DNA of 34,486 nucleotides from Syntrophaceae bacterium (GTDB lineage: Bacteria > Desulfobacterota > Syntrophia > Syntrophales > Smithellaceae): assembly GCA_009773315.1 (NCBI GenBank), contig WRPE01000033.1, positions 1 through 34,486 of the forward strand, written 5' to 3'. This document shows positions 1 to 34,486 of this stretch, piece after piece (position 1 is the first letter of the stretch; each line of letters begins with the position of its first letter). The notes under the pieces are model-generated. The model saw only the letters and a list, made by a program, of their open reading frames with translations. It was not told where the DNA came from and ran no database searches. The translations under genes were made by a program, and so were the position numbers.

Positions 1-94
1 ATCATCCCGCCTCCAGTTGAAAAAGTCTTCTTTCACTACTGGCGAAACTCATACCCCGACCGGCGGCATACGTAAAGATGGGTGGGCAAGACGG

Positions 95-523
95 TTACTC
101 TGCGGCTTTCTTGAAGCTGATTTCCAATGCTGTTGTGGTATAGTGATTTCCACCCCTGCCGGCAAACAGAGGAGAATCATAGTCTGTTGGTTCGCCCCAT
201 GTCTTTTTGATCTCGATATAACTTTTCAAATGAACAACTATTTCATCATCAAGATAGACGTCCCTTTTCTTCCCCCGCTTTCCGCAATGGACGATGAGGT
301 AATTTTCTTGTCCCGAAAGATGCAGATCACTTATTTTCAGGGAGGCGATTTCGCTAACTCGTAAACCGCTGTTCAATGCCAGGTGAATAAGCATGTACCG
401 GTTAACCCAGGTTGTTCTTTGTTCCGATAAGTCAGCCTTTGCCTCTTTATTGCAGCAGCGCAAAAGCTTGCTCCTTTCTTTTACCGATAGAAATTTATCT
501 CTCGTGATGACGTAATTATACAT
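95..523 (-). pseudogene. truncated tyrosine recombinase (XerC/XerD-like)
   Basis: The start is taken at the ATG ending at 523 because GGAGG lies 6 nt upstream; longer frames reach 601 without a better site. The product is 142 residues, about half the usual ~300. It shows the first catalytic arginine in SGLRVSE (about residue 55) and the beta-hairpin lysine region GKRGKKR (about 81-87). It stops at TAA 95-97, before the HxxR, second His and nucleophilic Tyr boxes. Another frame just past the stop reads LPTHLYV, as expected before box II, so a frameshift plus further decay is likely. It cannot be a functional recombinase. It may mark the edge of an older mobile element; it is unrelated to the complete integrase at 13.0 kb. 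Confidence 0.7.
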
Positions 524-745
524 TGCGCTCCTCCCGACTGTTGGTGATTCATTGTTGGATGATTGATTGTTACCGTGAACTAAAGGTGGAATGGAAAACA
601 CGAATTCAAGAAAAATTAACTTAATAATTTTCTATTTTCTCAATTATATTATACCATAAAACAAAAAGAATGTCAAGCTCAATTATTTGATATTATTACG
701 TATATATCGTTATTACCATTGAATTACAAAGTGAAAAATTACAAC

Positions 746-776
746 AAAAAAACCCCGCCGGAGAGACGGGGTTTTT
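746..776. terminator. bidirectional Rho-independent terminator
   Basis: CCCCG (753-757) and CGGGG (767-771) form a stem with a 9-nt loop. It is flanked by an A-run on the left and a T-run on the right, so it can terminate on either strand. It lies directly downstream of the minus-strand secreted-protein gene. The rest of 601-796 is AT-rich with no gene seen. Confidence 0.85.
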
Positions 777-796
777 ATCTTTATTTATACTCTTTC

Positions 797-1984
797 CTAA
801 AACAATTTCTTCAGCGAATCCTGCTTTTTCTTCTCACCGCTTTGCTTCTCCTGAAACACATCGCTCACAGCCGCATTAAGCATTCCCGGCTCATAAAAAT
901 ATATGCTACTATCATCATTGAATACTTTAATTTTATTGCCTATATATTCAAAATATGGATAAGTTAATGTTCGTTTTTTATCTACTTCTATTAAATTTTC
1001 TGTTCTAATAAATTGTTTATTATAAGTAATCTTACCTTTGGGAAATTTCTCTTTCAAGCTTGACATGATTGAATTTTGAACTTGCTTGTCAACATCTAAC
1101 CTGCCAACGTACACCCTCTTTCCGAAAAATTTACCATTGTATAACATGATCCCCGTCGTAAAGGTTTCATAGGGTGCTATCTTACTTTTACATACCAGCG
1201 TGGAAACCGTTTTGGGAATTGAATAAAAGTTGATAGATTTTCCAAGATCATATGTAAAATGTTGTAGGAACATGACCGTATCACCTACGGATAAATCGCA
1301 CTTTTCACCTGTCTGCTCATCCACTACAAACACTGCCTCAATTTCATTTATTGTCATTCCCCATTTCAAGTTCTTCCATCCTTCTTCTGGTCCATAATTA
1401 GCGTATTTGCGTGTAACAGCTTCGCTCATTTCTTGCTTTTTCTTTTTAGATTTTTCAACAGCCAACACCTTAGCTTCGGCCAGTGCTTTTTCTAATAAAG
1501 GCAATATCGCTTTTGTTCTTTCTTCTTCCCGTCTTACCTTTATACGTTGTTCTGCTGTGTTTACATAAGCATCAAAACTACGATGATTTTTAAAGAAGTT
1601 TTGCTGTCGGCAATTAAAATATATTTGACGAAATTTTTCAAAATCAGAATCGTTCCAGTCAAATGGACTCTTACCAAAATATTTTGATACAGCATCATTA
1701 GTTACATAATTTACTGGAAATTTTGTCAATTCTTGACAAGAATTGACAACAATAGGATTTGAAGATCCTTGCCCCACCGCCTTGTTTACAATATTTTTTA
1801 ATTCTTCATCAGTGATAAAATCCGTTATCTGCTGACACTCAGTTATTATCTCGCCTTTGCCTAAATGTATAGGAATTTTAAGACCAACACGCTCTAGTTT
1901 CTCGCATGGTGATGCAATAGAGAATGACTGTGATGAAAATATTATTGTTAAGATCGACAAAGAAACTAACAAAAGATTTTTCAT
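797..1984 (-). CDS. secreted protein of unknown function
   Basis: Family not recognised. The ATG ending at 1984 is chosen over the upstream ATG at 2008: GGAGGG lies 7 nt before it and the product then begins with a classical signal peptide, MKNLLLVSLSILTIIFSS, with probable cleavage after SIA. The mature part (about 370 residues) has a charged, probably coiled-coil segment around residues 145-195 (RREEERTKAILPLLEKAL, then KSKKKKQE). A C-terminal domain opens with GWKNLKWGMTINEIEAVF; a WGM-type motif like this is common at the start of small periplasmic domains. Several cysteines suggest disulphides. It is the second gene of an operon with the SHOCT membrane protein 35 nt upstream and ends at a strong terminator. 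Envelope location is inferred; function unknown. Confidence 0.8.
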   Translation of the reverse strand: MKNLLLVSLSILTIIFSSQSFSIASPCEKLERVGLKIPIHLGKGEIITECQQITDFITDEELKNIVNKAVGQGSSNPIVVNSCQELTKFPVNYVTNDAVSKYFGKSPFDWNDSDFEKFRQIYFNCRQQNFFKNHRSFDAYVNTAEQRIKVRREEERTKAILPLLEKALAEAKVLAVEKSKKKKQEMSEAVTRKYANYGPEEGWKNLKWGMTINEIEAVFVVDEQTGEKCDLSVGDTVMFLQHFTYDLGKSINFYSIPKTVSTLVCKSKIAPYETFTTGIMLYNGKFFGKRVYVGRLDVDKQVQNSIMSSLKEKFPKGKITYNKQFIRTENLIEVDKKRTLTYPYFEYIGNKIKVFNDDSSIYFYEPGMLNAAVSDVFQEKQSGEKKKQDSLKKLF

Positions 1985-2019
1985 AGAATATCCCTCCACT
2001 AATGACAATAAGTAAACTC

Positions 2020-2346
2020 TTATTTTAATAACTCTTGTTTTTTTCTGTTAAATTCATCTTCTGTTAAAATGCCTTTATCTTTCATCTCAGCAAGTTTTTC
2101 TAATTGAGTGAGGGAATCACCACTTGTTTTGGAAGGCTGCGATGAATTGATGCGCTTAAATTCACCACGTTTCGCAAGGTAAACCGGAAACCCAATAATC
2201 CACAAAAACAGACAAACAAAGAACCAACCTAATGGCCCCATGTTTGCTATTCCTGTTATTTGTCCTTTTTTAACTCCAATTGATTTTGCGTCGAAATAAA
2301 CCCAGATACTGGTTCCAATGATGATCAGAATAATTAAATAATCCAT
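2020..2346 (-). CDS. small membrane protein with C-terminal SHOCT domain
   Basis: 108 residues. Two hydrophobic helices (about 3-17 and 38-55, the second containing GWFFVCLFLWIIGFPVYLA) are followed by a linker. The end matches the SHOCT short C-terminal helix pattern: LTQLEKLAEMKDKGILTEDE then F..KK..LL. SHOCT tails occur on many unrelated membrane proteins and are thought to mediate oligomerisation. The ribosome-binding site is GGAGG 7 nt before the ATG. It is first in the operon, followed by the secreted protein. A near-consensus promoter lies about 90 nt upstream. Confidence 0.85.
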   Translation of the reverse strand: MDYLIILIIIGTSIWVYFDAKSIGVKKGQITGIANMGPLGWFFVCLFLWIIGFPVYLAKRGEFKRINSSQPSKTSGDSLTQLEKLAEMKDKGILTEDEFNRKKQELLK

Positions 2347-2363
2347 TTCCTTTCCTCCTCAGT

Positions 2364-2475
2364 TATTATTTGACAATGGTGTTCAACTATTAATGCACTT
2401 GAAATACTGAATCATGGCAAGAAAACCGAACCATGCATTCATAATATTACATATAGAGAGTATTGTCAAATAATA
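2364..2475. repeat. 14-bp perfect inverted repeat pair in divergent intergenic region
   Basis: TATTATTTGACAAT at 2364-2377 is exactly repeated in inverse orientation at 2462-2475, 84 bp apart. Each arm contains TTGACA; the right-hand one is the -35 box of the minus-strand promoter. It could be an operator pair for the adjacent XRE protein or the ends of a 112-bp MITE-like element; no target duplication is seen. Confidence 0.6.
2441..2469 (-). promoter_or_regulatory. sigma70-type promoter of the SHOCT/secreted-protein operon
   Basis: On the minus strand TTGACA (2469-2464), a 17-bp spacer and TATTAT (2446-2441). Predicted transcript start is near 2434, giving a leader of about 88 nt. The -35 box sits inside the right arm of the inverted repeat. 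Confidence 0.7.
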
Positions 2476-2540
2476 TCCTACTTTTAGGTGTCTGTATGAG
2501 ACCTTCCGAATGTTTTATAAATAAACAGTGGAGGCTTATT

Positions 2541-2882
2541 GTGGATATTAGTGATGTTCAACGGCAAATTGGTTTGAGACTAAGAGAATTGAGGCTAGCA
2601 AAAGGATTGCGGCAAGAAGACCTTGAGAGATGGGATTTTTCTTATCGTTATTATGGTAAGCTTGAGCGTGGTGTCGTTAATCCAACATTAGCTACCTTGA
2701 TTCGACTTTGTGAAATATTCGATGTGACACTATCGGACTTATTCCGGTTTATGGAAATTAAAGGATTACCTACCGAGGAGCGAGAAGCAGTCGCCATAAA
2801 GCTTTCAAAAATTCTCGGTGAAAATAAGAAAGCAAAGATTCAAAAGCTGAAAATATTTCTGGATGAAATCCTGCCACCATAA
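2541..2882 (+). CDS. XRE-family helix-turn-helix regulator
   Basis: The GTG at 2541 is chosen because GGAGG (2530-2534) lies 6 nt upstream; the frame is open from 2463, but ATGs further up have no such site and would add a non-conserved tail. The product is 113 residues. An HTH_XRE domain (about 4-62) shows LRLRELRLAKGLRQEDLE, YYGKLERGVVNPTLATLI and LCEIFDVTLSDLF. The tail is a helical, charged segment (GENKKAKIQKLKIFLDEIL) that may dimerise. The usual RGLSQ..L is RLRQEDLERWDF here. It is divergent from the SHOCT operon, so it may control that promoter through the flanking inverted repeat; this is inference. Confidence 0.85.
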   Translation: MDISDVQRQIGLRLRELRLAKGLRQEDLERWDFSYRYYGKLERGVVNPTLATLIRLCEIFDVTLSDLFRFMEIKGLPTEEREAVAIKLSKILGENKKAKIQKLKIFLDEILPP

Positions 2883-3033
2883 ATGGTGAGAACTTGATCA
2901 CCCGATTAATACATCAATCTTTTTTAAACGCACAACTTGTAATTACACAACACCGCTCGATGAGTATCTTTGGTTTTATTGATTCCTTGAAAATGGAAAT
3001 AGTAAGTAAATAGGTTCACCCCTATATTTTCAT

Positions 3034-3080
3034 AAAAAAACAGTATTTTTAAGATAATCACAGTTTTCTTAAAAATACTG
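3034..3080 (-). terminator. terminator of the SRAP/UPF0270 operon
   Basis: Perfect 14-bp stem: CAGTATTTTTAAGA (3041-3054) pairs with 3067-3080 across a 12-nt loop. On the minus strand it is followed by seven T (3040-3034). It lies 23 bp past the UPF0270 stop. No gene is seen in 2883-3033. Confidence 0.8.
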
Positions 3081-3102
3081 GGTGGCAGATTCTCTTCATT
3101 TT

Positions 3103-3342
3103 TCACCGCAATTTTTTTAATATTGGGTCGTCAGCTAAGAATATATTCGTGGTTTCAGTCTCGTCATCAAAAACAAGAACTACCGATCCGTCTTTCAGCT
3201 TGGATTTTACCTGTCTGAACATTGTTTCAAGGGAAGCCTCAACAGCGCCATAATCAGTCCCGTTTCTGGAAATGAATTCTTCGATAACTCCCTGCAAGGC
3301 TTTTGCGCTGAGTTTATTGACTGGAATGATATGGATCGACAT
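3103..3342 (-). CDS. yheU: UPF0270 family protein (YheU-like)
   Basis: 79 residues, the normal family length. The family pattern is clear: IIPVNKLSAKALQGVIEEFI, then the hallmark GTDYGAVE, then DGSVVLVFDDETETTNIF. YheU-type proteins are small cytoplasmic proteins without an assigned biochemical role. The ATG overlaps the stop of the SRAP gene (TAATG), so the two are translationally coupled. Pairing with a SRAP gene and divergent from lexA suggests it belongs to a damage-inducible unit; that is inference. Confidence 0.85.
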   Translation of the reverse strand: MSIHIIPVNKLSAKALQGVIEEFISRNGTDYGAVEASLETMFRQVKSKLKDGSVVLVFDDETETTNIFLADDPILKKLR

Positions 3343-3992
3343 TATTCACCAACCGTTTTTGGCTTATGTAGCAAACCTGGCTCAACCGGAGACATCATTA
3401 TTTCTTCCGAGGGATAAGGCTGCAATACTCCCAGCAGTTCCTTTTGATTGTGATTGTCCGGATCAATCCAGACATCTTCGAGCTCTTTCTTTACAATGAC
3501 CGGCATCCTGTCATGGATAGGCTGTATTAGTTCATTGGGCTCTGTCGTGATGATTGTGCAGGTATGAACGGGATCTTTCTCCGGTGACAGCCATGTCTCA
3601 TAGAGTCCCGCAAATCCAAAAGGTTCCCCTGATTTTAACGAGAAGCGGAAAGGCTTTTTCATCTTACCCAATTTCTGCCACTCGTAAAAACCATCAGCGG
3701 GAATCAGGCAGCGTCTTTTTTGGAAGGAATTCTTGAAACTCGGCTTTTCTGCTATGGTCTCCGCTCTCGCATTAAACATCTTGTTTCCGATAGAGGAATC
3801 CTTAGCCCATGCCGGGATGAGTCCCCAACGAAGATTGACCAGCGTATTTTGATTCTCCTTGCGAAGGACAGCGTATATTTGCTGACCTGGAGAAATATTG
3901 TTACCCGGTTTGTATTCACAGGCAACATTCTGGATGTTGAATGATTCAGTGATAATCGTTAAGTCCGTCAGCAAAACAAAGCGGCCACACAT
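3342..3992 (-). CDS. yedK: SRAP domain protein (YedK/HMCES family), abasic-site DNA-protein crosslinker
   Basis: HMCES/YedK proteins form a covalent thiazolidine with abasic sites in single-stranded DNA through the amino-terminal Cys2, shielding the lesion. The start is therefore placed at the ATG ending at 3992 so that the protein begins MCGRF; a GGAG lies 9 nt upstream. The track frame begins further up at a TTG, which would bury the essential cysteine. Other active-site elements are visible: N74 and R76 in MFNARAET, E104 in DGFYEWQ, and H160 in PIHDRMP. The length, 216 residues, is normal. It is transcribed away from lexA with a palindromic SOS-type box between, so LexA control is likely. 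Confidence 0.93.
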   Translation of the reverse strand: MCGRFVLLTDLTIITESFNIQNVACEYKPGNNISPGQQIYAVLRKENQNTLVNLRWGLIPAWAKDSSIGNKMFNARAETIAEKPSFKNSFQKRRCLIPADGFYEWQKLGKMKKPFRFSLKSGEPFGFAGLYETWLSPEKDPVHTCTIITTEPNELIQPIHDRMPVIVKKELEDVWIDPDNHNQKELLGVLQPYPSEEIMMSPVEPGLLHKPKTVGE

Positions 3993-4017
3993 CTTAGTCA
4001 TCTCCAAGCTATTGAAA

Positions 4018-4028
4018 ATATTATAACA
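4018..4028 (-). promoter_or_regulatory. extended -10 element of the SRAP operon
   Basis: On the minus strand TGTTATAAT places TATAAT at 4025-4020 with the TG extension; no good -35 box is seen 17 bp upstream. Predicted start near 4013, about 20 nt before the SRAP ATG. Confidence 0.5.
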
Positions 4029-4061
4029 GATCCCCTATATTTATAAATATTTAAAATATTA

Positions 4062-4088
4062 TTGACAATAGAACAAATGTTCTATTAA
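4062..4088 (+). promoter_or_regulatory. lexA promoter with SOS box (GAAC-N4-GTTC)
   Basis: TAGAACA-AA-TGTTCTA at 4069-4084 is a perfect palindrome containing GAACAAATGTTC, which matches the Gram-positive (Bacillus DinR-type) SOS box and not the enterobacterial CTG-N10-CAG. It lies between TTGACA (4062-4067) and TATTAA (4083-4088), a somewhat short 15-bp spacing, and abuts the lexA start. It probably governs both lexA-polymerase and SRAP-UPF0270. Confidence 0.75.
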
Positions 4089-4089
4089 G

Positions 4090-4686
4090 ATGCAAACCAT
4101 GGAAACGACACGCACCGTAAAATCAGTAGCACAGAAGATAGCAGATTTCAGCCGGGAACGCCATCGTATGCCGACCTATGAGGAGATGCTTGCTCTACTC
4201 GCTCTCCGTTCCAAGAGCGTTGTCCATTTCTGGATGAACAAGCTCTTAGAAGAACGCATCCTGGAAAAGGACCAAAAGGGCCACCTGACGTTCATAAACT
4301 CCCTGATCGGTGTCCCCCTGGCCGGTAACGTATCCGCCGGTTTCCCATCCCCAGCCGAAGAAGAATTGCGAGATGTGATTTCCTTTGATGAATATCTGAT
4401 CACCAACCAGTCCAAGTCATTCCTGTTAAAGGTTGACGGAGATTCCATGATCGGGGCCGGAATCATGCCGGGTGATCTGGTGCTGGTCGAACGGGGCAGA
4501 GAACCGAAAACGGGCGACATCGTCATCGCCGAGGTGGACGGCTCTTGGACCATGAAGTATTTTTACAAGAGAGGCAAAGAGGTTTACCTCGAAGCGGCAA
4601 ATCCGAAGTATCCACGAATCAAACCACAATCAGAAATGCGTCTTGGCGGCGTGGTCACAGCAGTCGTCAGGAAATATCACACGTAA
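4090..4686 (+). CDS. lexA: LexA-family SOS repressor with UmuD-like cleavage region
   Basis: 198 residues, typical LexA length. N-terminal winged helix (about 10-62), linker, then S24 autoprotease domain. The catalytic dyad is visible: Ser119 in GDSMIGAG and Lys156 in WTMKYF. The self-cleavage bond is probably Ala83-Gly84 in GNVSAGFPSP; the sequence just after it (FPSPAEEE) resembles UmuD more than E. coli LexA. Damage-activated RecA would trigger cleavage and derepress the palindrome upstream. No convincing ribosome-binding site precedes ATG 4090 or ATG 4099, and the promoter leaves almost no leader, so translation may be leaderless. The Y-family polymerase starts 9 nt downstream, forming a lexA-polymerase operon. 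Confidence 0.9.
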   Translation: MQTMETTRTVKSVAQKIADFSRERHRMPTYEEMLALLALRSKSVVHFWMNKLLEERILEKDQKGHLTFINSLIGVPLAGNVSAGFPSPAEEELRDVISFDEYLITNQSKSFLLKVDGDSMIGAGIMPGDLVLVERGREPKTGDIVIAEVDGSWTMKYFYKRGKEVYLEAANPKYPRIKPQSEMRLGGVVTAVVRKYHT

Positions 4687-4695
4687 TATATTGTT

Positions 4696-6003
4696 ATGAC
4701 CGAACAACTATTCAGCCTTCATTCTTGGCCACGGGCTATTGCCCATATCGACGGCGACGCCTTCTTTACGTCCTGTGAGGAGGCCATTCACCCGAAGCTG
4801 AGAGGGAAAGCGATCATTACCGGTGGAGAACGTGGTATTGTCGCCTGTGCCAGCTATCCTGCCAAGAAATTAGGTGTCCAACGTGGTGTCCCTCTGCATG
4901 AAGCAAGGAAAATCTGTCCGGGATTAATTATTCTTCCCTCCGATTATGAAACCTACAGTCTGTTTTCCCAGCGGATGTTTAACATTATGAGACGATTTAC
5001 TCCCGATGTAGAAGAATACTCCATTGATGAAGCCTTTTCCGACATTACCGGAATGCGCCGGGTATTGCATTCATCATACGAGGAAATCGCCCTTAATATG
5101 AAAAAGGCAATTGAAAGAGAACTGGCCATAACGGTCTCTGTCGGTTTGAGCATTACTAAGGTACTGGCAAAGGTTGCATCCAAACATCAGAAACCGGCGG
5201 GCATGACGGTGATCACGGGAAAACACATACCTGATTATCTCCGCGATCTCCCTGTTGATAAAGTATGGGGTATCGGCAATGCAACCACAAACTATCTGGC
5301 CAAGATGGGTATTCGCTATGCTTTGCAATTCGCCCAATTGCCGGAAAAAACAGTGTTGCAGAAATTTACCAAACCCGGTGTGGAAATCTGGCATGAGCTA
5401 CGCGGAAAATCAGTGTATCCCGTTACGACAGAAGAAAAGAGTTCTTACGCATCCATCAGCAAAACAAAAACATTTGCGCCGCCAACGTCCAATGCCGAAT
5501 ATTTATTTGCCCAACTTATGCGCAATATGGAATCAGCTTGCATTAAGGCTAGGCGCTATTCATTGGCAGCAAATAAAATCGTTGTCTTTCTCAAAAAAAA
5601 TAATTTCAATACAGTCGGCAGCGAAGCAAAGCTATCGCGACCCTGTGCCAGTCCTCTGGAATTTTCCGGCACTATTCATGATTTATTTAACTCTTGTTAT
5701 TGCCCCAAGGATATTTATCGGGCGACCGGAGTTGTTTTGCTCGACTTGGAGACGGATACCAATATCCAATACACACTTTTTGATAATCCGGTTCAGGCGG
5801 AAAAGATAAAAGACCTCTATAATGTGGCCGACAAGTTGGGAAACAAATTCGGGAAGCACACGGTGCATCTGGGGAGTTCCCACCTGATTGACAAACTGGG
5901 TAAGGGTCGGAGGGGGACGCCCACCATCCGGGAGCAGACTCAGATGATAGGCGAAACAAACCGCCGCCATCTGGGGCTGCCGTTGTTGCACGTAAAAGTA
6001 TAG
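4696..6003 (+). CDS. dinB: Y-family translesion DNA polymerase (DinB/UmuC type)
   Basis: 435 residues. Palm-finger signature motifs are intact: IDGDAFF (D19 as first metal ligand, aromatic steric gate at 23-24) and YSIDEAF (D111, E112). KKLGVQRGVPLHEAR, the loop VSVGLSITKVLAKVAS and the helix-hairpin-helix LPVDKVWGIGNATTNYLAKMG follow, then the little-finger domain. It copies damaged DNA with low fidelity. It lies 9 bp after a UmuD-like lexA, as in self-regulated lexA-imuB or umuDC-type cassettes, though no imuB/dnaE2 partner is here. The basic C-terminus (KGRRGTPTIREQTQ) is family-specific. No obvious ribosome-binding site, so it may depend on coupling to lexA. Confidence 0.9.
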   Translation: MTEQLFSLHSWPRAIAHIDGDAFFTSCEEAIHPKLRGKAIITGGERGIVACASYPAKKLGVQRGVPLHEARKICPGLIILPSDYETYSLFSQRMFNIMRRFTPDVEEYSIDEAFSDITGMRRVLHSSYEEIALNMKKAIERELAITVSVGLSITKVLAKVASKHQKPAGMTVITGKHIPDYLRDLPVDKVWGIGNATTNYLAKMGIRYALQFAQLPEKTVLQKFTKPGVEIWHELRGKSVYPVTTEEKSSYASISKTKTFAPPTSNAEYLFAQLMRNMESACIKARRYSLAANKIVVFLKKNNFNTVGSEAKLSRPCASPLEFSGTIHDLFNSCYCPKDIYRATGVVLLDLETDTNIQYTLFDNPVQAEKIKDLYNVADKLGNKFGKHTVHLGSSHLIDKLGKGRRGTPTIREQTQMIGETNRRHLGLPLLHVKV

Positions 6004-6092
6004 GTGCGGATGGTGAGTTTTGCGCGTTACACCTACAACTGTTGACACCGATCAATTCCCCAACATCAATTATTGCCAGATAAAATGTGCAT

Positions 6093-6111
6093 AAAAGAGA
6101 CCAACCTCTTT
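6093..6111. terminator. weak hairpin between convergent genes
   Basis: AAAGAG (6094-6099) pairs with CTCTTT (6106-6111) across ACCAAC. It lies between the convergent polymerase and acyltransferase genes. The stem is short, so this is tentative. Otherwise 6004-6118 shows nothing. Confidence 0.3.
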
Positions 6112-6118
6112 GTCCGCA

Positions 6119-7537
6119 TCATGCTGGTTTCAGACCGTCCTTTTGGGCAACCATGAATCTTGCAGATTCATAGACGGCTCCTACAAAGGAAATGAAAATC
6201 AGGGACAACAGAGCGTAATAGTAAAAGGTAAATCCGGCAGCAAACGCTGCCAGCTTCAGCGCGACAAAGAACGCAATAGCTATTTTAGGGTACGGATACA
6301 CCAGACGATGGCTCAACCACAGACACGCAGGAACGACGATGATGGTCATCAATACAATTTTCATGATGGGTGTGATTGGCACATTCATGAATGTGAATTG
6401 CAAAATAAAAACAGGGATAAGATGAATAACATACACATTGATTGAATGTTTTGAACAAAAGGTGGTTATCGCATTTGGTTTATTGAAGAACCTTTTGGCG
6501 AAAGAAAGGAAAAACATCAAAAGAAATATGCAAGCCAGTGGTTCCAATAAATAGGTTCCCAAAAAAGTAAGTTGCGTGGAAAGGCTCATGGGCGGACGGG
6601 GCATTTTATTATCAAACAGACGATTATGCTCAGCAACTTTCATCATTTCCTCTATCGCAGGAACGCAACCGGTATATTGCAGCAGGACATATAATGCGAG
6701 AAACACAAATGCCATTGTCCCCCACAGCTGCCAGCTGCCGATATTGCCCCTGGTGAGCCACTCTTTTCTATAAGCATACAAACCGAATAAAAACAGCGGG
6801 AGGAGCACCCAGACTTGATGATTCGGAAACGATACCACTTTTCCTATTATTAAAAATGGACCTGGTGTAATACCGAGCATGGAATAATACACCATGGTTG
6901 CGGCGTAGAAAATACCGATCGCTGTGGCAAGAAGAATCGTTTGAAGTATAATTATTTTTCTGCCGTCCACTTCTTTCGGTTCACTGCTTTTTCTTTTAAA
7001 AGGCAGGCTCACTACAACAACAATCAGTGTGACAAAAAAGAGAAAGGTCAAAAACCAGGTATGCTGAAAGTTAAATGTTACGGCATTCAATGATTTTTCG
7101 GAACCGGTAAGATATATTCCAGGGATATTTAAAAATGAACGCCAGAGGTTGAGGAATGTCTCCAAATAGGTCGGAGGGACGCTGTTTAATCTTTTTAAGA
7201 GGAGTTGATAATGAATATCACCGGCGCAAAAGAGAAAAACGATGACCGGCATATAAAGGCGCAGAAATCTATTTTTTATGTACTCAAGGGGCGTAACTTT
7301 TTTCAACGATGGAAATATGAAAAGGGCGGCAATGAATAAGAGACAGGGCATTAAATAAATGGCCATCGACGATACAGCTGTCTCATAAATTCTGGACGAC
7401 CCCTCTTTATCAATTACAGCCCACCAGAACGATATCGGATGGGCGAACATCATAATAATATGCAATAGAACAACATTATACACCAGAAAGTTTCTGATAT
7501 TATCCAGATACACGAAGCGGTTTTGGTTGGTTTGCAT
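6119..7537 (-). CDS. acyltransferase 3 family integral membrane protein
   Basis: 472 residues with about ten hydrophobic helices. The N-terminus, RFVYLDNIRNFLVYNVVLLH, matches the LDxxRxxxxxxVVxxH opening of the acyltransferase-3 (OafA/YrhL-like) family, with R and H placed as expected for the acyl-transfer site. These proteins move acetyl or other acyl groups onto extracytoplasmic sugars, lipids or other acceptors. A large soluble loop carries FNFQHTWFLTFLF, typical of the central part. AAGGA upstream of the ATG is a fair ribosome-binding site. It follows the lipoprotein gene by 31 nt, so they are probably cotranscribed. Acceptor unknown. Confidence 0.8.
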   Translation of the reverse strand: MQTNQNRFVYLDNIRNFLVYNVVLLHIIMMFAHPISFWWAVIDKEGSSRIYETAVSSMAIYLMPCLLFIAALFIFPSLKKVTPLEYIKNRFLRLYMPVIVFLFCAGDIHYQLLLKRLNSVPPTYLETFLNLWRSFLNIPGIYLTGSEKSLNAVTFNFQHTWFLTFLFFVTLIVVVVSLPFKRKSSEPKEVDGRKIIILQTILLATAIGIFYAATMVYYSMLGITPGPFLIIGKVVSFPNHQVWVLLPLFLFGLYAYRKEWLTRGNIGSWQLWGTMAFVFLALYVLLQYTGCVPAIEEMMKVAEHNRLFDNKMPRPPMSLSTQLTFLGTYLLEPLACIFLLMFFLSFAKRFFNKPNAITTFCSKHSINVYVIHLIPVFILQFTFMNVPITPIMKIVLMTIIVVPACLWLSHRLVYPYPKIAIAFFVALKLAAFAAGFTFYYYALLSLIFISFVGAVYESARFMVAQKDGLKPA

Positions 7538-7568
7538 TTTATTCCTTGATGATGTTTTGATCTTCTCA

Positions 7569-8087
7569 CTATTTTAATGTCAGAGAGAGAGGAAACTGCT
7601 TTAGGCTATCTCCGACCCACAATAATGAGGTGACGACAGCCAATATTGCTTTATTATCTTTAAAAACGATTACGGCATAGGAACGTAAAGGCCATATTTC
7701 ATATTTCCATTTCACCTCAAACTCGTATGCCTGTGTGCCATCCTTCAGTTTAATCTCTCTTTCGTAAAGTATTTTAACATCAGAGCCCTTCCACAGGTTC
7801 TCAATACTATTTTTAAATGCCGTTGGCGTCTCGCTATAAGTCCTACCAACCGGAAGATCTTTTACCGCGACATCAATAGTTGTAGCTGACCCGGAGTAGG
7901 GCCGTCTCCTAAAAATATTATTTGGATCCTGAGAGGCTTTTTGATCAACCCATTTGGGAACAGTCAAAGTGAAATCAGGTGATTTATGGACAAACAATTC
8001 AGTGTCCCCTGTCTTTGCACACGACATCACCGATAATGTCATAATAAAGATAAACAGTAGCACAGCACCTTTTAAGATTGCTCTCAT
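7569..8087 (-). CDS. predicted lipoprotein
   Basis: 172 residues. A hydrophobic leader ends in LSVMSC, a lipobox, so Cys23 should be lipidated after signal peptidase II cleavage. The mature domain is a mixed alpha/beta fold with no cysteine pairs and many beta-strand-like stretches (FTLTVPKWV, AYEFEVKWKYEIW, YAVIVFKDNKAILAVV). This resembles PsbP/DUF1795-like lipoproteins only in general appearance, and no family is claimed. AGGAGG lies 7 nt before the ATG. It is first in a probable operon with the acyltransferase. Confidence 0.75.
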   Translation of the reverse strand: MRAILKGAVLLFIFIMTLSVMSCAKTGDTELFVHKSPDFTLTVPKWVDQKASQDPNNIFRRRPYSGSATTIDVAVKDLPVGRTYSETPTAFKNSIENLWKGSDVKILYEREIKLKDGTQAYEFEVKWKYEIWPLRSYAVIVFKDNKAILAVVTSLLWVGDSLKQFPLSLTLK

Positions 8088-8370
8088 TGCCCTTCCTCCT
8101 TTTTTCTTAATAAGATAGGATAGATTGATCTTGTTGGTAATTTATTCATCTATTACCAATTATAATGTAGCATAAAATGGCAATATTGGAAAAACAACAT
8201 TTTATTTTTAAGATTATATTTGCATCTAGCACAAAGACGCAATTGCCAGACTTAAAATAATTGAGAATTACAGATAGCAAGAGAATAACATGAACGTCAA
8301 TGGGATCCTCGGGAGATCCTCTCTATGGCGCTGTTCGGTCCAGTAGTCTTGAAGACTAATTTCCCCCTCA
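8088..8370. other. intergenic region with a 15-bp palindrome
   Basis: AT-rich 283-bp gap without a gene. TAGTCTT-G-AAGACTA (8344-8358) is a perfect palindrome just past the nuclease-like gene stop, possibly part of a weak terminator. A GGATC/GATCC inverted pair lies at about 8303-8319. Confidence 0.4.
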
Positions 8371-9588
8371 TTAAGAATTTCTTAGCCAGTTAAGGACTTC
8401 CGTGAGGACTTCCGTCGGATCTTCGGAGACCGCATCTCTCCCATGACGGCTCCTCCCTGGAGGTAACCAATAGCTCCCATAGAAGTCTGAAACCACAACG
8501 AGAAACCGGTCCTTTTCCCCAAGGCTCTCCAAGTTTTTGAGCGCCAGAACAATTTGATCAGCCAGCGAAAAACACTCCCGTATCTTGGTCGATTCTTTGT
8601 CAGCATCCATATGTACGCCACCCCAACCTAAATGCAGGAACAGTCCCAATCTCCCGTATACCAAATAGTACTGAATCGCATAGGAGTTTATGCCGTGTCC
8701 AGAATGGGCGAGTACGGCATAATCCTCGACATGATTATTTTCAAACTCCTCAATATAGTAGTCAAGATTGTACGGCGACATATAATTGTCCCAATCAATT
8801 ACCCCGGTAGAGAAAATATAGTCGCCCCTCTTCTTCAGTCGAGAGGCAAGCTTCTTAGGAAGCGTCGGGAACGCTAAACCTTCTTCTCGGAAGAACTTTC
8901 TTGCTTCTCCGAGATCGGTCAGGACACTTTCGATAACCGGTCCATGCACAGGAATCACAGGTACAGCAGGACCAAGCTTTTGGCGCAGCTGATCCAATCC
9001 TCGAACCTCTATCCTTTTATACCGTCCAACATAGATAATCAACAGGGTGGCTGCGTGGTTCTCTATATACCGGTGCATCTGTTTGGCGCAGTCCTCGACA
9101 TTGAGACTCCCAACGTACTTAAACTCCACGGATACAATGCCGCCTTGAACTGCAAAATAAAGATCTGCTCTTCGATTGCTTTGTTTCCCGGGAATTTTGA
9201 TATTCACCTCAGGATGGTGGTCTTGGAAACGGTGCCATGCTTTTTCCCAGTCGGCGTCTGGAATGTATTGGTGGTTATGGTCCGACTCCTCAGTACAGAT
9301 GACTCTAGTAGCGCTGTGAGACGAATTAATACAATTGGGAATATCGCCTGGTTCAAGCTTAAAATGTCGCTGAATATGATTGGTCAAGATACAGCGGAAA
9401 AATCCCTCTACTACTTCCTCGGGTGACACCCTTTCCTCTAATTTCGGCAACTTTACGTGGCGAAATAACAATTGTCGCTGAACCTCCACTACGTTCTGCT
9501 CGCTGGGAGCCACAGTCTCGACGAATCGAGCAATCTCTGCTGCCAAGACATCCGGCTGTATATTGATGAAGGTTCTATTATCTTTCAT
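8371..9588 (-). CDS. uncharacterised protein with predicted PD-(D/E)XK nuclease core
   Basis: 405 residues; family not recognised. The middle segment NRRADLYFAVQGGIVSVEFK carries D142, E155 and K157 in the D-x(12)-ExK arrangement of restriction-endonuclease-like folds, preceded by a helix and basic residues. This suggests metal-dependent DNA cleavage, by inference only. The N-terminal 100 residues are helical; the C-terminal half contains SGHGINSYAIQYYLVYG and LFLHLGWGG and may recognise a substrate. No signal peptide or membrane segment. The ATG lacks a clear ribosome-binding site. It stands alone, facing away from the AAA+ gene 288 bp to the right. It could be a restriction, anti-phage or repair nuclease; the neighbourhood favours defence. 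Confidence 0.6.
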   Translation of the reverse strand: MKDNRTFINIQPDVLAAEIARFVETVAPSEQNVVEVQRQLLFRHVKLPKLEERVSPEEVVEGFFRCILTNHIQRHFKLEPGDIPNCINSSHSATRVICTEESDHNHQYIPDADWEKAWHRFQDHHPEVNIKIPGKQSNRRADLYFAVQGGIVSVEFKYVGSLNVEDCAKQMHRYIENHAATLLIIYVGRYKRIEVRGLDQLRQKLGPAVPVIPVHGPVIESVLTDLGEARKFFREEGLAFPTLPKKLASRLKKRGDYIFSTGVIDWDNYMSPYNLDYYIEEFENNHVEDYAVLAHSGHGINSYAIQYYLVYGRLGLFLHLGWGGVHMDADKESTKIRECFSLADQIVLALKNLESLGEKDRFLVVVSDFYGSYWLPPGRSRHGRDAVSEDPTEVLTEVLNWLRNS

Positions 9589-9876
9589 AAGGTCACTATT
9601 TCAGATAAATATACTAAAAGGCGTATCGCATGTCAAAATAATCTTGACCACAAAAGATGGGGTGCAGTGTCGATGTTTGGAAGATATTAATTGTGTTTAT
9701 TACTAGATTGAAATGTTGAACAAATTGAGAAAATACGAAAAACAACATTACAGCAAGAAACACGTATATCCGTATATTTAAGAAAACATACATTATCTTA
9801 AAAATCCTCTTTTGCTTGATATTTTTCCCAGATCATATAGGATGATCGTAGGTCAAATACTTGATGAGCGGGGTAT
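9589..9876. other. divergent intergenic region
   Basis: AT-rich 288-bp region between the divergent nuclease-like and AAA+ genes. GATCAT-ATAGG-ATGATC (9831-9847) is an inverted repeat about 30 bp before the AAA+ start and may be an operator. No confident promoter pair and no gene seen. Confidence 0.4.
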
Positions 9877-11166
9877 ATGAATAAGGCAAATACACAGGAC
9901 AAAGATTGTATCCCTGAAAAATACAAGATCATAGGCGTATCAAAGCATATACAATCTTTACGAGAAAAAATAAAGAAAGCATCAGAAAATGATGGCCATG
10001 TTTTAATAACTGGGCCAACAGGTACAGGTAAAGAGCTTGTCGCTCGTAATATTCATTATAACAAGAAGAAGGATGGGGATAAATTTGTTGGTGTGAATTG
10101 TGGCGCAATATCACCTAATTTGTTTGAAAGTGAATTTTTTGGAATCGAAGGGAACGTTGCTACAGGAGTTACAAAACGTGATGGCCACATAAAAAATGCC
10201 GAAGGCGGTACTTTGTTCCTCGATGAAATTGGCGAGCTAGCAAAAGATGGTCAGGCCAAGCTTTTACGTTTTTTAGATGATAAAATTTATATGACTGTTG
10301 GCGGAAAAAACGAGATCACAGCAAAAATAAAAATTATCGCAGCCACAAATCGTGACCTAGAAGCAGAAATGAAAAAAGGAAAATTCAGGGCTGACCTTTT
10401 TTATCGTTTAGCCGAACAAATAATAACCACTGAACCTATAGCCGGGAAGATAGGTGACATTATTTGTTTGATTAATCACTTTATGAAGATAAAGGATAAA
10501 AATAATGAAAAAATAAAATTACCATTATATTTTTATGATTTTCCGGGAAATGTAAGGGAATTAGAAACATTGGTCGGAAAAGACATCGATGAAATTATCG
10601 GCATTATGGAGAAATGGTCAGAAAAGTCAGACAATGAAAATGACCCAGAGATCAAAAGGCAGCAGACAGATGCCATAGAAATGTTATCAGAAGGCATAAC
10701 AATAATAGGTAAAAATCAAGGTGTTGATGTTGAGACAGACGATTATGAAGAATGGTTCGGCGACCTTTCCAATTATGGATTTTCAGATGATGATCGAAAG
10801 ACCCTCGAAGTGATCATTAACAATCAAGCAACAGAAGTAATAACGACATTTATAAAAAAATATAAGGCTGATGATAAGTTCGTGTTGGGAAACATGCTTC
10901 TTGCTAAACGACATTCAGCCATAATTAAGCGTGATGATGATATTATAGACAGGCGGATGAAGTTTTATGAGATCGCCGTTCTTGCGCAGGATTACAAATG
11001 TTCCAAAAGGGAGATTAGTGATTATTTACATATCGGTGATAAAGAACTATCACCTGATAAATTTAAGCAGACCTACCACTTTGAATATCCAGGAAATATA
11101 AAATACAAAGTAAAAACACCAATCGATGTATTTCCCGAACCAGAAATTGAAGAACCCGATGAGTAA
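9877..11166 (+). CDS. sigma54-type AAA+ ATPase with degenerate GAFTGA loop
   Basis: 429 residues. A sigma54-interaction-like AAA+ domain (about 15-235) shows Walker A GPTGTGKE (46-53), Walker B GGTLFLDEIGE (110-120), the arginine-finger strand FRADLFYRL (170-178) and sensor II FPGNVRELE (222-230). The loop that normally reads GAFTGA is GNVATGV here, so contact with sigma54 is doubtful. There is no N-terminal receiver or GAF domain. The 200-residue C-terminus is acidic and has no Fis-type HTH. It therefore looks like an AAA+ motor with another target. It precedes the ParB-like gene by 179 bp on the same strand and may form a motor-clamp pair with it. Low GC compared with the flanking SOS genes suggests transfer. 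Confidence 0.75.
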   Translation: MNKANTQDKDCIPEKYKIIGVSKHIQSLREKIKKASENDGHVLITGPTGTGKELVARNIHYNKKKDGDKFVGVNCGAISPNLFESEFFGIEGNVATGVTKRDGHIKNAEGGTLFLDEIGELAKDGQAKLLRFLDDKIYMTVGGKNEITAKIKIIAATNRDLEAEMKKGKFRADLFYRLAEQIITTEPIAGKIGDIICLINHFMKIKDKNNEKIKLPLYFYDFPGNVRELETLVGKDIDEIIGIMEKWSEKSDNENDPEIKRQQTDAIEMLSEGITIIGKNQGVDVETDDYEEWFGDLSNYGFSDDDRKTLEVIINNQATEVITTFIKKYKADDKFVLGNMLLAKRHSAIIKRDDDIIDRRMKFYEIAVLAQDYKCSKREISDYLHIGDKELSPDKFKQTYHFEYPGNIKYKVKTPIDVFPEPEIEEPDE

Positions 11167-11299
11167 TAAACATATTGTGGTCTTCTAAGAGAACTTCCAG
11201 TTCTTCCCACCACGATAAATCCTCTTCCCATAGCATATTTCCCCAAAGTATAATTTATAAAGAGCTGTATTATTAACAAGTTATATATTGGCCTCCCTC

Positions 11300-11318
11300 T
11301 TGCACTGTAACCGTGCAA
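11300..11318. promoter_or_regulatory. small inverted repeat before the ParB-like gene
   Basis: TTGCAC (11300-11305) and GTGCAA (11313-11318) flank 7 nt, ending 27 bp before the ParB-like ATG. It could be an autoregulatory operator or leader hairpin; tentative. Confidence 0.35.
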
Positions 11319-11345
11319 ATAATTCAACTAGGAGGTATTAAAATT

Positions 11346-12428
11346 ATGTCAATGAATCTAAGTCGTTTTCAAACAAAGAACAAGGCTACTCAATCCTCAG
11401 CAAGTAACACACATAAAGCGCCGGTGAGCACTGAGTCACCAGCAAATCAGGTCCCGCAGAGCACTGTACCGAAGTGTGCACCAAGGCTGACTGAAGAAGG
11501 GGATATTCATCCCATGACTTCAGTGAGCTCTGCCAATGCGATAACTCTGGAATATCTGGACATTCCTATCGACCAGATCGATTTTGCTAGAGGCGGTTAC
11601 AGGTATAACAGCGATAACAAATCTTTAAGACGACTTGCAGATTCTATCCGTGATTACGGGCTTCTTCATGCTATTGTCGTCAGACGAGAAGGAAACAGGT
11701 ATAAAATCGTTTTGGGAAATCGAAGAGTTGTTGCTTGCGACTCAATCGGCCTCAAGGTGATACACGCAAGGGTTGAACCTACTGAATCAAATACCCATGC
11801 TTTTCCGATTATTGAAAACATAAAACGTTCTGATTATGATCCAATTTCTTTTGCAATTGAAATCCATAAACGGCTGACGTCGTTAAAACCCGGTCTTGAT
11901 CTCGATGCTCTGATCAAACTTTTTAATAATACCCATAGGCAAATAAAAAACCAGAAGAACATTGACGCAACTGTTACGTCAATCCTGGAAGAAACCGAAT
12001 GTTCTGCCAGTACCATTAGAAACCATCTTGATTTATTAAAACTCCCAGACCACCTTCGGCGAGCTATTGAGGATAATAAACTAACCCCTACCCTTGGTTA
12101 CGTTTTCGCTAATAACATGGAGCATCCAGCTTTTGATGCTAACTGCCAGAAAGCCTTAAAAGAAAAGATGAAGAGAAGTACATTGGAAGAGTTATTCAAA
12201 GCTCCTGTGACATCGCAGGCAAGCGCTGACCAGGTCAGTGCTGCGGCACGACAATTATTGAAGCAGATAAAAGACATTAAGAATAGGTTGAAAAAGCGAT
12301 CCGGCGACCTGTCAAACGATGATGCAAATAATCTTCTGAGTGAGGTCATGCTGATCAAAGAAATTATAGAAGATTTAAGGTCTAAAGCTGGGTTGGGTAT
12401 ATCGCATTTATCACACGAAGCACCTTGA
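11346..12428 (+). CDS. ParB/KorB-like nuclease-fold DNA-binding protein
   Basis: The ATG at 11346 is used because AGGAGG (11330-11335) precedes it; the longer frame from 11313 would start inside the leader. The product is 360 residues. After a 65-residue low-complexity, Ser/Thr/Pro-rich tail comes a ParB N-terminal domain (about 68-175). Its nucleotide-binding signatures are VLGNRR (about 122-127, in place of GERR) and ENIKRSDYDP (about 157-166). A KorB-like HTH region follows (CSASTIRNHLDLLKLPDHLR), then a charged C-terminal helix. ParB proteins are CTP-dependent clamps loading at palindromic sites. No ParA partner is present, so plasmid-type partition is unlikely; regulation or maintenance of the integrated element is more plausible. 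Confidence 0.8.
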   Translation: MSMNLSRFQTKNKATQSSASNTHKAPVSTESPANQVPQSTVPKCAPRLTEEGDIHPMTSVSSANAITLEYLDIPIDQIDFARGGYRYNSDNKSLRRLADSIRDYGLLHAIVVRREGNRYKIVLGNRRVVACDSIGLKVIHARVEPTESNTHAFPIIENIKRSDYDPISFAIEIHKRLTSLKPGLDLDALIKLFNNTHRQIKNQKNIDATVTSILEETECSASTIRNHLDLLKLPDHLRRAIEDNKLTPTLGYVFANNMEHPAFDANCQKALKEKMKRSTLEELFKAPVTSQASADQVSAAARQLLKQIKDIKNRLKKRSGDLSNDDANNLLSEVMLIKEIIEDLRSKAGLGISHLSHEAP

Positions 12429-12585
12429 GTTTGCAAGCATCGACAGAAAGGCGTTGGCTGAAAAAGCTTTATGACTTGTTTGTAGTGGTTGAATGTAAAC
12501 GGTTCCATAGAAAAGAAACAGGCGGGAATTAGTGGGGATAAATGAGTACCATTGGATATATTTCTAATGGAGTATTGGTTTGAAT

Positions 12586-12696
12586 ATGCGACTTGATCAT
12601 GACGAAATTAAATCGATTGCAGAGTCAGTGGCTCAAGAAATTATGCCAATGCTGCGCCCTGTGCAGCAAAATGAAAAAAGATTAGGTACTAGATGA
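12586..12696 (+). CDS. small ORF coupled to the excisionase gene
   Basis: 36 residues, MRLDHDEIKSIAESVAQEIM and then a short basic tail ending LGTR. Its TGA (12694-12696) overlaps the ATG of the AlpA-type gene (ATGA), the usual sign of translational coupling. The sequence predicts one amphipathic helix. The best upstream site, GGAG, is 13 nt away, which is weak. It may be a leader or partner of the excisionase; function unknown. 12429-12585 shows no other convincing gene. Confidence 0.5.
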   Translation: MRLDHDEIKSIAESVAQEIMPMLRPVQQNEKRLGTR

Positions 12697-12896
12697 TGAA
12701 TAATATGCAACCAAGGTTAATATCGATTGATGAGGCAGCCAAATATCTTGGGATATCTCCGAAAACGATCCGGAATAGATTGGGCCGAAAAGCTAAAAAT
12801 CCTTTTCCAGTAAAACCAAAATACATTGGGAAAAGAGTATTGTTCGATAAGCGGGACATCGATAGGTTTATCGATTTCTTACCGCCATGCATATGA
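12693..12896 (+). CDS. AlpA-type excisionase / HTH DNA-binding protein
   Basis: 67 residues. A winged MerR/AlpA-like helix-turn-helix: LISIDEAAKYLGISPKTIRN, then PVKPKYIGKRVLFDKRDIDR. The pattern DEAAxxLGxxxxTIRN and the wing GKRxLFxxxDIDxFI are typical of small excisionase or AlpA proteins that direct excision and regulate the integrase gene. It lies 135 bp upstream of the complete tyrosine integrase and directly after a coupled small ORF. An inverted repeat spanning the integrase -35 box is a candidate binding site. Confidence 0.85.
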   Translation: MMNNMQPRLISIDEAAKYLGISPKTIRNRLGRKAKNPFPVKPKYIGKRVLFDKRDIDRFIDFLPPCI

Positions 12897-12911
12897 AATT
12901 AAGTAGAAAGA

Positions 12912-12949
12912 ACGCAACTTGACACTTGCGTAAATAAGAAAAATATTAT
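12912..12949 (+). promoter_or_regulatory. integrase promoter with overlapping inverted repeat
   Basis: TTGACA (12919-12924) and TATTAT (12944-12949), a long 19-bp spacing. ACGCAA (12912-12917) and TTGCGT (12926-12931) are inverted around the -35 box, so a bound dimer would block it. Likely repressor site for AlpA or another element regulator; inferred. Confidence 0.5.
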
Positions 12950-13031
12950 ATATATAGCACACTTAACTAATTATTGCTGTCATGAAGAAGGGTGTGAAAA
13001 AATTAGCAAAAGTATATGGGGGTGGATCTGA

Positions 13032-14330
13032 ATGGCAATTTTAGCTGAATGTCCAATATGCCATGTGAAGCAAAGTGTTCACAATCGACTTTGTCCTTGT
13101 GGGGAGGATCTCGTTAAGGCCAAACAGTCAAAAAGAGTCCGGTATTGGATTAGTTATAGGTTATTGGGAAAGCAGCGACGAGAATTTGTGGGGTATTCTA
13201 TAGAAGAAGCTCGTGATGCAGAAGGTAAGCGCCGTTCTCAGAAACGAGAAAACCGTATATTTGACATTGTCCCGGAAGCAAAGATGACCTTTACGGAATT
13301 GACGAAATGGTATCTGGAACTGAAATCGAGGAAAACTCTGAGCTCCTATGATCGGATAACGGGGTGCATGGATCACTTCAACGAAGTTTATGGTGAACGA
13401 ATTATTAATACCATTAAGCCCGTTGACCTTGAAAATTATCAGGCAAAGAGAAAAGAGGAAGGACGAGCGGATGCAACTGTTGACATGGAAATACGAATTG
13501 TCAAGACGATGATTAAGAAGGCGTTTGACAATGGCCTTGTGGGCAGTGAAACCATTCGGGCATTTAACAAGGTCAAGAAACTCTTAAAGCGAAATGCAAA
13601 CACCAGGGATAGGGTTTTAAGCAAAGATGAGATAGACGCACTTACCTCCCTTTTACCCCCACATACTAGAGCGATACTATTCATTGCCATTCATACCGGC
13701 ATGAGAAAAAACGAAATCCTGTCTTTAACCTGGGATAAAGTTAATTTAAAAGAAAGGATGATCCGTCTTGAAGCTTCAGATACGAAAGATCGGGAGCCAC
13801 GAAAAATACCTATATCTGATGAACTTCATGGGTTACTGAATAGTATCCCCAAGGCCATTCACGACAAGCATGTGATTCTCTATAGTGGGAAACCTGTCAG
13901 AGATATTCGGGCCGCATTGGTAACGGCATGTAAAAAAGTAGGAATTGAGTATGGCCGATTTAAAAGAGGCGGTTTTATTCTACATGATGCAAGACACACC
14001 TTCAACACTAATATGCGGCGGGCGGGTGTGGACCGCAGTGTTATTATGAAGATCACTGGTCATACAACACCAGATATGTTTGAACGATATAACACTGTTG
14101 ATGAGAATGATATTAAGCAAGGCATTAATCAGATGGAGAGTTTCTTGAAACAAAGTGTTGACCAAAGCGTTGACCAAGGCACTGAAAATATTTCACGTAG
14201 CAAGCAAGATGGTTTAGCCGTGACAGCTAACCTATTGAAATTAAATGGCGGAAGTGCATGGGAATCGAACCCACCTGGGACGGTTCTAGCGCCCCACACT
14301 GAATTTGAAGTCCAGGAGGCCCACCAGTGA
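13032..14330 (+). CDS. tyrosine integrase with N-terminal zinc-binding motif
   Basis: 432 residues. An N-terminal cysteine cluster, CPIC (7-10) and CPC (21-23), may bind zinc. A core-binding domain follows (about 84-180), then a complete catalytic domain: R225 (TGMRKNE), K252 (SDTKDREP), H318 and R321 (LHDARHTF), H344 (TGHTTPD), Y353 (FERYNTVD). It should be active. GGGGGTGGAT precedes the ATG. Residues 406-432 (GGSAWESNPPGT onwards) are encoded by the antisense strand of selC: the gene runs through the attachment region into the tRNA. It is the integration module of the selC island together with AlpA and the ParB-like and AAA+ genes. The other attachment copy was not found in the window. Confidence 0.95.
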   Translation: MAILAECPICHVKQSVHNRLCPCGEDLVKAKQSKRVRYWISYRLLGKQRREFVGYSIEEARDAEGKRRSQKRENRIFDIVPEAKMTFTELTKWYLELKSRKTLSSYDRITGCMDHFNEVYGERIINTIKPVDLENYQAKRKEEGRADATVDMEIRIVKTMIKKAFDNGLVGSETIRAFNKVKKLLKRNANTRDRVLSKDEIDALTSLLPPHTRAILFIAIHTGMRKNEILSLTWDKVNLKERMIRLEASDTKDREPRKIPISDELHGLLNSIPKAIHDKHVILYSGKPVRDIRAALVTACKKVGIEYGRFKRGGFILHDARHTFNTNMRRAGVDRSVIMKITGHTTPDMFERYNTVDENDIKQGINQMESFLKQSVDQSVDQGTENISRSKQDGLAVTANLLKLNGGSAWESNPPGTVLAPHTEFEVQEAHQ

Positions 14331-14343
14331 CCTTGGCACTTCC
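14246..14343 (-). tRNA. selC: tRNA-Sec (UCA anticodon), selC
   Basis: 98 nt including an encoded CCA. 8-bp acceptor stem GGAAGTGC/GCACTTCC, as in bacterial tRNA-Sec; anticodon loop ACTTCAAAT with TCA (plus-strand 14306-14308); long variable arm following GTGTGGGGCGC; T-loop TTCGATT. The 5' end is at 14343. It inserts selenocysteine at UGA codons with SelA, SelB and SelD, which are not in the window. selC is a known island insertion site, and the integrase gene ends inside it on the other strand. Confidence 0.95.
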
Positions 14344-14361
14344 TTGGGGAAATTTTGCACT

Positions 14362-14391
14362 ACATTACCTTTATTTTTATCACGCTGTCAA
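14362..14391 (-). promoter_or_regulatory. selC promoter
   Basis: TTGACA (14391-14386), an 18-bp spacer and TAATGT (14367-14362) on the minus strand. The predicted start is about 12 nt before the mature tRNA 5' end. The IS left end lies only 20 bp beyond the -35 box. Confidence 0.6.
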
Positions 14392-14410
14392 TATGCAAAT
14401 GGCTAACCTT

Positions 14411-15806
14411 GACGGCCTCGTAAAAAGTCAAAGTAGTGTAACACCTTAAAATAATTTACGATATTGCAATTTTTTCCTTGACATCTATTCTTTGAAATGG
14501 TATGAATCATGTTAAATATTGATTACATAGGTGCTGACGCCATGATTCATGCCCGCGATCACAAAACGCCTTACATGATCGATCCCTGGGACTACCTGGG
14601 ACCCAAACGACGCAAACTTTTAGATCAGTCCTGGGCCGGTCTGTTCCGGGAACATATTCTCTCCGAGTTGCCCGTTCATAAGATCGCCTCTTGTTACACA
14701 GACGGATTCGGGAGGCCCAGCAAGGAGATCTTTGCCGCTTTGGGGGCCTTGATCCTCCAGCAGATGCATGACCTGACGGATGAAGAGACGGTATCACAGT
14801 TTTTCTTCAATCTTCAATGGCATTACGCCCTGGGTTGTTTTTCACTGGTAAAGCCTTCGGAATCGGCCAAGACCCTCGAGGCGGTTAGCCGGGACCTCTT
14901 TTCCCTGGTGGAGCGTTTCCGGGATAACAAGCAGGTAAAATCCCTGACCACCTTCGGCGCCCTGTTGCGGGTGTTGAAGGATCAATGCGACGTAACCGCG
15001 GCTGATGCGGGGCCGGCGGAGATGGTGTTGAAGGAGCCGAAGAAGATTTTATCGTCTTCTCTCCAGAATCCTTCCGATCCGGAAGCCGGGTATGACGCCC
15101 ACAAGGGTCAGGGATACCAGGTTCAGGTGATGGAGACCTACTGTGATTCCCCCGATGAAACGATTCGCGGGAAGACCCTGAATCTCATCACCCATGTGGA
15201 AGTTGAATCGGCATATGTCAGCGACGTCCACGCCCTGATCCCCGCCCTGGAATCGACAAAGGAGAGGGGGCTTGCCCCGGTAAAGGTCAAGCAGGGCAAG
15301 AAGAACACCTGCAGCGTTGCCTTCGCCTCGGAGCATTGCAGCGCCTGTCCACTCCGCGAGAAGTGTCCCGTCAAGCCGGGGAGGAAGCGTCATTACCTGC
15401 GTTTTGATCTCAAAACACTCAGAATTGCCGGCCGCCGGGCCAGGAAGCATACCCCGGAGTTCAAGGACAAGTACCGATGGCGCTCCGGGGTCGAATCGAC
15501 CTTTTCGGAAATGGACAAAAAGACAGGGGTCAAAAGACTCAGGGTCCGAGGTTTGTCCGCTGTGGGCTACTGCGCCCGTTTAAAGGCCATCGGCGTCAAC
15601 CTCTTCCGGGCTGCCAGGGTGAAAAGGGCGATCGATGCCCTCAGCGCCACCCCCGGAAAGCTTGCCGCCTCTGTCTGTTCCACTATTTTGGCTGTCAAAG
15701 AGCGTTTTCTGAGCCCGTGGAGCCGGCTCGGAAATATTTTTCGCCCGGTGACTAAAAATACGGCCTACGCTTTCAATATCGCCGCGTGACTTCTTACGGG
15801 GGCGTC
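14411..15806 (+). mobile_element. IS1182-like insertion sequence, internally deleted
   Basis: Terminal inverted repeats: 14411-14430 (GACGGCCTCGTAAAAAGTCA) and 15787-15806 inverted (GACGCCCCCGTAAGAAGTCA), 17 of 20 matching. The element is 1396 bp and contains one transposase gene. Higher GC than the neighbouring island. No target-site duplication is visible (left flank ACCTT, right flank ATTAT), so a flank may have been rearranged. Confidence 0.8.
14509..15789 (+). CDS. IS1182-family transposase lacking internal blocks (probably inactive)
   Basis: 426 residues, where full-length IS1182 transposases are usually 500 or more. N-terminal DUF772-like part (PVHKIASCYTDGFGRPSKE, then FFFNLQWHYAL), middle segment SLQNPSDPEAGYDAHKGQGY, cysteine cluster HCSACPLREKCPV, and the terminal DDE glutamate region YRWRSGVESTFSEMDKKTG are recognisable. 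Compared with my memory of the family, a block is missing after WHYAL (which joins straight to GCFSLVKPSESAKTL) and another after ESTKERGL (which joins to APVKVKQ). These blocks normally carry the first two catalytic aspartates. The frame stays open, so the deletions are in-frame, but the enzyme is probably dead. The start ATG is AT-rich upstream with no strong ribosome-binding site. Confidence 0.8.
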   Translation: MLNIDYIGADAMIHARDHKTPYMIDPWDYLGPKRRKLLDQSWAGLFREHILSELPVHKIASCYTDGFGRPSKEIFAALGALILQQMHDLTDEETVSQFFFNLQWHYALGCFSLVKPSESAKTLEAVSRDLFSLVERFRDNKQVKSLTTFGALLRVLKDQCDVTAADAGPAEMVLKEPKKILSSSLQNPSDPEAGYDAHKGQGYQVQVMETYCDSPDETIRGKTLNLITHVEVESAYVSDVHALIPALESTKERGLAPVKVKQGKKNTCSVAFASEHCSACPLREKCPVKPGRKRHYLRFDLKTLRIAGRRARKHTPEFKDKYRWRSGVESTFSEMDKKTGVKRLRVRGLSAVGYCARLKAIGVNLFRAARVKRAIDALSATPGKLAASVCSTILAVKERFLSPWSRLGNIFRPVTKNTAYAFNIAA

Positions 15807-15807
15807 A

Positions 15808-16214
15808 TTATTCAAACACCAAGTTTCCGAAGCTTTCCGGATTGTGAAAATTGCGGGCGGAAAGCGGCATCCAGGAAATCCAGTGGGGGTGGGAGGTTTC
15901 GTTGCCGCATTTATAAAAATTGGCCCGCCAGGTTTGCCCTTTAATCGGTTCCAGTACCCCGATATACTTTTCCAGCACGGCAAAGGGGACGGAAAATTCC
16001 AGAGTCCAGACCATCGGCGAGGCAATCTCTGGTTCAACAACGGATGGCTGGCTGGCGAAGCGCCGGATTTGCTTGTCATCATCCGGTGTCAGAGGTACAG
16101 ATTGTTTGAGTCGTCCCTCGATACGCTCTGGGTTTGTCACATAAGACGCTAATAGCTCGCCGCCGCAATTAAACTCGAAATTAAAATAACCTCCGCCGCC
16201 AACAAACGGAACTT
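15808..16214 (-). pseudogene. C-terminal fragment of a CBM9-like domain protein
   Basis: About 135 codons, open on the minus strand and joined directly to the terminal CRISPR repeat. The reading frame has no credible start: its first codons lie in repeat sequence. Recognisable features are YFNFEFNCGGELLASYV, VWTLEFSVPF, WRANFYKCGNETSHPHWISW and the end FHNPESFGNLVFE. This is the usual ending of carbohydrate-binding family 9-like domains in secreted or hypothetical proteins. The 5' part has been lost at the array boundary, and its 3' end lies 1 bp from the IS terminal repeat. It is a relic trapped between IS and array. Confidence 0.7.
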
Positions 16215-18796
16215 GTCGCAATCCCTTCGTGGTTCAGGTCTTTGGCGTCGGCAACCGCAGCAACCGCAGCAAAGTCTGTGGCTGAACGTCGCAATCCCTT
16301 CGTGGTTCAGGTCTTTGGCGTCTTCAGCGTTTAAACGTAGTTTAAAACATAGCAAGAAACGCGTCGCAATCCCTTCGTGGTTCAGGTCTTTGGCGTCGCT
16401 ACAAAAGTTCAGTTTGATAAGGCCACTGCCATGCAGGCAGTGTCGCAATCCCTTCGTGGTTCAGGTCTTTGGCGTCTTGAAAGCGTTGAAAGCTTGCATA
16501 GTGCTTGCATTATATGTCGCAATCCCTTCGTGGTTCAGGTCTTTGGCGTCGTTGATTGACTATACACAATTGTTAAGATTGACAAATCGTCGCAATCCCT
16601 TCGTGGTTCAGGTCTTTGGCGTCATCACGAAATCAAATATTAAAAGTTTAAATATAAGGGTCGCAATCCCTTCGTGGTTCAGGTCTTTGGCGTCTCAATC
16701 TTAATCTTTGGCATTGGGATTTGCTGTTACTTTGTCGCAATCCCTTCGTGGTTCAGGTCTTTGGCGTCAGTGTTTAAGCTGACTAAAGCGGACGAAAGAT
16801 TAAGGCGTCGCAATCCCTTCGTGGTTCAGGTCTTTGGCGTCAGAAAGAGACTAAGCACTATCCAGAACGAAGAAGTCCTGCGTCGCAATCCCTTCGTGGT
16901 TCAGGTCTTTGGCGTCGCCACGGGCGCAGCGGAAAACAAACGGGTTGCCTCGGAAGGTCGCAATCCCTTCGTGGTTCAGGTCTTTGGCGTCGGCTCGCCT
17001 GGCGAGCGTTAATACGCCATTAATCAATTGTCGCAATCCCTTCGTGGTTCAGGTCTTTGGCGTCCAATTGAAGTGGACGAATAACAAACTGTCTATGCCA
17101 TGATAGTCGCAATCCCTTCGTGGTTCAGGTCTTTGGCGTCGGTAAAGTCCTAGCAGCGAAAGAAAAATGGACTGACCTGTCGCAATCCCTTCGTGGTTCA
17201 GGTCTTTGGCGTCGGGGCGCTTGTGACGGGAATAAAGGCGGCCATCGTCGGAGGTCGCAATCCCTTCGTGGTTCAGGTCTTTGGCGTCGGCGCCCTGGTG
17301 GATGAAAAGAACAAGGCCTATGGGTCGCAATCCCTTCGTGGTTCAGGTCTTTGGCGTCCGTGCCGTGTGGGCTATGAAATGACCAATGTCAAGGGTGGTT
17401 GCCGTCGCAATCCCTTCGTGGTTCAGGTCTTTGGCGTCAGGAAAAATGCTTAATCCGCCCATTACCGGCGCACGTGTTTGTTTCGTCGCAATCCCTTCGT
17501 GGTTCAGGTCTTTGGCGTCCGCCGTGAGCAAATGGAAACGATATGGAATGATTATTGATAGTGTCGCAATCCCTTCGTGGTTCAGGTCTTTGGCGTCGGA
17601 CGAAGACGCCGCAACGCGCATCATCGCAACGTTTGGTCGCAATCCCTTCGTGGTTCAGGTCTTTGGCGTCGTAGCAGATTGCGAGGGGTGCAGGAGAGCT
17701 TATGTCGCAATCCCTTCGTGGTTCAGGTCTTTGGCGTCAAGGATTATAGCCAATTAGCCAATGAGTTAATTTTTAAACGTCGCAATCCCTTCGTGGTTCA
17801 GGTCTTTGGCGTCAAAACACAAGTAATTAAAAAGGATTATAGCCAATTAGTCGCAATCCCTTCGTGGTTCAGGTCTTTGGCGTCGCATATCTGAAAATTA
17901 TCTGACCCGCGCCGCCCTTCCGGGTCGCAATCCCTTCGTGGTTCAGGTCTTTGGCGTCATTCCGACTTATAATGAATTGAAAAAGTCCCGCACGGTCTCT
18001 AGTCGCAATCCCTTCGTGGTTCAGGTCTTTGGCGTCATGTCAGAAGGAGGCAACGCTATGATGGAAGATGCTATCACAGTCGCAATCCCTTCGTGGTTCA
18101 GGTCTTTGGCGTCGGGGAAACAAAAAAAAAGCAGATGCACGCGCGAATATGCGCGTCGCAATCCCTTCGTGGTTCAGGTCTTTGGCGTCTGCGGTGCAAT
18201 CTGTACTGCGGAAGATGAAAACAATTCCTGCGTCGCAATCCCTTCGTGGTTCAGGTCTTTGGCGTCTTATTTTTCCTCCATCCTTCAAAAAAAGCTGCGA
18301 TACCGTCGTCGCAATCCCTTCGTGGTTCAGGTCTTTGGCGTCTCGCGTAGAGCTTTCCGATACAGCGACGCTTCTGGTGTCGCAATCCCTTCGTGGTTCA
18401 GGTCTTTGGCGTCAAGGGGTTGAGGGGTTTGCGTGATATGGTCAACCTTGCACAAAGTCGCAATCCCTTCGTGGTTCAGGTCTTTGGCGTCAAGAAAAGG
18501 GGAAAGTATGAATAAGCAGATTATAGTAATGTCGCAATCCCTTCGTGGTTCAGGTCTTTGGCGTCCGCCGGGTGAGTGGAAAATGACAATGAACCGATAC
18601 GGAATTGTCGCAATCCCTTCGTGGTTCAGGTCTTTGGCGTCAACCGCTTTGTCGAAAGCGGCCTTCCCGGTTTTATCAATGTCGCAATCCCTTCGTGGTT
18701 CAGGTCTTTGGCGTCTAGAGGCGACAAGATGAAGCAAATAACAAACATCATTGTCCCGGTTGTCGCAATCCCTTCGTGGTTCAGGTCTTTGGCGTC
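16215..18796 (-). CRISPR. CRISPR array, 35 repeats of 35 bp and 34 spacers
   Basis: Every repeat is identical over 35 nt as far as I can read; spacers are 33-46 nt, mostly 38-41. On the minus strand the repeat starts GACGCCAAAGACC and ends GGGATTGCGAC. The last eight bases, ATTGCGAC, equal the crRNA 5' handle known for Thermus type III systems, so transcription is right to left, away from cas1-cas2. The leader is then on the right and the newest spacers are near 18.7 kb. The repeat is free of stops in all three plus frames and two minus frames, so long ORFs across the array are artefacts. The terminal repeat at 16215 is not degenerate, which suggests the old end was cut off by rearrangement. 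Confidence 0.98.
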
Positions 18797-18873
18797 CGCG
18801 GTTCTCCATTTATCTTTAATTTCATATTTATGTCCCCTGCTATTCGCGAACCTCTTGTTACAAAACCCTGCAT
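18781..18873 (-). CDS. possible leader peptide ORF ending inside the first repeat
   Basis: 30 codons. AAAGGAGGTGAT (18892-18881) is a long exact match to the complement of the 16S rRNA 3' end, followed 7 nt later by ATG (18873-18871). The peptide begins MQGFVTRGSRIAGD and ends EPRTPKT, with the TGA inside the first CRISPR repeat (18783-18781). Whether it is translated, or only mimics a start region, is unknown. Confidence 0.35.
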   Translation of the reverse strand: MQGFVTRGSRIAGDINMKLKINGEPRTPKT

Positions 18874-19103
18874 CCTTAAAATCACCTCCTTTTACCGGTT
18901 GATAATACAGCATAATCGTTCATAATTAAAAGCGTTTTATCGCCGCCGCGAACCATGCGGTGTGTATTTTTACATCATGAAGAAAATCAATAGTTTGCAT
19001 AGATCAACTTTTTTACCGTCAGGTTCATTTATTTCACCCTCCCTCACCCTCTCTGAGGCTGTGTCGCACTATCTGCACCCCTTATCAAGATCGTCTATAC
19101 ATT
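18797..19103 (-). promoter_or_regulatory. CRISPR leader
   Basis: 307 bp between the second cas2 stop and the first repeat; AT-rich towards the array. A possible -10 box, TATTAT, is on the minus strand at about 18907-18902 (from GTATTATCAACC) with a weak TTTAAT 17 bp upstream. This places transcription start about 100 bp before the first repeat. The segment also carries the ribosome-binding-site-led ORF and, at its far end, one copy of the GAGGCTGTGTCGCACTAT motif. Confidence 0.65.
19055..19072. repeat. copy of the GAGnCTGTGTCGCA motif
   Basis: GAGGCTGTGTCGCACTAT, 15 of 18 identical and in the same orientation as the left arm of the element at 19449-19612. The two same-sense copies bracket the second cas2. 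Confidence 0.5.
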
Positions 19104-19382
19104 TCAGTAAACATAATACTCGCTGTCCGGATCGGTAAACTGTCCCTGGCCGATAATCTCCACTGTGCCCGCGCAGGGCTCACAAAGTGGAAAATATTTC
19201 ACGCCGTCTTCTTCCTCTACAATAATCTTTTCGACCCTTTCTTTCAAGCCATGAAACGCCTGTGGCGTCATGCTCACCTCAAAGATGGACTTCTGAACTC
19301 TGACGCCGTAATCAAGCATCACCTTGGCAATGCGCATCAGCCGCCGTGGGTCGGCAATATCGTAAGCAACGATCATGTTCAT
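19104..19382 (-). CDS. cas2: Cas2, second copy
   Basis: 92 residues, normal for Cas2. The ferredoxin-like beta strand MNMIVAYDIADPRRLMRIAK carries the conserved Asp8, then VRVQKSIFEVSM and a C-terminal segment with CEPCAG. GGAGG lies 9 nt before the ATG. Cas2 dimers bridge two Cas1 dimers in the spacer integrase. This copy is clearly divergent from the cas2 258 bp upstream, not a recent duplicate: for example YDIADPRRL versus YDITDPKRL, with different C-termini. It is separated from that gene by a repeat-rich segment and is closest to the leader. It could pair with the same Cas1 or be a leftover of another adaptation module. Confidence 0.92.
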   Translation of the reverse strand: MNMIVAYDIADPRRLMRIAKVMLDYGVRVQKSIFEVSMTPQAFHGLKERVEKIIVEEEDGVKYFPLCEPCAGTVEIIGQGQFTDPDSEYYVY

Positions 19383-19448
19383 GTGATTTAGCCTCCATTA
19401 CAAATCAACCGTTCCACATTTTGATTCCTGCTATTCCCCGTCCTCGAT

Positions 19449-19612
19449 CCCTCCCACCAGAGACTGTGTCGCAATAGCCAGAAATGCCATAAAATACGTC
19501 ATACCGGTGAAAGCCGGTATCCAGAACTTACCGATAATACTGGATTCCGTATCGCGCTTCGCTTGTACGGAATGACGAAATTGTAATTGCGTCACAGTCT
19601 CGCAGGGGAGGG
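19449..19612. repeat. MITE-like inverted-repeat element between the cas2 genes
   Basis: 27-nt imperfect inverted repeats at 19449-19475 and 19586-19612, 22 of 27 matching, with core AGACTGTG and CGCAAT. Inside, 19497-19577 is a second palindromic unit: CGTCATACCGGTGAAAGCC at one end and, inverted, CGTCATTCCGTACAAGC at the other. Such CGTCATtCCGG repeats are common in intergenic DNA of Proteobacteria. No coding capacity. Confidence 0.65.
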
Positions 19613-19639
19613 AAGAAACAATGTGCGCCAGTCGCGAAA

Positions 19640-19915
19640 CTAGACAATCATATAATCCAATTGCGTGACTTTCAGGCCTGTGCCGGATAACACGACTTTG
19701 TTGATGCAGCGGTTGCAAAGCTTGTAGATGCGCACAGAGTCTTTCGCAATATCCAGATTTTCACGGCAGTAGGCGCGTATTCGCTTTAATGCAATGTCGT
19801 CAATGTCGCACTCAAAAACTGATTTTTGTGTGCGCAAGCCGAATTCCTTTAGAAACCCGCGCAGATTATTAAGGCGCTTGGGGTCTGTAATATCGTAGGT
19901 GATGAGTGTGATCAT
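19640..19915 (-). CDS. cas2: Cas2, first copy
   Basis: 91 residues with the Cas2 strand MITLITYDITDPKRLNNLRG (Asp8), then LRTQKSVFECDID and a C-terminal region containing RIYKLCNRC. The ATG overlaps the cas1 stop (ATGA), so it is translationally coupled to cas1 and is the obvious partner of that Cas1. The CxxC-like KLCNRC is shared in position with CEPCAG of the other copy. Confidence 0.95.
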   Translation of the reverse strand: MITLITYDITDPKRLNNLRGFLKEFGLRTQKSVFECDIDDIALKRIRAYCRENLDIAKDSVRIYKLCNRCINKVVLSGTGLKVTQLDYMIV

Positions 19916-21075
19916 TTCAACAGCACCGGCTGATAGACCTGAGCTTCGCCTTCGATGACTTTGCGGTAATGTCCGGCCTGATAAATCAAGACATCTGCAT
20001 AGGTCAGCGTTCTTTCGGCGGGCGGGTAATAAAACTCCGTGGTCAGCTTCTTTTCAAAAGCCTCAATCACCCGTATAAACGCTTCCCGCTGGAGCTTGAC
20101 GGGATATTTCCCCATTGGCTTTGCCGCAGTTGCTTCAGCATCCATTCTTTGCTCAGGGATGTCGAAAGCGACAGAGTCCATCTCGTTGCCGGAAATCCAG
20201 CCGATGGGGTCTTTACTGACATCAGCCATCGCAATGCGCGTAATGTCCTCGCCCGATGCAATAGCCATTTCCTGCGGCTTCTCTTCGTAAAAATCATCTT
20301 TCTGCAAAATCTTTAAATTGAACAGCGACAAGGTCAGTGTATCCGCAATGATGCTCCGAAACTCTTCCATCAAATCCAGCACCAGGGAGTAACGACCATA
20401 GTCGATGGAATGCAGAAAGCCGGGATAGGGATCCAAACCCGCCACGCGCACCGCCGCGTAAACACGATTCATCAGGAAGGTGTAGAGCAGCGATAAAATG
20501 GAGTTGACCGGATCGGTCGGCGGGCGGCGAACGCGCCGCGTGAAGCTCTGCTTTTCAATAAAACCGGCCGGGAAGGCTTCAAAATACAACGCCCCGGCGC
20601 GTCCTTCATAACCGCGAATGCTGTCCACATTATCTGCTTTCTCCAAAACCGGCAACAAATCCTGAATCTCCCGCGCCTTGCGACCAGCAATGTCGGCATC
20701 ACGGCTGCGGCGAATCCGCATGAGCAGGGTGGCCATGTTTGTCAGCTTTCCGGCGACAACCGAGCGCGCCATCCTCACGGCAAAAGCCGTATCATCCAGC
20801 AGCGCGTATTGCTTTTTGTGGAGAAATACATTGCGAGATTCAGGCGAGGCCATTCGCCCTAGATACCGCCCGTTCTGCGTCAGAAAGACCGTGTCGATTT
20901 CGTGCCGCAGAATTTGCGCAAGCGCGCTGTGCGTGATTTCCACGTTGCCGAACAGCACAATCTGTTTGAGCTTGTAGGTAAACAATGTGTTGTAGGTGGC
21001 CTCACCCTTCTTGACGAGCAGATGACGGCCTTCCTTCACAATGCGCGCCCCTTGCGTGTTGACATAAACGACCAT
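19912..21075 (-). CDS. cas1: Cas1 spacer integrase
   Basis: The ATG ending at 21075 is preferred to the one 30 nt upstream because AAGGAGG lies between them and the protein then begins MVVYVNTQGARIVKEG, as Cas1 proteins do. 387 residues, somewhat long; the C-terminal part has an insertion (about residues 250-320, rich in Asp/Glu). Catalytic residues are in place: E157 in GYEGRAGALYF, H222 in DPYPGFLHSID, and D234/E237 in LVLDLMEEFR. It joins new spacers at the leader end of the array with Cas2. It has its own putative promoter, with the palindrome also found before cas10. Confidence 0.95.
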   Translation of the reverse strand: MVVYVNTQGARIVKEGRHLLVKKGEATYNTLFTYKLKQIVLFGNVEITHSALAQILRHEIDTVFLTQNGRYLGRMASPESRNVFLHKKQYALLDDTAFAVRMARSVVAGKLTNMATLLMRIRRSRDADIAGRKAREIQDLLPVLEKADNVDSIRGYEGRAGALYFEAFPAGFIEKQSFTRRVRRPPTDPVNSILSLLYTFLMNRVYAAVRVAGLDPYPGFLHSIDYGRYSLVLDLMEEFRSIIADTLTLSLFNLKILQKDDFYEEKPQEMAIASGEDITRIAMADVSKDPIGWISGNEMDSVAFDIPEQRMDAEATAAKPMGKYPVKLQREAFIRVIEAFEKKLTTEFYYPPAERTLTYADVLIYQAGHYRKVIEGEAQVYQPVLLK

Positions 21076-21118
21076 TGCTTTTATTTCCTCCTTCCCACGT
21101 TTCATGCGTGTGGGAAGT

Positions 21119-21164
21119 AGGATAAGTCAGACCTGAATACAAAGTCAAAGGCGGCAACGTTGCC
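21119..21164 (-). promoter_or_regulatory. putative cas1 promoter with palindromic operator
   Basis: GGCAACGTTGCC (21164-21153), TTGACT (21148-21143), an 18-bp spacer and TATCCT (21124-21119), then 43 nt to the cas1 ATG. The palindrome ends 28 bp before the -10 box, the same distance as at the cas10 promoter. The AACGTT centre resembles LacI-type operators, but no regulator gene is evident here. Confidence 0.55.
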
Positions 21165-21216
21165 ATGGGTGGGCTTTTTCCATTACAATATTCAGTTGTC
21201 AAAGAACGCTTGTTTC

Positions 21217-22446
21217 TTATAACTGAGGAAAATCAAAATAATCTGTCATCTGGCAAAAGCCGGTCACCGTTTCTAATGTATCGTTCGCCGTGCGCTCATT
21301 GACAGGCTGTATGCCGTGCGCCAAAATAGATTTATTGCGGCTGCTCTGAATATTTTTAATCTTTGCTTCGTACTCATAAAAGCGCTTTCCTGCCTCATGG
21401 CCTGCGGCACGAAGAACTTCATAGGTTGCCTGCAACGGCAGTTTCATCATCTCTGTGTGAGGGTCGCGATATTTGCGCATAAATTCATTATGCAGTTCCT
21501 GTGGTATTTTGGCCGGTTTTACTTTATCCGTTGTGCATCCTATTTTTTTCTCAAAACAGATTTGGCCGTATAACTCGAGCGCACGATAGATACGGGCGGA
21601 CGCGTCATCATACCTTTTATCCGCGATTCGCCTGCGTGCGTTGTTGATCAATTCTTTAACCAGGATCAAGTCAAATAATTGCATGCCGTTTGTCTTCGCC
21701 ATAATTTCGGAAAGAAAATCAATATGACCTTTTAATTCATCACTGAGGCGTTGATAGTTTTCATTGGTATAGTGTTTTAAATAATCGGACAATTGCACCG
21801 CGCCTTTTTTCAGACAATCGAGCGCTTCTTTATGACGAAATTGTTCCCACAGAAGAAAACCATTCGCCAAGGGCCGCACAAACTGGAAGAAAGTACTGAT
21901 CTGCGTTGGCAACTCTCGCTTGCACAAATCAAGAATCTGAATAACAGCGGAATAACGACGTGCATTGAACAAAATGACGACCTGACGTCTTTCCTCCTCG
22001 GCAAAAGCCGACCAGGGATTCATGTCTGAATACATTTTTTCATGGCCATTTTGGACAACACCCAACCCATCCTTTGACCTTGTTTCACCCCCGACATAAT
22101 TAAAGTCATAGGCATAACCGACCGTGGCCAGAAGAAGGGCAGCCGACATGACTTTTGTACCGCCTGTGTAATCGACGATGATGTCCTGTTCCGGTATCTC
22201 ATGCCTGGCCGCCCTGTCCACGCAGCGCTTGGCGGCCTTGTAACACTCAAACAGCGAGTTGGGATTTTCCGTGATCTCGGATTCAATCTTGTTCGGCTTA
22301 TAAACGGCGCCTTGCAACACCTCACCCGTTTTTAAAATAGAGTCATGCGACGCAAAGAAGATCAGGGTTTCCGGCTGATGTTCGGCAATACTTTTTTTAA
22401 GTGGTTCCGGCGAACCGCCAATGGACATAATCATTAACTTTGACAT
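21217..22446 (-). CDS. csm6: Csm6-like CARF-HEPN ribonuclease (TIGR02710-type)
   Basis: 409 residues. N-terminal CARF domain: MSIGGSPEPLKKSI, then VDYTGGTKVMSAALLLATVG (DYTGGTK at 92-98), the ligand-binding signature of this family. C-terminal HEPN domain with catalytic R370 and H377 in RNKSILAHG (R-x6-H). Cyclic oligoadenylate made by the Cas10 palm domain would bind CARF and switch on non-specific RNA cleavage by HEPN. It sits between the nucleotidyltransferase gene and cas1. A 39-codon paralogous N-terminal fragment overlaps its start by 13 bp, so expression may be coupled. Ribosome-binding site weak (AAGGG, 9 nt). Confidence 0.88.
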   Translation of the reverse strand: MSKLMIMSIGGSPEPLKKSIAEHQPETLIFFASHDSILKTGEVLQGAVYKPNKIESEITENPNSLFECYKAAKRCVDRAARHEIPEQDIIVDYTGGTKVMSAALLLATVGYAYDFNYVGGETRSKDGLGVVQNGHEKMYSDMNPWSAFAEEERRQVVILFNARRYSAVIQILDLCKRELPTQISTFFQFVRPLANGFLLWEQFRHKEALDCLKKGAVQLSDYLKHYTNENYQRLSDELKGHIDFLSEIMAKTNGMQLFDLILVKELINNARRRIADKRYDDASARIYRALELYGQICFEKKIGCTTDKVKPAKIPQELHNEFMRKYRDPHTEMMKLPLQATYEVLRAAGHEAGKRFYEYEAKIKNIQSSRNKSILAHGIQPVNERTANDTLETVTGFCQMTDYFDFPQL

Positions 22447-22553
22447 AAATGGTTACCCTTTGTTCTCTCGTTTTGATCAGCTTTGCTCTTTTTGACGGCA
22501 TTGATCACCGGCTCCGCGGAACCGCCGACGGAAAGAATTGTGATTTTTTTCAT
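22434..22553 (-). pseudogene. N-terminal CARF fragment paralogous to csm6
   Basis: 39 codons with a good ribosome-binding site (GAGGTG). The first residues, MKKITILSVGGSAEPVINAV, align with MSKLMIMSIGGSPEPLKKSI of the adjacent csm6; after about 25 residues homology is lost and it stops within the csm6 start. It looks like the remainder of a tandem second CARF gene removed by deletion. It may still be translated and couple into csm6. Confidence 0.65.
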
Positions 22554-22560
22554 GCGCACC

Positions 22561-23133
22561 TCACGTTAAGTTGGGCAAATCTTTGCCCGTCATGATCTGC
22601 TCAATCTCTCTTGCGATGCCCATTTTTTGAGACCATTTTTTTATGTACGCCCCATCCAGGCATTCACCCTGAACGGCAACAATGCCACGGGCATCCCCTA
22701 ATTGTCTTTCTGACGGCGTCAGCTTATGCCAATATACTTTGTGCAACAGAACATCTTCCGCTGTCGCCATAACGGCGTAAAATCCGACGTATATTTCCAC
22801 CTGCCTTGCTCTGCTGAAACAAGACAATGCAAAAGCATCCCCTTGACTGATCCAGAAATCAACTTTCCAGCCTGTCTGATCATGGATAAAGTTGAACATG
22901 CCTGTTCCCGCAAACGCATTGATGATGCCCTCCTTACTGATGTAACCGTCATGTATAAATAAAGCGACAAGGCGATCAGCATCTTCTTTTCGCACATTGA
23001 CCACCAGGTCGATATCATGCGTGAAACGCGGTATGCCATAATAAGCACTGGCGATTGAACCCGTGATAAAATATGGAATGCTGTTCTCCTCAAGCTTCGC
23101 TACAAGCCATTTAATAACGTCCAGTTGTTCCAA
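22561..23133 (-). CDS. nucleotidyltransferase-fold protein (MNT-like)
   Basis: I place the start at TTG 23133 because GAGG precedes it by 7 nt. GTG 23175 or ATG 23172 would overlap the upstream gene by over 60 nt. The product is 190 residues. Pol-beta nucleotidyltransferase signature: FITGSIASAYYGIPRFTHDI followed by DLVV, with G-S at 25-26 and the D40-x-D42 metal ligands. A later acidic residue may lie in KVDFWI. Such proteins act as tRNA- or protein-modifying toxins or antitoxins, or are uncharacterised. The upstream small gene overlaps it by 23 nt, suggesting a two-gene unit. It is nested inside the type III locus between abiEi and csm6. Function not assigned. Confidence 0.75.
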   Translation of the reverse strand: MEQLDVIKWLVAKLEENSIPYFITGSIASAYYGIPRFTHDIDLVVNVRKEDADRLVALFIHDGYISKEGIINAFAGTGMFNFIHDQTGWKVDFWISQGDAFALSCFSRARQVEIYVGFYAVMATAEDVLLHKVYWHKLTPSERQLGDARGIVAVQGECLDGAYIKKWSQKMGIAREIEQIMTGKDLPNLT

Positions 23134-23320
23134 TCGCCATCCTCTTTCTGCTGCGTTTGATAATTTCTTCATCACTCAGGTTCGGATGCAGCGATTTTTC
23201 CGAAGCCTGTACCTGCGCCAGCGCCATTTCCCACATTTCAAAAACAATGCGCAGCCTTTCGACACCGGTCATCCGTTGATATATTTCAATCTGTTTTCTC
23301 GCGCCTTCCTGCGGATTCAT
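23111..23320 (-). CDS. small helical protein paired with the nucleotidyltransferase
   Basis: 69 residues. The pattern RMTGVERLRIVFEMWEMALA, then HPNLSDEEIIKRSRKRM, is often found in short proteins upstream of nucleotidyltransferase-fold genes; I know no function for it. GGGAG lies 10 nt before the ATG. Its 3' end overlaps the nucleotidyltransferase gene. The two could form a toxin-antitoxin-like pair, which is inference from gene arrangement only. Confidence 0.7.
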   Translation of the reverse strand: MNPQEGARKQIEIYQRMTGVERLRIVFEMWEMALAQVQASEKSLHPNLSDEEIIKRSRKRMAIGTTGRY

Positions 23321-23375
23321 AAAACCATAACTCCCATCAATATAATCATAACATTTTTGTACTTAAACCACATTT

Positions 23376-23933
23376 TCAAATTATTGCCTCCAGGCGCTTC
23401 CTGACGACGACGGGAAACGCTTCGGAAAGCGACATCAATTTATCCTTTTGGATGTGGTCGAGATCCAACTCATCGGCAAACGGGATGCGCTTGCGCAGGT
23501 AGATGGTATCGAGGAGTGCCTTTTCCGGCAGCGCCATGTTGAAGCCGTCGCGGGTTTCAAAACCGTTGAAGAGGCGGGGCGCGATGCGCGAAAATTCAAT
23601 CGTCACGCCGCCGAATTGGATATTCCGGGAAACGCCGACTGCCGTATCGAGCGTCAGAACCGTGCAGACAACAGGCGATTGAAGGATCAGGCCGTGACGG
23701 TTGAGCGCCCATTCGCAGGAAAGATAGGAAGGCGTCCGCAAAAAGCAGGCAACCTCTTCAACACTTGGCTCACCTTCACGAAGTCTGTTGATATAGACCC
23801 CGCGCGTTACCCGTTCAACAAATCCTTTAGCCAGCGCCCGTGTGAGGAAGACATTGGCATTGCCTGTGAATTTTTCCACATCAGCATAATGAAAGAGGTT
23901 CGGCAATTGCCTGAGGATATTGACGGACGTCAT
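23376..23933 (-). CDS. abiEi: AbiEi-like antitoxin / transcriptional regulator (type IV TA)
   Basis: 185 residues. An N-terminal winged helix (LFHYADVEKFTGNANVFLTR then ALAKGFVERVTRGVYIN) and the C-terminal domain (SYLSCEWALNRHGLILQSP, then EKALLDTIYLRK) match AbiEi-family antitoxins. These repress the operon and counter the nucleotidyltransferase toxin AbiEii. Its ATG overlaps the AbiEii stop by 4 nt (ATGA). The gene order is reversed compared with the classical abiEi-abiEii operon: here the toxin is translated first. Confidence 0.85.
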   Translation of the reverse strand: MTSVNILRQLPNLFHYADVEKFTGNANVFLTRALAKGFVERVTRGVYINRLREGEPSVEEVACFLRTPSYLSCEWALNRHGLILQSPVVCTVLTLDTAVGVSRNIQFGGVTIEFSRIAPRLFNGFETRDGFNMALPEKALLDTIYLRKRIPFADELDLDHIQKDKLMSLSEAFPVVVRKRLEAII

Positions 23934-24787
23934 GGCAGGCGCACCCCCTTGGCTTGCAATTCGCCAAAGAGAGAACGAGTCGCTTCCAGGAAGGCGGCAA
24001 ATCCATCAGACTGATGGACAGCGATCACATCCGGGGAAAGAAAACGTGACAGGTCTTGGGCAATGGCCCCGCGCATCATTTCTGCATCTTGCTTTAGAGG
24101 CTTGATAAAAAAATCAATATTTCTGTGAGCGATAAAAGCTGCCCTGTAAAGCGTGAATTTTCTATGGATAATCTCCACATCCACGGGCGTTTTCAGGACG
24201 GCATAAAGATACCAGAGATCAAAAAAATCGCGGCCTTTAATATAGCGACGCTCCAGGAGGGCTCGCACTTTGTCGGAAAGAATCTCCGCGGTCGTTTCCG
24301 CGACGATAATCGCATTGGGGCGCGGCACGCGGAATTCCCCGGAAGCCATCAGATAGGCAACGGCGCTCAACGATGAAAGAACATGATTTTGGACATCCGG
24401 CAATTTTCCCGCAACCAGACCTTCAAATTCCAGCTTGATGGAAATTTTTTCTCTGGACGTTTCCGGGCGAAAGTCCACAAAGCATTTCAGCGCATCAGCG
24501 CGCGCGCTTTTTTTGCTTACAGTGACCGCACCGACGCCAAAATGAGGAATCATGAGCTTTTCAATGCCCTTGATGGCCCCGCTCAGAATTTTTTCCACGG
24601 CTTCGGGCGCAAGGGACGTTACAAAATCGAGATCTTCTGAAAAACGACTCCCGCCGTAACACCAGCGAAGTGCCGTGCCACCCTGAAAGATCAGATGGCG
24701 GCTATCCTTCTGCATAAAAAGCTGGTGCAGAAGAATCAACTGCGCAATCTCCGCCTTGCGGATATAGGTTTCACGATAAGTTTTCAT
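23930..24787 (-). CDS. abiEii: AbiEii/AbiGii-family nucleotidyltransferase toxin
   Basis: 285 residues. Nucleotidyltransferase motif: FQGGTALRWCYGG (GGTAL 36-40) followed by SRFSEDLDF with D52 and D54 as metal ligands; later KISIKLEF and the conserved LSDKVRALLERRYIKGRDFF with DLWYLY. AbiEii toxins are GTP-binding nucleotidyltransferases that block growth during phage infection; related MenT-type toxins modify tRNA. It is first in a two-gene operon with abiEi. The promoter is almost directly on the start, so the transcript is nearly leaderless. Confidence 0.9.
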   Translation of the reverse strand: MKTYRETYIRKAEIAQLILLHQLFMQKDSRHLIFQGGTALRWCYGGSRFSEDLDFVTSLAPEAVEKILSGAIKGIEKLMIPHFGVGAVTVSKKSARADALKCFVDFRPETSREKISIKLEFEGLVAGKLPDVQNHVLSSLSAVAYLMASGEFRVPRPNAIIVAETTAEILSDKVRALLERRYIKGRDFFDLWYLYAVLKTPVDVEIIHRKFTLYRAAFIAHRNIDFFIKPLKQDAEMMRGAIAQDLSRFLSPDVIAVHQSDGFAAFLEATRSLFGELQAKGVRLP

Positions 24788-24800
24788 ATGCGGTTACGAT

Positions 24801-24828
24801 ATAATACATATTTGTATTGTAATGTAAA
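24801..24828 (-). promoter_or_regulatory. abiE promoter with central inverted repeat
   Basis: TTTACA (24828-24823), 16-bp spacer, TATTAT (24806-24801). AATACA-TATT-TGTATT (24803-24818) is a perfect inverted repeat in the spacer and -10 box, a likely AbiEi operator. Confidence 0.6.
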
Positions 24829-24833
24829 CTGAA

Positions 24834-26126
24834 TTATGAGCTCTTCTGCATCCCAAACATTTTTCTGATCGTCCAGTATTTCCAGTAAGGGACCGCCGCA
24901 ACGGACAGGCCGTCTTTTTTTAAAATGCCTTCGGTGTTCAATGTGATGACCATGCCGCGTTTGAGCCCGTATTTGCTCATAAAAGAAAACACCGGTTTGA
25001 TGTCCGCCGCTTTCACATCCTTGCGCATTTTTATTTCCACCGGCAGCGGGCCGGTCGCACCCGTGTTGATGATATCGATTTCCTCGTTGCGCGGTGTGCG
25101 CAGGAAAAACTGAGGTTCGAGAAGATTGACAAAATACTGTTCCATCAAAAGAGAAAATTCAATTGACGGCTCCAACGCCAGCGTGAACGCGGTATTGGAT
25201 AGATACGCCCGCTTGATCTTTTTCTCGCTGGTCAGAAGATTGGGCGAGTAGTTATACAATTTGTTCAGAAACAGACCGTATTCCAGATAACCGACATAAT
25301 TAGCCAGCGTGCGCTGATCGATCTTCAGATCATTGGCCAGATTTTTGTAGTCCAGATAGAGTCCGGGCCTTGCCGCAATAATGGTCATCAGTTTCAGCAG
25401 CAATGCCGGTGACGCCAATCCGAACGCCATGGGCATATCAACGAAAATCACCCGTTCAAGAATGCTCTCCCGGATGTATTTGCGCAGTATCATATCTTCA
25501 AAATGGAAGGTTTCAATAAAGCCTCCGGTTTTGAGATAATCGGCAAAGTGGCGTTTGATATTGTTTTCAAAAATGTCTTCACGCTCAGGATCAATGGCAA
25601 TATCCTTGAAGGACAGGTATTCATCAAAATCGAGCGGATGGATCACGACATCGAAAAACCGACCGGCCAGACTTTCGCGCGCGGAGCGCCAGGCGGGAAT
25701 CCTTGCCGATCCGGAAAGAAATATTTTGACCTGCGGGTGCAGATCATAGAGTATTTTAATTTGGGCCGGCCAGTCCGCCAGCTTCTGGATTTCATCAAAG
25801 AACAAATACGTTGCCGTCCCGGACAGATCCGATTTCAGAATGTCCGTTTGATAGGTTTTCAGCAGGTCGTCGAAATTCAGGCGCGCCTCATCAAAGGAAT
25901 AATACAAAATTCGATAAGGCGGTACGCCCCGCTGCAGCAGCTCTTCCACAAGCTGGAAAAGCAAGGTTGTTTTTCCAACCCGGCGTAAACCGGTCAGCAA
26001 CAGAATCTGGCGGGTATCCAGATACGGTAAGAGTGCCGGAAAGACCTTTCTTTTCCGGCCACTTAACGCCGCCGATATTTTTCCGTCCCGCCACCAGGGG
26101 TTAAATGTCATCAAGTCCATAGGCAT
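24834..26126 (-). CDS. AAA+ ATPase with DUF4143 (AAA_14) domain
   Basis: 430 residues. Walker A GLRRVGKT (46-53), Walker B YLFFDEIQKL (D111, E112), arginine-rich FLSGSARIPAW region, winged-helix middle, then the DUF4143 C-terminus with NEEIDIINTGATGP and VEIKMRKD, a PD-(D/E)XK-like E..D..ExK arrangement. Start choice is uncertain: ATG 26126 has no ribosome-binding site, while ATG 26120 has TTGGA 6 nt away. Proteins of this class are common near mobile and defence genes, but their role is unknown. It has its own strong promoter. It lies between csm5 and abiEii, and a related but distinct protein lies upstream of cas10. Confidence 0.82.
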   Translation of the reverse strand: MPMDLMTFNPWWRDGKISAALSGRKRKVFPALLPYLDTRQILLLTGLRRVGKTTLLFQLVEELLQRGVPPYRILYYSFDEARLNFDDLLKTYQTDILKSDLSGTATYLFFDEIQKLADWPAQIKILYDLHPQVKIFLSGSARIPAWRSARESLAGRFFDVVIHPLDFDEYLSFKDIAIDPEREDIFENNIKRHFADYLKTGGFIETFHFEDMILRKYIRESILERVIFVDMPMAFGLASPALLLKLMTIIAARPGLYLDYKNLANDLKIDQRTLANYVGYLEYGLFLNKLYNYSPNLLTSEKKIKRAYLSNTAFTLALEPSIEFSLLMEQYFVNLLEPQFFLRTPRNEEIDIINTGATGPLPVEIKMRKDVKAADIKPVFSFMSKYGLKRGMVITLNTEGILKKDGLSVAAVPYWKYWTIRKMFGMQKSS

Positions 26127-26146
26127 TCCAATGTAGTTATTTTGCT

Positions 26147-26207
26147 AATACAATAACATTATATTGCTATTATTATCAAATATCAATGCTTTTTCTGTTG
26201 TTGTATT
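26147..26207 (-). promoter_or_regulatory. strong promoter flanked by inverted repeats, upstream of the DUF4143 ATPase
   Basis: TTGATA (26186-26181), 17-bp spacer, TATAAT (26163-26158). AATACAATAACA (26147-26158) and TGTTGTTGTATT (26196-26207) are inverted with one mismatch and bracket the promoter. The ATTGTATT core also occurs at the abiE promoter. Confidence 0.65.
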
Positions 26208-26236
26208 GTTCTGTAAACAGACAATGCTCATTCTAT

Positions 26237-27604
26237 TTAAAAATAGCCTTTCAGTTTATCCTTTGCTTTGCTTTTCTTGAAGTCACCGCCCATGTGTTCC
26301 TTGACGAATACGGCGAATTGCTGTTTGTCTTCATCCACTGCAAGCTCCTTTAAGGCATTGTCAATATTGGAACACAAACGCCCTGCATCGTTTGCCTTGA
26401 TGACTTTTATTGCATCGCACCACTTTTCAAGGGCGGTGCGCACGGCTACCGGCGGTTTTTCTTCAGCCGGTTTTATTTTCTGCTCGAGTAGACCCATTGA
26501 CACAGTGGCAACTGCTGGTTTGTCCATAGGAAGATCATATGGTGTTTCCAAAACGACCCAACCAAAGGGCCGCAGGGTACTTCTTGAGCCAGATTCCGGT
26601 TTACGTTCCTCTGCTGCAAGCCAGAAGGTTCCAGCACCGATTGATGATGTTGCCGCCTGCTCGCCGCGACCACGCATGATCTTTATTTTCCGGTGTCCTT
26701 CTATGGTCAGGCATTCTGCGCCGGAATGACGTCCTAGCCGAAGAAGATGTCCATCTTTCAATGGATCATATTTTGTACCCGTGAGGCTGACAGCAGCCAG
26801 TTCCCTATCTTCACGCTCTTTTTCATCTGTGAAGAACATCATAGCATTTTCAAAAAGAAGCTTCTGTGAAAGGGGTCTTTCAATTCCCGCTCCGGCAAAT
26901 GGTTCATCAATTGTAACCGATCCGGAAAAAATAGCGCCCGGTTCGATCACTTCGAGGATCTGATAAGGTCCACGCGCTGCCTGATTTGATGGTTTTTTCT
27001 TTTCATTGATGGCGTAGCAGATCTTCGTTTTGACCCCATATACGGGGATAAAGTCGGACACCTTGAGCATCCGCAGGGGATCGCTTTGAAAAGAACCCTT
27101 CAGGAGATCTTTTTCAAGATCTTTCCCTTTGCGCTCATTGGAAGGAAAAACTTTAGCCGCCCAATTGAGATAAGCTGTTCGCAATGCACCCTTGACGGCT
27201 GATCCGGGAATGTAGGGCAACTGCGAGTTAACATTGAATGCCGTCCGGTTGATGGTAAACTGGTTCATATCATTCTGCAGCCGCCTGTCCCCTATTTTCA
27301 TTCCTAACAGGGCTTGATAATGGTCAATAAACCCCTTGCTGAGATTCACGCCCAAGCCGGTCACAGGTTTGCCGCGCATAAATTTGTAAAGTTCCAGTAG
27401 AGAGTCGATTGTGCCTCTGGCGCATATTTGGCTGAATAGGACTTTGTCTTTATCAGACAGATTGTTTATAAAATTAATTGGATCAAATGAAATCAGCGTC
27501 TGGGCGCTTTCATCCACAACAAAACCTGCGGGCTCATAGACCTCATCACACCCAACGTGGATCGGCGCCAATGTTCGGAGGAAGAAATTATTATGACTCT
27601 TCAT
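26237..27604 (-). CDS. csm5: Csm5, type III-A RAMP (Cas7-like) protein
   Basis: 455 residues. N-terminal RAMP motif FFLRTLAPIHVGCDEVYEP, IPGSAVKGALRTA (132-144) and, later, LLRLGRHSGAECLTIEG identify Csm5. It caps the 3' end of crRNA in the Csm complex and recruits nucleases for crRNA maturation. It overlaps csm4 by 4 nt and ends the cas10-csm operon. 26127-26236 beyond it holds the next gene's promoter. Confidence 0.92.
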   Translation of the reverse strand: MKSHNNFFLRTLAPIHVGCDEVYEPAGFVVDESAQTLISFDPINFINNLSDKDKVLFSQICARGTIDSLLELYKFMRGKPVTGLGVNLSKGFIDHYQALLGMKIGDRRLQNDMNQFTINRTAFNVNSQLPYIPGSAVKGALRTAYLNWAAKVFPSNERKGKDLEKDLLKGSFQSDPLRMLKVSDFIPVYGVKTKICYAINEKKKPSNQAARGPYQILEVIEPGAIFSGSVTIDEPFAGAGIERPLSQKLLFENAMMFFTDEKEREDRELAAVSLTGTKYDPLKDGHLLRLGRHSGAECLTIEGHRKIKIMRGRGEQAATSSIGAGTFWLAAEERKPESGSRSTLRPFGWVVLETPYDLPMDKPAVATVSMGLLEQKIKPAEEKPPVAVRTALEKWCDAIKVIKANDAGRLCSNIDNALKELAVDEDKQQFAVFVKEHMGGDFKKSKAKDKLKGYF

Positions 27605-28626
27605 CTTTCAACCTCCAATCTAAAAGGTAGATAAACGGCGTAACCCTGCACGACGGTTCTTTCATCACTCTTCGATACGCCTGTAATGGCCCGACCCATA
27701 TAAGGTTTGGCAAAACCATTCTTCTCCTTCGGCATAAAGACAGCCCCCTCGTCTGCCATGATGACAGGGTTTTTAAAAGGATTGACTGAACGAGCCAAGG
27801 TGTCGCCGTGTTTGCCGAAACGGACAAAAGGGGTAAAGTAACTTGCAGCATATGCACCTTTTTCCGGTACGACGGGGGACAGGACATAACAGGCATCCGG
27901 CGTTTTTGCAGCGGGTAAGGCAAGTTCTTTAAAGCCACACGCCGTGAAGCGTCCGCCGCCCGTGGATGCATCTCTTCCAAAACCGGTTTTCCCGATCCGC
28001 TCAATGCCTGTGCACACCCGCTCAATATCGGTTGCATCCTCATCGATCAGAATGAATAAGGCCAGTTCTGCATTGGGAATAAAACACATGCCCAACTGTT
28101 CGTATGGCGCAAATATGCCAAGCCCCGTGGTCATAGTCGAGCGGTTGATGGTGTTGTGCTGCTGGTCAAAGTCACGGGTATAGGAGATTGGCTTCTCCTG
28201 CCGGTTACGGGACGCAACTTTTCCAACAGCCAGTGAAGCGAGTTCCCTATCAGTTTTGTATACGGCATCTTTCAGAGTCATAGACAGGTTTTCCGCCAGG
28301 AGCATCCACTTCAACTTGGTCTTTTCCTTTCGTTCCTCCATCTGTTTACATCTGCCTAAAGCTTTAGATGCCGGGAAAAGAAAAGAAACGGGAATGTCCG
28401 GTTTTTTTACTGCATAACGGGAACTGGCATCGGACAACATCGGCCAGGCAGATGAGAAAACGGCAAATGGTTGCTTCGGGTATTGGGCGATCCACTTATC
28501 CAGACCACCATTTAGTAGTCCTGGGTCGTAAGCCGCCTGCCAGCAGAAATGGCCAAAGACAGTGTCCCCTTTTAAGGGGGTGCCAAACCATCCATCAGGT
28601 CTGATCGTGATCTCGTAGAGTTTCAA
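27601..28626 (-). CDS. csm4: Csm4, type III-A RAMP (Cas5-like) protein
   Basis: 341 residues. N-terminus LYEITIRPDGWFGTPLKGDT is the Csm4 opening with the GTPLKGDTLFG-type loop, and the glycine-rich loop GFGRDASTGGGRF (215-227) is present. Csm4 binds the crRNA 5' handle, AUUGCGAC here, and anchors Cas10. It overlaps csm5 by 4 nt and follows csm3 by 18 nt. Confidence 0.93.
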   Translation of the reverse strand: MKLYEITIRPDGWFGTPLKGDTVFGHFCWQAAYDPGLLNGGLDKWIAQYPKQPFAVFSSAWPMLSDASSRYAVKKPDIPVSFLFPASKALGRCKQMEERKEKTKLKWMLLAENLSMTLKDAVYKTDRELASLAVGKVASRNRQEKPISYTRDFDQQHNTINRSTMTTGLGIFAPYEQLGMCFIPNAELALFILIDEDATDIERVCTGIERIGKTGFGRDASTGGGRFTACGFKELALPAAKTPDACYVLSPVVPEKGAYAASYFTPFVRFGKHGDTLARSVNPFKNPVIMADEGAVFMPKEKNGFAKPYMGRAITGVSKSDERTVVQGYAVYLPFRLEVER

Positions 28627-28644
28627 GATGTCCCACCTCCATCT

Positions 28645-29349
28645 TTAAAATAGTTTCAGGTTGTCAAATTTTTGTTGAATTTCACCATCGGCAAACTGAA
28701 AAGCAACTTTTCCGTAACCCCGGCTGCCGCTTCCGCCGAGTGCATCCATTTCCAGCAATTTTAAACCACGAAGCAAGTAATCAAAAAGTTCATCCTCATT
28801 TTCGTTTAGAAGCTTGAGCGTAACGGCGAAATCGAATTCCACATCGGCGGGCACCCGTTCCGTAAAACGCGGGTTCTGTGCAGTTCCCGTAATGCGGTCG
28901 ATACTGTTTTCCGATTTGACTTCAGTGAGACTGAGCCTTTCACGATAAGCCTTGTTGCGCCATTCCTTCGTCAACTGACAGTCTGAAAAGGACACACGCG
29001 TCGGTCCGATTTCCAGTTCCTCAACGATTTCCGGATGTGAGCCACCCGTGCCGAAAACCTTAACGATTTTGATGGCCTTCTCCTTTTCAGTATCGGTCAG
29101 CTTTTTAATGAGATCGGCCTGAACAGGATGTCCCTTGGATTTGATCATCAGGCCGCTTTCCATCTCCAACAGTGATCGCACCTTGCCCTTGATGGAAGAT
29201 CCAGGGATGTAAGGCTCCTGAGTATGGGGATGTTTAACGACGGGGTTATCCGTTCCACCAATGTGCATTTCCGTGTCGCCCGCGCCAATGTGCAGACCGC
29301 TCTTCAAAACGATTTTCCCTTTGATTTCCTTTATGTCAATAAGCTGCAT
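28645..29349 (-). CDS. csm3: Csm3, backbone RAMP and target-RNA nuclease
   Basis: 234 residues. Cas7-like: LKSGLHIGAGDTEMHIGGTD with catalytic D34 in GGTDNPV, IPGSSIKGKVRS (48-59), and the glycine-rich loop GGSGSRGYGK (205-214). Several Csm3 copies line the crRNA and cleave the target RNA at 6-nt intervals through this aspartate, which is intact. It follows csm2 by 9 nt. Confidence 0.95.
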   Translation of the reverse strand: MQLIDIKEIKGKIVLKSGLHIGAGDTEMHIGGTDNPVVKHPHTQEPYIPGSSIKGKVRSLLEMESGLMIKSKGHPVQADLIKKLTDTEKEKAIKIVKVFGTGGSHPEIVEELEIGPTRVSFSDCQLTKEWRNKAYRERLSLTEVKSENSIDRITGTAQNPRFTERVPADVEFDFAVTLKLLNENEDELFDYLLRGLKLLEMDALGGSGSRGYGKVAFQFADGEIQQKFDNLKLF

Positions 29350-29358
29350 ATGTTCCTC

Positions 29359-29766
29359 CTACGAAGCATCGTATTGTTTGTAAAAACCCATGAAAGCCTC
29401 GAACAGATTGGTAAAGACAGCAAGATCTTCACGTCCGCGAATCTGACCGATCGAGTCTTTCATGAAGGCTGTAAAATTCCCTGTTACCAGCTTGCGCCCT
29501 TCCGCATAGGCTGTCTTGGCAATAAGCATGTTGACGTAGGGGATGATGTTGTCCCATGCCTCCGCATTTGTCCGGTTACTTGCAATGGAGTTCAGTCGCA
29601 CAACCTCGTCATAGAATTTACGGAGTTGCGTGCGCTTGTTCCGTTCGAGCCGTTGCCTGTCATTCAGTCCTGCTGCATGAATCTCTTTCGCCAGTTTTTC
29701 CGCCTTTTCGGAAAACAAGGTCGGTTCAAGCAGACGGCCTGTCGGATCTTTGTAAAATTGAATCAT
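29359..29766 (-). CDS. csm2: Csm2, small subunit of the type III-A complex
   Basis: 135 residues, all-helical. LSKEIHAAGL-like helix (AKEIHAAGLNDRQRLERNK), then TQLRKFYDEVVRL and the C-terminal FTNLFEAFMGFYKQY agree with Csm2 (Cas11). It forms the inner filament along the crRNA-target duplex. It lies between cas10 (9 nt) and csm3 (9 nt). Confidence 0.9.
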   Translation of the reverse strand: MIQFYKDPTGRLLEPTLFSEKAEKLAKEIHAAGLNDRQRLERNKRTQLRKFYDEVVRLNSIASNRTNAEAWDNIIPYVNMLIAKTAYAEGRKLVTGNFTAFMKDSIGQIRGREDLAVFTNLFEAFMGFYKQYDAS

Positions 29767-29775
29767 CTTTTCCTC

Positions 29776-32385
29776 CTATCTGTTGTTGTAAATGACATCC
29801 CAGAGGGCAATCCTGAGACTGCTTCCATGTTCTTCCAGCCAGCGCGCTGCCTGAGTGAATTCCTCTTTCATACGCTTCTTTTCATTCTCGTCCCCTTTGA
29901 TCGTTTTGCCGATGTTCCGCTCCGTCGAATAGCGGAACATCGCCCGCCATTTCAGACATTCCATGTCTTCCACGTGAATCCCCTCCGGACAGCTCGCCAG
30001 CAAAGTCTTTTCCCGCGCGGCCATGTCGATAAAATCATTCAAACGATAAATCATCGCGCTGTTCACTATGTTTCTCTGTTGCCATTTATCGAACTGCTTT
30101 CTGATTTCCTGCAGGGCAAAGAACTCCTTCCATTCGACGGTTTCCGAAAAGATGGTTACCCTGGCGCGCCCAGCATCCTTGGACATTTTCAACGAGGTTT
30201 CCGCCGCTTCTGACATTTTATCGATTGGCGCATGGGGCTTCTGCAGACTGAGCCCGGCGGAAAAATGAAGTTCAGAATTTCCACAAGTATAAGCGGAAAA
30301 ACGGGCGTGAAGCAATGCGACTAGTTCAATCATCCTGTTCCAAGGGCCAATGAGAAAGAGGTCGTCGCCACCGGCAAAAACCGTATAGACATCGCGAAAA
30401 CGATCATCGGTTTTCAGCAAATGCGGCAAATAAAGACAGAAGAAATAATTCAACTGTCTACTCAGGGTTGCGATACGGGAAAGAGTTATCTCGTCCTTTG
30501 TAAGTCCGCAGGACATGAGAAGACCGAGCTGATCAACATCAGCCTTGAGAATCCCCAGGGCTTCTATTCCCTTGTAGCCCCCGTCAGTTTGATTCATCGC
30601 CTTGTTGGCGATGTGTTCGAATGTCTTGGGTGTTCTCAATTGCAATTGATCAATTCGTTCCTCTTTTTTCCGGTCACTCTTTTCTCCCTCAAGCAGTCTT
30701 TCATCTTTCAGATCATCTTCTTCGTAAAAAGGGATATAACCGTTTATAAACTTCGCCGTTACATTCCGGGAAATACCGCTTTGCGGGTCAACGGCAATAT
30801 CCCAGTACTTCAAGAGCTGTCCGCTTCTTGCCAACTGGGTAAGCTTGCTGTCGTCATCCTGAAACATCAACTGATAAAAACCAAAGATAGGCTCCATCAG
30901 TCTGTTCATTTTACTCTTCAGGTCTGCATCCACCGTTGTTATCGCAATCCGTTCATTCTTGACCAGGTTTTCACCGAGAAAAATATGATCATGGCAAATC
31001 CTGCAACAGTAACCGCCATCGTCCCGATCTTTCGTCCCTTCACTGGAAGGCCTTTTGCCACAGTAAGGACAGAGCGGCGGCTTGAGACCGTTTCGAAAGT
31101 CGTCGAGATAGCCGCCTACAACACCGCCAAAACGATCAATATCTATTTTTGTTAGTTTTCTTTCGGCCATTTTCTCGTTTAGGGAGTCACGTATGTCTGC
31201 AAACTTCCCTCTTACAAAGTCGTCCGGTTTTACCGTCAATTGTGTAATGCCCATAGAGTTCTGCCCGAAGGAAACTTTGATCAACCAGTCATTTATCAGA
31301 TGCTCCGCACGTGCGATTGCTTCTTTAGCCGCTTTCGTGTTCGGCGCAATGATCATGAATTTCCCGGCAGCATTCAGGACGATGGATGAAAAGGGAATGC
31401 CAATTTCCCTGCAGATAAGATCCGCCGCCAACTCCGAAAAAAGCGATACGGAGAAGGAGCGCCCACGGAGGATTTTCGCCCGGTGACGTCCCGCTTCGCC
31501 GTTGTCACTGGAGATAAAAGCCTGAATCCCGTAAAAATCGCCGCCAATCAACAGAAACTTTTCTGCGCAATAATCGCGGATAGCATCAATGCCCATATCA
31601 TCTGTCTCGTGGTGGTAAACATACAGGGCGGTGGCCAATGCCGCCGTCATGCGGACATGATCATAGAGCGAAACATCGGGAACAACTTTCCCTGCACGTG
31701 CTGCTGGAATCGCTGAAGTATAGATTAGCATCAGGCTGTCGAAGTGCTCAAACCAGAGTTCAACGCTGTCATTTCGATGAAGCAGTTTTTCCAGGGCAAA
31801 GATAAACTCGTCAAAAAGTTTTTTGTATTCCTCCAGTGCTTTTTCGTTACTGGATGGAACCCCTTGGTTCCTTTGCTGCGGGAAAATATTGTGCGGTGTC
31901 AGTTCCGTTAAGGGATAGACATACTGCTGTTGTATCGGATTCATCTGTTTTTCGGAATCCGTTGGTTTTAATTTTTCAAATAGTGGTAACATTCGTGTTT
32001 GTTTGTAATCTTTCGGCGTGATGGCTTCATTGTATTCCTTATCGAAGTTAGCGCGATCCCACCCGCTGCTGATACGGTCGGCCATGGCAATGATCCACTG
32101 CATCGGCGTTTTCGGTAGATGATGGCCAGCTGCCAGATTTATGAAGCTATCTTCCAAACCCCACTGCGCTTTATTTAGTTGCCGGGGAAGCAATTTTTCG
32201 ATCTGTTCAATAAAAGCAGCTGTGTAAACAGCGTGCCGATGGGTATGCACCCCATTATAGAATGGTTGATAAAGTCCTGCGTTATTATTTAGATACTCTG
32301 GTGCAACATACATCGCGTCTTCTGCCAATTTCCCAATATCATGCAGCAGCCCGGCCAGTGCTACCTTCAAGACCGTATCGTTCAT
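29776..32385 (-). CDS. cas10: Cas10 (Csm1), HD nuclease and cyclic oligoadenylate synthase
   Basis: 869 residues. N-terminal HD domain with H15-D16 in LLHDIGKL and a second histidine pair in AGHHLP (88-89). First palm with GDFYGIQAFI (282-291), zinc finger with C439/C442 and C460/C464, and second palm with the active cyclase motif FAGGDDLFLIG (GGDD 672-675). A C-terminal helical domain completes it. Both catalytic centres look intact: DNA cleavage by HD, and ATP-to-cOA synthesis by GGDD. cOA would activate Csm6 in the same locus. GGAGG lies 6 nt before the ATG. It is first in the operon cas10-csm2-csm3-csm4-csm5, with a palindromic box upstream. Confidence 0.97.
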   Translation of the reverse strand: MNDTVLKVALAGLLHDIGKLAEDAMYVAPEYLNNNAGLYQPFYNGVHTHRHAVYTAAFIEQIEKLLPRQLNKAQWGLEDSFINLAAGHHLPKTPMQWIIAMADRISSGWDRANFDKEYNEAITPKDYKQTRMLPLFEKLKPTDSEKQMNPIQQQYVYPLTELTPHNIFPQQRNQGVPSSNEKALEEYKKLFDEFIFALEKLLHRNDSVELWFEHFDSLMLIYTSAIPAARAGKVVPDVSLYDHVRMTAALATALYVYHHETDDMGIDAIRDYCAEKFLLIGGDFYGIQAFISSDNGEAGRHRAKILRGRSFSVSLFSELAADLICREIGIPFSSIVLNAAGKFMIIAPNTKAAKEAIARAEHLINDWLIKVSFGQNSMGITQLTVKPDDFVRGKFADIRDSLNEKMAERKLTKIDIDRFGGVVGGYLDDFRNGLKPPLCPYCGKRPSSEGTKDRDDGGYCCRICHDHIFLGENLVKNERIAITTVDADLKSKMNRLMEPIFGFYQLMFQDDDSKLTQLARSGQLLKYWDIAVDPQSGISRNVTAKFINGYIPFYEEDDLKDERLLEGEKSDRKKEERIDQLQLRTPKTFEHIANKAMNQTDGGYKGIEALGILKADVDQLGLLMSCGLTKDEITLSRIATLSRQLNYFFCLYLPHLLKTDDRFRDVYTVFAGGDDLFLIGPWNRMIELVALLHARFSAYTCGNSELHFSAGLSLQKPHAPIDKMSEAAETSLKMSKDAGRARVTIFSETVEWKEFFALQEIRKQFDKWQQRNIVNSAMIYRLNDFIDMAAREKTLLASCPEGIHVEDMECLKWRAMFRYSTERNIGKTIKGDENEKKRMKEEFTQAARWLEEHGSSLRIALWDVIYNNR

Positions 32386-32414
32386 TTTATTCCTCCCGCT
32401 CTTATTTTGTCTCG

Positions 32415-32460
32415 TTTATATCAAATACTGAAGTGCTTTTGCCAGTGCGGCAACGTTGCC
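32415..32460 (-). promoter_or_regulatory. putative cas10 operon promoter with palindromic operator
   Basis: GGCAACGTTGCC (32460-32449), then 28 bp, then TATAAA (32420-32415), 30 nt before the cas10 ATG. The -35 region is poor (GGCAAA), as expected for an activator-dependent promoter. The same 14-mer and 28-bp spacing occur before cas1. Confidence 0.55.
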
Positions 32461-32464
32461 GTTA

Positions 32465-33775
32465 TCATTCCCGGTCAGCCAGCAAGAATTTGTAGGCAGG
32501 AACGATAACGATTTTACCGGCAGCGGTTTCTTGCTCGCCTTCCTCCTCCAGCGTAACAATCGTGCCTTCCTGCAGCCCTGTCTCTTCCATCGCTTTCGTC
32601 AATGCCCGGATTTCCCGCTTTCTTGTTTTTTCCGCCTGCATGTCCATGGACGTTTGCACCAAAGCGGTTATCCGCCGCTCGCGTCGGCACAAAAAGTCCA
32701 CCTCCAGATTGTTTTTTGTCCGGTAATAGGTAATGTCGAAGCCACGACGCATCAATCCAAGAAAGACAAGATTTTCTAAAAGCCTGCCGATATTTTTCGA
32801 ATAGCTCAACGAACCGGCGGCGGCGATTCCCGTGTCAATCGCATAAATCTTGTGCGGGCTTTTCAGTCGCTGTTTGACGGAATAGTCATGAAGATCAACA
32901 CTGATCAGCAGGCGCGCGTCTGCAAAATACGCCAAGTATTCCTTGATGGTTTTATCGTTGAGGTCAATCGCCCCGGACAGGCTGTTGTATGTGTAAAGCG
33001 ATGAAACATTGGTGATGAGATAATAATAGAGATTTTCCAGGTCGCCGGATTTCTTCACATTGAATCGAGGCATGATATCCTGAAATAATATATGCCGTCC
33101 ATACATGCCGAGGATTTCTTTTTTTAAGGCCGGTTCCTGAATGCAGGTTATCTCGGGAAATCCTCCGAAATGCAAGTATTCATCCAGCAAAGACCGTAAA
33201 CGATGACTGTCGGCGGCAAGCGCAATCTTGTCTTTGTCATCAAGACCGCGCGCCCGGAGAAATTCGGCAAAAGAAAAAGGGGATATCTCCACCGGCAAAG
33301 TGCGCCCGGATAAAAGCGTGATATATTCCGAAGACAATAGTCTTGAGTTGGAGCCTGTAATGAAAAACTTTATCTTTTTTTGCTCGTAATGGGATTTGAC
33401 AAAGACTTGCCACTCCGGGAAAAACTGCGCTTCGTCCAGGAAAAAATAGACCTGATCTTGCGGCTGGGTCAGTTTGAGATAATCTGAATAGAGCCTTTCC
33501 AGATAAGTGATGTCATGCCGGTAGCTGCCCAAAGCCGGTGTTTCCAGGTTGACAAAAAGAATCTGTCGGGGGGCAATGCCGCGTTCTTTGATGAGATAAT
33601 TAATCGTCTGACGCAAAAGAGTGCTTTTGCCACAGCGTCGAACCCCAATAATTGAAATAATATGAGGAATATCTATATGTTCAATAACATTATCCAATAT
33701 GTTGCGACGAATGCCGTCCTCATAAAAACTGTTCAGCCAGTGTGGATTTTGATCGGAAAGAAGCTCTTCAAACAT
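32465..33775 (-). CDS. AAA+ ATPase with DUF4143 (AAA_14) domain
   Basis: The ATG ending at 33775 is chosen because GGAG lies 5 nt before it; the longer frame from 33835 would begin inside the promoter. 436 residues. Walker A GVRRCGKS (44-51), Walker B YFFLDEAQFF (D114, E115), FFITGSNSRLL sensor region, and DUF4143 with a C-terminal nuclease-like strand (NNLEVDFLCRRERR). It is upstream of cas10 but has its own promoter and operator-like repeat, and stops 5 bp before the cas10 palindrome. Role in the CRISPR locus unknown. Confidence 0.85.
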   Translation of the reverse strand: MFEELLSDQNPHWLNSFYEDGIRRNILDNVIEHIDIPHIISIIGVRRCGKSTLLRQTINYLIKERGIAPRQILFVNLETPALGSYRHDITYLERLYSDYLKLTQPQDQVYFFLDEAQFFPEWQVFVKSHYEQKKIKFFITGSNSRLLSSEYITLLSGRTLPVEISPFSFAEFLRARGLDDKDKIALAADSHRLRSLLDEYLHFGGFPEITCIQEPALKKEILGMYGRHILFQDIMPRFNVKKSGDLENLYYYLITNVSSLYTYNSLSGAIDLNDKTIKEYLAYFADARLLISVDLHDYSVKQRLKSPHKIYAIDTGIAAAGSLSYSKNIGRLLENLVFLGLMRRGFDITYYRTKNNLEVDFLCRRERRITALVQTSMDMQAEKTRKREIRALTKAMEETGLQEGTIVTLEEEGEQETAAGKIVIVPAYKFLLADRE

Positions 33776-33798
33776 ATCTACTCCGAAATAAGTTAATT

Positions 33799-33835
33799 TA
33801 GTTCGGATCATACTGCGAACTATTGGCATTGTCAA
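33799..33835 (-). promoter_or_regulatory. promoter with overlapping inverted repeat, upstream of the second DUF4143 ATPase
   Basis: TTGACA (33835-33830), 17-bp spacer, TATGAT (33812-33807): near consensus. TAGTTCG (33799-33805) and CGAACTA (33816-33822) are perfectly inverted around the -10 box, so a dimeric repressor could block it. Confidence 0.7.
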
Positions 33836-33864
33836 TATAAATGACTGTTATTTAATGTTATTTT

Positions 33865-34368
33865 TTAAGTGATTATCTTGATTTTCTTCCTTTCCATTTT
33901 AATGCCATAGCGTTTGTCCGGTTTTTTACCAACGGCCTCCACCGCCAGTTGCGCTAAGAAAGGTAGGCCGAAAGCGCGTTGAATATCTTGCCGAATTTTG
34001 CTTATATAAACGCGAAGGCTGTCCTTTTCCAACCGGCAGATGCCGGCATCGCCGATATGTCCGGCTAGCTGCTGATAAAACTCGTTAATCTTGTCTTGCT
34101 GTTTAGTGATATCTTGATAATCGAGGTAACATGCCGAGCAGTTCCGGCAACTGGCGTTTATCATCCGGCACTGCTTTTTTTGCCAAACAAAAAAAGCATA
34201 AAGCGCCAGACGCGATGGCATCATTTTCAATTCCGCTTTTTTGTAAATCACTTTACCCTCTTTCATATTCACAATCAGCGGGTGCTGCGTGTCCTTGATT
34301 AAGATACGCATCAACTGCGCCGGTGTTTGCGGCAAACCCCGGCGTTTGTCCTCGATGCTCTTGCGCAC
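33865..34368 (-). pseudogene. C-terminal remnant of a CARF/ring-nuclease type III accessory protein (TIGR02584-like)
   Basis: Best start is GTG 34368, giving 167 residues, but the frame is open further up (VPIPFIS precedes VRKS). That IPF-VR segment is conserved mid-protein in family members of about 350-400 residues, so the CARF N-terminus is missing. Recognisable C-terminal features: RLALYAFFVW, CRNCSACYLD, YISKIRQDIQRAFG, and the terminal GKKPDKRYGIKMERKKIKI. In this family the C-terminal region follows a CARF domain, and members are annotated as CRISPR ring nucleases that degrade cyclic oligoadenylate. The upstream end runs into the transposase end at 34406, so an insertion or deletion removed the rest. 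Identification from memory of family pattern. Confidence 0.6.
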
Positions 34369-34405
34369 GGAAATAAAAGGTATTGGGACTAGTACCCTGT
34401 AACGT

Positions 34406-34486
34406 TTATAAATTCGGATAAAGGCGTTTCAGCTTAATCCGGGCGTCTGATGTGGTGAATTGCCAAGCAATTTTTTTCGTGCGGTT
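34406..34486 (-). CDS. 3' end of an IS transposase (cut by window edge)
   Basis: 26 codons are visible up to the TAA at 34408-34406; the gene continues beyond the window. The last residues, IAWQFTTSDARIKLKRLYP, look like the conserved C-terminus of DDE transposases of the IS630 type. The element end must lie between 34369 and 34405 and abuts the broken CARF gene. Family assignment is tentative. Confidence 0.6.
   Translation of the reverse strand, partial: NRTKKIAWQFTTSDARIKLKRLYPNL

Follow-up and report, generated by a model that had tools for sequence, protein, structure and literature searches.

The locus described here raises the question of whether a natural type III CRISPR array stores spacers of one orientation only, that in which the crRNA can pair with mRNA, and whether it goes beyond this and favours the places where translation starts. 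It comes from a Syntrophaceae bacterium (assembly GCA_009773315.1, contig WRPE01000033.1), and we refer to the whole stretch of 34,486 nucleotides that was analyzed as the window. A sequence-only reading of this DNA had found spacers spanning a ribosome-binding site plus a start codon, all oriented to give antisense crRNA, and had proposed that the system may select or retain transcript-antisense spacers near translation starts. Orientation and proximity to starts are separate claims, and they are treated separately in what follows.

The type III-A locus and the direction of its array

On its minus strand the window contains a CRISPR-Cas locus of type III-A, with the array located beyond two cas2 genes; the system is an ordinary one of its type, and the bacterium belongs to the Smithella family. 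On this strand the cas10/csm1 gene (29776..32385) has HD and palm domains (TIGR02578, PF22335, PF18211, PF01966), matches TIGR02578 with an E of 8.5e-186 and contains GGDD in its translation. Further along the minus strand are found csm2 (29359..29766; PF03750), csm3 (28645..29349), a RAMP gene (PF03787) named from its domain and the gene order, csm4 (27601..28626; TIGR01903) and csm5 (26237..27604; TIGR01899), both with matches above cut-off, a gene for a Csm6-like CARF/HEPN protein (21217..22446; PF09670, PF22205, TIGR02710), cas1 (19912..21105; TIGR00287) and the pair of cas2 genes, the first at 19104..19382 and the second at 19640..19915 (both TIGR01573). The members of this tandem (19104-19915), which lies between cas1 and the leader, differ from each other. 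A cas6 gene (PF10040) was found outside the window, on another contig of the same genome (C5:24537-24902, L093), and the ORF adjoining it looks CARF-like by eye.

The only Pfam domain of Cas1 is PF01867, with no reverse transcriptase domain, and the gene is the sole cas1 match in the 2.98 Mb genome assembly. A reverse transcriptase fused to Cas1 or located beside it, the feature by which RNA-acquiring RT-Cas1 type III systems are recognized, is absent. The genome has two RVT_1 matches, both away from the contig of the window (C30:11091-11777, L088, and C8:2575-3114, L089), and the ORFs beside both of them have what we take to be a DUF1566-type or formylglycine-enzyme look, as in diversity-generating retroelements.

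In the array (16215..18796) a 35-nt repeat occurs 35 times without variation, separating 34 spacers that are 33-46 nt long. A DDE transposase gene (14509-15789) is located ca. 0.4 kb from its leader-distal end. Full or near-full solo copies of the repeat, outside any array seen, are present in the same genome around C69:51818-51852 (L045) and C36:75804-75841 (L046), the latter in or beside a gene that looks transposase-like by eye. Further solo copies were seen in L047, which ends at the contig end, and in L048, from a genus-mate; the C69 copy and that of L048 are located directly behind one common upstream flank.

The direction of transcription can be approached through the flanks. From 18797 onward, to the right of the array, the sequence can be aligned with the right flanks of the related arrays L030, L035 and L038 (66-82% over 50-158 nt), and those of L030 and L035 align additionally with that of L043. 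A separate right flank is common to L028, L037 and L039; those of L044 and L051 resemble no other. The left flank of the window's array gave no alignment with the flanks of related arrays. We therefore regard the segment 18797..18954, common in sequence and position to three related arrays, as a putative leader on the minus strand. On that strand the repeat ends in ATTGCGAC, similar to the ATTGAAAC motif that PMC8482600 reports for type I and type III repeats. The shared leader on the right side and the ATTGCGAC repeat end together point to transcription of the crRNAs from the minus strand, as the sequence-only reading had assumed, and their 5' handle would be ATTGCGAC. If so, the useful strand of a spacer, with which the crRNA can pair, would be its plus strand.

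Strand bias in the array of the window

The spacers of the window are purine-rich on the plus strand, with a purine fraction that averages 0.573 and exceeds 0.5 in 26 of the 34 spacers (p 0.0002-0.003 in three tests). A codon model was built from 116 genes of the host and 68 of phages. It was right for 78% of held-out pieces of spacer length and assigned 24 of the 34 spacers to the plus strand; the most likely sense fraction was 0.999, with a lower bound of 0.81. When the codon score was compared with dinucleotide shuffles, which retain the purine bias, it reached a z of 3.9 on the plus strand and -0.5 on the minus strand, and none of 300 shuffles attained the plus value. The statistics thus show that the standing array is ca. 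80-100% mRNA-strand in the plus reading. That many spacers read on the plus strand as plausible protein pieces, as had been remarked before, is true but a weak argument alone, since frames are open nearly as often on the minus strand (32 of 34) as on the plus strand (33 of 34).

Two adjacent spacers, s21 and s22 (17739..17849, plus strand), are staggered over one site. They share 18 nt, and one plus frame is open through both, which suggests that one virus site was sampled twice, at staggered positions.

Strand bias in related arrays and in a type I-E-like control

The repeat family was represented by 19 stretches, mostly from Smithella, Syntrophaceae and other deltaproteobacterial assemblies, and several of the related arrays adjoin genes that have the sequence look of cas1 or csm genes. 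Identical spacers were counted once, loci with too few repeats were left out, and the 31-repeat array of G090 is excluded from the family arrays. The 345 distinct spacers of the relatives had a purine fraction of 0.579 and, by the codon model, a sense fraction of 0.88 (0.82-0.94), with a shuffle-corrected codon signal of z 12.8 on the plus strand and z 3.6 on the minus strand. After correction for composition the sense fraction was 0.88 ± 0.05 (358 spacers from 8 arrays, window included), a rough value because the virus taken as yardstick matters (1.80 for the IMG/VR loci, 0.92 for vir555); single arrays ranged from 0.62 ± 0.27 to 1.05 ± 0.15. L085, which holds copies of L051, was excluded from the composition-corrected and rank analysis and from the comparison of overlapping spacers.

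Overlaps between spacers that are not identical, and the silent changes between such spacers, give a view of orientation that does not depend on a codon model. At all nine overlap sites, one of which is s21/s22 of the window, the spacers were stored on one strand (13 of 13 pairs at E < 1e-4). If all 41 non-identical pairs at E <= 0.05 are considered, 36 were on the same strand and five on opposite strands, all five of them weak (E >= 0.001). One of the sites, L027_6/L027_22, translates into pentapeptide repeats; two places in one gene may be involved. Six hand-picked overlapping pairs were also compared for silent changes; the pairs of the SD-bearing region shared by L027_9, L028_9 and L039_28 were omitted, as this region was taken to be non-coding. 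One of the six was gapped and gave no result. Among the five ungapped pairs, four had only silent changes in a plus frame, a minus frame being equally silent in two of these four, and the fifth was silent on neither strand.

As a control, 20 regions around cas3 genes from the order of the window were collected, and 13 arrays were found in them, nine of which we take to be type I-E-like from the look of their repeat. The 146 spacers of these nine arrays showed no bias (residual 0.075 ± 0.18, purine fraction 0.486), and the difference between type III and I-E-like arrays was marked (p 1e-7). The strand bias is thus not a by-product of the pipeline. The other four arrays of the cas3 regions (113 spacers), which stand outside the control, had residuals of -0.66, -0.64, -1.17 and -0.34, leaning to the opposite side or to neither; two of them were of unknown orientation.

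Protospacers

For the 34 spacers of the window we found no protospacer, only chance-level or repeat-derived matches. The whole array, compared by blastn with phages and plasmids, gave best E values of 0.8 and 9. Six peptide patterns derived from joined spacer translations retrieved 16 stretches from IMG/VR, none of which was confirmed, and DNA patterns for s34, s25 and s31 had 0 matches there, as did three patterns built from the shared sites of the relatives. In the own genome the search recovered the array itself and a pair of solo repeats; beyond these there was a single 21-nt match at E 0.295. Among 155 genomes of the order, the best foreign match to the 34 joined spacers (E 7.6e-4) ran across a spacer joint, and 35 viral loci yielded short matches only. 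For this reason the orientation of the spacers in the window rests mainly on the codon and purine statistics.

The arrays of six relatives (L027, L028, L039, L043, L044 and L051) were searched against phages. No match was obtained for L043, L051, L039 and L044, and L028 had weak matches only; L027 had no match among plasmids. The only convincing phage record for the spacers of the relatives was Caudoviricetes sp. vir555 (L094, BK063671.1). Spacer 12 of L027 is identical over 41 of 41 nt to a segment of its exonuclease gene (6196-6236), in sense orientation and 198 nt past the start. For spacer 20 the agreement is 31 of 34 nt (5001-5034), within a small hypothetical gene from that cluster of vir555, again in sense orientation and 72 nt past the start. 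Another L027 spacer had weak matches (E 0.1-0.5) to Erf-like or other recombination genes of three phages, in sense orientation in the two that were opened. The codon signal, the overlaps, the mostly silent changes, the protospacers of this relative and the unbiased I-E-like control all agree with the transcript-antisense orientation that had been read from the sequence.

The recorded host of BK063671.1 is Methanomicrobiales, yet it holds an exact protospacer of L027, the type III array of a deltaproteobacterium. Either the host label is wrong or the bacterium stores the memory of a virus of an archaeal neighbour. Spacer matches across domains are the subject of PMC10159854, as far as the consulted part of that paper goes.

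Start-like sites in the spacers

The three spacers from which the proposal had started are exact in both coordinates and motif: s25 (18037..18078; AGGAGG, 7 nt, ATG), s31 (18492..18530; AAGGGG, 5 nt, ATG) and s34 (18716..18761; AGAGG, 7 nt, ATG), all on the plus strand. In a duplex-energy scan (anti-SD duplex <= -7 kcal/mol, an ATG and a frame open to the spacer end) five of the 34 spacers scored on the plus strand. These were the three just mentioned, with -11.7 kcal/mol for the SD of s25, together with s32 (18566..18606), which had been listed as a weaker fourth, and s30 (18414..18456), which had gone unlisted; s30, s31, s32 and s34 have an SD-like site plus ATG, and s34 is the leader-proximal, newest spacer. 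On the minus strand the scan gave 0 of 34, which bears out the earlier statement that the opposite strand has none. In all five, the frame of the ATG is also open leftward to the spacer edge, so that each ATG could encode a methionine within a gene, preceded by a purine-rich stretch. In seven of 35 virus loci a helicase-like gene contains a core of s30 (16-17 nt), placed at one of its internal methionines; the match is at chance level and has no upstream extension (21-22 of 43 nt). Stretches similar to s25 in G056 were discarded, as they have the appearance of the start of a host gene that has the SD in common with s25.

Virus rates matched to the composition of 379 spacers predict ca. 1.6-1.9 start-like spacers in the window, against the five observed (Poisson P ca. 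0.02-0.04, post hoc). All five are among the newest ten spacers. In the relatives such clustering was missing (two of the 70 newest spacers vs. 14 of 254 older ones), and clustering at the leader end was dropped as a candidate.

The wider repeat family provides a larger sample. Among its 379 spacers (window included), 22 carried an SD plus ATG on the plus strand and one on the minus strand at -7 kcal/mol; at -5 kcal/mol these figures were 37 and six. As controls we used sense strands taken from our own ORF map and matched for purine and GC content, plus shuffled spacers. At -7 kcal/mol the closest controls predict 18.0 (35 IMG/VR loci) and 21.6 (vir555), and the distant ones 10.6 (host), 9.3 (three Klebsiella/Vibrio phages) and 9.3 (shuffled spacers). 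At -5 kcal/mol the expectations were 40.1 for the IMG/VR loci, 39.5 for vir555, 27.0 for the host, 25.4 for the three phages and 25.5 for the shuffled spacers. There is therefore no excess of start-like spacers in the family over the composition-matched controls nearest to the likely targets (22 vs. 18.0-21.6), although there is one over the distant controls. Without matching for composition, the two viral controls (IMG/VR loci and vir555) predict ca. 12 and 15, and the purine matching may over-correct because the SD is itself purine-rich. Annotated starts make up only 44% of the -7 kcal/mol hits in vir555. One SD-bearing region, that of L027_9, L028_9 and L039_28, is targeted by three arrays. 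A preference for starts, if real, is probably ca. twofold or less. The strong enrichment that was our first impression, obtained with the three-phage control, was dropped after the closer controls. Selection or retention near translation starts, the second part of the sequence-only proposal, was thus not borne out, the count in the family being that of viruses of like composition and fewer than half of such hits being annotated starts in vir555. Among the papers listed by narrow literature searches on start codons there was none in which natural spacers are aimed at ribosome-binding sites.

How the bias may arise

Base pairing of the crRNA with a transcript is what sets the type III effector, Cas10-Csm, to work. 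Cas1-Cas2 without a reverse transcriptase would probably take spacers from both DNA strands, and among these the cells would retain the ones that give a crRNA antisense to viral mRNA, since no others would protect. Spacers across ribosome-binding sites or their look-alikes would be found because the arrays sample purine-rich coding strands of viruses. We hold it to be highly probable that these elements go together, i.e., a type III-A system, acquisition from both strands, retention of mRNA-antisense spacers and start-like sites by sampling. In 8 arrays the bias was lower among the ten newest spacers than among those acquired earlier (p 0.016; Spearman p 0.11; post hoc), a weak indication in the direction that retention predicts. 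Published work on an RT-free type III system also favours retention (PMC7515739). On the other hand, type III spacers have a purine fraction of 0.579 vs. ca. 0.53 in the sense strands of the virus controls; this is beyond what strand choice alone gives and counts against the joint account. The spread between single arrays, the weak rank trend, the five start-like spacers of the window (somewhat more than expected) and the protospacer searches that yielded nothing for its own spacers count against it as well. As for the wording select or retain, its transcript-antisense part stands, and selection and retention are inseparable here.

The other explanations have to be weighed against this one. 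That the asymmetry reflects base composition alone, unrelated to transcripts, agrees with the purine-rich plus strand, but we find it very improbable in view of the codon residual after shuffling, the changes that are mostly silent in the plus frame, the sense orientation of the true protospacers of a relative and the missing effect in I-E-like arrays of the same order. It is also improbable that the system favours ribosome-binding sites or start codons, by blocking translation initiation or by catching exposed leaders. The one-sided counts (five vs. 0 in the window, 22 vs. one in the family), the SD-bearing region hit by three arrays and the -7 kcal/mol excess over the three phages, the host genes and the shuffles are what such targeting would produce. 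Yet the closest matched controls predict nearly as many sites, less than half of the vir555 hits are annotated starts, internal methionines are possible in all five spacers of the window (the core of s30 falls at one in virus loci, though at chance level), both real protospacers are inside genes, and the relatives lack the clustering among new spacers.

A different possibility is that the bias is made at acquisition. Acquisition from RNA was rejected because Cas1 has no reverse transcriptase. It could instead be that the orientation is fixed when Cas1-Cas2 captures a fragment or inserts it, for example if the coding strand, being purine-rich or displaced, always came to lie on one side, so that the enzyme itself orients the spacers, with a preference for purine-rich, mRNA-like strands and a purine peak in mid-spacer. 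Such orientation would explain the purine excess above the prediction from strand choice, and it fits the mild purine peak in the middle of the spacers (central minus outer third 0.039, p 1e-5; 0.030, p 0.04, in the I-E-like arrays), the shared orientation of the adjacent, staggered s21 and s22, and the RT-free type III adaptation of Streptococcus thermophilus, enriched near start codons according to what could be consulted of PMC9048733. Nonetheless, we consider it unlikely. Cas1 is RT-free, and the two RT genes of the genome are on other contigs with DGR-like neighbours; the unselected spacers of the RT-free type III system of Thermus come from both strands (PMC7515739, in part); the codon signal survives removal of composition; and the start enrichment reviewed in PMC9048733 concerns, in the portion consulted, the encoding strand and does not contribute directly to defence. 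If it were true, transcript-antisense guides would be made already at acquisition, beyond retention by selection; unless the bias arises in this way, the picture of type III immunity is unchanged.

Comparison with known systems

What the arrays add is a demonstration, for which very few protospacers are needed, that type III-A arrays in nature are made up almost entirely of useful-strand spacers, the I-E-like arrays of the same order serving as negative control. The codon residual, the orientation of overlapping spacers and the silent changes can be used together to read strand bias where the viruses are unknown.

Strand bias in type III systems has already been published, and the family of the window is a clear new example of it. 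In the arrays of Vink et al. (2021), as described in the available part of PMC8482600, type III spacers are on the coding strand, so that the crRNA pairs with mRNA, in 65% on average and in 88% for the III-B system of Moraxella. The family of the window shows the same coding-strand targeting; here, however, the value of ca. 88% was obtained mostly without protospacers, from codon and overlap statistics. Thermus thermophilus (Artamonova et al., 2020; PMC7515739, consulted in part) likewise has a Cas1 free of reverse transcriptase and a strand bias in protective spacers, which is explained there by selection during infection. That work was an infection experiment, whereas ours reads standing natural arrays only. 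In the III-A system of Streptococcus thermophilus (Zhang et al., 2021, as cited in the accessible part of PMC9048733), spacers are enriched ca. 10-50 bp downstream of start codons. This enrichment is on the encoding strand. The start-like sites in the family of the window, by contrast, occupy the useful strand and show no excess over the closest virus controls. Finally, the RT-Cas1 type III systems of Marinomonas and Fusicatenibacter (PMC9048733, same part) have a reverse transcriptase fused to Cas1, which the Cas1 of the window lacks, and both kinds of system alike feed type III effectors that target RNA.
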